Origin: Acidobacteriota bacterium
Lineage (GTDB): Bacteria; Acidobacteriota; Terriglobia; Terriglobales; SCQP01
Direction of reading: 5' to 3'
Assembly (NCBI GenBank): GCA_027459505.1
Contig: DAIDIE010000036.1
Span: 1 to 64,000, forward strand
Length of the DNA stretch: 64,000 bases
Shown: piece by piece, positions 1-64,000 of the stretch
How positions within the stretch are numbered: position 1 is the stretch's first letter
Layout: the number at the start of each line of letters is the position of its first letter
Notes under the pieces: generated by a model
The model's database searches: none
Told to the model about the DNA's origin: nothing
The model's input: the letters and a program-made list of their open reading frames with translations, nothing else
Translations under genes and position numbers: made by a program

Positions 1-32
1 ATCACGACCCATCGAAAGCAGCGGAGACCAGC

Positions 33-944
33 ATGTCCATACGTCCTATTAAGCGCCTGATTAGATCGAAGCCCACGACGGAAGGAGCGGGTGTGCACCT
101 GCGCCGTGCGTTCGGATTCGGCAATACCACCGACTTCGATCCCTTCCTTCTGCTCGATGACTTCCGCAACGATGTGCCTGACGACTACCTCGCTGGCTTT
201 CCATGGCATCCGCATCGCGGCATCGAGACCATCACCTACGTTCTGGCCGGCACGGTGGAACACGGCGACAGCCTGGGGAACCGCGGCCGCATGGGCGCGG
301 GCGACGTGCAATGGATGACGGCGGGAAGCGGCATTCTGCATCAGGAGATGCCGCGCGGCGATCAGCAGGGGCGCATGCATGGTTTTCAGCTCTGGGCCAA
401 CCTGCCCTCCTCGCTGAAGATGACCGATCCGCGCTATCAGGACATTCCCGCCGCCGCCATTCCCGAAGTTACCGACGACGATGGCACGCGCGTGCGTATC
501 ATCAGCGGCGAATTCTGGGGAAAGCGCGGGCCGGTAGAGGGTGTGGCCGCCGACCCCAACTACATCGACGTTTCCGTTCCTCCGGGCCAGCGCAAGCGGC
601 TCAAGGTGGAGACCAGGCGTAACGCCTTCGCCTACGTGTTTGCCGGCGCTGGCACGTTTCGCGACGCATCGGCGCCTCGTGCGGTGTTGACGGAACACAC
701 CGATCGTCCGGAAACCGAGCCCGTCTACGACGCACGAAATCACTCGCTGGTGCTGTTTGACCGCGGTGATGAAATCCAGGTCCAGGCCGGACCGGAAGGC
801 ATTCGTTTCCTGCTGGTTTCGGGCAAGCCGATTGAGGAGCCCGTCGCCTGGCACGGGCCGATCGTGATGAATACCCAGGAAGAGTTGCGGCAGGCAATCG
901 CCGAACTGCACAATGGCGGCTTTATCAAGAACGGGCGAAAATGA
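33..944 (+). CDS. Pirin family protein (bicupin)
   Basis: This is a 303-residue pirin-type bicupin. The N-terminal cupin carries the HPHRGIETITYVL segment (about residues 59-71) and a later ILHQEM segment, which together supply the His/His/His/Glu metal site of the family. A pirin C-terminal cupin fills the second half (about residues 170-280). The length is normal. Bacterial pirins are iron-binding proteins, some with quercetin dioxygenase activity or regulatory roles; the substrate here cannot be read from sequence. The ATG at 33 follows a GCGGAGA ribosome-binding site. The gene is convergent with ndk, with a hairpin terminator between them. Confidence 0.9.
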   Translation: MSIRPIKRLIRSKPTTEGAGVHLRRAFGFGNTTDFDPFLLLDDFRNDVPDDYLAGFPWHPHRGIETITYVLAGTVEHGDSLGNRGRMGAGDVQWMTAGSGILHQEMPRGDQQGRMHGFQLWANLPSSLKMTDPRYQDIPAAAIPEVTDDDGTRVRIISGEFWGKRGPVEGVAADPNYIDVSVPPGQRKRLKVETRRNAFAYVFAGAGTFRDASAPRAVLTEHTDRPETEPVYDARNHSLVLFDRGDEIQVQAGPEGIRFLLVSGKPIEEPVAWHGPIVMNTQEELRQAIAELHNGGFIKNGRK

Positions 945-966
945 GCGAGCGCCGCTACTTTACTGC

Positions 967-1001
967 AAAAAAAAGGGGAGCCTGAGGCTCCCCCTTCTTT
1001 T
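967..1001. terminator. Bidirectional hairpin terminator between pirin gene and ndk
   Basis: An 8-bp perfect stem (GGGGAGCC / GGCTCCCC at 975-982 and 986-993, loop TGA) is preceded by eight A residues (967-974) and followed by a T-rich run. On the minus strand the stem is followed by eight T residues, so it is a strong terminator for ndk and a weaker one for the pirin gene. Confidence 0.8.
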
Positions 1002-1022
1002 CTGCTTCCTGCTCCGGTTCTG

Positions 1023-1442
1023 TTAAACCAGGTCCGCCTCGGCGAAGAAGAACGCAATCTCCTGGCGGGCGGTTTCAGGCGCGTCCGAGCCATGAATCAC
1101 GTTGCGCTCGATATTGCTGGCGTACAGTTTGCGGATGGTGCCCTCGGCCGCCTTGGAGGGATCGGTGGCGCCCATGATTTCGCGCAGCCGGGCGATGGCG
1201 TTTTCGCCTTCCAACACGACCGGGACCACCGGTCCTTCGGTCATGAAGCGCACCAGATCGCCAAAAAACTTGCGCTCGCGATGCACGGCGTAAAATGCCT
1301 CGGCCTGCGCGGTCGAAAGCCGCAGGCGGCGGATGCCGCGGATAGTTAGCTGCGCCTGTTCCAGCTTGGCCAGAATGGCGCCGGTAAGCCCGGCGGCAAC
1401 GCCGTCGGGTTTAATAATCGTGAGTGTACGTTCAGTTGCCAT
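1023..1442 (-). CDS. ndk: Nucleoside diphosphate kinase
   Basis: This gene encodes 139 residues, the usual length for Ndk, which transfers the gamma-phosphate from ATP to NDPs through a phosphohistidine. The conserved NVIHGSD motif with the catalytic His is at about residue 117, and the N-terminal [10 protein letters not shown] strand is intact. The frame stays open upstream, but the family start MATERTL at 1442 is clear. The extension upstream runs through repeat A1 and is not expected to be translated. It is convergent with the pirin gene. Confidence 0.96.
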
Positions 1443-1458
1443 AAATTCATTCCGAAGC

Positions 1459-1684
1459 GGCACGGCCGCTTCTCCTGAGCCGCCCGCTGGCATTGCTTTC
1501 CGTTGGGTCGCTGGCACGTTCTCCAGTGAGAACGTGAAGGCGCCGATGCCGGCTCCTCTCCCGCGCGAAGGGGCCGCCCTTCGGAATTTCGCGGCCCTCC
1601 ACCTGCGACGGGCCCCAGCAACGGCGTTGTCTGCCGTTGCTGGGCGGGGATCTCCTCCCGCAGGGAGGACTCGGTGGCTCGCTC
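1459..1684 (+). repeat. Dispersed intergenic repeat family A, copy 1 (with hairpin insertion)
   Basis: This copy matches those at 17341-17536 and 27957-28152 nearly end to end, from a GGCACGGCC head to a GACTCGGTGGCTCGCTC tail. It contains a perfect internal hairpin (CACGTTCTC / GAGAACGTG). Relative to the other copies it carries about 30 extra bases, including a second perfect 12-bp stem (1614-1625 with 1633-1644). It lies between ndk and sucD and codes for nothing recognisable. Confidence 0.9.
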
Positions 1685-1718
1685 GTGGGGAGCGCAACGC
1701 GCCGCGTAACCCGCATCG

Positions 1719-2603
1719 CTATTTCCGCGAGGCCACTCCCATCACGCTGGCCACGGTCTCGCCGAGGTCAGCGGGGCTCACGCAGACGTGAATCCCTGCG
1801 TCGCGCATGGCCGCCATCTTTTCGGCGGCGGTTCCCTTACCCCCGGCGATGATCGCGCCGGCGTGACCCATGCGGCGGCCCGGAGGCGCGGTCTGGCCGG
1901 CGATGAATCCCACCACCGGCTTGCGCACATGCTGCTTGATGTAGGCGGCGGCTTCTTCCTCACCGGTGCCGCCGATTTCACCGATCATGACAATCGCCTC
2001 GGTTTTTGGATCTTCGTTGAAGAGACGAATGGCGTCTACGTGCGTAGTCCCGATGATGGGGTCGCCCCCGATGCCGATGGCGGTGGACTGGCCAATGCCG
2101 CGTTGCGTCAGCTGATGCACCGCCTCATAGGTCAGCGTGCCGCTGCGGCTGACAATGCCCACCGGGCCGGGGGTGTGGATATGGCCCGGCATGATGCCGA
2201 TCTTGCACTCGCCGGGAGTGATGATGCCCGGGCAATTGGGGCCGATCAGACGGGACTTGGTCTGCTTGAGGAAGTCCCAGGCGCGCACCATGTCCAGAGT
2301 GGGAATGCCCTCGGTAATACAGATGATCAGCGGCATGCCGGCGGCGGCCGCCTCCATAATGGCGTCGGCGGCAAAGGGCGGGGGAACAAAGATGACGGTG
2401 GCATCCGCCCCGGTCTCGCGCATGGCTTCCGCCACGGAATTGAAAACCGGCACCTCTTCGTGAACGCTTCCCCCTTTGCCTGGGGTCACACCGCCTACCA
2501 CCTGCGTGCCGTACTCCTTGCACATGCGAGCGTGAAAGCTGCCTTCCCGGCCGGTGATTCCCTGGACGATGACGCGCGTGGACTTATTAACTAGAATGCT
2601 CAT
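1719..2603 (-). CDS. sucD: Succinate--CoA ligase, alpha subunit
   Basis: This is a 294-residue SucD, the CoA-binding subunit that carries the phosphohistidine of the TCA-cycle enzyme succinyl-CoA synthetase. Visible features are the N-terminal Rossmann CoA-binding domain ([12 protein letters not shown]), the [15 protein letters not shown] segment, the RSGTLTYEA segment, and the catalytic-His motif [15 protein letters not shown] near residue 245. The length is normal. It lies 15 bases downstream of sucC on the same strand, so the two form a sucCD operon. Confidence 0.97.
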
Positions 2604-2618
2604 GGCGTATTCCCTTCC

Positions 2619-3779
2619 TCAGCTGCGCGCGGCAGCGACCACCTTCTCCGCCGCATCTTTCATGCTGGAGGCGACGGTAATTTTCAACCCGGATTCGCTC
2701 AGGATTTGCCGCCCCTGCTCGACGTTGGTTCCTTCCATACGGATCACCAGCGGTACGTTCAGATTCACCGCCCGCGCCGCCTGCACCACGCCGGAGGCCA
2801 GCGTGTCACAGCGCAGGATGCCGCCGAAGATGTTGATCAGCACGGCTTTTACGTTGGGATCGCGCAGCAGGATCTGGAAAGCATGCTGCACCTGTTGCGC
2901 ATTGGCGCCCCCACCCACGTCGAGGAAGTTGGCCGGACTGCCGCCGGCGTACTTGATGATGTCCATCGTGGCCATGGCCAGGCCCGCGCCGTTGACCATG
3001 CAGGCGACAGTCCCATCCAGCTTGATGTAATTGAGACTATGCGCGGAGGCCTCCACTTCCAGCGGATCCTCTTCGTTGGTGTCGCGGAGACCTTTCAGGT
3101 TCTGGTGCCGATAGAGCGCGTTGTCATCCAGGTTCAGCTTGGCGTCCAGCGCCACCACGCGTTGGTCCTCAGTCAGGACGAGGGGGTTGATCTCCGCCAA
3201 CGAGGCATCCAGCGCGACAAAGGCGCGCGCCAGCGAGATCATCATGCTGACGGCGGCGTTCAGCGCCGGCCCTTCAATACCCAGGCCAAAGGCGAGGCGC
3301 CGGGCCTGATAGGGTTGCAGGCCGCGATCCGGATCGAAGGCCTCTTTCAGGATCGCGTCGGGATCCTTGGCGGCCACCTCCTCAATTTCCATACCACCCG
3401 CAGCCGAAGCCATAAAGACCGGCTTGCCGGCGGCGCGATCGACGACAATCCCGAGATACAGCTCGCGCTTGATGGGCAGAGTCTCTTCCACCAGAACGCG
3501 CCGCACCAGCCGCCCTTCTGGCCCGGTCTGATGAGTCACCAGCGTCATACCCAGAATCTGGTTGGCGACCTGCAGCGCCTCGCCGGGGTTGGCGGCCAGC
3601 TTCACACCTCCGCCTTTGCCGCGGCCGCCGGCATGAATCTGCGCTTTCACTACCACTTTGCCGCCCAGTTCGCGGGCGATCTGTTCGGCTTCCTCGGGAG
3701 TGTCGGCGATGCGTCCGCGAGGTATCACGACGCCGAAGGAGTGGAGCAGCTCTTTACCCTGGTATTCGTGGATTTTCAT
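2619..3779 (-). CDS. sucC: Succinate--CoA ligase [ADP-forming], beta subunit
   Basis: This is a 386-residue SucC with an N-terminal ATP-grasp domain ([12 protein letters not shown] start, glycine-rich [16 protein letters not shown] loop at about 46-61) and a C-terminal CoA-ligase domain ([22 protein letters not shown]). It binds the nucleotide and succinate and pairs with SucD. It is the first gene of the sucCD operon and is divergent from trpD across about 280 bases. Confidence 0.97.
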
Positions 3780-4060
3780 CGTTTTTCAGTGTGGTTCGTT
3801 CAGTATGGTTCGTCGATCCAGCGCCAGCCGCGGTTCCCGCAGTGCCCCTTGCAGTGGTGTATGCGATAATCACCGCACGATGCGCGCCGGGAAAGTCCAG
3901 AGCGCCAAGGGATTGTTGCGGCCGGAGCAGCCCGGTGAGCAGCCCTGAAACAGCCGCTTCCGGAGCCAGCCGCGAAACAGTCAGTATAACAGGCCGCCCT
4001 GCCCGCCGTTCAGCAGCCGAACCAGCGCTGCAGGCGCGCGAGGGGCCGCGACGCTTTCCT

Positions 4061-5128
4061 ATGATCGTTTCCGCTCTGCAAAGAATCGTTCAGCGCCAGG
4101 ACCTGACGCGGCATGAAGCCCGCGATGTGCTCAACTTCATTCTCTCCGGGCACGCCAACGAAATCCAGATTGCCGGCTTGCTGGTGGCGCTGGCCATGAA
4201 GGGCGAGAGCGTGGATGAGCTGACCGGTTTCGCCCAAGCCATGCGCGACCACATCGCCGACTCCGGCTATGAAGCGGAAAATCTCGCGCAAGTGCAGGAG
4301 AGCGGTACCGGACACGACGCGTTGATTTCCAATGGCGCGCTGGTTGACACCTGCGGAACCGGCGGCGACGCCAGCGGAACATTCAATATCTCGACCGCCG
4401 CGGCGTTCACCGCCGCCGGCGCGGGACTGCGCATCGCCAAGCATGGCAATCGCGCGCTCACCAGCCGTTGCGGCAGCGCCGACGTGATCGAGGCGCTGGG
4501 TGTGAACCTTTCCTTTCCGGTGAGCCGCCTGCGCGAGTGTCTGGACACGGTGGGGATCGCCTTTTTCTTCGCTCCCCTCATCCATACCGCAATGCGCTAC
4601 GTACAGCCGGCGCGGCGCGAACTGCGTGTGCGCACCATCTTCAACCTGCTTGGCCCGCTTACCAACCCCGCCGGGGCGGACGCCCAGGTGGTGGGCGTCT
4701 ACAGCGCCGCATTGACGGGCAAGCTGGCTCGCGTGCTGGCCGCCCTGGGAGCGCGCCGCGCCTTTGTTGTGCACGGCGACGATGGCCTTGACGAGATCAC
4801 CACCACCGCTCCGACACGGGTGGCCGAGGTGCGCGAGGGTGAAGTTCATGAATACGTCCTGGACGCACGCGAGTTGGGCTTTGAGCGCGCCACCCTGCAA
4901 CAGTTGAGCGGCGGCGATCTGCGCGAAAACGTGCGCATTGTCCGCGCCATTCTGGATGGGCAGCGCGGACCCAAGCGCGATATTGTGGTGTTGAACACCG
5001 CCGCCGCGCTGGTGGCGGGCGGCATGGCGCGCGATCTGCCAGAGGGCGTGCAGCGCGCCAGCGATTCGCTGGACAGCGGCGCCGCCCGGGCCGCTCTGGA
5101 ACAGTTGGTGGTTTTTACTAACAGCTAA
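4061..5128 (+). CDS. trpD: Anthranilate phosphoribosyltransferase
   Basis: This gene encodes 355 residues. It transfers phosphoribose from PRPP to anthranilate in tryptophan biosynthesis. The conserved DTCGTGGDASGTFNIST loop that binds PRPP and Mg, KHGNRALTSRCGSADV, and RTIFNLLGPLTNPA are all present. The ATG at 4061 (MIVSALQRIV) is the family start. The frame is open back to 3791, but that stretch has no family match. There are no other trp genes nearby, so it stands outside a trp operon. Confidence 0.95.
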   Translation: MIVSALQRIVQRQDLTRHEARDVLNFILSGHANEIQIAGLLVALAMKGESVDELTGFAQAMRDHIADSGYEAENLAQVQESGTGHDALISNGALVDTCGTGGDASGTFNISTAAAFTAAGAGLRIAKHGNRALTSRCGSADVIEALGVNLSFPVSRLRECLDTVGIAFFFAPLIHTAMRYVQPARRELRVRTIFNLLGPLTNPAGADAQVVGVYSAALTGKLARVLAALGARRAFVVHGDDGLDEITTTAPTRVAEVREGEVHEYVLDARELGFERATLQQLSGGDLRENVRIVRAILDGQRGPKRDIVVLNTAAALVAGGMARDLPEGVQRASDSLDSGAARAALEQLVVFTNS

Positions 5129-5203
5129 AAATGTAGCCAGGCACGCCGCGGGTTCGTCTTGACTGCCAGGCATCAGCATCCGAAACGAAAGGCGGAAAAC
5201 TCG

Positions 5204-5725
5204 ATGAAGTTTCTGTTGGGTCTCATCATTGGCATCCTGATCGCCCCATTGATCGGCATGGCAATCCTGAATTGGGGCGGATTTCCGGCCGGGGCCGACA
5301 ATAAACCCATGGCCATGGAGCGCTACCTGGCGCATCTGGGCCTGAGCGCCTCCATGCGCGGCGCCAGCAAGATCCAGTCGCCATTGCCGGCCAGCGAGGC
5401 AAATATCGAGCAGGGCGCGAAGGTATATTCGATGAATTGCGCCGACTGCCACGGCCTGCCGAAGCAGCCGCCCACGCCGATGGCCCAGGGCATGAACCCC
5501 GGTCCCCCGCAGTTCTTCAAATTTCCGCAACGTGGTCCCGCCGAAGACCCCGTAGGCGACACCTATTGGATGGTGCAGCACGGGGTGCGCATGACGGGAA
5601 TGCCATCCTACGCCAACGGCCTCACCCAGGATCAGCGCTGGCAGGTGACGTTGTTCCTCAAGAACAAAGCGCATTTGTCGCCGGCGGCGCAGCAGATTCT
5701 GGCCGGCAATCCTCCGTCAAAATAA
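5204..5725 (+). CDS. Membrane-anchored c-type cytochrome (single haem)
   Basis: This gene encodes 173 residues. An N-terminal hydrophobic segment (about residues 3-24) acts as an uncleaved anchor or signal. One CxxCH haem-binding motif (CADCH, Cys79/Cys82/His83) and a Met-rich segment (VRMTGMPSY) that probably supplies the axial Met make this a class I cytochrome c facing the periplasm. The redox partner is unknown. The ATG at 5204 follows an AAAGGCGG ribosome-binding site. It lies between trpD and the NIPSNAP gene with no clear operon logic. Confidence 0.85.
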   Translation: MKFLLGLIIGILIAPLIGMAILNWGGFPAGADNKPMAMERYLAHLGLSASMRGASKIQSPLPASEANIEQGAKVYSMNCADCHGLPKQPPTPMAQGMNPGPPQFFKFPQRGPAEDPVGDTYWMVQHGVRMTGMPSYANGLTQDQRWQVTLFLKNKAHLSPAAQQILAGNPPSK

Positions 5726-5868
5726 GGCGGAACGCGGCTTTTCCGGCGGGCAGCGCCGTCGCGCTGCCCGCCCCCCTTTACCTTGAGCCACGCCGGAGTC
5801 GCCCGCCCCTCCCGGATCGTCCGCGGCACGGGGCGGCATCCCGCCTCAACAGCACCAGGAGCCCCACC

Positions 5869-6654
5869 ATGAAGCGACGTTCCTTTCTGACCGCCGGAAC
5901 GGCGGCCACTGCCCTGCTCGGCAGTCGTGCCTTTTCCGCCCAGCAACCATTGCCAGCCGAACGGGGTGACTATTTTCTTCTGCGTGAGTACCAGCTCAAC
6001 CAGGAGCAACGCTCCGCGACCATGGGCTACCTGCAAACGGCGCTCGTCCCGGCGGCCAATCGCCTCGGCGTTTCGCCAGTGGGCGTGTTTGAGGTGGCGG
6101 TGGGCCACACCGGAAATGTCTACGTCCTGCTCCCCTCGCCCAACCTGGAACTTCTGGTGAACCTCGATCTCCACCTGGAACAGGACGCCGCTTACAACAA
6201 AGCGGCCCAGCCTTGGCTACGGGCGACGTCCGCACAGCCCGCGTTTCTTCGCATTCGCAGTGAACTCATGCGCGCGTTTCCCAGCCGTCCCGGCGTGGTG
6301 AAACCGAAAACCAACGGCGGCAAGCGTGTTTTCGAATTGCGAACCTATGAAAGCCCCAGTCAGGCCGAACACGAACGCAAGGTGCGGATGTTTGAAAGCG
6401 GCGAATATGACATTTTCGTCAGCGCCGGGTTCCAGCCAGTCTTTTACGGCGACATGCGCATCGGCGAGAGGATGCCCCAACTCACGTACATGCTGGCGTT
6501 TGAAAGCTTTGCCGAGCGCGACCGCCTCTGGGCGTCGTTTGGCAACAGCGCGGCCTGGCAAAAGCTCAGCCATGAGCAGCGGTTCGCTTACGACAACATC
6601 GTCAACAACATCGATAACGTGCTGTTGACGCCGGCGGGTTACTCGCAGATTTGA
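5869..6654 (+). CDS. NIPSNAP family protein with TAT-type signal
   Basis: This gene encodes 261 residues. The N-terminus MKRRSFLTAGTAATALLG is a twin-arginine-like signal ending in an AFSA-type cleavage site, so the protein is probably exported. Two NIPSNAP-like ferredoxin-fold repeats follow. The second contains the typical FELRTYESPS start, an SAGFQPVFYG middle and a LTYMLAFES strand. The biochemical function of NIPSNAP proteins is poorly defined. The ATG at 5869 follows an AGGAG ribosome-binding site. Confidence 0.8.
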   Translation: MKRRSFLTAGTAATALLGSRAFSAQQPLPAERGDYFLLREYQLNQEQRSATMGYLQTALVPAANRLGVSPVGVFEVAVGHTGNVYVLLPSPNLELLVNLDLHLEQDAAYNKAAQPWLRATSAQPAFLRIRSELMRAFPSRPGVVKPKTNGGKRVFELRTYESPSQAEHERKVRMFESGEYDIFVSAGFQPVFYGDMRIGERMPQLTYMLAFESFAERDRLWASFGNSAAWQKLSHEQRFAYDNIVNNIDNVLLTPAGYSQI

Positions 6655-6699
6655 AAGAGCACGGGACCATAACAAAAGCGGCGGGCCCGCCGAGGCCCC

Positions 6700-6918
6700 T
6701 CACTTCCCGCCCCGCGCCGCCAGGTAAACCTGGTAGATCACCACCCCGACCATGAACAGCAGGTAGACGCGCAACAACCACATCAACGCCAGCTCATACG
6801 GGCGCAAATGGCGTCTGCCTAAGCGGCGGGAGCGTACCTCGGCGAGCTGTTCCTGCTCGAGGTTTAACAGCACGAAATCGGTATCAGCGGCCGACTGTTT
6901 TGGCGTTTTGTCCATCAT
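6700..6918 (-). CDS. Small single-pass membrane protein, hypothetical
   Basis: This is a predicted 72-residue protein (start MMDKTPKQ) with a charged N-terminal half and one C-terminal transmembrane helix (ALMWLLRVYLLFMVGVVIYQVYL). I recognise no family. It follows the NRAMP-like transporter gene at about 70 bases on the same strand and may be co-transcribed with it. A longer reading frame extends upstream into the gap before the transporter stop, but this start is the more credible one. Confidence 0.5.
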   Translation of the reverse strand: MMDKTPKQSAADTDFVLLNLEQEQLAEVRSRRLGRRHLRPYELALMWLLRVYLLFMVGVVIYQVYLAARGGK

Positions 6919-6988
6919 TGGGTTCAACAATCGAGCTAAGCATCCCTGTTCCGCGAACAGTGTAGCGTTCCCGTGCGCTTCCCACCGC

Positions 6989-8347
6989 CTACCCAGGCAG
7001 CAGATGGCCAAACACCCGGACAAAAAAGTGTGGCGCGATGATGCTGAGTCCAAACAGCACACCCGCCGCCACCAGCACCAGCACTACCAGCCCGGTCACC
7101 ACATTGGCCAGCGGAGGACTGACCAGGTCACCCATAATCTCGCGGTCATTGGCCAGCAGATAGAGAAACAACAGCGCGGGAGGCATGGCCAGCACCGCAA
7201 TCACGTTGACGATCAGCACCACGTAAACCAACGGCAGACCCGGAATGAGCACAATGGCCGCCGCGGCAAGAGCGCAGAAAAAAAGCACGCCGTAGAAGGC
7301 TTTGCCTTCGCGCAGCGGCAGGTTCAGGCTATGCGGCCGCCGCGCTACTTCTCCAAAGGCGTAGGCGGAGGAGATGGAGATCGTGATGCAGGCGACAATG
7401 CCGGCTTCGGTCAGCCCCAGCGCGAACAGTGCCGCTCCCGCGGAACCCACGACCGGCCTAAGCGCCTGCGCAAATTGCGCCTCGCGGAGACTGGCCAGAT
7501 TCAGGTGGCGCGCATAGAGAGGCGCGGTGGCAATCACCGCGGCCAGCGCACCGCAAGCCGCCAGCGCCGCCCCCGCCACCGTGTCCAAGCGCCCAAATCC
7601 CAGGTCGCGGCGGGTGAGGCCCTTGTCGACCGTGGCGCTCTGCTGGAAAAACAGCATCCAGGGCGTCACCGTCGCGCCAATATCGGACAGCAGGATGAGG
7701 AGCGTCTGCTGACTCGATCCGCTGGGCAACGGCCGCCAGGTGAACAGCGCGTGCCCCACCGCATGCCAATTGGGGTGCGCCAGCAGCGCCACGGGCACAA
7801 AGAGCAAGTTCAGCAGCGCCCCCGCCAGAGTCACCCGCTCCCAGGTCCAGTAGCGATGGGTCAGCAATGCCAATGAGAGAATGGCCAGCGCGGCGCAGAT
7901 CGCCAGCCATGCCGGCACTCCGAAATAGCTCATCCCGGCGCGCACGGCAATGAACTCGGTGATCAGCGTGAGAAAATTTCCCACTGCCAGGTCGATCGCC
8001 GAAAACCAACCCCAAAACGGTCCGAAGCGGTCAAAGATAAGCTCGGCGTGGCCGCGCTGGGTGGCGCTGGCCAGACGCACCGTCATCTCCTGCACAACGA
8101 CCGCCATGAGAAAGGTCAGGACGATGAAGGGAAGAAAGAATCCGATACCGTAACTGGAGCCAGTGCTGGCGTAGGAGAGCATGCTGGGGCCGTCGTTTTC
8201 CCCAAGCATGACCAGAATTCCGGGCCCCACCAGCAGCCACAAAAGGCGCAGGCGCGAGCTCCATCCCGTGCGCAAACGGGCGCGCGCGACCCGGCCGCGA
8301 TCGGCGGCGCGGTCCACGTCTTCATGACTGATACTGAGCTGTCTCAT
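6989..8347 (-). CDS. NRAMP-related divalent metal transporter with atypical metal-site motifs
   Basis: This gene encodes 452 residues with about 11 hydrophobic segments and the NRAMP fold signature GPGILVMLGENDGPS in the first helix. The canonical DPGN of Mn/Fe NRAMPs is replaced by an NDGPS segment. The TM6 region reads TPWMLFFQQSA rather than the usual MPHN, so the conserved metal-binding Met is not in its usual context. By analogy with known NRAMP-related magnesium transporters (NRMT), the substrate may be Mg2+ or another hard cation; this is inference. The ATG at 8347 is chosen over an upstream GTG. Confidence 0.8.
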   Translation of the reverse strand: MRQLSISHEDVDRAADRGRVARARLRTGWSSRLRLLWLLVGPGILVMLGENDGPSMLSYASTGSSYGIGFFLPFIVLTFLMAVVVQEMTVRLASATQRGHAELIFDRFGPFWGWFSAIDLAVGNFLTLITEFIAVRAGMSYFGVPAWLAICAALAILSLALLTHRYWTWERVTLAGALLNLLFVPVALLAHPNWHAVGHALFTWRPLPSGSSQQTLLILLSDIGATVTPWMLFFQQSATVDKGLTRRDLGFGRLDTVAGAALAACGALAAVIATAPLYARHLNLASLREAQFAQALRPVVGSAGAALFALGLTEAGIVACITISISSAYAFGEVARRPHSLNLPLREGKAFYGVLFFCALAAAAIVLIPGLPLVYVVLIVNVIAVLAMPPALLFLYLLANDREIMGDLVSPPLANVVTGLVVLVLVAAGVLFGLSIIAPHFFVRVFGHLLPG

Positions 8348-8359
8348 CACAAGCCGACC

Positions 8360-9358
8360 TTAACGCAACCTGGACAAGACCGCTTTGGTAAATTCTTCCG
8401 TTCCCGCTTTGCCGCCGACATCGCCGGTAAGGTGCTGACCATCAGCGTAAACCGCCAGCAGCGCGCCGCGCAGGCGATCCGCGGCTTCCCGCTGCTCGAG
8501 GTGACGCAACATCATCTCTCCGGCAATCATCACCGCGGTGGGATTGGCAATTCCCTTGCCGGCAATGTCCGGCGCGGAGCCATGCACCGCCTCGAACATG
8601 GCGTGCCGCTCACCCAGGTTGGCGCCGGCCACCAATCCCAGGCCCCCGACCAGACCCGCGCACAAGTCGCTGACGATGTCGCCGTACAAGTTTTCCAGCA
8701 GCAAAACGTCGAACTGTTGCGGGTTCATCACCAACTGCATGCAGGCATTGTCGACAATGGTATCGGCAAACTGCACGCCGGGGTAGTTGCGCGCCACATC
8801 GCGGGCACAGCGCAGAAACAGGCCGTCACTTAACTTCAAGATGTTGGCCTTGTGAATGACGTTGATCTTCCTGCGTCCGAGACGACTGGCGTAATCGAAG
8901 GCGAATTTCGCAATACGAGTACTGGCTTTTTCGGTGGCGATCTTCAGCGACTCGACCACCCCCGGCACCACCTCGTGTTCCAGACCGCTGTAGAGCCCCT
9001 CGGTGTTTTCGCGGACGATCACCAGGTCGACGTTGTCGAACCGGGAGCGCACGTTGGGCAGATTGTAGACCGGACGCAGATTGGCGAAAAGCTCAAAACG
9101 CCGCCGCAGCGCCACATTGACACTGCTGAAGCCCGCACCCACCGGGGTAGTCACCGGACCCTTGAAGCACACGCCGGTGTGCTCAAAGCTCTCCAGCAGG
9201 TCGGGAGGTAATACCGCTTTGCCCTCGGAAACGGCGTTCAGCCCGGCTTTGAATTCAATCCAATGGAGCTTCGCTCCGGCCGCTTCCAGTACCTGCATGG
9301 TGGCCGTCACGACTTCCGGACCAATGCCGTCGCCCCGAACCAGTGTCACATCTCGCAT
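8360..9358 (-). CDS. Isocitrate/isopropylmalate dehydrogenase family protein (probably NAD-dependent isocitrate dehydrogenase)
   Basis: This gene encodes 332 residues from MRDVTLVRGDGIGPEV. The beta-decarboxylating dehydrogenase motifs are present: the substrate-binding region VIVRENTEGLYSG, the catalytic Lys in NVIHKANILK, the metal-site aspartates in LLENLYGDIVSDLCAG, and the NAD-site loop AVHGSAPDIAGKGIANP. The absence of leuB-type neighbours and the NTEGLYSG loop favour isocitrate over isopropylmalate. It lies directly upstream of the NRAMP-like gene with a 12-base gap, so the two may be co-transcribed. Confidence 0.85.
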   Translation of the reverse strand: MRDVTLVRGDGIGPEVVTATMQVLEAAGAKLHWIEFKAGLNAVSEGKAVLPPDLLESFEHTGVCFKGPVTTPVGAGFSSVNVALRRRFELFANLRPVYNLPNVRSRFDNVDLVIVRENTEGLYSGLEHEVVPGVVESLKIATEKASTRIAKFAFDYASRLGRRKINVIHKANILKLSDGLFLRCARDVARNYPGVQFADTIVDNACMQLVMNPQQFDVLLLENLYGDIVSDLCAGLVGGLGLVAGANLGERHAMFEAVHGSAPDIAGKGIANPTAVMIAGEMMLRHLEQREAADRLRGALLAVYADGQHLTGDVGGKAGTEEFTKAVLSRLR

Positions 9359-9500
9359 GCCTATCTCCCTACCACGCACAAAAACTCGAGCAACTGCGCA
9401 GCGAACCCACGACAGCGTTTCGGTCTGGCCGCCTGATGCGGAACCCGGATTGTCGTTGCGCCCCAGTGCGCCGGGTTCGTGTGGTTACCCCGGCCAGCTG

Positions 9501-9710
9501 CGGCACGGCCGCTTTTATTCCACCCGCTTCGGTGTCCGGCCCCACCCCACGCCGCGCGGCGCGGCGTGGGGACCCCGGCCGAAGCTCACGGATGGTGGCC
9601 GCGCTTTAGTAGTCGCCAGCGGTGCGGGACCTAAACGGCAACCCCGAACCTTTGCTATCACTTCGGCCTGCGATTTCGAACTCGAAAGCAGTTCGACTCG
9701 GCCCTGGCTC
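9501..9710 (+). repeat. Dispersed intergenic repeat family B, copy 1
   Basis: This copy is shared with 59524-59725 and 61292-61462. It starts with CGGCACGGCCGCTTTTATTC, contains GCTTCGGTGTCCGGCC, a central GGTGGCCGC(G/A)CTTTA segment and a dyad-containing TTCGAACTCGAAAGC stretch, and ends at TCGGCCCTGGCTC. This copy also holds a strong GC palindrome (CCACGCCGCG / CGCGGCGTGG) missing from the 61 kb copy. It fills most of the 361-base gap between the dehydrogenase and fumarase genes; nothing else is seen there. Confidence 0.9.
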
Positions 9711-9719
9711 ATCTTGAAG

Positions 9720-11273
9720 CTAGCCTTTGGCGCCAGCCAGCGCCACATCCTGCAACTCATGCAGCGACGCGGCCGACTGCCGCTCGACGACGGCGTGCAG
9801 GCTGTCGCCGTGCGCATCCATGGTGACGACGGCGGGGAAACCCTCTACTTCCAACTCCCACATGGCTTCCGGAACTCCGAATTCCAGCCAATGAACGCCG
9901 CGTACGCGCCGGATCGCACGGGCGTAGAACTGGGCGGCGCCGCCCACGGCATTGAGGTAAACCGCCCCGCATTCTTGGAGCGCCTTCAGGGTGCGCTCGC
10001 CCATACCACCTTTGCCGATGACGGCGCGCACGCCATAGTTGCGCAGCACGTCGGCCTGGTAGGGCTCCTCGCGGCTGCTGGTGGTGGGCCCGGCGGCGGC
10101 AATGGACCAGCCCTCGCCCTGCTTCAACGCTACCGGACCGCAGTGATAAAGCGCGGCGCCATGCAGGTCCACCGGAGGGGGGTGCTGCATGAGATGAGCG
10201 TGCACGGCGTCGCGCCCGGTATACATCACACCCGAGAGCAAGACCATGTCCCCCACCTTCAACCTGCGGACATCCTCCTCGCGCAACGGCGTGGTGAGGC
10301 GGACGGCATCCTTCAGCGCGGCCGAAATGTCGGGCATCTCTGGGTGCGCATACGCTTCGGCGCCTTCTTTGTAGAGCCAGCGCCGAATTTGTCCGGTCCT
10401 GGCGTCGAGCACCACACCTAGCCGGCGAAAAGCCCAGCAGTCGTAGGCCACGGAAACGAAAAAGCTCGCCGGAAGCCGGTTCTGCGCGGTGATCTTGCAG
10501 CCAATCAGCGACACCCCGCCCCCAAAACCCATGGCGCCGATGCCCAACGTGTTGGCTTTGTCCAAAACGTACTGCTCCAGGGCAGCCAGCCGGGGATCGG
10601 GGTTGGTGTCATCCAGCGAACGCAAGAGTTGCTCCTTGGCGGCTTCATACCCCGAGGTGCGGTCACCTCCAATGCAGACGCCCAGCGCTCCCGGGGCACA
10701 GCCCTGTCCCTGCGCCTGCCAGACCGCGTGAAGAATACATTTGCGCACGCCCTCCAGATCCCGCCCCGCCTTGCCTAGCCCGGGCAACTCGGCGGGCAGG
10801 GAGTATTGGATGTTCTTGTTCTCGCAGCCACCGCCCTTGAGCAGCAACTTGATCTCCACTTCTTCGGTGTTCTCCCACTGCTCGAAGTGCACCACCGGGG
10901 TGCCGGGGCCCAGGTTGTTGCCGCTGTTTTTGCCGCTCAGCGAGTCGACGCTGTTGGGACGCAACTTGCCTTTCCTGGTAGCCAGCTCGACCGCCGTTCG
11001 AATCTGCTTCTTCAGTTCGATCTGGTTAAAACCAACCGGCGTGTGGATAAAAAACGTCGGCATGCCGGTGTCCTGACAGATGGCGCCTTCGTCCACCGCC
11101 GCCATTTGGATGTTGGTGTCGATAATGCTCAGCGCCTGCGCACTTTTGCTGGTGGGCAGTTCCCGTCCCGTGGCCCGTTTCATGGCCGCTCGCACATCGG
11201 GAGGCAAGTTAGTGGAGGTTTCAACGATCAGTCGGACAAGACTGTCCAGGAAGGCAGAGGAGTCATTGGCCAT
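9720..11273 (-). CDS. Fumarate hydratase class I (fused alpha and beta parts)
   Basis: This is a 517-residue iron-sulfur fumarase for the TCA cycle, interconverting fumarate and malate. The N-terminal alpha part contains the candidate cluster cysteines in EGAICQDTGMP, GGGCENKN and GQGCAPGALGVCIGG. The C-terminal beta part contains LLSGVMYTGRDAVHAHL and GPTTSSREEPYQADVLR. The length is that of single-chain class I enzymes. The start is taken as MANDSSAFLD (11273); a start nine bases upstream is equally possible, and the open frame back to 11690 is rejected. Confidence 0.93.
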   Translation of the reverse strand: MANDSSAFLDSLVRLIVETSTNLPPDVRAAMKRATGRELPTSKSAQALSIIDTNIQMAAVDEGAICQDTGMPTFFIHTPVGFNQIELKKQIRTAVELATRKGKLRPNSVDSLSGKNSGNNLGPGTPVVHFEQWENTEEVEIKLLLKGGGCENKNIQYSLPAELPGLGKAGRDLEGVRKCILHAVWQAQGQGCAPGALGVCIGGDRTSGYEAAKEQLLRSLDDTNPDPRLAALEQYVLDKANTLGIGAMGFGGGVSLIGCKITAQNRLPASFFVSVAYDCWAFRRLGVVLDARTGQIRRWLYKEGAEAYAHPEMPDISAALKDAVRLTTPLREEDVRRLKVGDMVLLSGVMYTGRDAVHAHLMQHPPPVDLHGAALYHCGPVALKQGEGWSIAAAGPTTSSREEPYQADVLRNYGVRAVIGKGGMGERTLKALQECGAVYLNAVGGAAQFYARAIRRVRGVHWLEFGVPEAMWELEVEGFPAVVTMDAHGDSLHAVVERQSAASLHELQDVALAGAKG

Positions 11274-11439
11274 TTCGTTCACATTCCAGTATAGAGCGGT
11301 GAATTGCGAAACAACCCGCCAGCACGACCACAACCCGTTCCACCACCTGCAAACAAGTGCGCTTCCGCTCACATTTCTCAATGGGGCTGCACTGCCATCG
11401 GCAGCGAGGACAGCGGCCGGCCGGCTCCATGCATCCATC

Positions 11440-11493
11440 GCTTCGAAGCTTCCAGGCGCTTCAAAGCTTCCAAGCGCTTCAAAGCTTCCAAGC
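11440..11493. repeat. Three tandem 18-bp units upstream of the SRPBCC gene
   Basis: Three head-to-tail copies of an 18-base unit (GCTTCAAAGCTTCCAAGC; the first copy has two substitutions) end 22 bases before the start codon at 11516. Each unit has an AAGCTT core. It lies in the gap between the divergent fumarase and SRPBCC genes and could be regulatory or a simple slippage product. Confidence 0.85.
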
Positions 11494-11515
11494 TCGCATT
11501 CACCAGAAGTGGAAA

Positions 11516-12109
11516 ATGAGGAATTCACGGCAGTTCTGGACGGGTTTCGTTGCCGGCGCCGCCAGCGCCGGGGCCGCGTGGCTGGCTTGGGTAGCGCCGC
11601 GCATGGGGCGCATGCAAGTAGAGCGCATTGAAAAAAGCATTCAGATTGGGCGCCGCCCGGACGAGGTGTTCGCGCTTCTTCAGGATCCACAGCGTCTGGT
11701 GGGAATGCTGCCAGAACTCCAGGCGGTGCAGGTTAACGGCAACCGCCAGCTCTGGAAGGTTCGCTTGGGCGTGGAGTCTGTCGCATGGGAACACAACGTG
11801 GTGCAGGTCCATCCCGGCCAGTCGCTGGGGTGGCGCAGCGTGCGCGGACCGAAGCATACCGGGCGCATCAATATCGCTCCGGTAGGCGATCAGACCGAAG
11901 TGCACCTGATTCTGAACTACGTCCCCAGGCTCTGGATGACACCCTCGGGAGAGGCGCCCGCCGTCCCGGGGGCGCACTTGGAATTGAAGCGAGACGGGTT
12001 GGCGCGCGCCATTGAGGACGGGCTGCTGCATTTCAAACATGCCTTGGAAGACAGGGGATTTGAGCGGGACGCGGCCCTGCGGCCAGGCGCCGACCAGATC
12101 ACCGCCTGA
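11516..12109 (+). CDS. SRPBCC (polyketide cyclase/dehydrase-like) family membrane-anchored protein
   Basis: This gene encodes 197 residues. A short N-terminal hydrophobic anchor (FVAGAASAGAAWLAWV, about residues 9-24) precedes an SRPBCC domain. That domain starts with the typical VERIEKSIQIGRRPDEVFALLQD strand-helix and continues through LGVESVAWEHNVVQ and VHLILNYVPRLW to a C-terminal helix. Family members bind hydrophobic ligands or lipids; the ligand is unknown here. The ATG at 11516 has an upstream GAAGTGGAA ribosome-binding site and follows the 18-bp tandem repeat. Confidence 0.75.
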   Translation: MRNSRQFWTGFVAGAASAGAAWLAWVAPRMGRMQVERIEKSIQIGRRPDEVFALLQDPQRLVGMLPELQAVQVNGNRQLWKVRLGVESVAWEHNVVQVHPGQSLGWRSVRGPKHTGRINIAPVGDQTEVHLILNYVPRLWMTPSGEAPAVPGAHLELKRDGLARAIEDGLLHFKHALEDRGFERDAALRPGADQITA

Positions 12110-12187
12110 GCCCCGGCTTCGGGCTGGTGCGCGGGTTTTGTTCCGCTACGCAATTCAGGTAAGTTCCGCGCATTGGTACACTCGGGC

Positions 12188-12694
12188 ATGCCGTTAATGG
12201 ATGAAGAGCTGCTGGAAAGGATGCTGCCGCGGGTCGTGGAATGGGCGGAAACGTTTTCCCGGCGGATACTGACGAGTCCAGAGAGTCTGCCCCTAACTCC
12301 AACGCAGCTCAAAGTGGCGCGCTCAGTGGGAGTAAAGCGCCCCGAGGCGGTGCGCATCCAGATCGGAACGACTACCCCGTTTCCGCCTGATCCCGCCCTC
12401 TCGGTGGCGGCGAGAACATTTGGTATTTTGTGTAATGATCGCACCGTTCATCTCGTTTTAGGGGATGCAATCTGGCTGCGTGCGAATACCGGGGAAAAGC
12501 CCGAGGAACTGGCGCGCGCTTTGGTGCATGTGGCGCAAGCCGAGCGCTTAGGGGGACTCGCTGAATTTGTTTCGGCGTTTTTGCGGCAGTGCAATCAGTT
12601 TGGGATTGCGGGAGCGCCACTGGAAATCGAATCCGCCCAAATGGCGGCGCGCCTGCTGGGCGCCCAGCCGGATGCCCAGGAGGAACCACGATAG
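12188..12694 (+). CDS. Hypothetical soluble protein
   Basis: This is a predicted 168-residue protein of mixed alpha/beta composition with no transmembrane segment. I recognise no family. A potential start MPLMDEELLERMLPRVVEW at 12188 is preferred over an upstream TTG at 12173. The region around residues 85-105 (FGILCNDRTVHLVLGD) looks like beta strands of a compact fold. It is probably real because the frame is long, its codon bias is coding-like, and it fits between neighbours on the same strand. Confidence 0.55.
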   Translation: MPLMDEELLERMLPRVVEWAETFSRRILTSPESLPLTPTQLKVARSVGVKRPEAVRIQIGTTTPFPPDPALSVAARTFGILCNDRTVHLVLGDAIWLRANTGEKPEELARALVHVAQAERLGGLAEFVSAFLRQCNQFGIAGAPLEIESAQMAARLLGAQPDAQEEPR

Positions 12695-12846
12695 CCCCGC
12701 GTCAGGGCGATGGGAGCGCCATTGGGGGCTGCCCATCGCGCCCGCCACTCCCCCACTTGCGCACAGGAACAGCCGCGGCTAACTCAATGAATACACGGGA
12801 GATCGACGGTTCCAGGCAGCTCATTTCATGTTATTGTGCTCTGACC

Positions 12847-13008
12847 ATGAACAAAGAAATTGTGCGCAAAAAAGACGGCCGCATGCTGTATCTCTACAGC
12901 TTTGAAAATGGTCTGGCGCTCCCGGGGCCTGCTCCGGAAACCGGCGTCAGCGAGCCTGCTGCCGATGCCGCCGCACAAGCCTCAGTACGCAAAACGCCCA
13001 AGCCGTAG
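12847..13008 (+). CDS. Small hypothetical protein upstream of galT
   Basis: This is a predicted 53-residue protein starting MNKEIVRKKDGRMLYLYSFE, with a basic N-terminus, a short beta-like segment and an Ala/Pro-rich tail. No family is recognised. It is placed 35 bases before galT on the same strand, so it is likely the first gene of a three-gene operon with galT and galK. The N-terminal half looks like a real folded segment while the tail is low complexity. Confidence 0.45.
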   Translation: MNKEIVRKKDGRMLYLYSFENGLALPGPAPETGVSEPAADAAAQASVRKTPKP

Positions 13009-13043
13009 AGGAACGCAACTGAAGCAGAAGAGGAACGCACACA

Positions 13044-14048
13044 TTGTCTGAACTACGCTGGAATCCTCTCCTTGGGGAATGGGTAATTACCGCGACACAG
13101 AGGCAGGACCGAACATTCTTTCCGCCGCCAGGCTATTGCCCGCTCTGCCCGACTCAGCCGGGCGCGTTTGAAACCGAGATTCCCTTCCCCGATTACGACA
13201 TTGCGGTTTTTGAAAACAAGTTTCCATCGTTTAAGCCACAACCTGATATCCCGGCCGTCGCGGCTGCCCCACTTACTCCCGTGGCCCCCAACGCGGGTGT
13301 TTGCGAAGTGGTGGTCTACTCCGCAAAACACGATGGCACGCTCGCGGACGAAAGCATTGAACAGATCGAGAAGCTGATTTATGTCTGGCGCGAACGCTTC
13401 GCGGAATTGGCGGCGCGCCCCGGAATTGATTACGTCCTGATTTTTGAAAACAAGGGTCAGGCGATTGGTGTTACCCTGCCGCATCCACACGGCCAGATTT
13501 ACGCATTCCCGTTTATCCCGCCTATTCCCGCGCGCGAACAGAAGAATATGCGCGCCCACTGGGACCAGGCCGGCGAGTGCCTGCTGTGCGCGCAACTGGC
13601 TGTGGAACGGCAAGATGCGCGGCGGGTGGTGTTTGAAAACGCGGCCTTCACGCTGGTCATACCTTTTTACGCCCGCTATCCCTATGAAGTTCACCTGCTG
13701 CCGCGGCAGCATGCCGCCGACCTGCGCGACTTTTCCCCGGCCGATATCCGTAAGCTCGCGGAAGCCCTGAAGCGCCTGCTGGTGGGCTACGACCAACTGT
13801 TTGGGTTTTCTTTTCCCTACATGATGCTGCTGCACCAGCAGCCCACTGACGGACAGCCGCATCCCTACTGGCATTTCCATATCGAGTTTCTGCCGCCACA
13901 CCGTACCCGCGAAAAGCTCAAGTACCTGGCGGGAGTGGAGTCCGGGGCGGGAAGCTTCATCAACGATACGCTCGCCGAGGAGAAGGCGGCGGAACTGCGC
14001 GCGGCGATTCAACGCGGCATCGAGGCCGAGGCGAGGGACCATGAATAG
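13044..14048 (+). CDS. galT: Galactose-1-phosphate uridylyltransferase
   Basis: This is a 334-residue Leloir-pathway enzyme that exchanges UMP between UDP-glucose and galactose-1-phosphate. The active-site HPHGQ motif is at residues 147-151, with the nucleophilic His at 149. Zinc-type CPLC (residues 32-35) and a second CLLC pair are present, as is the C-terminal HPYWHFHIEFLPP segment. The best start is a TTG at 13044 behind an AGAGGAACG ribosome-binding site, because MSELRWNPLLGEWV matches the family N-terminus. It overlaps galK by 8 bases, indicating translational coupling. Confidence 0.95.
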   Translation: MSELRWNPLLGEWVITATQRQDRTFFPPPGYCPLCPTQPGAFETEIPFPDYDIAVFENKFPSFKPQPDIPAVAAAPLTPVAPNAGVCEVVVYSAKHDGTLADESIEQIEKLIYVWRERFAELAARPGIDYVLIFENKGQAIGVTLPHPHGQIYAFPFIPPIPAREQKNMRAHWDQAGECLLCAQLAVERQDARRVVFENAAFTLVIPFYARYPYEVHLLPRQHAADLRDFSPADIRKLAEALKRLLVGYDQLFGFSFPYMMLLHQQPTDGQPHPYWHFHIEFLPPHRTREKLKYLAGVESGAGSFINDTLAEEKAAELRAAIQRGIEAEARDHE

Positions 14049-15276
14049 CGAGCGCCTTTCCGCCTTGCGACAGAGTTTCGCCCGGCTGTTTGGCCAGACC
14101 CCGCGTCTGTTCCGGGCGCCGGGTCGCGTGAATCTGATCGGTGAGCACACCGACTACAACGACGGGTTCGTCATGCCGGTGGCCATTTCACGCTCGACCG
14201 TCATCGCGGCCAGCCCCCGCGATGATCGCCAGCTTCACATGAGCAGCCTGGACTTCCGGGAAGCCAGCGGCGGCAACGTCCGGGTGAGCAGCCTCGATGA
14301 TCCGCGGCCGGCCCGCGCGTGGACCGACTACATCACCGGCGTGGCGGCCATGCTGGAAAGGCGCGGCCTGCGGCTGCGCGGTGCGAATCTGCTGGTAGCC
14401 TCCGATATCCCGGCCGGCGCGGGCCTGAGTTCCTCGGCCGCTCTGGAAATGGCCTCGGGCTGGGCGCTGCTGCACACCGCCGGACAGGAGATGGACCGGA
14501 CCGAGTTGGCGCTGGCGGGACAGGAGGCCGAACATGCTTTCGTGGGAACCCTGTGCGGCATTATGGACCAGTACATCAGCGCTAACGGCCGCGCCGGTCA
14601 GGCCACCTGCCTGGATTGCCGCAGCCTGAGCGCGGAACAGCTCCAACTCCCGGAAGGCTTTGATATCGTCATCTGCAACACTGGCGTCAAACACGAACTG
14701 GCCAGCTCGGAGTACAACGTGCGGCGGCGCGAATGCCAGCAAGGTGTGGAGCTGCTGCGACGCTTCCTGCCGCGGATTCAGAACCTGCGCGACGTCTCAC
14801 TCCCCGACTTCGAGCGCTACCGGGATGCTCTGCCAGAGGTCATCCAGCGCCGCTGCCGCCATGTCATCACGGAAAATCAGCGTGTCCTGCGCACCCGGGA
14901 GGCCCTCCGGGAGGGCCACTGGAACAAGCTCTCTGAACTACTGGCCGCGTCGCACCAGAGCTTGCGCATGGATTACGAAGTCTCCTGCGCTGAATTGGAT
15001 CTGATGGTTGACCTCGCGCAACGCGCACCCGGATTTCTGGCGGGCCGTATGACCGGCGGAGGATTCGGTGGCTGCACCGTGAACCTGGTCGAAAGGCAGC
15101 GTAGCGAAGCTTTTGTGAAAGCTGTGCTGACCGGGTACAACCGGCGCACCGGCGGGAATTGCGGCATTCAGGCGGAGGCATACGTGGTCGCCAGCGCCAG
15201 CGGCGTCTGCGCGTTGCCGGACCCCAGCCCGCAGCCCGAACTCGTTGAACAGATCCCCGGCGAACACTGTCAGTGA
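14041..15276 (+). CDS. galK: Galactokinase
   Basis: This is a 411-residue GHMP kinase that phosphorylates galactose with ATP. The galactokinase signature GRVNLIGEHTDYNDGFVMP is at about residues 28-46, the ATP loop PAGAGLSSSAALEMA at about 121-135, and the C-terminal MTGGGFGGCTVNLV motif at about 337-350. The length is slightly above the usual ~385 because of a short C-terminal tail. It starts inside the last codons of galT. Confidence 0.96.
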   Translation: MNSERLSALRQSFARLFGQTPRLFRAPGRVNLIGEHTDYNDGFVMPVAISRSTVIAASPRDDRQLHMSSLDFREASGGNVRVSSLDDPRPARAWTDYITGVAAMLERRGLRLRGANLLVASDIPAGAGLSSSAALEMASGWALLHTAGQEMDRTELALAGQEAEHAFVGTLCGIMDQYISANGRAGQATCLDCRSLSAEQLQLPEGFDIVICNTGVKHELASSEYNVRRRECQQGVELLRRFLPRIQNLRDVSLPDFERYRDALPEVIQRRCRHVITENQRVLRTREALREGHWNKLSELLAASHQSLRMDYEVSCAELDLMVDLAQRAPGFLAGRMTGGGFGGCTVNLVERQRSEAFVKAVLTGYNRRTGGNCGIQAEAYVVASASGVCALPDPSPQPELVEQIPGEHCQ

Positions 15277-15289
15277 CGGGTCGGCCTTG

Positions 15290-16051
15290 CTAGCCGGCAA
15301 AGCGCCGGTTGATCAGGGCCGCGCTGTAGCCCGCTCCAAACCCATTATCGATATTCACCACAGAGACATTGGAAGAGCAGGAGTTCAGCATTCCCAGCAG
15401 CGCGGTGAGGCCCCCGAAATTGGCGCCGTAACCAACGCTGGTGGGAACAGCAATGACTGGCGCCGCCACCAGGCCACCCACCACGCTGGGCAGCGCGCCT
15501 TCCATACCGGCCACGACAATAATGACGCGCGCCGCCTGCAGCCGCTCGCGATGCGCCAGCAGGCGATGCAGACCGGCTACCCCCACGTCATGGATCGCCT
15601 CCACCGGGCTGCCCAGCAGGTCGGCGGTCAAATGGGCCTCCTCGGCCACCGCCATGTCACTGGTTCCGGCGGAAACCACCAGCACCGTCCCCTGCGTCTG
15701 CTCGCTGTCATTGGGTTCGCGCCGCAACGTGATCACACGCGAGATGGGGTGGTAGACCGCGCCGCGCAGTTTCGCGCGCACCGCTTTGGCAATGGCGGGC
15801 TCGGCCCGTGTAATCAGGATGTTGGGCGAACGGCGCGCCAGCGCGGAAGCTATGCTGGCTACCTGCTGCGGCGTCTTTCCGGCCGCATAAACGACTTCCG
15901 TCATGCCTTGGCGTAAGGTCCGGTGGTGATCCACTTTGGCGAAGCCGAGGTCCTCAAATGGCAAGCCGCGCAGGGCTTTCATGGCCTGCGCGGGCGAAGT
16001 GCGGCCCTGGGCGACCGCGCCCAGGAGTTGCTCGAGTTTTTTAGGGTCCAC
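15290..16051 (-). CDS. larB: Nickel-pincer cofactor biosynthesis protein LarB
   Basis: This is a 253-residue LarB. The family carboxylates and hydrolyses nicotinic acid adenine dinucleotide in the first step of the nickel-pincer nucleotide cofactor used by lactate racemase-type enzymes. The C-terminal PurE-like domain is clear: VLVVSAGTSDMAVAEEA, VVAGMEGALPSVVGGLV, and SVGYGANFGGLTALLGMLNSC. The N-terminal helical part (DPKKLEQLLGAVAQGR) is typical. Neither larC nor larE is adjacent. It is divergent from ubiX across 86 bases. Confidence 0.93.
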   Translation of the reverse strand: MDPKKLEQLLGAVAQGRTSPAQAMKALRGLPFEDLGFAKVDHHRTLRQGMTEVVYAAGKTPQQVASIASALARRSPNILITRAEPAIAKAVRAKLRGAVYHPISRVITLRREPNDSEQTQGTVLVVSAGTSDMAVAEEAHLTADLLGSPVEAIHDVGVAGLHRLLAHRERLQAARVIIVVAGMEGALPSVVGGLVAAPVIAVPTSVGYGANFGGLTALLGMLNSCSSNVSVVNIDNGFGAGYSAALINRRFAG

Positions 16052-16137
16052 ATCAGCATTGTAGAGGAGCCGGCAGCAAGCTTCCCACCAAACGGACGAG
16101 CAATTTACGCTCAGCGGTTCTAAAATCAGAGAGGTTC

Positions 16138-16758
16138 ATGAGTTCGACTGAATCCAACGCGCTGATTCTGGGCATTACCGGCGCCAGTGGCGCCATTTTG
16201 GGCCGCGTCGCCTTGCAACTCGCCTGCGCACAGCCGCGGATCGAGGAACTGCATGTCGTGGTTTCCGAAAACGCCGCGCGCGTGGCCCGGGAGGAACTGG
16301 GCATCGCGGACCTCGCCACGGAAAACTATATCGAGCGGCTGCTTGGAACGCGTCCCGCCAAGATCCGGCAATATGACAACGGCAATGTCGGGGCGGCAAT
16401 CGCCAGCGGCTCGTTTGCGGTGCGGGGAATGCTCGTAGCGCCCTGCAGCATGGGAACCCTGGCGGCGATCGCGCATGGAATGTCCAATAACCTTATCGAA
16501 CGCGCCGCCGACGTCTGCCTCAAAGAGCGCCGCCGCCTGGCGCTGGCGGTGCGCGAAACGCCGCTCAGCCGGGTGCACCTGGGAAACATGCTGGCTGCCC
16601 ATGATGCCGGCGCCACACTGTTTCCGGTGATGCCGGCCTTCTACGATGGCGCGCAAACCATGGAACAGGCGCTGGTGCAATTCGTCTCGCGAGCCTTGGC
16701 GCACGTGGGCTTCCGCCCCGAAACGGCTTTCGAGTGGCAGGGCGGCAGCCAGGGTTGA
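16138..16758 (+). CDS. ubiX: Flavin prenyltransferase UbiX
   Basis: This is a 206-residue UbiX that makes the prenylated FMN cofactor for UbiD decarboxylases. The N-terminal FMN-binding LGITGASGAILGRVA, the APCSMGTLAAIAHGMSNNLIERAADV middle and the RRRLALAVRETPLSRVHLGNM phosphate/prenyl site are all present. The length is normal. No ubiD decarboxylase is in the window. An ATG at 16138 is used; GAGAG precedes it. Confidence 0.93.
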   Translation: MSSTESNALILGITGASGAILGRVALQLACAQPRIEELHVVVSENAARVAREELGIADLATENYIERLLGTRPAKIRQYDNGNVGAAIASGSFAVRGMLVAPCSMGTLAAIAHGMSNNLIERAADVCLKERRRLALAVRETPLSRVHLGNMLAAHDAGATLFPVMPAFYDGAQTMEQALVQFVSRALAHVGFRPETAFEWQGGSQG

Positions 16759-16777
16759 GGCAGAATGCGCCAGTGCT

Positions 16778-17317
16778 CTATCGGGCCAGTGGCCTGGCAA
16801 GTCTATACACCTCTGGCGAAATCACCGTCTCCCCGGGTGCGGCATGCCTGAGCGGGCTCGCGCCCGCTGACCACGCGCTCCCCGGGTACTTCTGCCAATT
16901 GAACTGAAGACGGGCGGTGTACGGCCGGTAGTTACCTCCCCCGGCGACAAAGACAGCCAGGTCACTCCAGCCCATAGTGCGGGTTGTCAAAACGCGAATT
17001 GGAGGACGGGTAAGCATGATCCGCGATACCAGCCGAAAATGCTCCCCATGTTCCGCGAGGATGAGCGTTGTGCAGCCGCCCGAACCACAGTACCCACCGC
17101 CCACGAGGTAAACAATCGCATCCCGCGAGTTGGGACCGTGGAGCGAAACCATGGCAGCGTAATACCGCACTGGCTGTCCAGTTCCATCAGATGGGAGGTA
17201 AGCACAAAGGAACTGCTCGATTCGCCGCGCTTCCACGGACCTCGCGCCCAGACCTCGTGGATGGCCCATCCCGGAGGCCCCAACCGCGAAAATGGCCGCA
17301 ATTAGAATTGCCTTCAT
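16778..17317 (-). CDS. Secreted hypothetical protein with GGGYCGSGGC motif
   Basis: This gene encodes 179 residues with an N-terminal signal peptide (MKAILIAAIFAVGASGMG). The mature part has a YLVGGGYCGSGGCTTLIL segment with two cysteines that probably form a disulfide, followed by beta-rich sequence (LAVFVAGGGNYRPYTARLQFN). I know no function for it. Its location in the envelope is inferred from the signal. It is convergent with ubiX, with only 19 bases between stops. Confidence 0.65.
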   Translation of the reverse strand: MKAILIAAIFAVGASGMGHPRGLGARSVEARRIEQFLCAYLPSDGTGQPVRYYAAMVSLHGPNSRDAIVYLVGGGYCGSGGCTTLILAEHGEHFRLVSRIMLTRPPIRVLTTRTMGWSDLAVFVAGGGNYRPYTARLQFNWQKYPGSAWSAGASPLRHAAPGETVISPEVYRLARPLAR

Positions 17318-17340
17318 CGGAACACCGTCGCGCCTTTAAG

Positions 17341-17536
17341 AGAGGCACGGCCTCGTCTCCTGAGCCGCCCGCTGGCATTGCTTTCCGTTGGGTCGCTGGC
17401 ACGTTCTCCAGTGAGACCGTGAAGCCGCCGATGCCGGGCTCCTCTCCCGCGCGCGGGGGCCGACCTTCGGAATTTCGCGGCCCGCCACCTGCGATCTCCC
17501 CCCGCAGGGAAGACTCGGTGGCTCGCTCCTAATGTT
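17341..17536 (+). repeat. Dispersed intergenic repeat family A, copy 2
   Basis: This 196-base element is almost identical to the copy at 27957-28152, from AGAGGCACGGCCTCGTCT to CGCTCCTAATGTT, and lacks the hairpin insertion of copy 1. The internal CACGTTCTCCAGTGAGACCGTG stem has one mismatch. It lies between the secreted-protein gene and the VWA pseudogene; nothing else is seen in this 250-base gap. Confidence 0.92.
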
Positions 17537-17567
17537 TTCCAAATACCTGGTGCCCGCTTGTGGCGCA

Positions 17568-19304
17568 TTAGCGCTTTTGCGGGCAGGGTGCCGGCATTTG
17601 CTCCAGATGAACGTAGCGGCGGACTGTGCCGATTTGGCCAGTACGGTTGTCGCGCAGCGCGACCGCCGCAAAGTATTCTTGTCCGGGCTGCGCTTCAAAA
17701 TGCGCATAGTACTTCATGCCGTTCTTTTCAACAGCGGACGCCTGCGCAGGTGTCAACGTCCGCGCCATACGCACCATTTTATTGATCTCGTCCGGCTGCT
17801 TCGGATTGGCGTTTTCAAGCAGAAGTTGCACGGCAATATCCATCTGCACGCCCTTGGCGGTGGTGTGCAGCACCGATTGGGGCGCAATCGTCAGGGCAAA
17901 AGGCAAAATCGCGGTGCCGCGCACCAGCCCCGAGCTTCGCATCTGCACCGAGCAGGCGGGGGCGAATTGCACCGCCAGAGGTAAGGAACTGAGCGCAACT
18001 GGCGTGTGCAACGCCCACTTCAAATCGCGGGAGATGGTTTTATCATTCGCCAGGTACTTTTCGGGGCGCTGGATGTACTCACGCCGGAAGAGCGCCCTGG
18101 CGCCCCGCACATCGACCTTCACTTTTATTTTGTGCGCCTTGGGTTCGTACCCCCGCCCGGTTTGGGGAGGAGCGAAGCTGACGACATAGTACGAGGACCA
18201 GTCTCGCATTGCCTTGAGCACCTCTCCCCCAAAGTTGTTATCGATCAGCGCCGCTCCCCCGGTTTCGCTTCCCAATGTCTGACTCATTCCAAGACTCGCC
18301 ATGCGAGCACTATTCGCCGCGATGGTCTGCCCTGCTTTGAATTGTGCGTACGTCAGGGTCACATCGCCCACCGGCGGGGGCGTGAGGCCTTGCAGTTGCA
18401 GTGGGTAAAGGCTGACGCTCGCGTCATTGAGTCGCTCGATCACTTTTTTGAAGCGGTCATTGCGCAGCATCAATGAATTGGGAGCATAACCCCTCCCCAT
18501 GCTGAACCCCAGAGCACTGAGGTCATCGGTTACCCACACCACGGTTTTGTGGCCAGGGACATCCTGGAAGGTGCGCGCCAGCGATCGTAACGCCAGCAGG
18601 GTTTGTATAGCTCTCGCCCGCACCATGGCTTCATTTCCCATGGGATCGTAATCGTAGGCTGGCCGGGTCATAGCGGCTGTATCGGGAATAAATCCGCCGC
18701 CGGCGTTTGCCAGCCGCCCACTTCCAAAGACGCTGCTGGCCGCCACTGTTCGCCCTCGCAACAGCCAGCCGGTGATTGCAGAAATGCGCTTGGCCAGCAA
18801 AGCACGATCGGCGGTGCGGGGCTGCAACAGCGTCAAATTCGGCATGAATCCATAGATTGTGATCGGCTGGTTTGCCGGCAGGCGGTGAGCCACAAACTTT
18901 AAGAGTTGCTGGCGAATGCGCTGCATGTAGACGATGTCCTGCAGTGAGACGTTCAGAAAGTCAAAAAGCAGAACAACCTGATTCGGTGCTGGCGCCTACT
19001 CGAAATTCACCGAAACGCCCGGCGGAAAACGTCGAGGAGGAGGAAGGGACTCCGGCTGGCGCAAGTAGTCAAGACTGACCAGAGGAACCTTTTTGCCGTC
19101 GAGATAGAGCTGGAAATCGCTGGCCTGGAGCCCCGCGACCGGCGCGCCGTGCTTCAGCACCGAGACTGGAACCTGAACCAGCGCGGTTTGCGCATGAAAG
19201 GTAACGGTCTGAGCAACGCTCACTAAAGGCGTCGCGGCGGCCACGCACACTAATACCAGCAATAACAAAGCGCTACGGACTCTACCACATTCATACCGGC
19301 GCAT
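17568..19304 (-). pseudogene. VWA-domain secreted protein interrupted by one in-frame amber codon
   Basis: Two parts lie in the same frame. The upstream part (19304-18999) has a signal peptide and an N-terminal beta domain (VTFHAQTALVQVPVSVLKHG). The downstream part contains the VWA domain and a C-terminal region. A single TAG at 18996-18998 separates them. The 23 codons after the stop read APAPNQVVLLFDFLN and continue into the VWA fold, including its first strand and the MIDAS-like DxxN segment, so the ORF was once continuous (about 578 residues). This type of VWA protein is common in Acidobacteria. It is either a recent nonsense mutation or a sequencing/assembly error. Confidence 0.85.
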
Positions 19305-19402
19305 AGAATTCGGCCCCTATTCGCCACACGGAATTGCACCATGGTAACGCAAATGCGCATGGACGGCGAACGATTGGGGACTATTTAAGAAAAACCGGGT
19401 TG

Positions 19403-20674
19403 CTATCTCGAAGTTTCTTCCAACAGCCGCAGGCGCAGTGCATTCAAAGCGTGCGCGGCGGCCAGGCGCTGAATGCGCTCGCGGTTGCCATGAAACTGCC
19501 GCATCCAGGTCTGCACGCCTGCTGATCCGGAAAGGCCAAAATAGACGGTGCCCACTGGCTTCTCTTCGCTGCCGCCGCTGGGACCGGCGATGCCCGTCAC
19601 TGAGATACCCCAGTCAGCATGAAAGCGCTGGCGCACGCCTTCGGCGAGTTCCCGGGCGCACTCCCCGCTCACGGCGCCGTAGCGCTCCAGCGTCTCCTCC
19701 CCAACCCCAGCCAATTCCCGCTTGGCGCTGTTGGCGTAGGTCACCAGCCCGCCGAGATAATACTGCGATGCGCCGGCGCAATGGGTCATCCGCGAGGCGA
19801 TGATCCCACCGGTGCAGCTTTCCGCCGTGGCCAGGGTCTGGCCGCGCCCGAGCAGCAGGTGTCCGGCGATTTGCTCCAGCAATTCACCGTTGTGGCTGTA
19901 AACGGCATTGCCCAATTCGGCGGCCACCAGCGCTGCCACTTCATGCGCCTGCGCCCGCGCCTCCGCTTCCGTAGGAGCCGAGGCGCGGAAATACAGCTCG
20001 ATCTCGCCGGGAAGGCTGGCCAGAATCGTCGTTTCCACCCGCGGGAAGCGCTTGTAAACCGGCGCGGAACGCTCGTCCACCTCTGATTCGGCAAGGCCGG
20101 CTATGCGCAAGGTTTCCGTCACCAGCGCAGTAGCGGGCACGAGCCGGCCCAAGCGCGGCATCAGCTCCGCCTCGACCATGGGTTTCAGTTCTCCGGGCGG
20201 CCCAGGAAGCAGAACCAGCAAGCGCCGCTCCTGCTTCCGGTTTTCGGAAACCAGCCACTGGCCGGGAGCGCTGCCGTTGGGATTAGGTAGCAGCTCCGCG
20301 CCCGAAAGCACATCCGCCTGCTTCAGGTTGCGCTGGGTAACCGCGTAGCCGCGGCTCTGAAAGCGCTCCCGCAACCAGCGTTCCTGCTCGCAATCGCGGC
20401 GCAGTTCAACCCCCAGCGCGGCGGCGGCGCATTCGCGGGTAAGGTCGTCTTCCGTGGGGCCAAGCCCCCCGGTGACCACCGTGAGAAAACCGCGGTCCCA
20501 GCAGCCGGCAATCGTCTGAGTCAGGGCCTGTGGTTCATCGCCGATCACATGTTTGCGGCGAACCTGGAACCCCAGGCGGTTCAACTCCGCCGTGAGAAAT
20601 AGCGAATTCGTATCCAGGCGGTGGGGCGTCAGCAACTCGGAACCAACGGCAATGATTTCGCAATCGTATGACAT
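19403..20674 (-). CDS. cinA: CinA family nicotinamide-nucleotide amidase / competence-damage inducible protein
   Basis: This gene encodes 423 residues in the full two-domain arrangement. An N-terminal MoaB/MogA-like domain (MSYDCEIIAVGSELLTP, VVTGGLGPTEDDLTRE) is followed by a C-terminal nicotinamide-nucleotide deamidase domain (TLATAESCTGGIIASRMT, VSGECARELAEGVRQRF, SVTGIAGPSGGSEEKPVG). The enzyme recycles NMN in pyridine nucleotide salvage. The length is normal and the start at 20674 matches the family. Confidence 0.94.
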   Translation of the reverse strand: MSYDCEIIAVGSELLTPHRLDTNSLFLTAELNRLGFQVRRKHVIGDEPQALTQTIAGCWDRGFLTVVTGGLGPTEDDLTRECAAAALGVELRRDCEQERWLRERFQSRGYAVTQRNLKQADVLSGAELLPNPNGSAPGQWLVSENRKQERRLLVLLPGPPGELKPMVEAELMPRLGRLVPATALVTETLRIAGLAESEVDERSAPVYKRFPRVETTILASLPGEIELYFRASAPTEAEARAQAHEVAALVAAELGNAVYSHNGELLEQIAGHLLLGRGQTLATAESCTGGIIASRMTHCAGASQYYLGGLVTYANSAKRELAGVGEETLERYGAVSGECARELAEGVRQRFHADWGISVTGIAGPSGGSEEKPVGTVYFGLSGSAGVQTWMRQFHGNRERIQRLAAAHALNALRLRLLEETSR

Positions 20675-20744
20675 GACGGTGAGGAGCGAACCGGCCGGGC
20701 GGAGGCGCAGTCACCGGCGAGTGCGGCAAGCGCCAGAAACGTTC

Positions 20745-21809
20745 CTATCCGCGCGGCGCCGGAGGAAGAGGCTTGCCCGCCGTTGGCCAGGGAAGCCGAA
20801 GCAGGCCACTGTTGGTGGCCAGCACAAGACCCGGCCCCGGAGTAAACGCCAACCCAACCAGGTTGTTGCCGCTGACGCACAGCTCCGCGATTCCTTGCTG
20901 ATTGATCCGAACCACTCCCCGGCGCCCGCGCAAAGAGCCCACCACATAAAAGTTGCCCAGTTCGTCAAAGGCGCAACCCTGTGGACGCCCCAACCCGCGA
21001 TAAAAAGGCTCAACCACACCCGCCGGACTGATGCGCCAGATGGTATCGAAGCTGGAGGTCGTCGGTCCGGTGACGTACAGGTAACGGTCTGGTCCAAACG
21101 CCAGGTGATAGGCGGCCACACTCGGTTCCAGCGTGGCGAACACGAACGTGTTGCGATTGCGATCGATCTTGAAGATGGTCCCGCTGCGATCGCCGACGTA
21201 GAGGTTCTCGTCCTCATCAAAGGCCAGCCCGGTGCCAATGCCCATACCCTCGGCATACACCGCGCTCACCCCGTTGAGTGCCACCTTGTAAACAATGCCC
21301 TCCTGCCGCGAGGAGACATAGAGCGCGCCGGCGCGATCCAGAGCCAACCCGGTGGGGTTGATAATTGCCGCCCCCAACGGCTTCATCTGGTAACCGGCGT
21401 CGATGACAAACAAACTGTTTGGAACAGTCTGGCCGCGCGCCCCGCTAAACGTCGTGTAAATGTTGCCATCGCCGTCAATGGCGGGGTTGGCGACCGGGTG
21501 CAGATTGTCCGCAACGGAGATCGCTATGCTGAATTTTGCCTCATTGCTTCGCTGCTGCTCGGGCGCAACGCCGCAAGCAACCTGCACGGTGCCCGCGGTG
21601 GCGTTCTCCGGAACCCGGACCTGCACTACCCGGGGCGAGGCCATCAGCACGTGCGCCGGGTAGCTGCCCACGAACGCCTCGGGCAACTTCTCCCCCATTG
21701 GCTTCAGCCCCCGGCCTTCCACGCGAATGTCGCCGCCAGGCAGGGCTGCCGCTGGCGTAACTCGCTCAATAGCTGGGGTGGGACTTTCTGGATTCCGGCT
21801 GGAGTGCAT
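20745..21809 (-). CDS. IPT/TIG-domain plus NHL-like beta-propeller protein
   Basis: This gene encodes 354 residues. An N-terminal IPT/TIG-like Ig fold (ITPAIERVTPAAALPGGDIRVEG type, about residues 10-95) precedes a beta-propeller of NHL/SMP-30-like repeats (NPTGLALDRAGALYVS, IGTGLAFDEDENLYVGDR, YHLAFGPDRYLYVTG, PQGCAFDELGNFYVVG). Such propellers bind ligands or act as lactonases; catalytic residues cannot be assigned. No signal peptide is seen. The start is the ATG at 21809; a TTG 12 bases upstream is possible. Confidence 0.75.
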   Translation of the reverse strand: MHSSRNPESPTPAIERVTPAAALPGGDIRVEGRGLKPMGEKLPEAFVGSYPAHVLMASPRVVQVRVPENATAGTVQVACGVAPEQQRSNEAKFSIAISVADNLHPVANPAIDGDGNIYTTFSGARGQTVPNSLFVIDAGYQMKPLGAAIINPTGLALDRAGALYVSSRQEGIVYKVALNGVSAVYAEGMGIGTGLAFDEDENLYVGDRSGTIFKIDRNRNTFVFATLEPSVAAYHLAFGPDRYLYVTGPTTSSFDTIWRISPAGVVEPFYRGLGRPQGCAFDELGNFYVVGSLRGRRGVVRINQQGIAELCVSGNNLVGLAFTPGPGLVLATNSGLLRLPWPTAGKPLPPAPRG

Positions 21810-21994
21810 GTGTGAGCTCAATCGGGTGAACCGGCCCGCGGGGCGGCATCCAAATGGGATTCTTCAGCCGCCAGCTTTGCTGCTTGGCCCTGCGAATCCC
21901 ACCTACTTTCCTTGTAATTTACTATACAGCCCGGGGCGGGAGCGTGGCGCGCAAAGCATCTGTATGGACCGTCTGCAAGTGGAGCGACCAGAGA

Positions 21995-22037
21995 CGGCAT
22001 GGCCGCTTAGGTTCCACCCGCTTCGCTGTCCGGCCGC
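21995..22037 (+). repeat. Family B repeat fragment (5' head only)
   Basis: A 43-base stretch matches the first ~43 bases of the family B copies (CGGCATGGCCGC, CCACCCGCTTCGCTGTCCGG) with a few substitutions, then diverges. It lies in the gap between the aminopeptidase 3' end and the propeller gene. Confidence 0.7.
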
Positions 22038-22053
22038 CGCTCCCGTGCTATCG

Positions 22054-23280
22054 TTACACCCACTCCCCGGCGCGCATCAACGGCTCGGGCTTGCCATTCC
22101 GGTCAATCCCGTCAACGTTCATTTTGCCGGAGCCAATCATCCAGTCCACATGGATGAGGCTCTCATTGGCGCCGCGGGCGCGCAGCTGCTCGCCACTCAG
22201 ACTCTCCGCCTCGCGCATACAGGTGCTATAGGCCTGGCCCAATGCGATATGACTGGCGGCATTCTCGTCAAAAAGTGTGTTCCAGAACAGCAGCCCGCTT
22301 TGGGCGATGGGTGAAGAGTGCGGCACCAGCGCGACTTCGCCGAGATGACGCGCCCCGGAATCGGTGTCCAGCATGCGCAACAGCACCTGCTCGCCTTCGC
22401 TGGCACTCGCCTGGACCACGCGTCCTTTTTCGAAGCGGACGTGAATGTCCTTAATGAGGGTTCCCTGGTGGGAGAGCGGCTTGGTGCTGGTGACCTCGCC
22501 CTCGACCCGGTCCCGGTGCGGCGTGGTGAACACCTCTTCCGTGGGAATGTTGGGAATGCAGCGGACTCCATTGCGGGCGTCCGTGCCGCCCCCAAGCCAG
22601 AGGTGATCGTCGGCCAGTCCGACGGTAAGGTCGGTGCCCGGGCCGTGAAAACGCAGGGCTGAATAGCGTTTGTCGTTCAGTTTGGCAGCCCGCTGTTGGA
22701 GATGAGCATCGTGCTGTTTCCAGGCCTCGACCGGGTCGGACGCGTCCACCCGCGAGGCGGCGAAAATGGCCTCCCAGAGCTTCTCAATCGCGCGCTCCTC
22801 CGGCTCGTCCGGGAACACGGCGCGAGCCCACGCGGGCGTGGCATAGGAAACAATGGTCCAGTTAATCTCGTGTTTGGTGATCAGATCCAGCGCCGGCCGC
22901 ATGGCTTTGGAAACGGCGGCGTTGGCCCGGCCAACCTTAGTGGGATCCTGTCCGGCCAGCAGGGCCGGGTTGCCGCCCGCGATGGCCAAACGGGCCGAGC
23001 CTTCCGCATAGGCTCGCGCCATGCCGTCAAACAACCAGTTGGCTGCCGCGTCAAAGGCGCTGTCAGGCGCATAACGGTAGCGCAGCAGCGTCGACTCCTC
23101 ATCGGCCAAAAGCGTTGTGACCAAATTGGCGCCGGCACGGTAGGCGTGTTCCGAAATCCGGCGCACCAGCGGAACGGCTTCCAGTGGGGCGGTCAGCACG
23201 ACCTGCTGGCCGGGCTTCAGTCCAAGACCCACATGCACCGCCACCTGGGCCAAACGATCCAAGCGTTCTTCGAAGCTCAT
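22054..23280 (-). CDS. Aminopeptidase, M29 (thermophilic aminopeptidase) family
   Basis: This is a 408-residue metalloaminopeptidase. The start MSFEERLDRLAQVAVHVGLGLKPGQQV is the family N-terminus; the frame stays open upstream but without similarity. Candidate metal ligands fall in family positions: the glutamate of IPTEEVFTTP, the glutamate and histidines in HLGEVALVPHSSPIAQSG and DENAASHIALG, and the His/Asp of IHVDWMIGS. The family uses two cobalt or zinc ions and is cytosolic. It is divergent from pgsA. Confidence 0.92.
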   Translation of the reverse strand: MSFEERLDRLAQVAVHVGLGLKPGQQVVLTAPLEAVPLVRRISEHAYRAGANLVTTLLADEESTLLRYRYAPDSAFDAAANWLFDGMARAYAEGSARLAIAGGNPALLAGQDPTKVGRANAAVSKAMRPALDLITKHEINWTIVSYATPAWARAVFPDEPEERAIEKLWEAIFAASRVDASDPVEAWKQHDAHLQQRAAKLNDKRYSALRFHGPGTDLTVGLADDHLWLGGGTDARNGVRCIPNIPTEEVFTTPHRDRVEGEVTSTKPLSHQGTLIKDIHVRFEKGRVVQASASEGEQVLLRMLDTDSGARHLGEVALVPHSSPIAQSGLLFWNTLFDENAASHIALGQAYSTCMREAESLSGEQLRARGANESLIHVDWMIGSGKMNVDGIDRNGKPEPLMRAGEWV

Positions 23281-23392
23281 CGTTCTATTATGGCTGAGCG
23301 CCTCCTCCGCCATGCCTCCCGTTGAACGCATCGCCAAACCAAGCTGTTTTGCATAAACTAGAAAGTGCAGCTTGGCTATTTTCCGAGTCTCT

Positions 23393-24004
23393 GTGAACCT
23401 GCCCAACGCACTCACGCTCTTCCGCATCTTCCTGGTGCCGGTGTTGGTTGCCGTCCTCTTCAGCACCCACCTGCCCTTCCGGGAACTCATTGCCAGCGCA
23501 ATTGTGGTGGGAGCAGCGTTGACCGACCTGCTGGACGGCTACTTCGCCCGCCGGCGGCGGCAAATCACCACCCTCGGAACCCTGCTCGATCCCATTGCCG
23601 ACAAGCTGTTGATGTCAGCCGCCTTCATTTCCCTGGTGCAGTTGGACTCCCGCATGGTGCCCGCCTGGATGGTGGTCATCATCCTTGGCCGGGAGTTTGC
23701 CGTCAGCGGATTGCGCAGCATTGCCGCCGCCCACAACTACATCATTGCCGCCAATGAACTGGGCAAGGCCAAGATGGTCACCCAAGTGGTCGCCGTCACC
23801 ACCGTGCTGATTGGCCACCGCTGGCCTCATATCCCGCTGCTGGGCATCAACTGGGATGTCGATCTTTTGGGGAAAATCGCGCTCTGGCTGGTGGTCGTGC
23901 TGGCCTTGGGCTCTGCCTACAGCTACTTCCGCAAGTTCTGGCAGCAATTGGACGAGGATTTCAAGTTGCGCGAGCGCAAACAAGTGGCCAGCACTCGCAG
24001 CTAG
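23393..24004 (+). CDS. pgsA: CDP-diacylglycerol--glycerol-3-phosphate 3-phosphatidyltransferase
   Basis: This is a 203-residue CDP-alcohol phosphatidyltransferase committing CDP-DAG to phosphatidylglycerol synthesis. The signature D-x2-DG-x2-AR-x8-G-x3-D-x3-D is intact (DLLDGYFAR...GTLLDPIAD). Several membrane helices are visible. The GTG at 23393 giving VNLPNALTLFRI is chosen because PgsA proteins begin MNLPNxLT; a TTG 21 bases upstream is the alternative. Confidence 0.93.
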   Translation: MNLPNALTLFRIFLVPVLVAVLFSTHLPFRELIASAIVVGAALTDLLDGYFARRRRQITTLGTLLDPIADKLLMSAAFISLVQLDSRMVPAWMVVIILGREFAVSGLRSIAAAHNYIIAANELGKAKMVTQVVAVTTVLIGHRWPHIPLLGINWDVDLLGKIALWLVVVLALGSAYSYFRKFWQQLDEDFKLRERKQVASTRS

Positions 24005-24044
24005 AACCCAGTTCAACCGGGCGCGCCTGAAACACCATGGTTGC

Positions 24045-24653
24045 TTAGGTTAGGCCTGCCGCACTCTTCAACTTCCGCGGCCCTCGCCGCAGTCTGCCAG
24101 CACGGCGGTTCCACGATAGAAACGTCCGAATCACTCCGGTTGTGAGGGCAAGTAGCGCACCACCGGAAATGAGCGCCAGCGGAACGTACCACCAGCCTAA
24201 CAACTCTTTAGCGGGCGGCGGGGGCGGGTAGAACTGCGTGCCGGAAGCAATCAGTTGCCCGTGCAGCAGCCAAGCCCCCGTACGTGCTGGCCAAATACAT
24301 TTGGCTACCCCCGTCAACGCAAGCCCCAGCCCAAAAGAGTAGCCCAGCAGTCCGGCGGCAAAGACCGCCAGTGCCGTGACTCCTTGCGAAGCTAATCCCA
24401 AAGTCGCCCTCAGCAAGACGAAGGGTGAGAAGCTGCGACTGGACCGCCGTATCGTAGCGCTTTCACGGTAGCTTTCCGCCAGCGTCGCAGGCTCGCCCAG
24501 TCGCAGCAACACTGCGGCCGCATCTTCGCCACCCTCGACACAGTCGCGAAGATGTGCCTCCAGCTCCCGCACAATGTCTTCACGTTCGAGCTCCTGCAAT
24601 GTGCTCAATTCGCAACGAAGTTTCTCAAGATAATCTTCCACCTGCCGGTTCAT
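24045..24653 (-). CDS. HAAS-domain membrane protein, partner of the PadR regulator
   Basis: This gene encodes 202 residues. The N-terminal HAAS helical domain (VEDYLEKLRCELSTLQELE, IVRELEAHLRDCVEGGED, LGEPATLAESYRES; about residues 3-75) is followed by two hydrophobic regions and a basic C-terminus. HAAS domains are typically found with PadR regulators and are thought to sense or relay envelope signals. Its ATG overlaps the padR stop as ATGA (24650-24653), so translation is coupled. Confidence 0.8.
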   Translation of the reverse strand: MNRQVEDYLEKLRCELSTLQELEREDIVRELEAHLRDCVEGGEDAAAVLLRLGEPATLAESYRESATIRRSSRSFSPFVLLRATLGLASQGVTALAVFAAGLLGYSFGLGLALTGVAKCIWPARTGAWLLHGQLIASGTQFYPPPPPAKELLGWWYVPLALISGGALLALTTGVIRTFLSWNRRAGRLRRGPRKLKSAAGLT

Positions 24654-25030
24654 TGTGAAGCATCCTTCTGTTCCACCAGCTTGAGAAGCCGGTTCACCCC
24701 TCGCGAAAACTCGTCCCAGGTATTGACCATGGCAAGAAGCCGTTGCCGCCCCGCATCGGTCAGCGCGTAGTACTTGCGGGGGTGTCCCGCCTCCGCTTCC
24801 ACCCATTGCGCGGTCAGCGAGTTGTCAGCGCGCAAGCGGCTCAAAATGGGATAAACCGTACCCTCACTCAGCGCCAGTGCCAACTCCCTCTCCACTGTGC
24901 GGATAATTTCCAAGCCATAAAGCGGCGTTCGCCACAACGCGGCCAGCACTACCATCTCCAGCGCACCCTTGCGCAGTTGCGACTCCCATTGCGCCGAGTC
25001 CAAGGCCGCAGCTCCACTTTGCTTTGCCAT
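24650..25030 (-). CDS. PadR family transcriptional regulator
   Basis: This is a 126-residue winged-helix regulator. The PadR pattern is clear: LRKGALEMVVLAALWRTPLYGLEII, the wing segment SEGTVYPILSRLRADNSLTAQW, then HPRKYYALTDAGRQRL, and a C-terminal dimerisation helix. It starts at ATG 25030 (MAKQSGAA) beneath a consensus promoter with an AT-rich, partly repetitive TATGTATT/ATATATA stretch overlapping the start site, which may be its own operator. It forms an operon with the HAAS protein. Confidence 0.92.
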   Translation of the reverse strand: MAKQSGAAALDSAQWESQLRKGALEMVVLAALWRTPLYGLEIIRTVERELALALSEGTVYPILSRLRADNSLTAQWVEAEAGHPRKYYALTDAGRQRLLAMVNTWDEFSRGVNRLLKLVEQKDASQ

Positions 25031-25046
25031 ATATATTGGAATACAT

Positions 25047-25075
25047 AGTATCTTGCCATACCGCATTGCTGTCAA
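25047..25075 (-). promoter_or_regulatory. Sigma70-type promoter of the padR-HAAS operon
   Basis: On the minus strand, TTGACA (25070-25075) is followed after exactly 17 bases by GATACT (25047-25052). This is a near-consensus sigma70 promoter that would start transcription about 10 bases before the padR start codon. The AT-rich stretch from 25031 to 25046 just downstream is a natural place for PadR autorepression. Confidence 0.75.
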
Positions 25076-25149
25076 GCGTCAGCTTGCACGGCGGCGGCTC
25101 GCCCCCGAACCACTCACCCAGATTGTCTATTTGTTGCGTTCTCCCGCTT

Positions 25150-26112
25150 TTATTGTCCGGCTGTGCTGCTCACCACCAGCGGCGGAGTCACCCTCGGCGG
25201 CACTGGCGTGGGGTGCAGCGGCGCCGCCGGCGCTACCTCATCGCCTGGCATCAGCAGGGTGTTCGAGTACAGTACTTGGGCGCTGGAAGCGTCGTTCTGC
25301 ACCAAATCAATTTCCAAAAGCCCCACGATACGGTAGGGGTGGGGATACTTTCTCAATTGATGCAGGTCCAAGCCTGGTTCAGTCGTAGTAGCGAACTGAT
25401 CGCTGACCGATCCCCCCATCATCTTCGAGCTGGGACTTTCCGGGCCTCGCACCACCAACAGTTCCTGACCTGGCTTCATGCCCGCCCTGGCCCCCAGATT
25501 GACGAAGACTTCATCGCCGACGCCGACTTCGCTTTGCATATGGCGCGTGCTCACCAACAGGCCAAACGGGGCGATCGGCTGCAGCAGGTCAATGCTCATG
25601 TTTTTCGGTTGTGCAAGTTGCACCCGGGGCACCCAGGGAATACCAAAGTCGCCGAACTGAATGGGAGAGCAGGTGAACTCCAGCCGTGCGGTGGCGGTCC
25701 CGTTCTCCACCTTGAGCACCTGTGCCTGCCCCAGCGTGCGGAAGTACAGCCCCATCCGTTCCAGATCGTCAGCCTGGTGCTTGAACTGGGGCGACTCCGC
25801 CTTCTGTTTCACAATGCGCAGCAGGCGGAACTCCTCCCCCGGCTGCATTCCAGCGGCATGGACAAGGAACACCTTGTCCCCGGCGGTGAACTCCGCCATG
25901 TGCTCCTCGCCATATCCGCCCACCACCCGCAGCACGTGGTGATAGACGCGATGGGAGTAGAAGTCCGCACACTCGGTCTGCGACAGCGGCACATGTGGCG
26001 CCACCTGCAACGGGGCGTCCAACTGCGGCATGCTATTGGCCTGAGGCCAGCTCAAAACCGCCAGAAACGGCACTGCCAACAACATTTGACCCAGCTTTAG
26101 TGCGGCTCTCAT
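25150..26112 (-). CDS. Secreted protein with two FlgT-C-like beta modules
   Basis: This gene encodes 320 residues with a signal peptide (MRAALKLGQMLLAVPFLAVLSWPQA). The body contains two similar segments, KVFLVHAAGMQPGEEFRLLRIV and VFVNLGARAGMKPGQELLVVRG, that resemble the 'G..K.G..L.V.R' pattern of FlgT C-terminal-like or peptidoglycan-associated beta barrels. A Pro-rich C-terminal tail follows. Specific function is unknown; an envelope location is inferred. A strong AGGAG ribosome-binding site precedes the ATG at 26112. Confidence 0.65.
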   Translation of the reverse strand: MRAALKLGQMLLAVPFLAVLSWPQANSMPQLDAPLQVAPHVPLSQTECADFYSHRVYHHVLRVVGGYGEEHMAEFTAGDKVFLVHAAGMQPGEEFRLLRIVKQKAESPQFKHQADDLERMGLYFRTLGQAQVLKVENGTATARLEFTCSPIQFGDFGIPWVPRVQLAQPKNMSIDLLQPIAPFGLLVSTRHMQSEVGVGDEVFVNLGARAGMKPGQELLVVRGPESPSSKMMGGSVSDQFATTTEPGLDLHQLRKYPHPYRIVGLLEIDLVQNDASSAQVLYSNTLLMPGDEVAPAAPLHPTPVPPRVTPPLVVSSTAGQ

Positions 26113-26352
26113 TCCTACTCCTGCAAGGAGAATTCGACAAAATGGACCGGCTCTCTGTGGCCTTCCTTACGACTATGGAGCGGTAACCGGCTTCACCTTA
26201 CACCTTAACTGAGGCTCTCGCCAGCCCAGGATTACCTGAAATCGCAACTTTATCGTGGTGCCGCACGGTATCCCTAGGTTATCGTGGGTGTTTCAGGGAC
26301 TGAGCCCCTGTACCATGTAGGCACTACTTAAGGTCCAAAGGTCGTGAGTATT

Positions 26353-27924
26353 ATGCCCTCTCGTCCCAGCACTTTGGAGTCGATTTCGGCTAACACCGTA
26401 GCCATCCGGGTACCCCCCACCGGACTACCCCGGGTTTGCACCTCCCTGCTGGCCGAAAACACTGCGGCGCTGCTGGAAGGGGCCGACAAGGCGCTTCGCC
26501 ATACCAGCCTGCTGGAGTTCCGCCTGGATGGTCTCAAGAATCCCGCCAGTGCGCTGCCCTCGATTGAAGAGTTTTGCCGTTGGAACCCGGATGTGCAGGT
26601 GATTGCCACCTGCCGGCGGGTCGAGGCGGGTGGATTGTTTAAGGGCAGCTTGGAAGCGGAATGCACACTGCTGCTGAAAGCCGCCAAAGCGGGCTGCAAG
26701 TGGGTGGACCTCGCCCTGGAGAGCGCCGAAGAGGTTTCCGCCAAACAACTGAACCAACTGCGCGACGCCGCTTTCCTGATCGTCTCGTATCACGACTATA
26801 AGTCCACGCGCCATCTGCCGGAAGCGGCCAAACGGTTGCGGGCGATTGCCGCCTCGGCTTACAAGCTGGTTCCCACCGCTCGCGATTTCGGCGACAACCT
26901 GACCTTGTTGAACTTTCTCGAGCACCAGATCCAGGAGGGCCGCACGCCCTGGATCGGCTTCTGCATGGGGGACGCGGGCGTACCGAGCCGTGTTCTTAGC
27001 TTGCGCGCCGGAGCCCTCTTTACCTTTGGCAGCGCTGCTCAGGGCAGTGAAACGGCGCCTGGACAAATCGATACGGGACGGATGCAAAAACTGTTCCGCG
27101 TCGAGCAGATCACGCGCGCCACCAGGGTTTATGGCGTGTTGGGCAATCCCCTGGCGCATTCACTATCGCCGCTGATGCAAAACACCGCGTTTCAGAACGA
27201 AGGCATTAACGCCGTGTTTCTTCCACTGCTGGCCAAGAGCCTCGATCAGGTGTTAGAGGGCATTGAGCCCCTGGGCGTTCAGGGCTTCTCCGTCACACAG
27301 CCATACAAGGTCGACATCATTGAACACTTGGATGGCGTGGATGCCCTGGCCCGCAAGGTTGGCGCGGTGAATACCGTGGTCCGCAGCGACGGCAAGCTGT
27401 TCGGTTTCAACACCGACGTGGCCGGCATCGTAACCCCTTTGGAACATCTGCGGCCACTGGCTGGCGCCAAAGTGCTGGTGCTGGGCGCTGGGGGCGCCGC
27501 ACGCGCCGCGGTCTTCGGCCTGCAGGCCAAGGGCGCCCAGGTCAGCATCTATAACCGCACGCCGCCACGCGCCCAGCAGCTCGCCAAGCAGGCACAGGCG
27601 CAGACTGTCAAACAGAACCAACTCGGAAAGCTGCGCTTCGATATTCTTATTAACGCCACGCCCGTTGGCCAGACGCCGAGAACCAGTGAGTCTCCACTCA
27701 AGCCGGAGGATGTCAATGCCGCCATCGTCTTCGATCTGGTCTACAACCCCATCGAAACGACGCTGCTGAAAATCGCCCGCGGCAAAGGCGCCAAACTGCT
27801 CTCCGGTTTGGAGATGTTTGTGACCCAAGGGGCGCGCCAGTTTGAAATTTGGACCGGGCGTCCGGCGCCGTTGGCCGCCATGCGCCAAACCGTAATCAAT
27901 CATTTCACGCCCAGCGGCAGCTAG
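26353..27924 (+). CDS. aroDE: Bifunctional 3-dehydroquinate dehydratase / shikimate dehydrogenase
   Basis: This is a 523-residue fusion carrying two steps of the shikimate pathway. The N-terminal type I dehydroquinase (about residues 20-235) has LLEFRLDG, the VSYHDY His and the Schiff-base Lys in AYKLVPTARDFGDN. The C-terminal shikimate dehydrogenase (about 250-515) has GNPLAHSLSPLMQN, NTDVAGI and the NADP loop VLGAGGAARAAVFGL. An ATG at 26353 is used; a GTG at 26344 behind AAAGGTC is an equally good start. A small CAGGG/CCCTG hairpin lies upstream at about 26297. Confidence 0.94.
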   Translation: MPSRPSTLESISANTVAIRVPPTGLPRVCTSLLAENTAALLEGADKALRHTSLLEFRLDGLKNPASALPSIEEFCRWNPDVQVIATCRRVEAGGLFKGSLEAECTLLLKAAKAGCKWVDLALESAEEVSAKQLNQLRDAAFLIVSYHDYKSTRHLPEAAKRLRAIAASAYKLVPTARDFGDNLTLLNFLEHQIQEGRTPWIGFCMGDAGVPSRVLSLRAGALFTFGSAAQGSETAPGQIDTGRMQKLFRVEQITRATRVYGVLGNPLAHSLSPLMQNTAFQNEGINAVFLPLLAKSLDQVLEGIEPLGVQGFSVTQPYKVDIIEHLDGVDALARKVGAVNTVVRSDGKLFGFNTDVAGIVTPLEHLRPLAGAKVLVLGAGGAARAAVFGLQAKGAQVSIYNRTPPRAQQLAKQAQAQTVKQNQLGKLRFDILINATPVGQTPRTSESPLKPEDVNAAIVFDLVYNPIETTLLKIARGKGAKLLSGLEMFVTQGARQFEIWTGRPAPLAAMRQTVINHFTPSGS

Positions 27925-27956
27925 CCGGCCGCCGCTCCGCCCATTTCCTCCACTGC

Positions 27957-28152
27957 AGAGGCACGGCCTCGTCTACTGAGCCGCCCGCTGGCAAGGCTTT
28001 CCGTTGGGTCGCTGGCACGTTCTCCAGTGAGACCGTGAAGCCGCCGAGGCCGGGCTCCTCCCCCGCGCGGGGGGGCCACCCTTCGGAATTTCGCGGCCCT
28101 CTACCTGCGATTTCCTCCCACAGGGAGGACTCGGTGGCTCGCTCCTAATGTT
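27957..28152 (+). repeat. Dispersed intergenic repeat family A, copy 3
   Basis: This 196-base copy has the same boundaries as copy 2 (AGAGGCACGGCCTCGTCT to CGCTCCTAATGTT) and differs by scattered substitutions. It ends only 15 bases before the UPF0182 start codon, so it may form the 5' leader of that gene. It fills nearly all of the 242-base gap after aroDE. Confidence 0.92.
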
Positions 28153-28166
28153 AAGGTGGAAAGGAA

Positions 28167-31079
28167 ATGCGAGCTCTTCTCCTGATCATTCTTGCCGCCT
28201 TTGTTCTGGTCCGCGCGCGCGGGCGGCAACATCGCGGCGGCCAAGCCGGAGCGTTTGTTCGCGACCTCGGCATCGCCGCGGCAATCCTGCTGCTGGCCGT
28301 CGAAGGCTCTTCGTTCGCGCTGCAGTTGGCCTGGTGGCGCGAGTTAGGGCAGCAGCAGACGTATTTCCAATACCTCCGCATCCAGTGGCTGCCGCAGTTG
28401 GCGCTGGCGCTCGTGGCCGTTGGGATTCTGATCGCGGTATTTCGTCTGGCGCGCAGCCATGCCCGCCAGCAACTTGCCGAAACCCGTTTGTTCGGATGGG
28501 TGGGCTATTTGATCGCCATCGCCGCCGGCTGGCTGATCTCGTTTGGCATCATTGATCCCTGGACCCTCGCCTTGTACCTGGGCGCGCCCAAAACCAGCAC
28601 TTACCATGACCCCATCTTTGGACACAGCCTGGCGTTTTACATGTTCCGGTTGCCGTTTTACCAGATGCTGTATGGCTGGCTCTCCGCCCTGAGCGTCTGC
28701 GCGCTGATTATTTATGGCGCCACCCTCGGCCTGAGTTCCTCCATTGAACGCGTTCGCCACGCCCAGGAGCGCATGCGCGAGCAGATGTCGGGCCGGCCGG
28801 CGCCCATTCATTTTTCCGTCCCCTCACCCGTCTCCCTGGGAGGCCTGGTGCGGACCGGCGGCGCCTTGCTGCTGGTGATCTACGCTGGTTCACAGTGGCT
28901 GGGCCGCTACGGCATTCTCTACAACCAGCATTCCTTCCTCTACGGCGCCGACTTCGTCGACCACCGCTTCGGCTTGCCTTTTTACTGGGTCCAGGTGGTC
29001 GCCGCTCTGTTGCTGGCGGCTCTCATCGTGGTCACCAGCCGGCGCAGACGCGGCCGCGAAGTGGCGGAGAACCCTTTATGGGGACCCATCTGGGTTCCCG
29101 TGCTGCTGATTGGCGGCTTTCTGGTCATTGCCATCGTGCCCAGCATTATTGAAGGCATTGTGCGCTCTCTCTACGTCGCCCCCAATGAATTGGCCCTGGA
29201 GCGTCCCTATATCGTGGACCATATTCAGGCCACGCGCCTGGCCTACGACATCGGCCAGACTTCCACGGAACGAGCGTTTCGCCCCACGAAAGCCGATAGC
29301 CTCGACCTGAGTCAGTTTCCCGCCACCGCGGATAACATTCGGCTCTGGAACACCGCCCCTTTCCTCAACAACATTACTCAGTTGCAGGCGTTGCGCCCCT
29401 ATTACGTCTTCCCTTCCGTTCATGCCGACCGCTATACCATCAACGGCGAGCGCCGCGGTGTGCTGCTGTCCGCCCGCGAACTTGATCCCAGCAAGCTTTC
29501 CCAGAACGCGCAGACCTGGGTCAACCTGCACCTGCAATACACGCACGGTTACGGCGCGGTGGCGGCGCTCGTCAACGGCGCCACCGATGAAGGGCAGCCG
29601 GAGTTGTTCCTCAAAAATGCGCCACCGGAAACCACCCTGCCGCGTTTTAATATCACCCGCCCAGAAATTTATTTCGGTGAAAGCACCGTTCAGCCGGTCT
29701 TTGTCGACACCAGCCAGCCGGAATTCAACTATCCCTCCGGCGATGAAAATGCCTACAACAAATACCATGGCACTGCCGGAATTCATGTGGGCGGCTGGGG
29801 CATGCGGCTGGCCGCCGCGCTCGCCCGCGACGAGAGCAACATCCTGCTCTCGCACTACTTCACCCCCTCGACGCGGCTCCTGTTGCACCGCCAGATCATG
29901 GACCGCGTGGCTCGCCTGGCCCCGTTTTTGACCCTCGATCCGAATCCGTACCCGGTCATTAACAGCTCCGGCCACATGTTCTGGATGATCGACGCCTACA
30001 CCAGCAGCGATCGCCACCCCTACGCCGAGCCCATTGACTTTGTCCCCGCCGACGCCACCGGGTACCAACCACAGGTCAATTACATTCGCAACAGCGTCAA
30101 GATCACGGTTGACGCCTACAATGGCACCGTCCATTTCTATGTTTTCGATTCGCGGGATCCGCTGATTCAGGCGTACCGCAACGTCTTTCCGAACCTGTTT
30201 CTGCCGCGCTCGGCCATGCCCGCCGATTTGCTGCGCCACATCCGCTACCCGCGCCAGATCTTTCAGGCGCAAGCGGATATCTACCGCACCTACCACATGA
30301 CTGATCCCCAGGTTTTTTACAACAAAGAAGATATGTGGGACGTCACCAAGCAGGTCTCGACCCAGGAACAGACTCAACTGACACGGCCGTATTACGTGAT
30401 GACGCAGTTGCCGCAAGACGGTGGGATATCCAAACAGGCGGAGTTTGTCCTGATGCAGACCTTCGCCAGCCACAACCGCGATAACCTGATTGCCTGGGTG
30501 GCGGCGCGTTGCGATCCCAAGCATTACGGTCAGATTCTTTTCTACCGTTTGCCGAAAGAGCAACTGGTCTACGGCCCCCTGCAGATCGCCAGCCGCATCG
30601 ATCAGGATCCGGTCATCAGCAAGGACTTGAGTCTGTGGAATCAGCAAGGCAGCCGGGTCATCCGCGGCTCCACGCTGGTGCTGCCGGTCAACGGCACCTT
30701 CCTGTACGCTGAGCCCATTTATATCCAGGCCACACAGGCACACCTGCCCGAGCTGAAAAAAGTGGTGCTGGCGATGGGCGACCGGCTCATCTATCGCGAC
30801 TCGCTTCCCGAGGCTATTGCCGATCTCGCGCAGCCGGCGGGATCGGCGCCGAGCGCGGCGCCTCCCTATAACGCCGGCGCGCCTGCCGGACCCGCGGGTA
30901 AGCCCGGGAAGAACGCCGCCCCGGGGGCACAGGGAACCGTCCCGGTCGCCGTGTTGCAATCCATTCAGAACCACATGGAGCGCTATCGCCAGCTCACCGC
31001 CCAAGGGCAAATGGGCGCGGCCGGAGCCGAATTGCAGGCCGCCGAGGATGAGTTACGCCGCGCCCTGCAAGGGCGCTGA
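28167..31079 (+). CDS. UPF0182 family large membrane protein
   Basis: This is a 970-residue UPF0182 protein. The N-terminal third has about seven transmembrane helices (first near residues 3-15, others between 25 and 330). A long extracytoplasmic domain follows with the family segments YIVDHIQATRLAYDI, EYFGEST-like IYFGESTVQPVFVDT, SSGHMFWMIDAYTSSDRHPYAE, YIRNSVKITVDAYNGTV, and YHMTDPQVFYNKEDMW. A Pro/Ala-rich linker and a final helix that may form a coiled coil close the protein. The biological role of the family is unknown. AAGGAAATG gives a close ribosome-binding site. Confidence 0.92.
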   Translation: MRALLLIILAAFVLVRARGRQHRGGQAGAFVRDLGIAAAILLLAVEGSSFALQLAWWRELGQQQTYFQYLRIQWLPQLALALVAVGILIAVFRLARSHARQQLAETRLFGWVGYLIAIAAGWLISFGIIDPWTLALYLGAPKTSTYHDPIFGHSLAFYMFRLPFYQMLYGWLSALSVCALIIYGATLGLSSSIERVRHAQERMREQMSGRPAPIHFSVPSPVSLGGLVRTGGALLLVIYAGSQWLGRYGILYNQHSFLYGADFVDHRFGLPFYWVQVVAALLLAALIVVTSRRRRGREVAENPLWGPIWVPVLLIGGFLVIAIVPSIIEGIVRSLYVAPNELALERPYIVDHIQATRLAYDIGQTSTERAFRPTKADSLDLSQFPATADNIRLWNTAPFLNNITQLQALRPYYVFPSVHADRYTINGERRGVLLSARELDPSKLSQNAQTWVNLHLQYTHGYGAVAALVNGATDEGQPELFLKNAPPETTLPRFNITRPEIYFGESTVQPVFVDTSQPEFNYPSGDENAYNKYHGTAGIHVGGWGMRLAAALARDESNILLSHYFTPSTRLLLHRQIMDRVARLAPFLTLDPNPYPVINSSGHMFWMIDAYTSSDRHPYAEPIDFVPADATGYQPQVNYIRNSVKITVDAYNGTVHFYVFDSRDPLIQAYRNVFPNLFLPRSAMPADLLRHIRYPRQIFQAQADIYRTYHMTDPQVFYNKEDMWDVTKQVSTQEQTQLTRPYYVMTQLPQDGGISKQAEFVLMQTFASHNRDNLIAWVAARCDPKHYGQILFYRLPKEQLVYGPLQIASRIDQDPVISKDLSLWNQQGSRVIRGSTLVLPVNGTFLYAEPIYIQATQAHLPELKKVVLAMGDRLIYRDSLPEAIADLAQPAGSAPSAAPPYNAGAPAGPAGKPGKNAAPGAQGTVPVAVLQSIQNHMERYRQLTAQGQMGAAGAELQAAEDELRRALQGR

Positions 31080-31322
31080 AAAAGCACTATGCCAAATGGC
31101 GTTCGCTTTTCTCCAATCGCAACCCGAGCCACCAGAGCGCGCGCCCCCTCGACGGAACACTGACCCTTGCCCAATGCCGTCGGAAAACCAACGCAGTACG
31201 CGACGCACGTGACGGCCCGTACAGCCAGCAGAATACGCAGCCCTACTGCTTGCACTGTTTCTTGACTGAGCGGGGCAGCGACGCTCCTAGCTCCCGCTTC
31301 ATCGGAGGCAGCCCCACCCTTT
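31080..31322. other. Gene-free spacer between UPF0182 gene and IS3 remnant
   Basis: No credible coding frame, repeat copy or RNA gene was found here. The sequence is the left edge of the accessory patch that ends at about 35.1 kb. Confidence 0.5.
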
Positions 31323-31349
31323 CAGAGGATTGTACGTGCGGCGTGGCTG

Positions 31350-31940
31350 ATGGCTATTGCGGTAGGGACCTTGCGGTATGAGTCGCGTCGGCCGAGCCAG
31401 GCGGCGTTGCTGCATCGTCTGCGGGAACTGGCGTCGGTCCGCGTCCGGTTCGGATACCGCCGGCTGACGGTGCGCCTGAGACAGGAAGGGTGGCTGGTGA
31501 ACGCAATGCGCGTCTATCGGCTCTATCGCGAAGATGGGCTAACCTTACGGACCAAGAGGCGAACGAAGGCCGCGCAACGGCAAGGTCGGCTTCTGTCCGC
31601 CGCGGTGCGGCCGAACGAGCGCTGGAGCATGGACCTCGTACACGATCGTTTGGCCGACGGCAGGAGCTTCCGTTGCCTCAAAGTCGTGGACCAGTTCACG
31701 CGCGAGTGCCTGGCGTTATTCGCGGGCGGATCGCTGACCGGGGACAACGTAGCTCGCCATCCCGAGTCCATTGTCCTCGCACGCGGCCTACCGGTGTCGA
31801 TCACCGTGGATAACGGTAGCGAGTTCGCCAGTCGTGCGCTTGACCATTGGGCGTACCGCCGCAGTATCCACCCGCAGTTCATTCGGTCGAGACTAGAGGT
31901 GCTCACCGCCATTCCGTTCGATGTATGCACAAGGACTTGA
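31350..31940 (+). pseudogene. IS3-family transposase OrfB remnant (rve integrase core, truncated)
   Basis: The frame shows IS3 OrfB features: the HTH_21-like RELASVRVRFGYRRLTVRLR, then MRVYRLYREDGLTLRTKRR, and the rve core WSMDLVHDRLADGRSFRCLKVVDQFTRECLAL-type start with the first catalytic Asp, and ITVDNGSEFASRALDHWAYR with the second. Similarity ends at about 31890 (HPQFIRS), before the third catalytic residue (Glu). The N-terminus and OrfA are also missing. The element has no recognisable terminal repeats and is a dead fragment. Codons after 31891 belong to other sequence. Confidence 0.85.
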
Positions 31941-32086
31941 GGTATAACACAGGGCAGGACCCGTCCGATGTCTAGGTCCCGGCGGGCGGCTCGTCTACGC
32001 ATGTACAGAATCCCCACTGCAATGCCGACGACTAGGACTGCGACGGCTGCACGTGCAAGGTTCCTTTTCGCTAGTGGTGTGGGCAT
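31892..32086 (-). pseudogene. Small membrane ORF after the ABC transporter, 3' end replaced by IS3 remnant
   Basis: An ATG at 32086 behind a GGAGAG ribosome-binding site lies 14 bases after the ATPase stop. It starts MPTPLAKRNLARAAVAVLVV, has one transmembrane helix (about residues 12-29), then a basic RRRAARRD stretch. The frame runs on into the antisense of the IS3 fragment at about 31891, so the native end is lost. It was probably the third gene of the ABC operon. The family cannot be named; a membrane-anchored accessory or fusion protein is possible. Confidence 0.4.
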
Positions 32087-32099
32087 CGTCAACTCTCCA

Positions 32100-32903
32100 T
32101 TAGCGCCATTGTTGGCCTGTGGCAACCCTTTCGTCCAGCCAGCTCCAGTGCACCGATCTGGTCCCAGCAATCTCCAGGAATAGGGTTTCAAGAGAGGCGT
32201 ACTCCCTGCCGCCCCAGAGAAACGTGCGGTCGCCGCCCACCTCACCGCGCCACGCTACGCTCCCTGACACCAGCAGCGACGCACTATGGCACACAGTATT
32301 CACCGAAGCGAGATCGTGTGAAGTGATAATGATTCCGCGCCCGCCCGTAGCCAGCTTGCTGAGTAGGTTACGCATCATGGCGACGGTGGCAGGATCAATG
32401 CTTTCGAAGGGTTCATCCAGAAAAATGACTGTTGGGTTGTGAATGATAGCGGCCGCAAACGCAACTTTCTTGCGCATTCCAGTACTGAAGTCGCGCAGGC
32501 GCCGCCTGCCGGTATCGGCCAGTTCCAGGCCCGAAAGTAGTTCTCTAACCCGCAGTTCCGTAGTGTGCCGGTCCAGCCCGAAAAGGCCGGCCTGAAGTGT
32601 CAAAAGTTCATGCGCGTAAAGCTGGTCGAAAAGTGCGAGGTCTTCCGGCATGGTGCCGATGCGGCGTTTCAGCTCAATGGCGTTGGCATCATTCATTGGC
32701 CGATTCAATATCCGCACCTGACCGCCTGAAGGCGACAACAACCCAGCCATGCAGGCAACAGCCGTGCTCTTCCCCGCGCCGTTCGGCCCGATCAGAGCAT
32801 GAATTTCGCCTCGTCGCACAGCAAGATCGACACTCTCAAGCGCCTTTACCTCGCCAAAGCAGTGCGACAGCCCGCAACATTCGATAATGACATCGCTATT
32901 CAT
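32100..32903 (-). CDS. ABC transporter ATP-binding protein (CcmA/antibiotic-resistance type)
   Basis: This is a 267-residue ATPase with Walker A GPNGAGKST (about residues 38-46), a signature-like FSTGMRKKVAFAAAI and Walker B VIFLDEP. There is no N-terminal C39 peptidase domain, so it is not a double-glycine peptide processing exporter. It resembles stand-alone ATPases of drug-efflux or bacteriocin self-immunity transporters. The ATG at 32903 lies 8 bases after the permease stop. Base composition is visibly less GC-rich than the surrounding housekeeping genes. Confidence 0.88.
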   Translation of the reverse strand: MNSDVIIECCGLSHCFGEVKALESVDLAVRRGEIHALIGPNGAGKSTAVACMAGLLSPSGGQVRILNRPMNDANAIELKRRIGTMPEDLALFDQLYAHELLTLQAGLFGLDRHTTELRVRELLSGLELADTGRRRLRDFSTGMRKKVAFAAAIIHNPTVIFLDEPFESIDPATVAMMRNLLSKLATGGRGIIITSHDLASVNTVCHSASLLVSGSVAWRGEVGGDRTFLWGGREYASLETLFLEIAGTRSVHWSWLDERVATGQQWR

Positions 32904-32910
32904 TGATGCG

Positions 32911-34449
32911 TTATCCTCCCAGTACACGACTCCGAACTTTTGCATCGTTTGCCATCACCAGATGTTGGGTAACAACCCAGAGCACATATGTGGCGGCGCA
33001 GCTCAACAGTGCTGCTAAGGTGCTGCGCAGGCCCAGGCCAGAAAGTGGCATGACACCGGCCAGCTTAACAGCCAACGAGAATGCGCACACGGCGGGGATG
33101 CCTAGCCCGGCAATTGCCCCTACAGACATGTCATTGCCCGCGACCACGTTGTAGTCCGCGTCGTGCCTGGTCCAAATTGACGTAACCGTCCCGATGCAAG
33201 CATAGAGAAGCATGCCGGCCACTCCAAAACCCAACCCCGACAGAGCTAGAAGCCATGAATGGAAATATCCTAGGCCACAGAAGATGAGCCATGCCAATAC
33301 AAGGTACGTGGAGCCGATCTGAAGCGAGGCTTGCGTGGACCAAATTGCGACTGCGCTCAATTTCACCGGCGCCAGAGTGTACCTGCTCAGACCGGTGCCG
33401 TCATACCCGAACTGATTCAGTAACAAATTGCGCGGGATCAACGCACCGGCGCAAAACAGTACAGCGAACGCAAGATAGACGGAGCCAGCCGGTCCATTCG
33501 GCAGGTGCTTGGCGTCAAAACGGACGATTCCTGGGTATATAAACATGCTAACTGCTGCCGCCCAGCGGACGCGAACGGACCGCAAATGATACACCAGACT
33601 CTTGGCGTTTGCCGCAGCCGCCTCCGGCGCCCGTCCGGCGGTCACTAGCAGCCTATAGAGCCTCCATACCAGCCTCCCGCCGGATTTCTCCCCTTGCTTG
33701 AGCCACCCGGCCGCAGCAATAGCCGCGCCGAGTGTAAAGAGCCAAATCAGTGCTCGCACGATTGCAGGCACACCTTGGAACCCGCTAGAAGAGACAATCG
33801 CCGACACGTCTTCCCAAGGCGTACCGAGTAGCCAATGTAGCGCGTACAGTGCAGCGGCCAGGGATACCGAAAGAAGCGCACCGCGAATCGTACTGAAGCC
33901 ACTCTCCACCAGCGCCAGCAAAGCTAATGTTGAAAACCAGCACAATGGCATGAACAGAGCTAAGCTCGCCAAAGCGGCCTGCCACTCCACCGCCCCATAG
34001 AGAGACGCTGTACCCAAGTAGGCTGCGAATGCACTCCCAAGGCAGATCCAAATGGGATCGACGGCCACAACAAGAGCACGGGCAATCAGGCGCTGCCGGG
34101 CATTACATGGATACCGGCGCAAGCTTCGATCAGAGAAGGTGGGGAGTAGCCCCCGACCCCAAAGAAGAGTCCATAGAAGCCCGGTGGCTAGGAGGCTGCC
34201 AATAAACGAAGTTACAAAATGGGGCGCGCCGACAAGCCGAACGTGTGATTGTACCCATCCGAGACCAACGCCTGCAGTTGCCGCCGTAAACCCCAAGACC
34301 GTCATGACGCCGATTCCCAGCAGAAAGCCCACGGTAGCCTGCCGGTTCCCTCTAATCCTGGCCCACTCCATAACTAGCCTTTTTCGCACCACCGCGGCAT
34401 ATAACGAGCACCCACTCCAATTGGCAGCATTCTTTAGAAGCATAGGCAT
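32911..34449 (-). CDS. ABC transporter permease, large multi-pass
   Basis: This is a 512-residue membrane protein with roughly 12 hydrophobic segments, such as TVGFLLGIGVMTVLGFTAAT, LASLALFMPLCWFSTLALLA and ALSGLGFGVAGMLLYACIG. It has no recognised family motif but pairs with the ATPase that starts 8 bases downstream. The first gene of this operon begins at 34449, just below an AT-rich TATACT-like box and a perfect GTGTCGACAC palindrome. With the double-glycine peptide remnant upstream, self-immunity or export of a peptide is a reasonable hypothesis. Confidence 0.78.
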   Translation of the reverse strand: MPMLLKNAANWSGCSLYAAVVRKRLVMEWARIRGNRQATVGFLLGIGVMTVLGFTAATAGVGLGWVQSHVRLVGAPHFVTSFIGSLLATGLLWTLLWGRGLLPTFSDRSLRRYPCNARQRLIARALVVAVDPIWICLGSAFAAYLGTASLYGAVEWQAALASLALFMPLCWFSTLALLALVESGFSTIRGALLSVSLAAALYALHWLLGTPWEDVSAIVSSSGFQGVPAIVRALIWLFTLGAAIAAAGWLKQGEKSGGRLVWRLYRLLVTAGRAPEAAAANAKSLVYHLRSVRVRWAAAVSMFIYPGIVRFDAKHLPNGPAGSVYLAFAVLFCAGALIPRNLLLNQFGYDGTGLSRYTLAPVKLSAVAIWSTQASLQIGSTYLVLAWLIFCGLGYFHSWLLALSGLGFGVAGMLLYACIGTVTSIWTRHDADYNVVAGNDMSVGAIAGLGIPAVCAFSLAVKLAGVMPLSGLGLRSTLAALLSCAATYVLWVVTQHLVMANDAKVRSRVLGG

Positions 34450-34450
34450 T

Positions 34451-34460
34451 GTGTCGACAC
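34451..34460. promoter_or_regulatory. GTGTCGACAC palindrome at the ABC operon start
   Basis: A perfect 10-base palindrome sits directly before the permease start codon at 34449. A TATACT box on the minus strand is about 15 bases upstream. It could be an operator; no matching second copy was found. Confidence 0.3.
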
Positions 34461-34565
34461 TATATAAGTATACCTAAGGGAGCTATTTTCGTTAGATGAG
34501 GGGACCACCGCTCGATGTTCCCCATACGGCTGGGGGCCCCCTCTGGTCATCCACTGCCTACGAGT

Positions 34566-34715
34566 TTAGGAACAGGCGCTGTCGGCACCGATTACGCCGC
34601 CGAAAACTGCGACGGGATCACACGTCATAACTCCAAACCCTATCAGCGCTCCACTGGCAAAGCAGCCTAACCAGCCCCCGCCACTCACCTGTTCCAGATC
34701 CGCATTATTGAGAGC
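34566..34715 (-). pseudogene. Double-glycine (bacteriocin-type) precursor peptide, 5' end lost at an inverted-repeat element
   Basis: Reading the minus strand from 34715 gives 49 codons to a TAA at 34566-34568. The first residues, ALNNADLEQVSGG, match the conserved end of double-glycine leaders (hydrophobic/acidic helix ending ELxxVxGG). They are followed by a Gly/Ala-rich, membrane-active-looking core beginning GWLGCFASGALIGFG, with three cysteines overall and an ADSACS end. No start codon exists: the frame meets a TAG inside the inverted-repeat element whose terminus is at 34717. An RBS-like AGGAGAAGG lies just beyond the other terminus at about 35050-35058. The ABC genes lie downstream on the same strand. 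Confidence 0.65.
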
Positions 34716-34716
34716 C

Positions 34717-35043
34717 TGACCTGCCCCCTAAATCCGCACAGGTGAGAGTATTACACCACGGGTTTGGGAGCGCGCAGTTGCGTTTGCGTTCCCGTGAATA
34801 AAACCGCCGCCGCCGTGCGGTGGGAAAGTGGGAAACCCGCAGGGTTTTCCAAGGCGGCAAAGCCGCCGTCTTTTCCACCGCTGCTGAAGGTACCCCCGAA
34901 CTGCGTGGGTGTTTGATAGCGCAGCCTGCTGTGTGGTTAAGGCGATGTGGCGCAAAAATGAAGGTGTCAATCAAGGATTGATGTCTCGCAAGGCTATGTA
35001 GAATCAATGGATTACCTATTTGATCGCCGCAGGGGGCAGGTCA
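34717..35043. mobile_element. ~327-bp element with TGACCTGCCCCC terminal inverted repeats (IS-derived, no transposase)
   Basis: The left end TGACCTGCCCCC (34717-34728) is the exact inverse of the right end GGGGGCAGGTCA (35032-35043). The interior has no credible transposase. It includes two adjacent hairpins: GGAAACCC/GGGTTTTCC (34831-34850) and the perfect GGCGGC-AAA-GCCGCC (34853-34867). It looks like a MITE or an internally deleted IS. No clean target-site duplication was seen. It cuts the precursor-peptide gene. Confidence 0.75.
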
Positions 35044-35131
35044 CGGCCCCTTCTCCTCGCGGCAGCGTTCGACTGAATCTGAATCAATCAGAGGCGTATC
35101 ACTTGCAGGGGCACTTGCCAGAAACGCCCTG

Positions 35132-35989
35132 CTACTTTTGTTTCTGACACCGCGGGCAGAAGTGGGCGCTGCGGCCGGCGAGGACTACGCGCCGCAAGGG
35201 CGTGCCGCAGCGCAGGCAGGGCTCGCCGGTACGGCCGTAAACGCGGTGCCGCACCTGGAACCAGCCTTTCTCGCCGCTGCTGCCAACGTAATCGGAGATC
35301 GAAGAGCCACCCGCGGCAATCGCCTCGGCCAACACCTCCCGCACTGCGCCATGCAACCGGTAAAGCCGCGGCCTGGAGAGTCGCCGCGCCCGGGGGTGGA
35401 TGCCGGCGCGGAATAGACTCTCGTCGGCATAGATATTCCCGAGACCGCGCAGCAAGTTTTGATTCAGCAGCAGGTTCTTGATGGGCCCGCTTCGGCCGTG
35501 GAACAAGGCCGCCATTTCCGCGGCGTCGATTTCCAGCGGTTCCCGTCCACCGGCGACCAGCCGCTCGGGATCGCTCTCCGCACCGGCCGCGCCCAGCACA
35601 AAACGCCCAAAACGTCGCGGGTCAACGTAACGAAGCTGGCCGCTGCCGCCACTGCGGCGAAAGTGCAGGATGGCGTGGGTGTGCTTCTCCAAAGGCTCGC
35701 TCGCCTTCGACAAGAGCAGCTTGCCCGTCATCCCCAGGTGAATCATCAGCCGCAAATGCCGCGGCGCCGACTTCTGTTGCCGCGCGCCGGCTGGCGGGAC
35801 GAGATCCAGCAGGATGTATTTGCCCTTGCGGCGCACCCCTTCGATCAATGCGCCCGAGGCTCGCTGATAAAGCGCCGGCGGCCCTTCCAGCTGCTCCGGA
35901 AAGAGAGCCTCAATGGCCAGGAGCCTGGCGCCGGTGAGCGCCGGCGCCAGGCCACGGACAACCGTTTCAACTTCGGGAAGTTCCGGCAT
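35132..35989 (-). CDS. mutM: Formamidopyrimidine-DNA glycosylase
   Basis: This is a 285-residue Fpg that removes 8-oxoguanine and ring-opened purines. The N-terminal MPELPEVETVVRGL carries the catalytic Pro2/Glu3. The helix-two-turn-helix contains NLLLNQNLLRGLGNIYADESLF, and the C-terminal zinc finger has CLRCGTPL and CPRCQKQK. The length is normal. It lies immediately upstream of secA's 3' end on the same strand with a 72-base gap. Confidence 0.96.
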   Translation of the reverse strand: MPELPEVETVVRGLAPALTGARLLAIEALFPEQLEGPPALYQRASGALIEGVRRKGKYILLDLVPPAGARQQKSAPRHLRLMIHLGMTGKLLLSKASEPLEKHTHAILHFRRSGGSGQLRYVDPRRFGRFVLGAAGAESDPERLVAGGREPLEIDAAEMAALFHGRSGPIKNLLLNQNLLRGLGNIYADESLFRAGIHPRARRLSRPRLYRLHGAVREVLAEAIAAGGSSISDYVGSSGEKGWFQVRHRVYGRTGEPCLRCGTPLRRVVLAGRSAHFCPRCQKQK

Positions 35990-36061
35990 GAGACGGAGCC
36001 GCGTTCGTGCGGGGAGCGCTCTGAATCAGCAGACCAGTAGCAAGTGCCGTGCCGGACGCCG

Positions 36062-38989
<2,928 letters not shown>

Positions 38990-39433
38990 GAAAAAGGAGT
39001 TCCTGACCCTGGCTTGCCGCGTTGGCCGCCTGCGCGGAGAACGCAACTCATCCTGATTTGATGCTGCCTGACCTGATGCTTCACTTGATGCTGAAAGAGA
39101 AGTGGAGTGACGGGGCTTATCCCTCTTGAGGGGCACCGCCTGCGTGATCGCCTCCCGCGCTTCTCAGCCCCGCTCACCAGAGCGTCTGCGCAGGCTGGCC
39201 CTGGCTTCGCCCCCACACCTGCCGGTTGCCCTTGATTGGGGTCAACCGCCCTCTCCCGGCCTGCCGGAGCGCATAGTCCGCATTCGGGCAGCACTTCTCA
39301 TTTTAATCGCGATTGCCCACTGGCGGTGGCTTTTCCATTCTCTCCCGTAGCTGCCGTCCATCCCGGGGCCGGCCTTGTCACCGTCGATTGCGCGATTTCC
39401 TCTTGCCACCGCCCCACAAACTTTCTAACCTGA

Positions 39434-39740
39434 GAGGGAGCAGCCGTTCACGGCGGCTGCGCCGCAGAACTGGATGCTCCAGTTCCAGCCCTCCCCCGTG
39501 CAGCTTGCGGGCCGGGCCACTGATTTATGAGTAGCTGGACCAGCAATTTGGATGAACCTCACCCAGGCACACCGGCACTGGCCGGGCCGCCTGCTGCAGG
39601 TTCCCACCCTCTCGCCGCGGTGAACGCGTAGCCCTCCCCTCAGGGCGCTGCCCGTACATCCGCAGCCGCGGGTGTGCGACGCAAGCGCGTCACGATGACC
39701 GCGATGGGTTCCCCCCATCAATCGGCTCACCTGCCCGCTT
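39434..39740. other. Structured, gene-free region between secA and the MgtE_N/CBS gene (possible RNA)
   Basis: The gap from 38990 to 39797 has no credible gene. Within it, 39434-39493 folds on paper into a compact three-way junction: GAGGG/CCCTC (39434-38, 39489-93), GCAGCCG/CGGCTGC (39440-46, 39454-60) and GAACTGGA/TCCAGTTC (39467-74, 39478-85). Downstream are GCAGGT/ACCTGC (39596-601 with 39729-34) and GATGGG/CCCATC (39703-708, 39714-719). It ends about 60 bases before the + strand gene at 39798. It matches no riboswitch or RNase P RNA I know. Confidence 0.35.
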
Positions 39741-39797
39741 GTCGGTTGCTGACTTTTGCCGGCGTTAAATGCCGCTCTTAGCCAGGCGAGGTGGACG

Positions 39798-41033
39798 ATG
39801 TATTCCCTAACCGAACTGATTGGCATGCCCATCACCGACTGCCACGGCAAGTCGCTGGGCAAGGTACGCGAGCTGGTGGTGGAACCGGCCCACGATCCCA
39901 ACCTGGTGCAATTGCTGGTTTTTCGCCAGCAGGGGGCGCTCTATCAGGTACCGCTGCGGCTAAAAAACCTCTCCTCCAGTTCCATTGAGTTGGCGCCGGG
40001 CTGCCCCACTCCCCGGCGTTTGCAGCTTGATTCCGCCCAACTGCGCCTGCGCCGCGACGTTCTGGATCAGCAGATCATTGACGTCAACGGCCGTAAGGTC
40101 GTGCGCGTCAACGACGTCGAACTGGAGCCGGTCCCGCATCAGGGTCACCTCGACTTGCGCGCCATCCAGGTCGAAGTCGGCGTCTTAGGCGCGCTGCGGC
40201 GGCTGCTTCAGGGGCTCGTGCCCCGCGCCTGGCTGGCTGGCCTTTCCAGATGGGTGCGCCCCCGCCCCATCCCCTGGCACATGTTCAACCTCATCGAAAC
40301 CGATCCGGCGCGGCGGGTGAAGCTGCAGATTACCTATGACGCCCTGGCGCGTCTGCACCCGGCCGACTTGGCCGACATCATGGAAGAGTTGGCCCCCGCC
40401 GAGCGCGAAGCCGTCTTCGAGAGCCTGCAAAACGAGGTCGCCGCCGATGTGTTGGGCGAGGTCGAACCCCGCCTGCAGCGCAAGATCATTGCCTCGCTCG
40501 ACAAGGAAAAGGCCGCCGATATTGTCGAGGAGATGGAGCCAGATGAGGCCGCCGACATCCTCTCTGGCCTGCCCCATGAAGCCTCCGAAGAGATTCTGCG
40601 CGACATGGAAGCGCAGGAGCGCGAGGAGGTCAGTGACTTGCTGGAGTTCCGGCACGATTCGGCTGGCGGACTGATGACGACCGATTTTCTGGCCCTGCCG
40701 CTCTCCGCTACCGTGGCCGACGTGCCCGGCGCGCTCCATGCCTTCGAAGGCAACCTGGAGGTCGTCAACAGTGTGGTGCTGCTGGAAGAAAACGGCCGCC
40801 TTGCCGGCCTGGTGCCCCTGGCGCGCTTGCTGCTGGTTTCCGGCCTTACCCCGTTGGCCCAACTTCTTGTCGAAAGCGCCAGCGTCGCCGTGGAAAACTC
40901 GCGCGAGGAGGTTGCCGAACTCTTTGACAAGTACAACATGCTGACGCTGCCGGTGGTGAACCACGAGGGCCAGGTTTTGGGCGTAATTACCGCTGACGAC
41001 GTCATCAGTTCGCTGCGGGCACGCGAGCACTAA
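39798..41033 (+). CDS. PRC-barrel / MgtE N-domain / CBS-domain cytosolic protein
   Basis: This gene encodes 411 residues. Two PRC-barrel-like modules come first (LTELIGMPITDCHGKSLGKVRELVVE; QQIIDVNGRKVVRVNDVEL). A helical MgtE_N domain follows, with repeated HPADLADIMEELAPAE, EKAADIVEEMEPDEAADIL and ASEEILRDM helices. A CBS pair (LVPLARLLLVSG; DKYNMLTLPVVNHEGQVLGVIT) ends the protein. No channel transmembrane helices exist, so it is the sensor half of an MgtE without the pore. Such proteins are often found with NRAMP-type transporters; here the NRAMP-like gene is about 31 kb away. A GCGAGGTGGA ribosome-binding site precedes 39798. Confidence 0.85.
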   Translation: MYSLTELIGMPITDCHGKSLGKVRELVVEPAHDPNLVQLLVFRQQGALYQVPLRLKNLSSSSIELAPGCPTPRRLQLDSAQLRLRRDVLDQQIIDVNGRKVVRVNDVELEPVPHQGHLDLRAIQVEVGVLGALRRLLQGLVPRAWLAGLSRWVRPRPIPWHMFNLIETDPARRVKLQITYDALARLHPADLADIMEELAPAEREAVFESLQNEVAADVLGEVEPRLQRKIIASLDKEKAADIVEEMEPDEAADILSGLPHEASEEILRDMEAQEREEVSDLLEFRHDSAGGLMTTDFLALPLSATVADVPGALHAFEGNLEVVNSVVLLEENGRLAGLVPLARLLLVSGLTPLAQLLVESASVAVENSREEVAELFDKYNMLTLPVVNHEGQVLGVITADDVISSLRAREH

Positions 41034-41136
41034 GCCCCGGGAAAGGGCGAACAATTTGACGCTTTCAGGGCGTTTGGGCGATTTTGTGCACTTTTAATTG
41101 ACCGCGGGCCGGTGCGGGCGCTACTCTAGCCGCGCC

Positions 41137-42291
41137 GTGACAGTCACGCCATCCCTCGCCGATGATGCCCTTGCCGCAACCACCGTCCTGGTGGTGGACG
41201 ACGAAGCCCCTGTTCGTGAGATCCTGCAGGAAATCCTCAAGCTCGACGGGCACCACAGTCTCGCCTGCGACAGCGGCGAGGCGGCCCTGAACGCCCTGCG
41301 GCAACAACCGTTTGATCTGGTCATCTCCGACCTGCGGATGCCCGGCATTTCCGGCCTGGAGCTGTTGCGGCAGGTACACGACAGCTATCCCCGCATTGGG
41401 GTGATCATGATCACCGCCGTCAGCGAACTCCAGGTGGGCCTGGAGGCGATGCGCGCCGGCGCGATCGACTACATCACCAAACCCTTCAACCTGGAACTGG
41501 TTTCCAGCAGTATCCGCCGCGCCTTGCGCATCAAGCGCCTCGAGCGTGAAGTGGAGGACTACCGTCTGCACCTGGAAGGCATGGTGCGGCAGCGAACCGC
41601 CGAGTTGGAAACCGCCCTCGAACAGATTCGCCAAACCTACGACGAGACACTGCGCGCCCTCGGCTCCGCGCTCGACATCCGCGCCACCGAAATGGGTGGC
41701 CACTCCTTGCGCGTCAGCCGCTATTGCGAGGAGCTTGGCCGCGCCATGGGTTGCGAGGGTGAAGAGCTGCGCAATCTGGTGCGCGGAGCCTTTCTCCATG
41801 ACATCGGCAAGCTCGGTATCCCCGACGCCATCCTGCTCAAACAGGGACGGCTCACCGCCCAGGAACGCCGCGTGATGGAAACCCACGCCGCCGTCGGCTT
41901 CGAACTGGTGCGTCGCATTGCCTTCCTGGCGCCGGCCTCGGAAATTGTCCTCTATCATCAGGAACGCTACGATGGCACCGGCTACCCGCACGGCCTCAAG
42001 GGAGCGCAGATTCCGTTTGGGGCTCGCGTTTTCGCCATCGCTGACGCGCTGGACGCGATGACCTCCGACCGCCATTATCGGGCGGCCATTCCTTTCGAGC
42101 TGGCGCGCGAGGAGATCATTCGCGAATCGGGACGGCAGTTCGATCCGCAAATGGTCAATGCTTTCCTGGCCATCCCATCCGAGGTCTGGCCACGCATTCA
42201 GCGCGAAGTACGCGAGGTACGCGACAACGGCAATCCGGAGCACTCCCCCGTTCCCCGCACCGCATTGCACGCCTTGTCGCCCGTCCCCTGA
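41137..42291 (+). CDS. Response regulator with HD-GYP phosphodiesterase domain
   Basis: This gene encodes 384 residues. An N-terminal receiver domain (about residues 16-130; VLVVDDEAP, phospho-acceptor Asp in LVISDLRMPG, Lys in DYITKPFN) is joined by a coiled-coil-like linker to an HD-GYP domain. That domain has AFLHDIGKLGIPD, MRTHAAVGFEL-type METHAAVGFEL, YHQERYDGTGYPHGL and FAIADALDAMTSDRHY. It predicts phosphorylation-controlled cyclic di-GMP hydrolysis. No histidine kinase is adjacent. The start is a GTG at 41137. Confidence 0.92.
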   Translation: MTVTPSLADDALAATTVLVVDDEAPVREILQEILKLDGHHSLACDSGEAALNALRQQPFDLVISDLRMPGISGLELLRQVHDSYPRIGVIMITAVSELQVGLEAMRAGAIDYITKPFNLELVSSSIRRALRIKRLEREVEDYRLHLEGMVRQRTAELETALEQIRQTYDETLRALGSALDIRATEMGGHSLRVSRYCEELGRAMGCEGEELRNLVRGAFLHDIGKLGIPDAILLKQGRLTAQERRVMETHAAVGFELVRRIAFLAPASEIVLYHQERYDGTGYPHGLKGAQIPFGARVFAIADALDAMTSDRHYRAAIPFELAREEIIRESGRQFDPQMVNAFLAIPSEVWPRIQREVREVRDNGNPEHSPVPRTALHALSPVP

Positions 42292-42301
42292 TGCGGAGCT
42301 G

Positions 42302-42829
42302 TTACTGCACCCCGCTGAACGCTTCCGCCCTACCTTGCTCATCAATCCGGAACAGCCCGGCAAACCCCTCCGACAAGCTGGGGACACGCAGCTTTTTGGC
42401 AAACTTCTGCATGACCGCCTCGGGCACCTGGCGGCTGCGGCCGCGATTGCGCCGCAGGCAGACATCCAGCGGCACATCGAAATAGAACGCGTACACCGGG
42501 TACATCTGCTCGGTCGCCATCTGAATCAGAGGCTTGCGTTCATGCGGGCTCAGGTTGGTGGCGTCCAGAAACGTGCGCGGCATGCGGCTCGTCAATCGAG
42601 CGCGATAGGCGTGACGGTAGAGGGAAAAGACCAGGTCCGGAGAACGCTGGTCGTCTTCATCGTCAAACAGGATGCGCCGCATCTCGTCGGTAGAGAGACC
42701 AGCGAGCCCGCGCTGCGCCAGATATGAGGATTTCCCCGCTCCCGGCAGGCCGATCAGCAGCGCCACGCAAAACTGCGGCAGGTGCGGCAATGGCGGCGCC
42801 TCCGGTCGCTCGGTCATTTCTGGGGCCAT
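42302..42829 (-). CDS. P-loop nucleotide kinase (polynucleotide kinase-like, AAA_33 type)
   Basis: This gene encodes 175 residues. Walker A GLPGAGKSS (about residues 24-32) is followed by STDEMRRILFDDE, a DATNLSPHERKPLI motif typical of Pnkp-type and related small kinases, and an FYFDVPLDVCLRRNRGRSRQVPE lid segment. It probably phosphorylates a nucleic-acid end or small metabolite; the substrate is not evident. The start MAPEMTERPEA at 42829 is chosen from the first in-frame ATG without similarity upstream. It is convergent with the HD-GYP gene. Confidence 0.8.
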   Translation of the reverse strand: MAPEMTERPEAPPLPHLPQFCVALLIGLPGAGKSSYLAQRGLAGLSTDEMRRILFDDEDDQRSPDLVFSLYRHAYRARLTSRMPRTFLDATNLSPHERKPLIQMATEQMYPVYAFYFDVPLDVCLRRNRGRSRQVPEAVMQKFAKKLRVPSLSEGFAGLFRIDEQGRAEAFSGVQ

Positions 42830-42894
42830 GACACCTCTGGTATTAATGTACCCGCATTCACCCCGCCACCGCGACGCTCTGCTAGCATGACCGC

Positions 42895-44019
42895 ATGACC
42901 ATCTCACGACGCGGATTTTTGTTGACCGGCGGCGCCGCCCTGGCTTCCGGAAAACTCCTCAGGTCGCTTCCGCCACAACACGATCCGGCGCAAAAAGTGG
43001 GCTACTGCATCGTGGGACTGGGACGGGTATCAATCAATGAGTTTCTGCCGGGACTGCGCTTTGCCCCTCATGCGCGTCCGGTGGCAATTGTCAGCCGTGA
43101 CGCGCGGATTGCCCGCATCATCGCCAAACAGTACGGCATCGCCGAGAAAAATATTTACAGCTACGCCAATTTCGCGAGCATTGCCGACAACCCCGCCATT
43201 GATGCCGTCTACATTGCGCTGCCCAACTCCATGCATGCCGAATACACCGTGCGCGCGGCGCAGGCCGGCAAGCACGTGCTTTGTGAAAAGCCCATGGCGA
43301 CCAGCGTGGCCGAAGCACAACAGATGATTGCGGCCTGCCGCAAAGCTAGCCGCAAGCTGATGATCGCCTACCGCTGCCACTTCGAGCCGGTGACGCAAAA
43401 GGCGCGCGAGCTGGTCGAAAGCCGGGCCATGGGAACTCCCCAGATCTACACCGGAACCTTCGGCTTCAGCATTTCCCCTAGCTTTGAGCTGATGGGCGAG
43501 AGGCGCAAGGAATGGCGCCTGGTGCGCGCCATGGCGGGCGGCGGACCGCTGATGGATGTGGGCATCTACTGCCTCAATGGCATTCGCTACGTCTCCGGCG
43601 AAGAGCCGGGGGCCATTGATGCCGTGATTGGACGTCAGCCGCAAGACCCCCGCTTCCGCGAAGTGGAAGAAAACCTGAGCTGGACGATGCGCTTCCCTTC
43701 CGGCGCCACCGCGTCATGCTCCACCACGTACGCCAGCGATACCGGCGAACGCCTGAAGGTGTGCTGCTCGCACGCCACCCTGACGCAGGAGCCGGCCTAC
43801 AGCTACGCCAGCCACCGTTTGCATGTAGAGGGCGGCCCCAACCTGGACTTCACCCCACACTTTCCAGGACCGCAGCAATTCGGCGCCGAGGCGGAGCACT
43901 TCGCGCAGTGCATCCTGCACAACCTGCAGCCGCTCACCCCCGGCGAGGAGGGCTTGCGCGACATGCAGATCATTGCCCGCATCTACGCCTCCGCCGCCAG
44001 CGGAAAAATCAGCGCCTGA
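42895..44019 (+). CDS. Gfo/Idh/MocA family oxidoreductase with TAT signal
   Basis: This gene encodes 374 residues. The N-terminus MTISRRGFLLTGGAALASG is a twin-arginine signal, so a pre-folded NADP-bound enzyme is probably exported, as in glucose-fructose oxidoreductase. The Rossmann part (YCIVGLGRVSINEFLPGL) is followed by the family EKP motif (GKHVLCEKPMATSVAEA) and a C-terminal substrate domain with a GGGPLMDVGIYCLNGIRYV motif. The sugar substrate is unknown. It directly precedes tRNA-fMet. Confidence 0.9.
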   Translation: MTISRRGFLLTGGAALASGKLLRSLPPQHDPAQKVGYCIVGLGRVSINEFLPGLRFAPHARPVAIVSRDARIARIIAKQYGIAEKNIYSYANFASIADNPAIDAVYIALPNSMHAEYTVRAAQAGKHVLCEKPMATSVAEAQQMIAACRKASRKLMIAYRCHFEPVTQKARELVESRAMGTPQIYTGTFGFSISPSFELMGERRKEWRLVRAMAGGGPLMDVGIYCLNGIRYVSGEEPGAIDAVIGRQPQDPRFREVEENLSWTMRFPSGATASCSTTYASDTGERLKVCCSHATLTQEPAYSYASHRLHVEGGPNLDFTPHFPGPQQFGAEAEHFAQCILHNLQPLTPGEEGLRDMQIIARIYASAASGKISA

Positions 44020-44032
44020 CCCCTTGCTCGTG

Positions 44033-44061
44033 TTGACAGATGGTTGGGCATTTGAGAGCAT
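44033..44061 (+). promoter_or_regulatory. Probable promoter of tRNA-fMet
   Basis: A perfect TTGACA at 44033-44038 is followed after 17 bases by GAGCAT (44056-44061), just before the tRNA 5' end at 44067. The -10 match is weak. Confidence 0.45.
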
Positions 44062-44066
44062 GGATT

Positions 44067-44143
<77 letters not shown>

Positions 44144-44181
44144 AACATTCGCGCCCCTCGCTCCTCCTTCCGGCTTAAAAC

Positions 44182-44247
44182 ATTCCCGCCCGGGAATTTT
44201 TCTAGTCTTCCCAGCCCGAAAACATCGTAATATTCCCGTACGGTAAC
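44182..44247. promoter_or_regulatory. Two operator-like palindromes before hipB
   Basis: ATTCCCG-CC-CGGGAAT (44182-44197) is a perfect 7+2+7 dyad. ATTCCCG-TA-CGGTAAC (44232-44247) has the same left arm and spacer with a 5/7 right arm. They are 50 bases apart, about five helical turns, directly upstream of the hipB-like gene. This is the arrangement expected for cooperative autorepression. Confidence 0.7.
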
Positions 44248-44269
44248 TTCGATCCAGGAGCCAAGAGCC

Positions 44270-44518
44270 TTGAAGTACACACCGACCACCATCGGCAAGC
44301 TCATACGGGAGACTCGCAAAAACCTGGGCATCAACCAGAAAGCGCTCGCGCTGACCTCCGGCACCGGCCTGCGGTTCATCATCGAATTGGAGAAAGGCAA
44401 AGAAACCTGCCAGATAGGCAAGGTGCTCACGGTTCTCCAGACGCTCGGCATCAAGGTGTCGCTGAGGCCGCCCGCGACGGCGGCGCAGGAAGGATCAAGC
44501 AATGCCCCGCACGCTTGA
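44270..44518 (+). CDS. HipB-like HTH antitoxin/repressor
   Basis: This is an 82-residue XRE-family DNA-binding protein: IGKLIRETRKNLGINQKALALTSGTGLRFIIELEKGKETCQIG is a helix-turn-helix (given here as family pattern) as in HipB antitoxins that read y4mF-type operators. The best start is a TTG at 44270 behind AGGAG. The stop lies inside the next gene (17-base overlap), so translation is coupled to the hipS/hipA-like gene. Confidence 0.85.
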   Translation: MKYTPTTIGKLIRETRKNLGINQKALALTSGTGLRFIIELEKGKETCQIGKVLTVLQTLGIKVSLRPPATAAQEGSSNAPHA

Positions 44519-44792
44519 CGTCTACCTGTACGCCGACCTTGCCGGACATCTGAGGCAGGACGATGCCGGCGATATGAGCTTCCAGTACGCGCAAAGCTGG
44601 CTGCAGCAGCCGGGCGCCGTCCCGCTGTCCCAATCGCTACCGCTGCGTTTGGAGCGATTTCGCCGCAAGGAATGCCGCGGCTTCTTCGCGGGCATCCTGG
44701 AACACAGGCTGCAAGCCATTGTCGAAGGCGATGAGGATGCCGGCGCCGTGTTTAACCCCGTGCGGCAGATCCTGGCGTTTCGTGAAATGTGA
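44502..44792 (+). CDS. HipS-like protein or truncated HipA (N-terminal subdomain only)
   Basis: This gene encodes 96 residues corresponding to the N-subdomain 1 of HipA kinases: DVYLYADLAGHLRQD, MSFQYAQSWLQQPGAVPLSQ, SLPLRLERFRRKECRGFFAG. Normal HipA would continue into NLLPEG and a ~300-residue kinase domain. Here the last 30 residues diverge and stop. It could be HipS of a HipBST-type tripartite system, but no HipT kinase follows (the next gene is on the other strand), or it is a HipA remnant. It overlaps hipB by 17 bases. Confidence 0.75.
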   Translation: MPRTLDVYLYADLAGHLRQDDAGDMSFQYAQSWLQQPGAVPLSQSLPLRLERFRRKECRGFFAGILEHRLQAIVEGDEDAGAVFNPVRQILAFREM

Positions 44793-44827
44793 TCACGAAT
44801 CCGCCGAGCTGTGTTACTTTCCCCGTC

Positions 44828-46111
44828 TTACCGCAGCACCTCGACCCGCGCCGGCGCGAGCTTGGGCGACAACCATTGGATTACTGCCAATGCCAGCACA
44901 TAGGCGCAGCAGGCAATGGCGAACAGCAGCATGTAGCTGTGCGTCCAGGCGATGATGTAGCCGGCGCTATTGGAGAAAAGCGCCCCGCCAATCGAGCCCG
45001 CCATGCCCCCAATGCCGACCACGCTGGCCACCGCGGCTTTGGGAAAAACGTCGGAAGGGATGGTGAAGATGTTCGCCGACCAGCCCTGATGCGCGGCGGC
45101 CGCGAGTCCCACCAGCGCGACCACGACCCAAAGATTATGCGAAAAGGGGGCGAAGATCACCGGCAACACCGCCAATGCGCAGATCAGCATGGTGACCTTG
45201 CGGGCGAAGTTGGCCGGCTTGCCGGAACGCAAGAGCCGCGCCGGCAACCAGCCGGCCGCCAGGCTCCCCGCAATCGAGATCACGTAAACCGTTGCGAAAG
45301 GAACACTGGTCTGCGCCAGCGTGAGGTGGAAAGTTCCTTGCAGATAGCGCGGCAGCCAAAACAGCCAGAACCACCAGATCGGGTCAGTCAGGAACTTGCC
45401 CAGCGAAAACGCCCAGGTCTCCTTCACTCCGAGCAGTGCTACCCAGGAGACGCGCTCCACCTGCTCCACCGTCCCTCCAACCGCGCCCGTACCCTTCTCC
45501 GCAGCCGCTTGCGGCGGCCGGCGATAAATCAGCAGCCACAAAACCAGCCAGACCAGCCCGAGCGCTCCCGTACCCACAAAGGCTTTGCGCCAGCCAAACT
45601 GCTGCGTGAAGTAGACAACGACAAAGGGCACCAGCATGGTGCCCACGTTGGCGCCCGAGTTGAAGAGCGCCGTGGCCAGCGACCGCTCGGCTTGCGGAAA
45701 CCACTCCGCCACGGTTTTGATGCAGGCCGGAAAATTAGCCGCCTCGCAAACTCCCAGCAGAACCATCGCAATCCCAAGGCCCATCACGCTATGGGCCGCT
45801 CCCGGCAACATGGCCGCAATACTCCACAGCACCATGGAAAGCGCAAACGACAGGCGCGTACCCAGCTTGTCGGTAATACCGCCAGCGACCAGAAGGCCAA
45901 TCGCATAGGCCATTTGAAAACCGGCAATGATGTGCCCGTAGGTGACGGGAGTCAGCCCCGGAATGATGCCTTCCAGCATCTTCTCCAACTGGCTGAGGAC
46001 GCTGCGGTCCACGTAAGCGATCACTGTGGCGAAAAACAGCAGGGCGCAGATCACCCAGCGCACATTCGAACGGGAGGCGGTCTTATTGGAAGAAGCGATG
46101 GGAGAGCTCAT
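44828..46111 (-). CDS. MFS transporter of the anion:cation symporter (ExuT/hexuronate-like) family
   Basis: This is a 427-residue, 12-helix major-facilitator protein. The N-terminal VRWVICALLFFATVIAYVDRSVLSQ resembles ExuT/GudP-type hexuronate or glucarate transporters; GGITDKLGTRLSF is the conserved loop 2-3 motif. LLGVCEAANFPACIKTVAEWFP is the typical TM4 region of the ACS family. The substrate, probably a sugar acid, is inferred only. The gene ends 35 bases from the hipS-like stop (convergent). Confidence 0.87.
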   Translation of the reverse strand: MSSPIASSNKTASRSNVRWVICALLFFATVIAYVDRSVLSQLEKMLEGIIPGLTPVTYGHIIAGFQMAYAIGLLVAGGITDKLGTRLSFALSMVLWSIAAMLPGAAHSVMGLGIAMVLLGVCEAANFPACIKTVAEWFPQAERSLATALFNSGANVGTMLVPFVVVYFTQQFGWRKAFVGTGALGLVWLVLWLLIYRRPPQAAAEKGTGAVGGTVEQVERVSWVALLGVKETWAFSLGKFLTDPIWWFWLFWLPRYLQGTFHLTLAQTSVPFATVYVISIAGSLAAGWLPARLLRSGKPANFARKVTMLICALAVLPVIFAPFSHNLWVVVALVGLAAAAHQGWSANIFTIPSDVFPKAAVASVVGIGGMAGSIGGALFSNSAGYIIAWTHSYMLLFAIACCAYVLALAVIQWLSPKLAPARVEVLR

Positions 46112-46410
46112 AGACTCGGTTTCGAGCCTTTATACACCCGGTCGCGTCTGGATTGGAACCATTGATTCACACGGCGAAACAGGGCAATCATCCTTGCCGT
46201 CAGTTTCACCGACACGCGATTTCACCAACACGCCAGCGACGCTGTCGCGGACGACAAAAACGGCCGCGATGGCCAGACAGGGGGCACCCGGAGTTCCACC
46301 TCTCCCCCCCGAGGAATGGCGGCCGCCAAGACGGACAAACTGCCGCAGCGGCTGCACAACTTTGAAATCCACATGCTCTTGGGAGACCGGGACGTGAATG
46401 GGCAGAAGGC
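46112..46410. other. Gene-free stretch between MFS gene and TonB-receptor terminators
   Basis: No supported gene or repeat copy is seen here. Short open frames on both strands show no family match. The MFS gene promoter should lie near 46112-46160 on the minus strand. Confidence 0.4.
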
Positions 46411-46444
46411 AAAAAAATAGGGGAGAGGTTGGGTTCCTCTCCCC
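46411..46444 (-). terminator. Rho-independent terminator after the TonB-dependent receptor gene
   Basis: On the minus strand GGGGAGAGG/CCTCTCCCC (46436-46444 with 46420-46428, 7-base loop) is followed by seven T residues (46411-46417). It lies about 70 bases past the receptor stop. Confidence 0.8.
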
Positions 46445-46470
46445 AGATGAAGTGTGTGTGCAGGGGTGTA

Positions 46471-46492
46471 GGGCCGGGGTAGACCCCGGCCC
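46471..46492. terminator. Strong GC hairpin downstream of the receptor stop
   Basis: GGGCCGGGGT-AGA-CCCCGGCCC is a 9-bp perfect stem just beyond the receptor stop, ahead of the T-tailed terminator. It has no T run of its own and may act as an mRNA-stabilising or first-stage terminator. Confidence 0.45.
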
Positions 46493-46513
46493 TGTCTCGC
46501 GGTCCGAGAACCG

Positions 46514-49500
46514 CTAGAAGTTGTACTTCAGCGCAAACTCCACGACGCGGCGGCCCACGGTGTACATGGGACGTCCGTTGGTGTTGTTGTTGCCGTTGAC
46601 AAAGTTCGTGCCGCTCGCATTGGACTGGCTGAAGTTGAGATTCACGTCATTACCCAAACCAAACTGCGGCAACGGGTGATTGAGGAAGTTGAAAGCGGTC
46701 AGCCGGAGCTGCACCGTCTGCTTCTCGCGCACCGTGAAGTTCTTGTAGAGCCCCAGGTCGGAGTTGAAGAAGGCCGGCCCCTTGATATATGGCCAGATTA
46801 CGTTGCCCTGTTGTCCCTGAGCGGGCACCGCAAAACAATTGGGATTAAAGTACTGTCCCGATTGCAGACCCTGGCGCGGATCGCAGGTGAGCAGCGGCGC
46901 CAGGGTTGTGACGTCGGTACCCAGTGAAGCGGAACTCCCAAAGCCGTTCGGCCACTCCGCCTGTTGCGCGGCAGTCACCGCCTGGCTGGGCCAGGTGACG
47001 TTCATGGTGCCGCCAGTGTTCGGCTGCAGCGGCGGACCACTCTGCAATTGTGTGTCGCCCGACAACTGCCAGCCGTCCAGGACCTGCTTGCCCAGCCATA
47101 GACTGTGGACGGGACTGGGCAGGTTGATCACATAGGCCGCGTTGAAGACGTGGGTGCGATCATAAGCCAGGACGCCATAGTTGTTGGCCATGACAAACGA
47201 ATCCAGTGCGGAGCCGGCGCCATAGCCGTCGTTGGTCTGTCCATCGCGAATACCCAATGCCTTGCCGAAGGTGTAGTTCAGCATGAAGGTGACCGGGCCG
47301 GACTGTTTTTGCCAGGTCGCCTGCAGGGCGTTGTAGTTCGCGTAACCGCCGAAGCTGTCGATGTTTATGGCGCCGTAGTTACGATACGGCCGGTAGTCCT
47401 GCCAAACGCTGCTCGGCGCCGGCCCCTTGTAGACCGTGCCGGTCACCGGGTCAGGCCCGAACAGCGCACCCAGCGGAATCTGGTTGATGTTGGCGAGGTT
47501 GCCGGAGATCAGCTCGTTCCGGGAGCTGTTGCCCGTGTATTCCAGCTCCAGCTCCGACTTCAGCGGCAGGCGCTGCGAAACGATGAAATCCCAGGTCTCG
47601 GTGATCGGAGTCCGGTTCTCATTCATCTGCATGGCGCTAATGTTGCCGAAGAGTCCCGTAGCCGCCGAGCCGTTGAAACTCGCCGCCTGCGCCAGGGAGG
47701 TAAGTCCTGGCGTGGTCACGCTCATGATTCCCAGCGACTGCGTCGCCGCGCCGGACGGAATCGAGTTCGAGATCTGGTATTGAAACAGACCAAAACCACC
47801 CCGAAGCACCGTCTTGCCGTTGCCAAACAGATCGTACGCAACACCAAAGCGGGGCTCAGGAAGCACAAACATTGACTTGAATCCGGAGATGGGAACCGAT
47901 GGGTTCTGGGCGTGCCAGGTAAGCCCGGTCCAGGCTGGCGGATTGCTCCCATTGTTGTAGGTGCTGGGATCCCACACCGCCAGACCGGGTGTTCCTGGCC
48001 AGTACCATGCCCCCTCGTGATTGAAGCGAACTCCGTAATTGAGGGTCATCTTCGGGGTGACCTGCCACTGATCCTGCGCGTACACGGCGTATTCGTGATA
48101 CCGCATGTTGAATACGGGATCGGCGTTGGTCTGGCTGTAATTGGCCGCCTTGCCCAACAGGAAGTCGGCAATAGGATTGTTGGTCGAGTACTGACCCCAG
48201 GTGTCGAACTCGTAGGCGCCCTGCGGCCAGGAGCCATAGCCACTGGTCTGGTCATTGCCTTCCGAATCCCAATAGCCACCGAACTTCATGAAGTGGGTGC
48301 CCTTGACCCAGGAAAGGTTATCCGAAAGCGAGGGCACGCGCTTCTGCGCGCCAAATGCGCCGTTGTCAAATCCGGACGCAAACGCCGGGCCGTAGAAGCC
48401 GGGGAAGCAGCCATTACTGCCGCCGGTCATACAGCCCCAACTGACCAGATTGGGCACTTCGGGCATGATGTTGGGGCTGTAGACGCCCTGTGCGGTGTAG
48501 CCGACCTTGGAGGGATTGACGGCGGCGGAATTTTTCGGCCGCACCGGATTGATATAAGAGTTATAAGCGAAGGTGAATTCGTTGGTCAGGGTCGGGCTGA
48601 AGACGTGCGTCACTCCCGCGCTCCAGGAGTTGGCGACAGTGAGCGCCTCCAACTGGCCCGGATACGGCAGTGTGTCAGTGGGCCACCACCAGACGCCAAA
48701 GGTGTCGTGATCGGTTTCGTGCTGACGGTCGTAAGACAGGTACGCGCGGGTATTTTCGGTGGGACTCCAGTCGGTACGGATGCGGTATTCCCAACGGTTG
48801 ACCGGCGCATTGTCCAGAATGCTGTAGTTGTATCCGTTATGGCTGGCTGGATCCATGTTGGGCGCCGGGAACAGCTTGGCCAAGGCCAGGGCGTTGGGGT
48901 CCATGGCATTGGGATTGATCTGGCCGTTCAACACTTGCGCTTGTCCGGAAGAGGTGCCGCAATAGCCGCTGTAGTTCCAGTTATTGGGATCGGCGCAGGG
49001 CACATTGCCAATGGGGAAATTGCTTACGCCAAGACTCTGCAGATAACCCGGAGTGAAATTGCCGGCCAACATCGCGGAAGTCGGCACAAATAACTCGTGC
49101 AGCGTGCCGTCCGGGTGCTGATCCATATACTCGTAACCGGTATCGAAGAATAGCTTCTTGTGCATACCGGGAACCGGTCCGCCAAATTCAAAGCCGGGGT
49201 AGTAGTAATGCTCGTGCGGCTTGGGCGAGCCCTGGCTTTTCATGTAGGAGTCTTCGGCGTTGTACTGCCCAAGGCGGCTGTACAGGTAAGCCTCGCCGTG
49301 GTAGTGCGCGCCACCGCTCTTGCCGGTGGCCTGAATGACGATCGGACCGCGCGGATACTCGGCGTCGAATGACGAGTTCATGATCGTCATTTGAGCGGTG
49401 TTGTCCTGGTTGACGTTGGCGATCTGCGTTCCCTGGTCGCCGGGATCAATGAGGTTGCCACCATCGCTGATGATCGCCATGGCGCCATCCGGTTGCGTCC

Positions 49501-50107
49501 CGTTGGCGGAGAAGTTTCCGCCCGGCCCGGTGTTGGTGCCGGTGATCATGCTGCTCCACTCGCTGTTGTTCAGACCGCTGTTGAGCGCCATGCCGGGCAT
49601 GAACTTCACCAGCTCCAGCGCGTCGCGCCCCTCAATCGACAGTTGCGAAACCATCTTCGAATTCAATGTCAGGCGGCTTTCCCCGGTGTTGACCGGGGCC
49701 AGCGACACCGCCGCGCCTTTGACAACAATTTTTTGGCTCACGGTGGCCAGCCCGAGCTTGATATCCGTCAGGCGGCGGCTCTCGTTTGCGTTGAGGACAA
49801 CGCCATCTTCCTCCACCGAGGCGAAACCGCTCTTGTTGGTGTGCACGTCGTACGTGCCCGGACGCAACGCCTGAAAACTGTACAGGCCCTGCTGGTTAGA
49901 AGCCGTGACGCGGCTGGTTTGAGTGGCCGTGTTGATGAGCAGAATCGTCACACCGGGGACTACCCCGCCGGTTTGATCGACGACGCGCCCACTCAGGCTG
50001 CTGCCGGCCCCCTGGGCGAGGCCGAGCGGCGCCAACAGCGGCAGCATTCCGCACAACAGACTCAGATAAAGGCCCGCCCGCGCGGCCAGGCCTGTTTGGT
50101 TTTTCAT
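46514..50107 (-). CDS. TonB-dependent receptor, Oar-like, with carboxypeptidase-regulatory-like N-domain
   Basis: This is a 1197-residue outer-membrane protein. A signal peptide (YLSLLCGMLPLLAPLGLAQG) is followed by a carboxypeptidase regulatory-like beta domain (LSGRVVDQTGGVVPGVTILL; about 35-120), a plug domain (LSIEGRDALELVKFMPGM; about 150-260) and a long barrel ending in VVEFALKYNF with the terminal aromatic needed for Bam-dependent assembly. Acidobacteria have many of these, probably for large oligosaccharides or peptides; the ligand is unknown. The start is MKNQTGLAARAG at 50107. It is divergent from a regulator with shared palindromes. Confidence 0.92.
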   Translation of the reverse strand: MKNQTGLAARAGLYLSLLCGMLPLLAPLGLAQGAGSSLSGRVVDQTGGVVPGVTILLINTATQTSRVTASNQQGLYSFQALRPGTYDVHTNKSGFASVEEDGVVLNANESRRLTDIKLGLATVSQKIVVKGAAVSLAPVNTGESRLTLNSKMVSQLSIEGRDALELVKFMPGMALNSGLNNSEWSSMITGTNTGPGGNFSANGTQPDGAMAIISDGGNLIDPGDQGTQIANVNQDNTAQMTIMNSSFDAEYPRGPIVIQATGKSGGAHYHGEAYLYSRLGQYNAEDSYMKSQGSPKPHEHYYYPGFEFGGPVPGMHKKLFFDTGYEYMDQHPDGTLHELFVPTSAMLAGNFTPGYLQSLGVSNFPIGNVPCADPNNWNYSGYCGTSSGQAQVLNGQINPNAMDPNALALAKLFPAPNMDPASHNGYNYSILDNAPVNRWEYRIRTDWSPTENTRAYLSYDRQHETDHDTFGVWWWPTDTLPYPGQLEALTVANSWSAGVTHVFSPTLTNEFTFAYNSYINPVRPKNSAAVNPSKVGYTAQGVYSPNIMPEVPNLVSWGCMTGGSNGCFPGFYGPAFASGFDNGAFGAQKRVPSLSDNLSWVKGTHFMKFGGYWDSEGNDQTSGYGSWPQGAYEFDTWGQYSTNNPIADFLLGKAANYSQTNADPVFNMRYHEYAVYAQDQWQVTPKMTLNYGVRFNHEGAWYWPGTPGLAVWDPSTYNNGSNPPAWTGLTWHAQNPSVPISGFKSMFVLPEPRFGVAYDLFGNGKTVLRGGFGLFQYQISNSIPSGAATQSLGIMSVTTPGLTSLAQAASFNGSAATGLFGNISAMQMNENRTPITETWDFIVSQRLPLKSELELEYTGNSSRNELISGNLANINQIPLGALFGPDPVTGTVYKGPAPSSVWQDYRPYRNYGAINIDSFGGYANYNALQATWQKQSGPVTFMLNYTFGKALGIRDGQTNDGYGAGSALDSFVMANNYGVLAYDRTHVFNAAYVINLPSPVHSLWLGKQVLDGWQLSGDTQLQSGPPLQPNTGGTMNVTWPSQAVTAAQQAEWPNGFGSSASLGTDVTTLAPLLTCDPRQGLQSGQYFNPNCFAVPAQGQQGNVIWPYIKGPAFFNSDLGLYKNFTVREKQTVQLRLTAFNFLNHPLPQFGLGNDVNLNFSQSNASGTNFVNGNNNTNGRPMYTVGRRVVEFALKYNF

Positions 50108-50151
50108 AAGTTCCACACCCTTTGCTGCGCCCCGTTTCCCCGCGTGCTCCG

Positions 50152-50162
50152 TTTGCGCAAGC
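50152..50162. promoter_or_regulatory. TTGCGCAA palindrome in the receptor/regulator gap (site 1)
   Basis: TTTGCGCAAGC contains the perfect palindrome TTGCGCAA (50153-50160). The same core recurs at 50393-50400 and a variant CTTGCGCT at 50325-50332. The sites lie between the divergent TonB receptor and regulator genes. Confidence 0.4.
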
Positions 50163-50390
50163 GCGGGGCCTATGATTTGCGCGAAAACGCATCCGGGGCC
50201 TCGCGGAGACTGTGGCCGGTGTACGGACAGTCGCACAAGTAAGGAACGGTGTTGTTACCGTAACGGCACGACTAAGTTGTACAGCGCCAGCGGTTTAGCG
50301 AAAGCGCTTTCCGCGAACGGTGCGCTTGCGCTCTGCCGGAGCGCGGAGTAGGATTATGTGTCCGAGACAAGCGGTGCGCTGCACAAAAGC

Positions 50391-50402
50391 GCTTGCGCAA
50401 GC
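50391..50402. promoter_or_regulatory. GCTTGCGCAAGC palindrome (site 2)
   Basis: This is a perfect 12-base palindrome 10 bases before the regulator's preferred ATG at 50412. It shares the TTGCGCAA core with site 1 at the other side of the intergenic gap. It is a candidate operator for autoregulation. Confidence 0.45.
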
Positions 50403-50411
50403 AGAGACTGT

Positions 50412-51824
50412 ATGGCGGAACGCAATAGCAGTGATACGAATGGAGCAGTAGCGGCTGAGCATCAGGGGAGGCCCACTCCAGCCGAGGTCGGCGCCGAGAT
50501 CGCAAGGGTTTTTGCCAGTCAGTCGTTCAGCCAGGCCACCCGCTGCCGCGAATTCCTGCACTTTGTCGTCACCAGCGCTCTGCAGGGCTGCGAGGACCAG
50601 TTGAAAGAGCGCTGCATCGGTATCGAGGTATTTGGACGCTCACCCGGCTACTCCACTGGCGACGATCCGGTAGTGCGCGTCAAAGCCGGCGAGGTGCGGC
50701 GGCGCCTGGCGCAGTATTACGCCCAAGAGGGCCGCAACAGTTCTTTGCGGATCGAATTGCCGGTAGGCAGCTACCGGCCCGAGTTTCTCCGCGCGAGCGA
50801 GTCTGAAGAGATGCCGCCCGAAGCGGTCGCTCAGCCGACTTCAAATCTGCCGGGAGACTTGCCGGTGCCGGCGCCAACTAGCTTGGAGAATCCCCCAGCC
50901 GGGTCCCCGGCATTCGCGGAAGATGGCCGGCAGGCCGTGATCGCTTCCAGCGCGGGCGCCAAGGCCGCGCGCTTCTCAACCTCGCTTGGTTTGTTCGCCA
51001 CCGCCGCCGTGTTCTTATGTCTAGGAGCGCTGGCGGCGTGGCTGTTGGCGTGGCAGGCGCAACAAGCACCGCGGGCGGTTCGGCAATTCTGGGGTCCGGC
51101 GCTCGATAGTCCGAAAGGCGTGGTGATCTACGTACCCTCTCCCATCACCTACCAGCCCAACATGCAACTGTATGAAAAGGCTGGCGCCGATCCCCGTTTT
51201 CAGACGCTGTTGGGACGCACTCGCAACCTGCTTAAGTTTCCCCCGGGTCAGATGGTGCCCTGGAATGAGATTTGGCCGTTTCCGCATTTTTACGTGGCCG
51301 CCGCCGATGCCCGCGCTGCGATTACGCTGGAGAAGGAGTTTTCAGCGCTGCATAAAAGGGTCGTGATGCGCCTCGGTGAACGCTGCACCTTTGATGATCT
51401 ACGCGGCGCGCCGGCGGTGCTGGTCGGCGGCTTGGACAATCGCTGGTCCATGCGGCGCAATAGCGAACTGCCCATACGCTTTGTCGAATCCCCCACAGAC
51501 CAAGAGCAACTGGTGGACGTTACCGGCCCGCAACACCGCTCCTGGGGACAAAAATGGGAGCAGTTGCAACAAAACGAGGATGTGGGCATCATCGCCCGTC
51601 TGCAACAAGGGGCGATGGGAGGCTTTCAGGTAATCGTGGCCGGGCTCAGCCCCAATAGCAATGAGGCGGCCGCCAATATGATCAGCGATCCCAAACAATT
51701 GGCCAGACTACTTGCACAAGCGCCTCCCGGCTGGCAACACAAGAACCTGGAAATCGTTTTTGGCACCAATGTAGTCGAATACGGCACCGGAAGCTCGCGC
51801 CTGATTACTGAACGCATTTGGTGA
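50412..51824 (+). CDS. Acidobacterial-type membrane regulator with N-terminal 'FLxxVV..VFGR..DPxVRV' domain
   Basis: This gene encodes 470 residues. The N-terminal ~110 residues contain CREFLHFVVTSALQGCEDQL, KERCIGIEVFGRSPGY and DDPVVRVKAGEVRRRLAQYY, a domain common in Acidobacteria that is likely DNA- or signal-binding and often sits next to TonB receptors. A Pro-rich linker, one transmembrane helix (about residues 200-220) and a C-terminal extracytoplasmic domain follow. The topology suggests a ToxR-like one-component regulator; this is inference. The ATG at 50412 is preferred; a GTG at 50358 is possible. Confidence 0.7.
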   Translation: MAERNSSDTNGAVAAEHQGRPTPAEVGAEIARVFASQSFSQATRCREFLHFVVTSALQGCEDQLKERCIGIEVFGRSPGYSTGDDPVVRVKAGEVRRRLAQYYAQEGRNSSLRIELPVGSYRPEFLRASESEEMPPEAVAQPTSNLPGDLPVPAPTSLENPPAGSPAFAEDGRQAVIASSAGAKAARFSTSLGLFATAAVFLCLGALAAWLLAWQAQQAPRAVRQFWGPALDSPKGVVIYVPSPITYQPNMQLYEKAGADPRFQTLLGRTRNLLKFPPGQMVPWNEIWPFPHFYVAAADARAAITLEKEFSALHKRVVMRLGERCTFDDLRGAPAVLVGGLDNRWSMRRNSELPIRFVESPTDQEQLVDVTGPQHRSWGQKWEQLQQNEDVGIIARLQQGAMGGFQVIVAGLSPNSNEAAANMISDPKQLARLLAQAPPGWQHKNLEIVFGTNVVEYGTGSSRLITERIW

Positions 51825-51954
51825 GCGGCTGCCTGACGGGCAGAAACACCCGGGGTTCCCTGGTGACGGCGTGGCGACTTGCTGTCGCCGGCAGCCATCC
51901 TTCGCCGATGAGGCGCGTTTCTAACAACTGGTACCTGCAGCGTGAGGTTTGTTG

Positions 51955-52437
51955 ATGCCCAACGATCCGCAGCGGCCCCTGCGCCATCAATTGATCAAGC
52001 TCCTGCAAGGAAGCGATGCGCACCTCCAGTTCAAGGACGCGGTTGCTCACTTGGAGGCCACTCTGCGCGGCCGCCGGGTAGCGCCATTACCGCATTCCGC
52101 CTGGGAGTTGCTGGAACACATGCGCATTGCGCAGTGGGACATTTTGGAATTCAGCCGCAACCCGCGTCACAAGTCTCCGGCCTTCCCCAAAGGTTACTGG
52201 CCGCAATCCCCCGCCCCGCCGGACGCGCGCGCCTGGCAAACCAGCATTCGCGCCTTCCAGACCGATCTCAAGGCAATGATCGCCCTCATCAAGGACCCCG
52301 CCCATAACCTCTACGAGCCCTTTGCCTATGGCCAGGGCCAGACGCTGCTGCGGGAGGCGCTCGTGCTGGCCGATCACAACGCCTACCACCTCGGTCAATT
52401 CGTGCAGCTCCGCCGCTTACTGGGCGCGTGGGAGTAA
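51955..52437 (+). CDS. DinB family protein
   Basis: This gene encodes 160 residues forming the four-helix-bundle DinB/YfiT fold. The histidines that typically bind a divalent metal are visible in LPHSAWELLEHM (about residue 45) and ADHNAYHLGQFVQL (about residues 142-146). Members include bacillithiol/mycothiol-type thiol transferases; the specific reaction is unknown here. The ATG at 51955 is preferred to an upstream TTG. It is convergent with the FkbM methyltransferase gene. Confidence 0.85.
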   Translation: MPNDPQRPLRHQLIKLLQGSDAHLQFKDAVAHLEATLRGRRVAPLPHSAWELLEHMRIAQWDILEFSRNPRHKSPAFPKGYWPQSPAPPDARAWQTSIRAFQTDLKAMIALIKDPAHNLYEPFAYGQGQTLLREALVLADHNAYHLGQFVQLRRLLGAWE

Positions 52438-52457
52438 AGTGCGGAAAGGCCGGCCGC

Positions 52458-53480
52458 TTACGCCGCCCAGCGCATCTCCTCCGCTTGCGGTGCACGCGGC
52501 GTGCAATACAGGTGTCCGCGGACGGCGATTCCCGCCTGCCCCGCCGTCACCGGCCGCCCCGACTCGACATGCACAATGCTGTAGTCGTGGCGCAGCAGAA
52601 AGGCCGTCACCTGCTCGGCGTTGCGCAGCTTACCGTTTTCATCCGCGCCGTGCATTTCCACAAACAGGCGCGGACGGCAGGCGCGCAGTAATTGATGCAT
52701 GCCCTCCAGCGCCTCCAGTTCCATGCCCTCGACATCGATCTTGATGAAGTTGGGCCACGGCAACTGCAGGCGGGGCACCAGTTCGTCCAGCGCCTCCACG
52801 CGAACCGTCCCCTCGGTTGCAATCCCAAGCGGAGCTGCGCAGCGCTTTGCGTCCGCAACAGTACGTTGGAGCCCGCCTTCGGCGGATCGGCCTGCCGGTT
52901 TTTCATTGCCACCGGCGGAACCCTCTGTCACCAGTCGTGGACCCAATGCACGCTGGTGAACCGGCGCCTGACACTCGCCTTGCAGCGGGCCTTCGCCAGC
53001 CTCTTCTCCACCGTCACTTAAGGCGATCTCCACCTCCCGCTCCAACGGCTCCAGCACAAACGTCCCGCTGTCTTCCCCCTGTTGATGCATCCGCCGCCGG
53101 CTGCTGCCGCCCCCAATCCCAACCTGGAAGGCGCGAACGTTATGCAATCTGTTGGTACGCAGGTTCGCCAGCAGCCGCTCGTAGTTTTGCGGCGCCGGCT
53201 CAAAACTGTAAACCTTGCCGCGCGGCGCGCTGCGCGCCGCAAAAAACATGGTGAATCCGCCCACATGCGCCCCAATGTCGTAAATGATCAGGTTGCGCCA
53301 CTCCAGCGATTCCAGCAGCAATTCTTCGCCCGTGCGCCGCCGTGGCAGCCCCGGCAAGCCCAGCGCATCCGGACTGCGCATGCCGCGCGCCAGCCCCTGC
53401 CGGATCCGCCCCGCATAACGCGGCCAAACCAGGTGAATCATTTGTTGCGTAGTCGACTTGAGCACGGAAGAGTAACGCAT
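52458..53480 (-). CDS. FkbM family methyltransferase with an internal insertion
   Basis: This gene encodes 340 residues. A class I SAM-binding core begins IYDIGAHVGGFTMFFAARS with the acidic strand-2 end VYSFEPAPQNY, and the FkbM C-terminal motif IKIDVEGMELEALEGM follows. Between them, after LEPLEREVEI, about 65 residues of Gly/Ala/Glu-rich sequence of low complexity interrupt the fold, so the protein is longer than usual. Such enzymes O-methylate sugars or lipids. The start MRYSSVLKST is at 53480; the longer open frame upstream is rejected. Confidence 0.82.
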   Translation of the reverse strand: MRYSSVLKSTTQQMIHLVWPRYAGRIRQGLARGMRSPDALGLPGLPRRRTGEELLLESLEWRNLIIYDIGAHVGGFTMFFAARSAPRGKVYSFEPAPQNYERLLANLRTNRLHNVRAFQVGIGGGSSRRRMHQQGEDSGTFVLEPLEREVEIALSDGGEEAGEGPLQGECQAPVHQRALGPRLVTEGSAGGNEKPAGRSAEGGLQRTVADAKRCAAPLGIATEGTVRVEALDELVPRLQLPWPNFIKIDVEGMELEALEGMHQLLRACRPRLFVEMHGADENGKLRNAEQVTAFLLRHDYSIVHVESGRPVTAGQAGIAVRGHLYCTPRAPQAEEMRWAA

Positions 53481-53561
53481 CCTGCCCCTAGCATGCCGCT
53501 GCCCTCCGCTCCCTCCCAGCAAATTCCGCATCCCACCGCCACTCTGCCTGCAGAAATAGAA

Positions 53562-53602
53562 CGGCCCGGCGGAAGTTTCAAAATGAACCCTCCACCGGGC
53601 CG
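53562..53602 (-). terminator. Probable terminator after the SAM methyltransferase gene
   Basis: CGGCCCGG (53562-53569) pairs with CCGGGCCG (53595-53602) across a 25-base loop that has extra GC pairs. It lies 24 bases past the stop at 53626 and is followed by a T-rich TTCTATTTCT on the minus strand. Confidence 0.5.
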
Positions 53603-53625
53603 CCACTGTACCTGCCGCCTCTCCC

Positions 53626-54645
53626 CTACGGACGCGTCGCCAGAATCAACGGCGAAGCTCCCGGACCTTCCAGGGTTCTCGGCGCCACAAACCCCGCTTG
53701 CTTCAGCCATTCGCTGATCTCCTCAAACGAGTAGGTGTCGCCCTCATCGGTGTTGACCAGCATATTCACCCCAAAGATCAGCCCCATCACGGGTCCGGTG
53801 CGATCCGCATTCACCAGAAATTCGGCGATGGCAATCGTACCGCCCGGCGCTAGCGCCTCAAACACTTTCCTCAACAGCCGCTTGCTGCGCTGCTGGCCCT
53901 CGCTGTGAAGAATGTGCCCCAGCGTTGCAACCTGGTAGCCGCCCCCAAAATCCGCGCTCATCAGGTCGCCGGCAATATACGAAAAACGTTCCGCAAGACC
54001 AAAGCGCGCCACGATCTTCTTGGTCACCTCAATTACCGGTGGCCAGTCCAGCGCCGTCGCCTGCACGTTTCCGCCGCTTTGGGCCAGCGCAATGCTCCAC
54101 ACCGCCGATCCAGCCGCCAGGTCTAACACCTTCACCGTCTGCGGCTGCCCTCCCAGCTTCAGGTGAGCTGCCAGCCCCTGCGCCGCCGGGTAGTTCATCG
54201 GGAAAATCTCCGGAACCAGCTTCTGGAAAAACTCGCTCCCCACCGCCTCCTGGTTTACGCCCTTGGACGGCTTCCCGCTCGCCACCACTTCGTCAATCTG
54301 CAACCAGGAAACGATCAGGTCCTTGGTGGCATGCCGCAGCAGCCCGCCCATAAAGCCCGGCTTGCCCGACACCAGAAAAGCCGCGCTCTCCGCCGTTAGG
54401 GCATACTGCTCGCCGCTCTTGCTCAAAAATTCCAACCCCACCAGCACGTTCAAAATCGACCGCAGTCCCCGTTCGGAGGTGTGCGTCTCACCTGCCAGTT
54501 CGGCGAGAGTCTTGGGACCGTTCTCCAGCCGGTCGAAAACGCCATGCCGCAGTGCGGCGCCCAGCACCAGCGTGGGCGCGAAGCCCCAGTTTAGTTTCAT
54601 TATGCGTTCTGGGGTGAGTTGAGCAGAGTTGGCCGGTGCAGACAT
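53626..54645 (-). CDS. O-methyltransferase, acetylserotonin-type (dimerisation plus SAM domain)
   Basis: This gene encodes 339 residues. The N-terminal winged-helix dimerisation domain (LGAALRHGVFDRLENGPKTLAELA, TSERGLRSILNVLVGLEFL) precedes a class I SAM domain with motif I VLDLAAGSAVWSIALAQ, FSYIAGDLMSADFG, and LRKVFEALAPGGTIAIAEFLVN. This is the layout of hydroxyindole/caffeate-type O-methyltransferases in specialised metabolism. The acceptor is unknown. The start MSAPANSAQLTPER at 54645 is chosen; the reading frame continues upstream without similarity. Confidence 0.88.
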   Translation of the reverse strand: MSAPANSAQLTPERIMKLNWGFAPTLVLGAALRHGVFDRLENGPKTLAELAGETHTSERGLRSILNVLVGLEFLSKSGEQYALTAESAAFLVSGKPGFMGGLLRHATKDLIVSWLQIDEVVASGKPSKGVNQEAVGSEFFQKLVPEIFPMNYPAAQGLAAHLKLGGQPQTVKVLDLAAGSAVWSIALAQSGGNVQATALDWPPVIEVTKKIVARFGLAERFSYIAGDLMSADFGGGYQVATLGHILHSEGQQRSKRLLRKVFEALAPGGTIAIAEFLVNADRTGPVMGLIFGVNMLVNTDEGDTYSFEEISEWLKQAGFVAPRTLEGPGASPLILATRP

Positions 54646-54943
54646 AGGGGAAAAGCCTCCGGACTCCATTCTGGCAAATTTCGTGCGCTTCGTCACGGAA
54701 CCCGCCGCCTTGCAACAGCAACGCTTCCCCATCGCCTCCGCTCTTTTGTGTTGCTCTTCTAGTACCTTTGCCCCGGCCTCGCTACCCTCCCCTGCTCAGC
54801 GCGCCTACTCGTTCTTCCCTCTCCACCTAGCCCCTACTGTGATGGCGCTCACACCGGCGCCTCGCCGACAATCACTGCACTCCGCCTGCACTGCAAGGTT
54901 TCCAGGCAAGCGGGACGGAGATCTCTGTCGTAAAGGACAAGGT

Positions 54944-56050
54944 GTGAATATTTTGGTTTCTAAACCGCATCGGTCAGTTTTTCTCGCTCTGGCGATCGCC
55001 GGCATGGTAACCGGCGCCGCCGCGCAAGGTTGCATCATTGCCCATACCACCGGCGCCGGCGCCGGCGGACCGCAAAGTCAGGGCGGCTACCTGAAGCCCA
55101 AGCATTGGCAGCTCACTATCGGGGAGCGCCATCAGTATTCCTTCCGCCACTTTGTCGGCGATGTCGAGCAGGTCTATCGCGAACAAAATGGCAGCGAAGT
55201 ACGCAACCGCATCAACCTGCTGGACGCCAACCTGACCTATCAGATGACTAATCGCTGGAGCGCCTCGCTGGATATCCCCGTCGAATTTGCCAGCCGGCAA
55301 TACACGATCGCCGCTGGCGTTTTCCGCCCCTTTGAAACCGATGGCCATTACGCCACATCTGGCATTGGCGACATCGTGCTGGGAGTTCAGCGCTGGATGT
55401 GGGATCCAACCGCCAATCCCAGTCACAACGTGCAACTCGGCCTTGGGTTGCAGATGCCCACCGGCAATGACGCGGAAACCAACAACCTGGTCATCACACC
55501 AGGCCAGCCCCCTGTGGATGCGCTTGCCGACTACTCCATCCAGCCGGGCACGGGCGCCTGGGGCATCAACTTCAACTGGAACTCATTCCAGCAGATGGGG
55601 CCGCAGACGCAGGCCTACTTCAATGGCAGCTATACCGCCATGCTCTCCCAGGACAATGGCGTCTCGGCGAACTTGCCCGGCTTTCCGCCACATCCGCCAC
55701 AAACAGCTTTCGTCGCCACGTCGGACGAATACGTCCTGCAAACCGGCGTGGCCTACAGCTTCAAATCCATTAACGGCCTGACGCTCACATTCGGACCCCG
55801 CGATGAAGGTGTTCCTGCCAGCAATCTCCTCACCGGCAGCGAGGGCTGGCGGCGTCCGGGCTTCGCCATCTCCCTGGAACCGGGCCTTACCTGGGCCTTC
55901 CACGGAGGCAATGACGTCCTGAGCGGCAGCGTCGCTCGCGCTCTCTACCGCGACCGCACCCGCAGCGTTCCCGACAAGCAGTTGGGCACGCACGGTGACG
56001 CCGCTTTCGCCGATTACGTCTGGTTCGCCAGCTTTACCCACCGCTTCTAA
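54944..56050 (+). CDS. Outer-membrane beta-barrel protein, hypothetical
   Basis: This gene encodes 368 residues. The N-terminal signal is SVFLALAIAGMVTGAAAQG, followed by a Gly-rich GAGAGGPQSQGGYL linker. A series of alternating amphipathic strands (WQLTIGERHQYSFRHF, NVQLGLGLQMPTGND, YSFKSINGLTLTFG, DYVWFASFTHRF) ends in the terminal Phe typical of Bam substrates, resembling 'transporter' barrels annotated in Gram-negatives. The likely start is a GTG at 54944 behind AAAGGACAAGG; earlier open frame is not expected to be translated. The gene may be linked to the following tlpA-like gene. Confidence 0.75.
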   Translation: MNILVSKPHRSVFLALAIAGMVTGAAAQGCIIAHTTGAGAGGPQSQGGYLKPKHWQLTIGERHQYSFRHFVGDVEQVYREQNGSEVRNRINLLDANLTYQMTNRWSASLDIPVEFASRQYTIAAGVFRPFETDGHYATSGIGDIVLGVQRWMWDPTANPSHNVQLGLGLQMPTGNDAETNNLVITPGQPPVDALADYSIQPGTGAWGINFNWNSFQQMGPQTQAYFNGSYTAMLSQDNGVSANLPGFPPHPPQTAFVATSDEYVLQTGVAYSFKSINGLTLTFGPRDEGVPASNLLTGSEGWRRPGFAISLEPGLTWAFHGGNDVLSGSVARALYRDRTRSVPDKQLGTHGDAAFADYVWFASFTHRF

Positions 56051-56064
56051 CAGGCGGCCTTCAC

Positions 56065-56099
56065 GCAAGGGCGGCAGCCTTCATGGCAGCCGCCCTTGC
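56065..56099. terminator. Long perfect hairpin between the barrel gene and the TlpA-like gene
   Basis: GCAAGGGCGGC (56065-56075) pairs perfectly with GCCGCCCTTGC (56089-56099) around a 13-base loop. No strong T run follows, so it may be a partial terminator or a stabilising stem within an operon. Confidence 0.5.
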
Positions 56100-56114
56100 T
56101 CAGCGGATACTGCG

Positions 56115-56642
56115 ATGTTTCATCACACCACTCGCATCACCTGGACATTGCTCTGCTTAAGCGTGTTGTCCTTCTCCATGCGCCAGCCCAAAGCCGCCGA
56201 GCTGAAGCTGAAGAACCTGCAAGGCCGCACCGTCAAGCTCAGCCAGTACCGCGGCGAGATTGTCGTGCTGAATTTCTGGGCGACCTGGTGCGGGCCCTGC
56301 AACCAGGAGACCCCTGCCCTGGTGGCGCTTGCAAGGCAGTTCAAGGGGCGCATCGTCTTCATCGGCGTGTCGCTCGATTCCAGGGACACGGAAGATCACA
56401 TCCCCGCATTCCTCGCCCGTTATCAGGTCCCATATGCCATCTGGCTTGATCCCAAGCTCAGCGCCATGAAGAAGTTTCAACTCGGCGAGGAAGTCCCCGA
56501 CACGGTGGTAGTTGATGCGGATGGCGTGGTGCGTTTTCGCCTGCTCGGAGAACTACGTCCGGCGGAACTAAGCCAGCGGCTCGATTGGCTGCTGAAGGGC
56601 AGCACCGGTGTGGCCCCCGCACCGCTGGTTCAACACTTGTAA
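56115..56642 (+). CDS. TlpA-like thiol:disulfide oxidoreductase
   Basis: This is a 175-residue exported thioredoxin-fold protein. The N-terminal ITWTLLCLSVLSFSM signal is followed by the TlpA/ResA core: FWATWCGPC active site (Cys59/Cys62), VFIGVSLDSRD, and the cis-Pro region EEVPDTVVVDADG. It would reduce or oxidise disulfides, for example in cytochrome c maturation, in the periplasm. It follows the barrel gene by 64 bases and may form an operon with it. Confidence 0.9.
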   Translation: MFHHTTRITWTLLCLSVLSFSMRQPKAAELKLKNLQGRTVKLSQYRGEIVVLNFWATWCGPCNQETPALVALARQFKGRIVFIGVSLDSRDTEDHIPAFLARYQVPYAIWLDPKLSAMKKFQLGEEVPDTVVVDADGVVRFRLLGELRPAELSQRLDWLLKGSTGVAPAPLVQHL

Positions 56643-56728
56643 ATACCAGGCGTCGGTGCTCACGCCGGCCTGCGAGCTCGCCCTTGAAAGCCGCTCGATT
56701 CTACTCTGGCTCGTTTAGACTGCTGAGT

Positions 56729-57322
56729 ATGTTTTTCGCGAGGCGCCCTCCTGACTCCGCCATTCGGCAGTTTCTGCGCCAACAGCAATCCGCCGCGTTC
56801 TCCTATCCAGACGTCGGCGCCTCGTTGCGAAATGCCGCCCCGCGCTGCTTTCAGCTCGATCACGTAAGAAGTCAGATTGGCGCGGGCACCGGGAACTGGC
56901 GCGCCGCTCAACGAGCCATTCTGAGCTGGAAAATGTTTGACATGAACTGGATACATGTCTGCCTTTCCGCCTCCACCCTCCGTCCGGGCATTGTCGCCGC
57001 CGTTTTGATTCGGCATTACGGGTTTTGGTCATTAAACGCCTGCCGGGTGATCGACTTAATTGATGAACAACGCGATGGCATCGACCGCTTCGGCTTTGCC
57101 TACGGAACTCTTAAGGAACACGGCGAAGAGGGAGAGGAACGCTTTACTGTTGAATGGCATCGTGGTGATGACTCGGTCTGGTACGATCTTTATGCCTTCT
57201 CCCGCCCGCACGCGCGCTTGGCCAGGCTGGGCTACCCTTGGACCCGCAAGCTGCAGGCCCGCTTTCGCCGGGACTCCGTCAGGGCAATGGCAAGGGCAAC
57301 CGCGGAAATGAACTGCCGCTGA
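56729..57322 (+). CDS. DUF1990 (UPF0548) family protein
   Basis: This gene encodes 197 residues. The family blocks are visible: ILSWKMFDMNWIHVC after an N-terminal IGAGTGNW, then DRFGFAYGTLKEHGEEGEERFTVEW and FSRPHARLARLGYPWTRKLQARFRRDSV. The function of DUF1990 proteins is unknown. The ATG at 56729 (MFFARRPPDS) is the family-like start. It is convergent with the histone-deacetylase gene. Confidence 0.85.
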   Translation: MFFARRPPDSAIRQFLRQQQSAAFSYPDVGASLRNAAPRCFQLDHVRSQIGAGTGNWRAAQRAILSWKMFDMNWIHVCLSASTLRPGIVAAVLIRHYGFWSLNACRVIDLIDEQRDGIDRFGFAYGTLKEHGEEGEERFTVEWHRGDDSVWYDLYAFSRPHARLARLGYPWTRKLQARFRRDSVRAMARATAEMNCR

Positions 57323-57328
57323 GTCCCC

Positions 57329-58306
57329 TCAAACCCCGGCCGCAGCCAGCGCGCTGACAGTGTTGCAGTGAATCCGGACGGTGTCTTCCACCTGGACCGC
57401 GTACCCTCCCGCCAAGGTCACCATCACGGGAATTCCGCGCCGCGCCGCCACCTGGAAAACCAGTGCGTCGCGCTGCCGTAATCCTTCGATCGTCAGCGCC
57501 AGGCCTCCGAGCTGGTCTTTCGCGTAGGGATCGGCGCCGGCAATGTAGCACAACAGGCCGGGAGCGAAATGCGCGAGTGCGAGATCCAGTGCGCTCTCCA
57601 GTGTTTCCAGGTAATCGGCGTCGGAAACCCCGTCCGGCAGATCCACATCAAGCGATGATGGCGGCTTGTAGGCGGGGTAATTGGCCGCCTGATGCATGGA
57701 TAAGGTAAACACGTTGCCGGGATCCTGACTCTGCAACACCGCCGTTCCGGTGCTGAGCTCCAGCCGCCGCGTGGAGCGGATCGCACCCGCTGGGCTGGCG
57801 AAAATGGCGGCGCTGCCGTTGCCCTGGTGCACGTCGCAGTCCACAACCATCGCATCCCGCAGCGCGCCCTTGTGCTGCGCAACCCGAATCGCGACGGCAA
57901 CGTCGTGGATGGCGCAAAAACCCTCACCATGATCGGGATAGGCGTGATGAAAACCGCCGCCGAGGTTCACCGCGCGTCCCTCCGTCAATGCGCGCTGTGC
58001 CGCCAGGATGGAGCCCCCGGCCGCCAGCCAGAACGCCTCGACAAGTTGTGGAGAGTACGGAATCTCCAGCGCGGCTTGCTCCCGCGCACTCAATGTCCCG
58101 CTCTTCAGCTTCTGCACGTATTCCGGGGTATGCACCAGCAGGATGTCTTCATCCCGGGCGGGCTCGGGTTCGAGGAAATCTTCTGCGCTGGCCACACCGC
58201 TTTCTATTAGCCGCTGCCGCACCAGCCGGTACTTCTCGCCGGGAAAGACATGGTCGCCCAACGGCAAATAATAGCGGTCGGAATAGATGATTTTGAAAGG
58301 CAACAT
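57329..58306 (-). CDS. Histone deacetylase superfamily (class IV-like) zinc hydrolase
   Basis: This gene encodes 325 residues. The deacetylase core is intact: LGGGFHHAYPDHGEGFCAIHDVAVA with the paired His, the VVDCDVHQGNGSA metal site, FTLSMHQAANYP and AGADPYAKDQLGGLALT with the third metal ligand, and the VMVTLAGGYA loop. Bacterial members deacetylate polyamines, acetoin-related or protein substrates. It lies 33 bases after mraY on the same strand, so it is probably transcribed with the dcw genes. The ATG at 58306 is preferred to a TTG 30 bases upstream. Confidence 0.92.
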   Translation of the reverse strand: MLPFKIIYSDRYYLPLGDHVFPGEKYRLVRQRLIESGVASAEDFLEPEPARDEDILLVHTPEYVQKLKSGTLSAREQAALEIPYSPQLVEAFWLAAGGSILAAQRALTEGRAVNLGGGFHHAYPDHGEGFCAIHDVAVAIRVAQHKGALRDAMVVDCDVHQGNGSAAIFASPAGAIRSTRRLELSTGTAVLQSQDPGNVFTLSMHQAANYPAYKPPSSLDVDLPDGVSDADYLETLESALDLALAHFAPGLLCYIAGADPYAKDQLGGLALTIEGLRQRDALVFQVAARRGIPVMVTLAGGYAVQVEDTVRIHCNTVSALAAAGV

Positions 58307-58339
58307 GAGGCGCGGCGGCACGGACCCTGGCTCCAACGG

Positions 58340-59473
58340 CTAGCGCAGCTTCAGCGTGGTCAGCGCGAACAAGGCAAAAATCCCGCTCAGAATCCAGAAG
58401 CGCGCAATCACCTTCGATTCGCTCCAACCCAGTTGTTCGAAGTGGTGGTGCAGGGGCGCCATCTTAAAAATGCGCTTGCCGCGTAATTTGTAGCTGCCCA
58501 CCTGCAAAATCACGGAGAGACCTTCCAGGATGAAAATGCCTCCAATAAATGGAAGCAGCAGCTCCTGCTTGATCATGACCGCGACCGTTCCGATGGCGCC
58601 GCCTAAAGCCAGCGATCCGACATCGCCCATGAAAATCTCGGCGGGGTGCGCGTTGTACCACAGGAAACCGATGCTGGCGCCCACCATCGATCCGCAAAAT
58701 ACCGAGAGCTCCCCCGCCATGGGATTTTTTTGCAGTTCCAGGTAGCTGGCAAAGATCGCGTGTCCGGAAATGTAGGTCAGAGCGGTCAGCGCACCGGCGG
58801 CAATGATGGTGCAGCCAATTGCCAACCCGTCCAGACCGTCGGTGAGGTTGACCGCGTTGCTGCTGAAAACAATCACCAATGTGACAAAGACCACAAACGG
58901 CAGGAAGGCCAGCAGAAACAGATGATGAAACGTCAGCAGCGAGTGGATCGCCAGGTCCGGGTGGTACTGCTTGAAAAATGGAACCACTAACTGGGTGGAG
59001 TACTCCCCTTCGGCATGGAACCCGACCAGCGCGCTGGCAATGCCTACCGCCAGCAGGCCCTGCAGAAACAGCTTTTGCCGTGCCGTCAGCCCCAGGTTGC
59101 GCTTCTTGCGCACCTTCGCGTAATCATCCATGAAGCCAATCAGGCCATATGCCAGCAGCGAGAAAACCGCCACCCAGACAAAACGGTTGCTGAGATCGGC
59201 CCACAAAAGCGTCGGCACAACGATGGCTATATTGATCAGCAGCCCGCCCATGGTCGGCGTTCCCGCTTTGACTTGATGCGATTTGGGCCCTTCTTCGCGG
59301 ATATACTGCCCAATCTGAAATTCCTTCAAGCGCCGGATCAGCCAGGGCCCAACCAGAATCGAGATCGCCAGGGCAGTCAGGCTGGCAAAGGCCGTGCGGA
59401 AAGTCAAAAACCGGAACAGCCGCAGCGGGCTGTAGTAGCGATGCAGCTTCAGGTAGAGGAGCCAGTAAAGCAT
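58340..59473 (-). CDS. mraY: Phospho-N-acetylmuramoyl-pentapeptide-transferase
   Basis: This is a 377-residue, ~10-helix integral membrane enzyme making lipid I from UDP-MurNAc-pentapeptide and undecaprenyl phosphate. The family motifs GPKSHQVKAGTPTMGG, GFMDDYAKV with the catalytic aspartates, SSNAVNLTDGLDGLAIG and MGDVGSLALGGAIG are present, as is the C-terminal MAPLHHHFE. Gene order murE-murF-mraY follows the dcw cluster, but murD, ftsW and murG do not follow here. Confidence 0.96.
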   Translation of the reverse strand: MLYWLLYLKLHRYYSPLRLFRFLTFRTAFASLTALAISILVGPWLIRRLKEFQIGQYIREEGPKSHQVKAGTPTMGGLLINIAIVVPTLLWADLSNRFVWVAVFSLLAYGLIGFMDDYAKVRKKRNLGLTARQKLFLQGLLAVGIASALVGFHAEGEYSTQLVVPFFKQYHPDLAIHSLLTFHHLFLLAFLPFVVFVTLVIVFSSNAVNLTDGLDGLAIGCTIIAAGALTALTYISGHAIFASYLELQKNPMAGELSVFCGSMVGASIGFLWYNAHPAEIFMGDVGSLALGGAIGTVAVMIKQELLLPFIGGIFILEGLSVILQVGSYKLRGKRIFKMAPLHHHFEQLGWSESKVIARFWILSGIFALFALTTLKLR

Positions 59474-59523
59474 AAAAATAGGTAAGGGACAGCTTACGGC
59501 GGCCAGGCCATTTCCACAAATGG

Positions 59524-59725
59524 CGGCACGGCCGCCTTTATACCACCCGCTTCGGTGTCCGGCCCCACCTACGCCGCGCGGCGCGGGGACCCTGGGCGAA
59601 GCTCACGGATGGTGGCCGCGCTTTACTAATCGGCAGCGGTGCGGGACCCAACGGCAACCCTGGACCTTGGCTATCACTTCGGCCTGCAATTTCGAACTCG
59701 AACGCAGTTCGACTCGGCCCTGGCT
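59524..59725 (+). repeat. Dispersed intergenic repeat family B, copy 2 (in the murF-mraY gap)
   Basis: This element matches copies 1 and 3 from CGGCACGGCCGCCTTTATAC to TCGGCCCTGGCTC, including the CACGGATGGTGGCCGCGCTTTA and TTCGAACTCGAACGC segments. It fills most of the 349-base gap between mraY and murF, where dcw genes are normally nearly contiguous. Nothing else is seen there. Confidence 0.92.
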
Positions 59726-59822
59726 CGTTGGCCGCACTCCGGCTCACGACATCAACTGGGCGGGCCGGACCAGTGCCACCCCTCAAAACTGGCGTACGGG
59801 ACGATTGAGCCTCAATTGCCGC

Positions 59823-61238
59823 CTAATGGCGTGCTGCGCCGGCGTTGACAATGCCCTTCAGCGCATTTTCCAGCCGCACCCCGCGCGAGGCCTTGGCCAG
59901 CACCACATCGCCAGGTTGAACCAGCTCAGCTAAGGGAGTGGCGCAGACTTCGGCATCCTCAAAAAAGCGCATCTGCCCTTGAAAGCCAACCGCCTCCGCC
60001 CCTTCCAGGTAGTAGCGCGCCAACCCGCGCACCGCGAAGATGGTGTCCACGCCGGCCTCGGCCATGGCTTTTCCGCATTCGCGGTGCAGATCCGCCCCGC
60101 TGGGCCCCAGCTCCAGCATCTCCCCCGCCACGACGATCCGGCGCTTTCCCGGCATCCCTGCCAGCACTTGCACCATGTGCTTCATCGCGGGAGGGTTGGC
60201 GTTGTAACAATCATCCAGAACGGTGACGCCGGCATTGTGCAGGATCTGCCCGCGGGAGGGCGGCGCCGCCATCGTCTCCAGGGCCAGGGCCCCTTCCCGC
60301 AACGGCACGCCGAAGATCGATCCGGCGGCCAGGGCTGCGGCGGCATTGCTGATGTTATGGGCGCCCAGCAGAGGCAGATGGACGTGGGCCGTCTCCTCGA
60401 CCGAGCCGGCGCGAGCGGTGACCCGGAAGTGGCTCCCACGCTCTCCCTGCAGCTCGACCTCGTCGATCAGCAGTGTGGCATCGCCTCGCAACTGCCCCGC
60501 CTGCCTCCCATAGCGGATCACGCGGCCGCTGAAGTTGCGGTCAAAAGTGCGCACAAAAGGATCGTCCTGGTTCAGCACCAGGACCCCCGCCGCTGGAATT
60601 GCGGCGGCCAGCTCGTATTTGGCATCGGCAATACGGTCAATCGAGCCAAAAAACTCCAGGTGGACCGGACCGACGTTGGTGAACACCGCCACCTGCGGTC
60701 CTACTATGCTGGCGAGCTGGGTTAACTCCCCGGCGTGATTCATCCCCAGCTCCAGCACCGCCAGCTCATGTACCGGCGTCAGCCGCAGCAACGTGAGCGC
60801 CGCCCCGTAGTGGTTGTTGTAGTTGCCCTCGGTTTTCAACACCCGGTAGCGCGACGAGAGCACCTGCGCGGTCAGCTCCTTGGTCGTGGTCTTGCCCGCC
60901 GAGCCGGTAATGGCGACGATCTTCTTTCCCCAGCGCCGCCGCACCGCCGCCGCCAGCGTCTGCAGCGCTGCCAGCGTGTCGGGCACGGCGAGCATGCGGT
61001 TCCGAAACGGTTCCGCATAGCGCTCGTATGCCGTTTGCTCCACCACTGCGGCCAGCGCGCCCCCGCCCAGCGCCGTCAGAACGAAATCGTGCCCGTCAAA
61101 GCGTTCGCCGCGAATCGCAAAAAACACCTCTCCCGGACGAATGCTGCGCGAATCAATGGAGTAGCCGCTGGCCAGTCCTAATACCGGCGGCGGCGCACAG
61201 GAGAGAATGCTGGCAATCTCCGCCAGAGCTAGCTGCAT
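59823..61238 (-). CDS. murF: UDP-N-acetylmuramoyl-tripeptide--D-alanyl-D-alanine ligase
   Basis: This is a 471-residue Mur ligase adding D-Ala-D-Ala to the UDP-MurNAc-tripeptide. The N-terminal uridine-binding domain has YSIDSRSIRPGEVFFAIRG, the ATP loop is ITGSAGKTTTKELTA, and the central and C-terminal domains include ELGMNHAGELTQL and DDCYNANPPAMKHMV. The start MQLALAEIASIL at 61238 matches the family. It is separated from murE by repeat B3 and from mraY by repeat B2. Confidence 0.95.
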   Translation of the reverse strand: MQLALAEIASILSCAPPPVLGLASGYSIDSRSIRPGEVFFAIRGERFDGHDFVLTALGGGALAAVVEQTAYERYAEPFRNRMLAVPDTLAALQTLAAAVRRRWGKKIVAITGSAGKTTTKELTAQVLSSRYRVLKTEGNYNNHYGAALTLLRLTPVHELAVLELGMNHAGELTQLASIVGPQVAVFTNVGPVHLEFFGSIDRIADAKYELAAAIPAAGVLVLNQDDPFVRTFDRNFSGRVIRYGRQAGQLRGDATLLIDEVELQGERGSHFRVTARAGSVEETAHVHLPLLGAHNISNAAAALAAGSIFGVPLREGALALETMAAPPSRGQILHNAGVTVLDDCYNANPPAMKHMVQVLAGMPGKRRIVVAGEMLELGPSGADLHRECGKAMAEAGVDTIFAVRGLARYYLEGAEAVGFQGQMRFFEDAEVCATPLAELVQPGDVVLAKASRGVRLENALKGIVNAGAARH

Positions 61239-61291
61239 ACGTTCAAGGATAGCAGCGCCGCCACCCGCTGGAGGCACGGCCTGCATTCAGG

Positions 61292-61462
61292 CGGCACGGC
61301 CGCTTTTATTCCACCCGCTTCGGTGTCCGGCCGAAACTCACCAATGGTGGCCGCACTTTACTAGTCGCCAGCGGTGCGGGACCTTAACGGCAATCCCGGA
61401 CCTTCGCTACAACTTCGGCCTGCGATTTCGAACTCGAAAGCAGTTCGACTCGGCCCTGGCTC
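61292..61462 (+). repeat. Dispersed intergenic repeat family B, copy 3 (in the murE-murF gap)
   Basis: This 171-base copy is close to copy 1 but has an internal deletion removing the GC palindrome, giving CGGTGTCCGGCCGAAACTCA. A short GAGGCACGGCCTGC head-like piece also precedes it at about 61272, a second partial start. It occupies half of the 366-base gap; the rest holds no recognised gene. Confidence 0.92.
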
Positions 61463-61604
61463 GTTATGTTTGACTTGGTAACGGCGTCCGCAGAGTTGAA
61501 ACCGGCGGCGGCGTTGTCACTTGCCGGCTGCCGAACGCCGCTTGCCGGCTCCGTGGACCTCGCGACCGCTTTCGCTTGCTCTCTCCCGGCTGCCAGCCTC
61601 GACC

Positions 61605-63173
61605 TCAAAGCACGTAGCCCAGCTCCTGCAGCGCCTTCAGCGCCTCTTCGCGATCGTCAAAATGCTGCTTCTCCGTGCCAATAATCTGGTAGTCCTCGTG
61701 CCCCTTGCCGGCCAGAACCACCACGTCTCCGGGGCGCGCCTCGTGCATGGCCAGCGCAATGGCCATGCGGCGATCGGGTTCAACCAGCCGCGGCGTGGAT
61801 GTACGCTGCAGCCCGACCAGGATGTCGTTCATGATCAGCCGGGGATCCTCGCTGCGCGGGTTATCCGACGTCACCACCACCAGATCGCTCAGCCGCGCCG
61901 CGGCTTCTCCCATCAGTGGACGCTTGCCGCGATCGCGATCCCCTCCGCAGCCGAACACGGTGATAATGCGCGGCCTCAACCCACCAGGATTCCGGACCGC
62001 ATCTGTACTCTCTGTACCCGCCAGCGCCTCGCTCCCGCTCACCATCTCACGCGCCAGTTCCAGGACGTTCACCAGTGCGTCAGGCGTGTGGGCGTAATCC
62101 ACAACCACGGTAAACGGCTGTCCAGCGTAGACCCGCTCAAAGCGCCCACGCACGCGCGGCAGGCGGGGAACCTCTGCCAGCACCTTCTCCCGGTCCACGC
62201 CCAGGGCGAGCACCGTGCCGATAGCCGCAAGCAGGTTGTAGACATTTACCCGCGCCAGCAGGCTGCTCTCCAGTGGCGCCTGCCAGTCCGGTCCTTGCAG
62301 TTGAAAACGCACCCCGGTGGGCAGCATTCGCAGATCGCCGGCCAGCAGCAGTTCATCGTTGCGGCGCGAGCGAACCGCTTCCGCACGCGCGCTGTACCAG
62401 AGGCGGCGCCCGGCAAATCCCGCAACCATCTCCTCCCCGGCGGGATCGTCGGCGTTGACGACGGCGGCATTGGGCGCCCCCGCTCCCGTGCCCTCAAACA
62501 GACGGCGCTTAGCGTCCCGGTAAGCCGCCATCGTGCGATGAAAATCCAGATGGTCCTGCGTAAGGTTGCTGAACACCGCCACGTCGAAGTGACATCCCCA
62601 GACGCGATCCATGGCGAGCGCGTGCGAGGACACCTCCATCACCGCGGCCGTGCATCCGGCCGCCACCATCCTGGCAAACAGCGCCTGCAAGTCATACGAT
62701 TCCGGCGTGGTGTGCGGGGAAGCGATCACCTCGCCGCCCACGTGGTACTCCACCGTGCCGATGAGTCCGGTGCGCCACCCGGCCGCCCGCAGCAGCGACT
62801 CGGTCAAAAACGCGGTCGTCGTCTTGCCGTTGGTTCCGGTAATGCCCACCAGCTTCAAACGTCCGGCGGGGCGCCCAAACCAATTGGCCGATGCCGTGGC
62901 CAGCGCGCGCCGCGCCTGCGCCACCCGCACCCAGCACACACCATCAAGACCGGGGGGCGCCGGCTGCTCGGAGAGCACCGCGATCGCGCCGTTCTTAACC
63001 GCGGCTCCAACAAAGTCGTTGCCGTCCGCCACCTCGCCCCGGATCGCCACAAAAGCCTGTCCCGGTTGTATGCGGCGGGAATCGTAATGCAGGCCCTGGA
63101 TGGAAATCTGCTCGGCGCTGGGCGCGACAGGTTCAACCAATTCGATTTGCTCGAGCAGCGTCTTTAAGTCCAT
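61605..63173 (-). CDS. murE: UDP-N-acetylmuramoyl-L-alanyl-D-glutamate--2,6-diaminopimelate ligase
   Basis: This is a 522-residue Mur ligase. The N-terminal domain (YDSRRIQPGQAFVAIRG), ATP loop VGITGTNGKTTTAFLTE, EVSSHALAMDR and SNLTQDHLDFH are typical. The C-terminal domain carries DNPR in TSDNPRSEDP, the motif that selects meso-diaminopimelate over lysine, so the peptidoglycan is DAP-type. The length is normal. It sits 137 bases downstream of the ftsI-like gene. Confidence 0.96.
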   Translation of the reverse strand: MDLKTLLEQIELVEPVAPSAEQISIQGLHYDSRRIQPGQAFVAIRGEVADGNDFVGAAVKNGAIAVLSEQPAPPGLDGVCWVRVAQARRALATASANWFGRPAGRLKLVGITGTNGKTTTAFLTESLLRAAGWRTGLIGTVEYHVGGEVIASPHTTPESYDLQALFARMVAAGCTAAVMEVSSHALAMDRVWGCHFDVAVFSNLTQDHLDFHRTMAAYRDAKRRLFEGTGAGAPNAAVVNADDPAGEEMVAGFAGRRLWYSARAEAVRSRRNDELLLAGDLRMLPTGVRFQLQGPDWQAPLESSLLARVNVYNLLAAIGTVLALGVDREKVLAEVPRLPRVRGRFERVYAGQPFTVVVDYAHTPDALVNVLELAREMVSGSEALAGTESTDAVRNPGGLRPRIITVFGCGGDRDRGKRPLMGEAAARLSDLVVVTSDNPRSEDPRLIMNDILVGLQRTSTPRLVEPDRRMAIALAMHEARPGDVVVLAGKGHEDYQIIGTEKQHFDDREEALKALQELGYVL

Positions 63174-63310
63174 TCAGTACTCACGAACCCCGTTTTTCTT
63201 ATACTAAGCTGCGCCGGCCGTACCCAGCGGCGCACGAGTGGGGAGTTCCGGGTTGCGTCTTGTTTCAGGGCCGCGCCGCTACTCCTGTCCTTTGCTCAAG
63301 CATCCACAAC

Positions 63311-64000
63311 TTATTCGCTGAAACGGATCAGAACCTTGCTGCCTGGCACCACCGCGACCCCGGCGGCGGGCGATTGAGAAACGGCGACACCATGCCCTTG
63401 CAGGATGGGGTCCAGCCCCAGCCGTTCGCATTCTCCGGCAACGACACGTACCGGCTGCCCGCTGAAGCTGGGGACGGTCAGCCCTTTCCCCAGATTCACA
63501 ATCACCGAGCCCGGCGCCGGCGAATACGGCTGCTGGTCGCCGTTGATTTCCGCCGTGTCGGACGTGCCGGAATCCGTCACTGCCTGAGCGGCATCGGCAA
63601 GTTCGCCACGGGAGCGGCCGGAACCTTCGCTTGCTGGATGGGCGCCGGCAAGCAGCGATGGTGGCGCGCTGTTCACCGGCACATCATGCGGCACACCCAG
63701 ATACGGCAGCACCCGCTCCGCAATACGCTTGAAGACCGGACCTGCAACCTTGCCGCCCTCGTGCCCGCCCCGTGGTGAGTCGATTACCACCAGCACGGTG
63801 ATGGCTGGGTTCTGCAGGGGAGCAAAGCCGGCAAAGCTGGCCACGTAGTCGGTCTTGGAATACCCATGGCCGCCGGGATCAACCTTTTGCGCGGTTCCCG
63901 TCTTGCCCGCGGCGGTGTAACCATTGAGCTGTGCCGGCTGAGCCGTGCCGGCCAAGACCACCTGCTCCAGCATCATCTTCATTTCGTTGGCCACACGCCC
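63311..64000 (-). CDS. ftsI: Penicillin-binding protein (FtsI/PBP2-type), C-terminal part, runs off window
   Basis: The frame is open to the window edge. It shows the KTGT motif of the transpeptidase (YTAAGKTGTAQK), the following YVASFAGFAP and VVIDSPRG segments, and a C-terminal PASTA domain (LTVPSFSGQPVRVVAGECERLGL ... VAVSQSPAAGVAVVPGSKVLI, about the last 70 residues). The catalytic SxxK serine lies beyond the window. By dcw order this is the septal transpeptidase ftsI; a C-terminal PASTA is seen in some lineages. About 230 residues are visible. Confidence 0.88.
   Translation of the reverse strand, partial: GRVANEMKMMLEQVVLAGTAQPAQLNGYTAAGKTGTAQKVDPGGHGYSKTDYVASFAGFAPLQNPAITVLVVIDSPRGGHEGGKVAGPVFKRIAERVLPYLGVPHDVPVNSAPPSLLAGAHPASEGSGRSRGELADAAQAVTDSGTSDTAEINGDQQPYSPAPGSVIVNLGKGLTVPSFSGQPVRVVAGECERLGLDPILQGHGVAVSQSPAAGVAVVPGSKVLIRFSE

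Follow-up and report, generated by a model that had tools for sequence, protein, structure and literature searches.

In silico analyses indicate that the minus-strand frame located at positions 34566-34715 of the window (the whole 64,000-nt stretch of DNA that was analysed) corresponds, with a probability of about 0.75, to the 3' end of a double-glycine peptide gene that has been truncated at its 5' end, is probably dead and was left in an apparently foreign island after an IS-associated loss of DNA. On this reading the frame is a degraded example of a known peptide-gene type, and the pair of ABC genes that follows it is still open. The original function of the peptide, the role of the ABC pair and the order of events are what we infer from the sequence. 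The features concerned are the following:

31350 to 31885, plus strand: remnant of an IS3-family orfB (HTH_21 and rve) that forms the other boundary of the island.
31886 to 32086, minus strand: 5' part of a third gene, encoding a small one-TM protein (MPTPLAKRNLARAAVAVLVVGIAVGILYMRRR...), with the junction placed at the end of the transposase similarity.
32100 to 32903, minus strand: intact ABC ATPase gene (Pfam ABC_tran, 3.6e-29).
32911 to 34449, minus strand: intact gene for a 512-aa ABC-2-like permease with ca. 11 hydrophobic segments.
34566 to 34716, minus strand: putative 3' remnant of the double-glycine precursor gene, with leader positions -13 to -1 and a 36-residue core.
34717 to 35043, no strand assigned: IS3-type remnant of 327 bp, with perfect 13-bp inverted ends and a partial transposase gene end.

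The frame translates as ALNNADLEQVSGGGWLGCFASGALIGFGVMTCDPVAVFGGVIGADSACS* and consists of 49 codons plus a stop, which a GG cleavage site divides into a leader end, ALNNADLEQVSGG, and a core, GWLGCFASGALIGFGVMTCDPVAVFGGVIGADSACS. The core comprises 36 residues, is rich in Gly/Ala and low in Ser/Thr, and contains three Cys together with two GxxxG motifs (GALIG and GGVIG); a glycine-rich core with GxxxG motifs is a trait of class II bacteriocins. An earlier note on this DNA had described a 49-codon minus-strand frame with a three-cysteine Gly/Ala-rich core, lacking a start codon and ending one base from an inverted-repeat TGACCTGCCCCC element, and all of this was confirmed, the element being the one found at 34717-35043. 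When read 5' of 34715, the frame continues with GAGQ within the element and then meets a TAG at 34728-34730; up to this stop, no ATG, GTG or TTG occurs ahead of the GTG that encodes the V of QVSGG, the valine of the GG site itself. This GTG is the sole formal start and would yield a 40-aa product devoid of leader. The gene is not complete, both its start codon and its full leader being missing.

The leader end was scored with a GG-leader profile 12 residues wide that was built from 15 double-glycine leaders, an illustrative rather than curated set composed mostly of typical bacteriocin leader ends drawn from general knowledge and including two NHLP precursors found in this work. With this profile LNNADLEQVSGG reaches 25.1 bits, the lowest-scoring training leader having 25.3, and the site is unique in the window, where every other frame falls more than 4 bits below it. 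No equal score was obtained in 60 shuffled windows and 175 kb of natural DNA taken from related genomes, nor in 25.6 Mb of Markov-random sequence, which places the GG leader end proposed in the earlier note well above chance. Peptidase-containing ABC transporters (PCAT) read leader positions -4, -7 and -12 (also -15) (PMC7018657), which the frame fits with hydrophobic residues at -4 (V), -7 (L) and -12 (L); position -15 has been removed exactly by the junction. The frame also fits the pattern LX3E(I/L)X2(I/V)XG(G/A) (PMC3140520), with D replacing E.

The Pfam family Bacteriocin_IIc (PF10439) covers both the leader and the core with an E-value of 1.7e-4 over the whole library. Its score of 22 bits is below the curated cut-off of 27.1, profile positions 1-6 being absent from the fragment, and is what such a fragment might give. 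A weak match, also below the curated cut-off, was obtained with the NCBIfam model for lactobin A/cerein 7B (TIGR03949; 0.005), and in the NCBIfam search the frame, of which only ca. 12-13 leader residues survive, gave no match to the NHLP model at E 0.1. Over 398 genomes of the class at E 0.01, the PF10439 matches extending into the leader were the window frame, four NHLP-type frames from two genomes (G161 and G261) and a spurious one; the other weak matches begin past the leader. Tandem NHLP-leader precursors with LSDEELEKVAGG sites occur in G261 (L046:9243-10911 and 4130-7267) and in G161 (L045), with a LanM-type lanthipeptide synthetase at a distance of a few kb from those of G261, and the loci of both genomes, which belong to the same order and class, are candidate RiPP clusters.

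Searches with the peptide recovered no homologue from samples of the family (14 genomes), the class (399), the order (367) or the phylum (396), nor from GTDB r220 contigs, IMG/VR contigs or plasmids, two of these searches using exact 8-residue seeds that diverged relatives would escape. The homologues with intact N-termini that the earlier note had proposed to look for were not recovered from any of these collections. Those weak matches whose frames were read proved to be inside or opposite other genes and without a GG site, a check that rests on overlapping larger genes and in which some minus-strand matches were read on the plus strand. A PDB sequence search returned chance-level matches only. 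As judged by sequence comparison, none of these collections contains a relative of the 36-residue core; rapid evolution of the core and incomplete sampling may account for this.

The permease gene starts 117 bases past the peptide stop on the same strand, and the interval between them contains no stem-loop that performs better than shuffles. The permease has no Pfam match and the best NCBIfam match of the ATPase, whose start is likely an internal ATG (32903), is DrrA-like and below cut-off. The third gene is truncated, since it runs into the IS3-family orfB remnant at about 31886. The peptide, permease and ATPase frames have a GC of 0.57 and a GC3 of 0.56-0.63, as compared to 0.61-0.66 and 0.77-0.79 for the neighbouring secA, mutM, UPF0182 and mgtE-like genes. 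A codon model derived from the two ABC genes prefers the peptide frame among the six and one derived from housekeeping genes does not favour it, evidence that is weak because only 49 codons remain. Because the peptide frame and the ABC genes share a composition that differs from that of the housekeeping neighbours, the segment that they occupy is probably a foreign island with IS damage on either side. Within the class, the nearest relatives of the permease (ca. 30% identity) come from six of 398 other genomes and in most cases have serS as a neighbour; a pattern search in these six genomes detected no GG peptide beside them, and the permease has no match in GTDB r220. A family of ca. 525-aa permeases akin to that of the window recurs in the class (loci L026-L031), mostly beside serS and an ABC ATPase.

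The usual partner of double-glycine precursors is a C39 peptidase. No such domain (PF03412) was detected in the host genome (G000, 97% complete), matches being found in 8 of 14 control genomes, so that an intact precursor too would be without its usual processing exporter, within the 97% completeness. The adjoining ABC genes pointed out previously do comprise an ATPase and a permease, but the permease is peptidase-free, its recognisable relatives lie mostly beside serS, and no GG peptide was found with them. With no C39 peptidase detected in the genome, the link of the pair to peptide export is putative. That a double-glycine peptide was exported or tolerated through a peptidase-free two-gene ABC pair in the absence of a C39 exporter appears improbable; if true, this would be a novel arrangement for transport or immunity, and the ABC pair would be its sole part still intact here.

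The element that abuts the frame is bounded by the inverted repeat TGACCTGCCCCCT, found at 34717-34729 and 35031-35043 (13 bp, 100% complementary). Its 34717 side is 97-99% identical to further copies elsewhere in the genome; in one of them this part is directly preceded by the preserved end of an rve-type transposase gene, which identifies the side as the downstream terminus of an IS3-type element. No second copy of the 35043 side was found in the assembly. The simplest reading of this arrangement would be an internally deleted IS, a fusion of ends from two elements also being possible. As regards the features of the IS3 family, terminal inverted repeats and orfB sequence were found and a target duplication of 3-5 bp was not. 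The element resembles MITE-like deletion derivatives of this family in having TG...CA inverted ends and in retaining the orfB end beside the right end, but differs from them by the absence of target duplication and by a left part that is single-copy in the genome.

The proximity of the element had suggested a natural insertional knockout, i.e. that it jumped into an intact gene whose start and RBS (AGGAGAAGG) would lie just across. Its perfect inverted ends do come within one base of the frame and AGGAGAAGG is indeed present a few bases beyond its other end; however, the flanks of the element are GCC and CGG, with no duplication of 3-5 bp, and joining them with 0-5 bases trimmed provides no in-frame ATG or GTG and restores no leader. 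The sole start in the joined flanks is a TTG ca. 16 codons upstream that has no RBS, and AGGAGAAGG falls inside the coding frame or precedes nothing. The flank past 35043 corresponds to the 88 bases located directly behind the mutM stop codon, AGGAGAAGG being merely part of this mutM 3'-flank sequence rather than an RBS. In the family, the synteny around mutM included SecA adjacency in one genus and revealed no empty site of the island. A simple insertional knockout is therefore quite unlikely, and the 5' part of the peptide gene, not being across the element, has been deleted or moved away. A chance open frame in a non-coding strip upstream of an ABC operon would be short, start-less, without homologues and below the Pfam cut-off, as is the case here, but it would hardly be expected to display a leader score unmatched either in the 25.6 Mb of random sequence or in the 175 kb from related genomes, a glycine-rich core whose GxxxG motifs recall class II bacteriocins and a composition matching that of the island, and we regard this explanation as improbable as well. 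Against the main reading stand the lack of a peptide homologue in the collections searched, the sub-cut-off PF10439 score, the weak codon evidence, the failure to detect a C39 peptidase in the 97%-complete genome and the absence of a GG peptide upstream of the permease's distant relatives.

Regarding the type of precursor, the earlier proposal of a bacteriocin-type peptide is supported as far as a double-glycine fragment is concerned, but the ca. 12-13 residual leader residues do not separate class II from NHLP, because the leader specific to NHLP precursors would have been in the part that is now missing. With class II bacteriocins (PF10439; TIGR03949) the frame shares the GG leader end, the hydrophobic residues at -4, -7 and -12, a short Gly/Ala-rich core, GxxxG motifs and ABC genes alongside; it differs by having neither start nor N-terminal leader, by falling under both cut-offs, by its three Cys and by a host genome without a detected C39 exporter. 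With NHLP leader RiPP precursors (TIGR03793; those of G161 and G261 in the same class) it shares an LxxxELExVxGG-type leader end and a hydrophobic Gly/Ala-rich core, but no nitrile-hydratase-like leader survives, no LanM or PCAT gene is nearby and, unlike the tandem sets, it is present as a single copy. That it derives from an NHLP-type precursor, with a long nitrile-hydratase-like leader and a modified core, rather than from a short-leader class II gene, is possible but doubtful: its leader end resembles the LSDEELEKVAGG of NHLP precursors located near a LanM gene in a genome of the same order and the genuine weak PF10439 matches in the class were of NHLP type, but the 60-70 diagnostic leader residues are missing, the NHLP model gives no match at E 0.1, neither a modification enzyme nor a C39 exporter lies beside the frame and the core is low in Ser/Thr.

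If the frame is the remnant of a double-glycine precursor gene, a C39 peptidase-containing exporter would have bound the intact product at the hydrophobic leader positions, cleaved it behind GG and released it, and the glycine-rich core of ca. 36 residues may have acted on the membranes of bacteria nearby or have served as a signal. The gene would have come in on a small island that also brought the ABC ATPase and permease, which plausibly served in self-protection or export, and the adjacent IS3-type element may have accompanied an event, either loss or rearrangement, that removed the start codon and the leader portion upstream of -13.

These data indicate that remnants of secreted peptide genes can be recognised in raw sequence even when they lack a start codon, and they provide a 36-residue core without known homologue for synthesis and testing. 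Unless the ABC pair serves self-protection, the locus is a routine IS-degraded gene; if the pair is self-protection that has outlived its peptide, the strain would represent a natural example in which immunity persists although the peptide is no longer produced.
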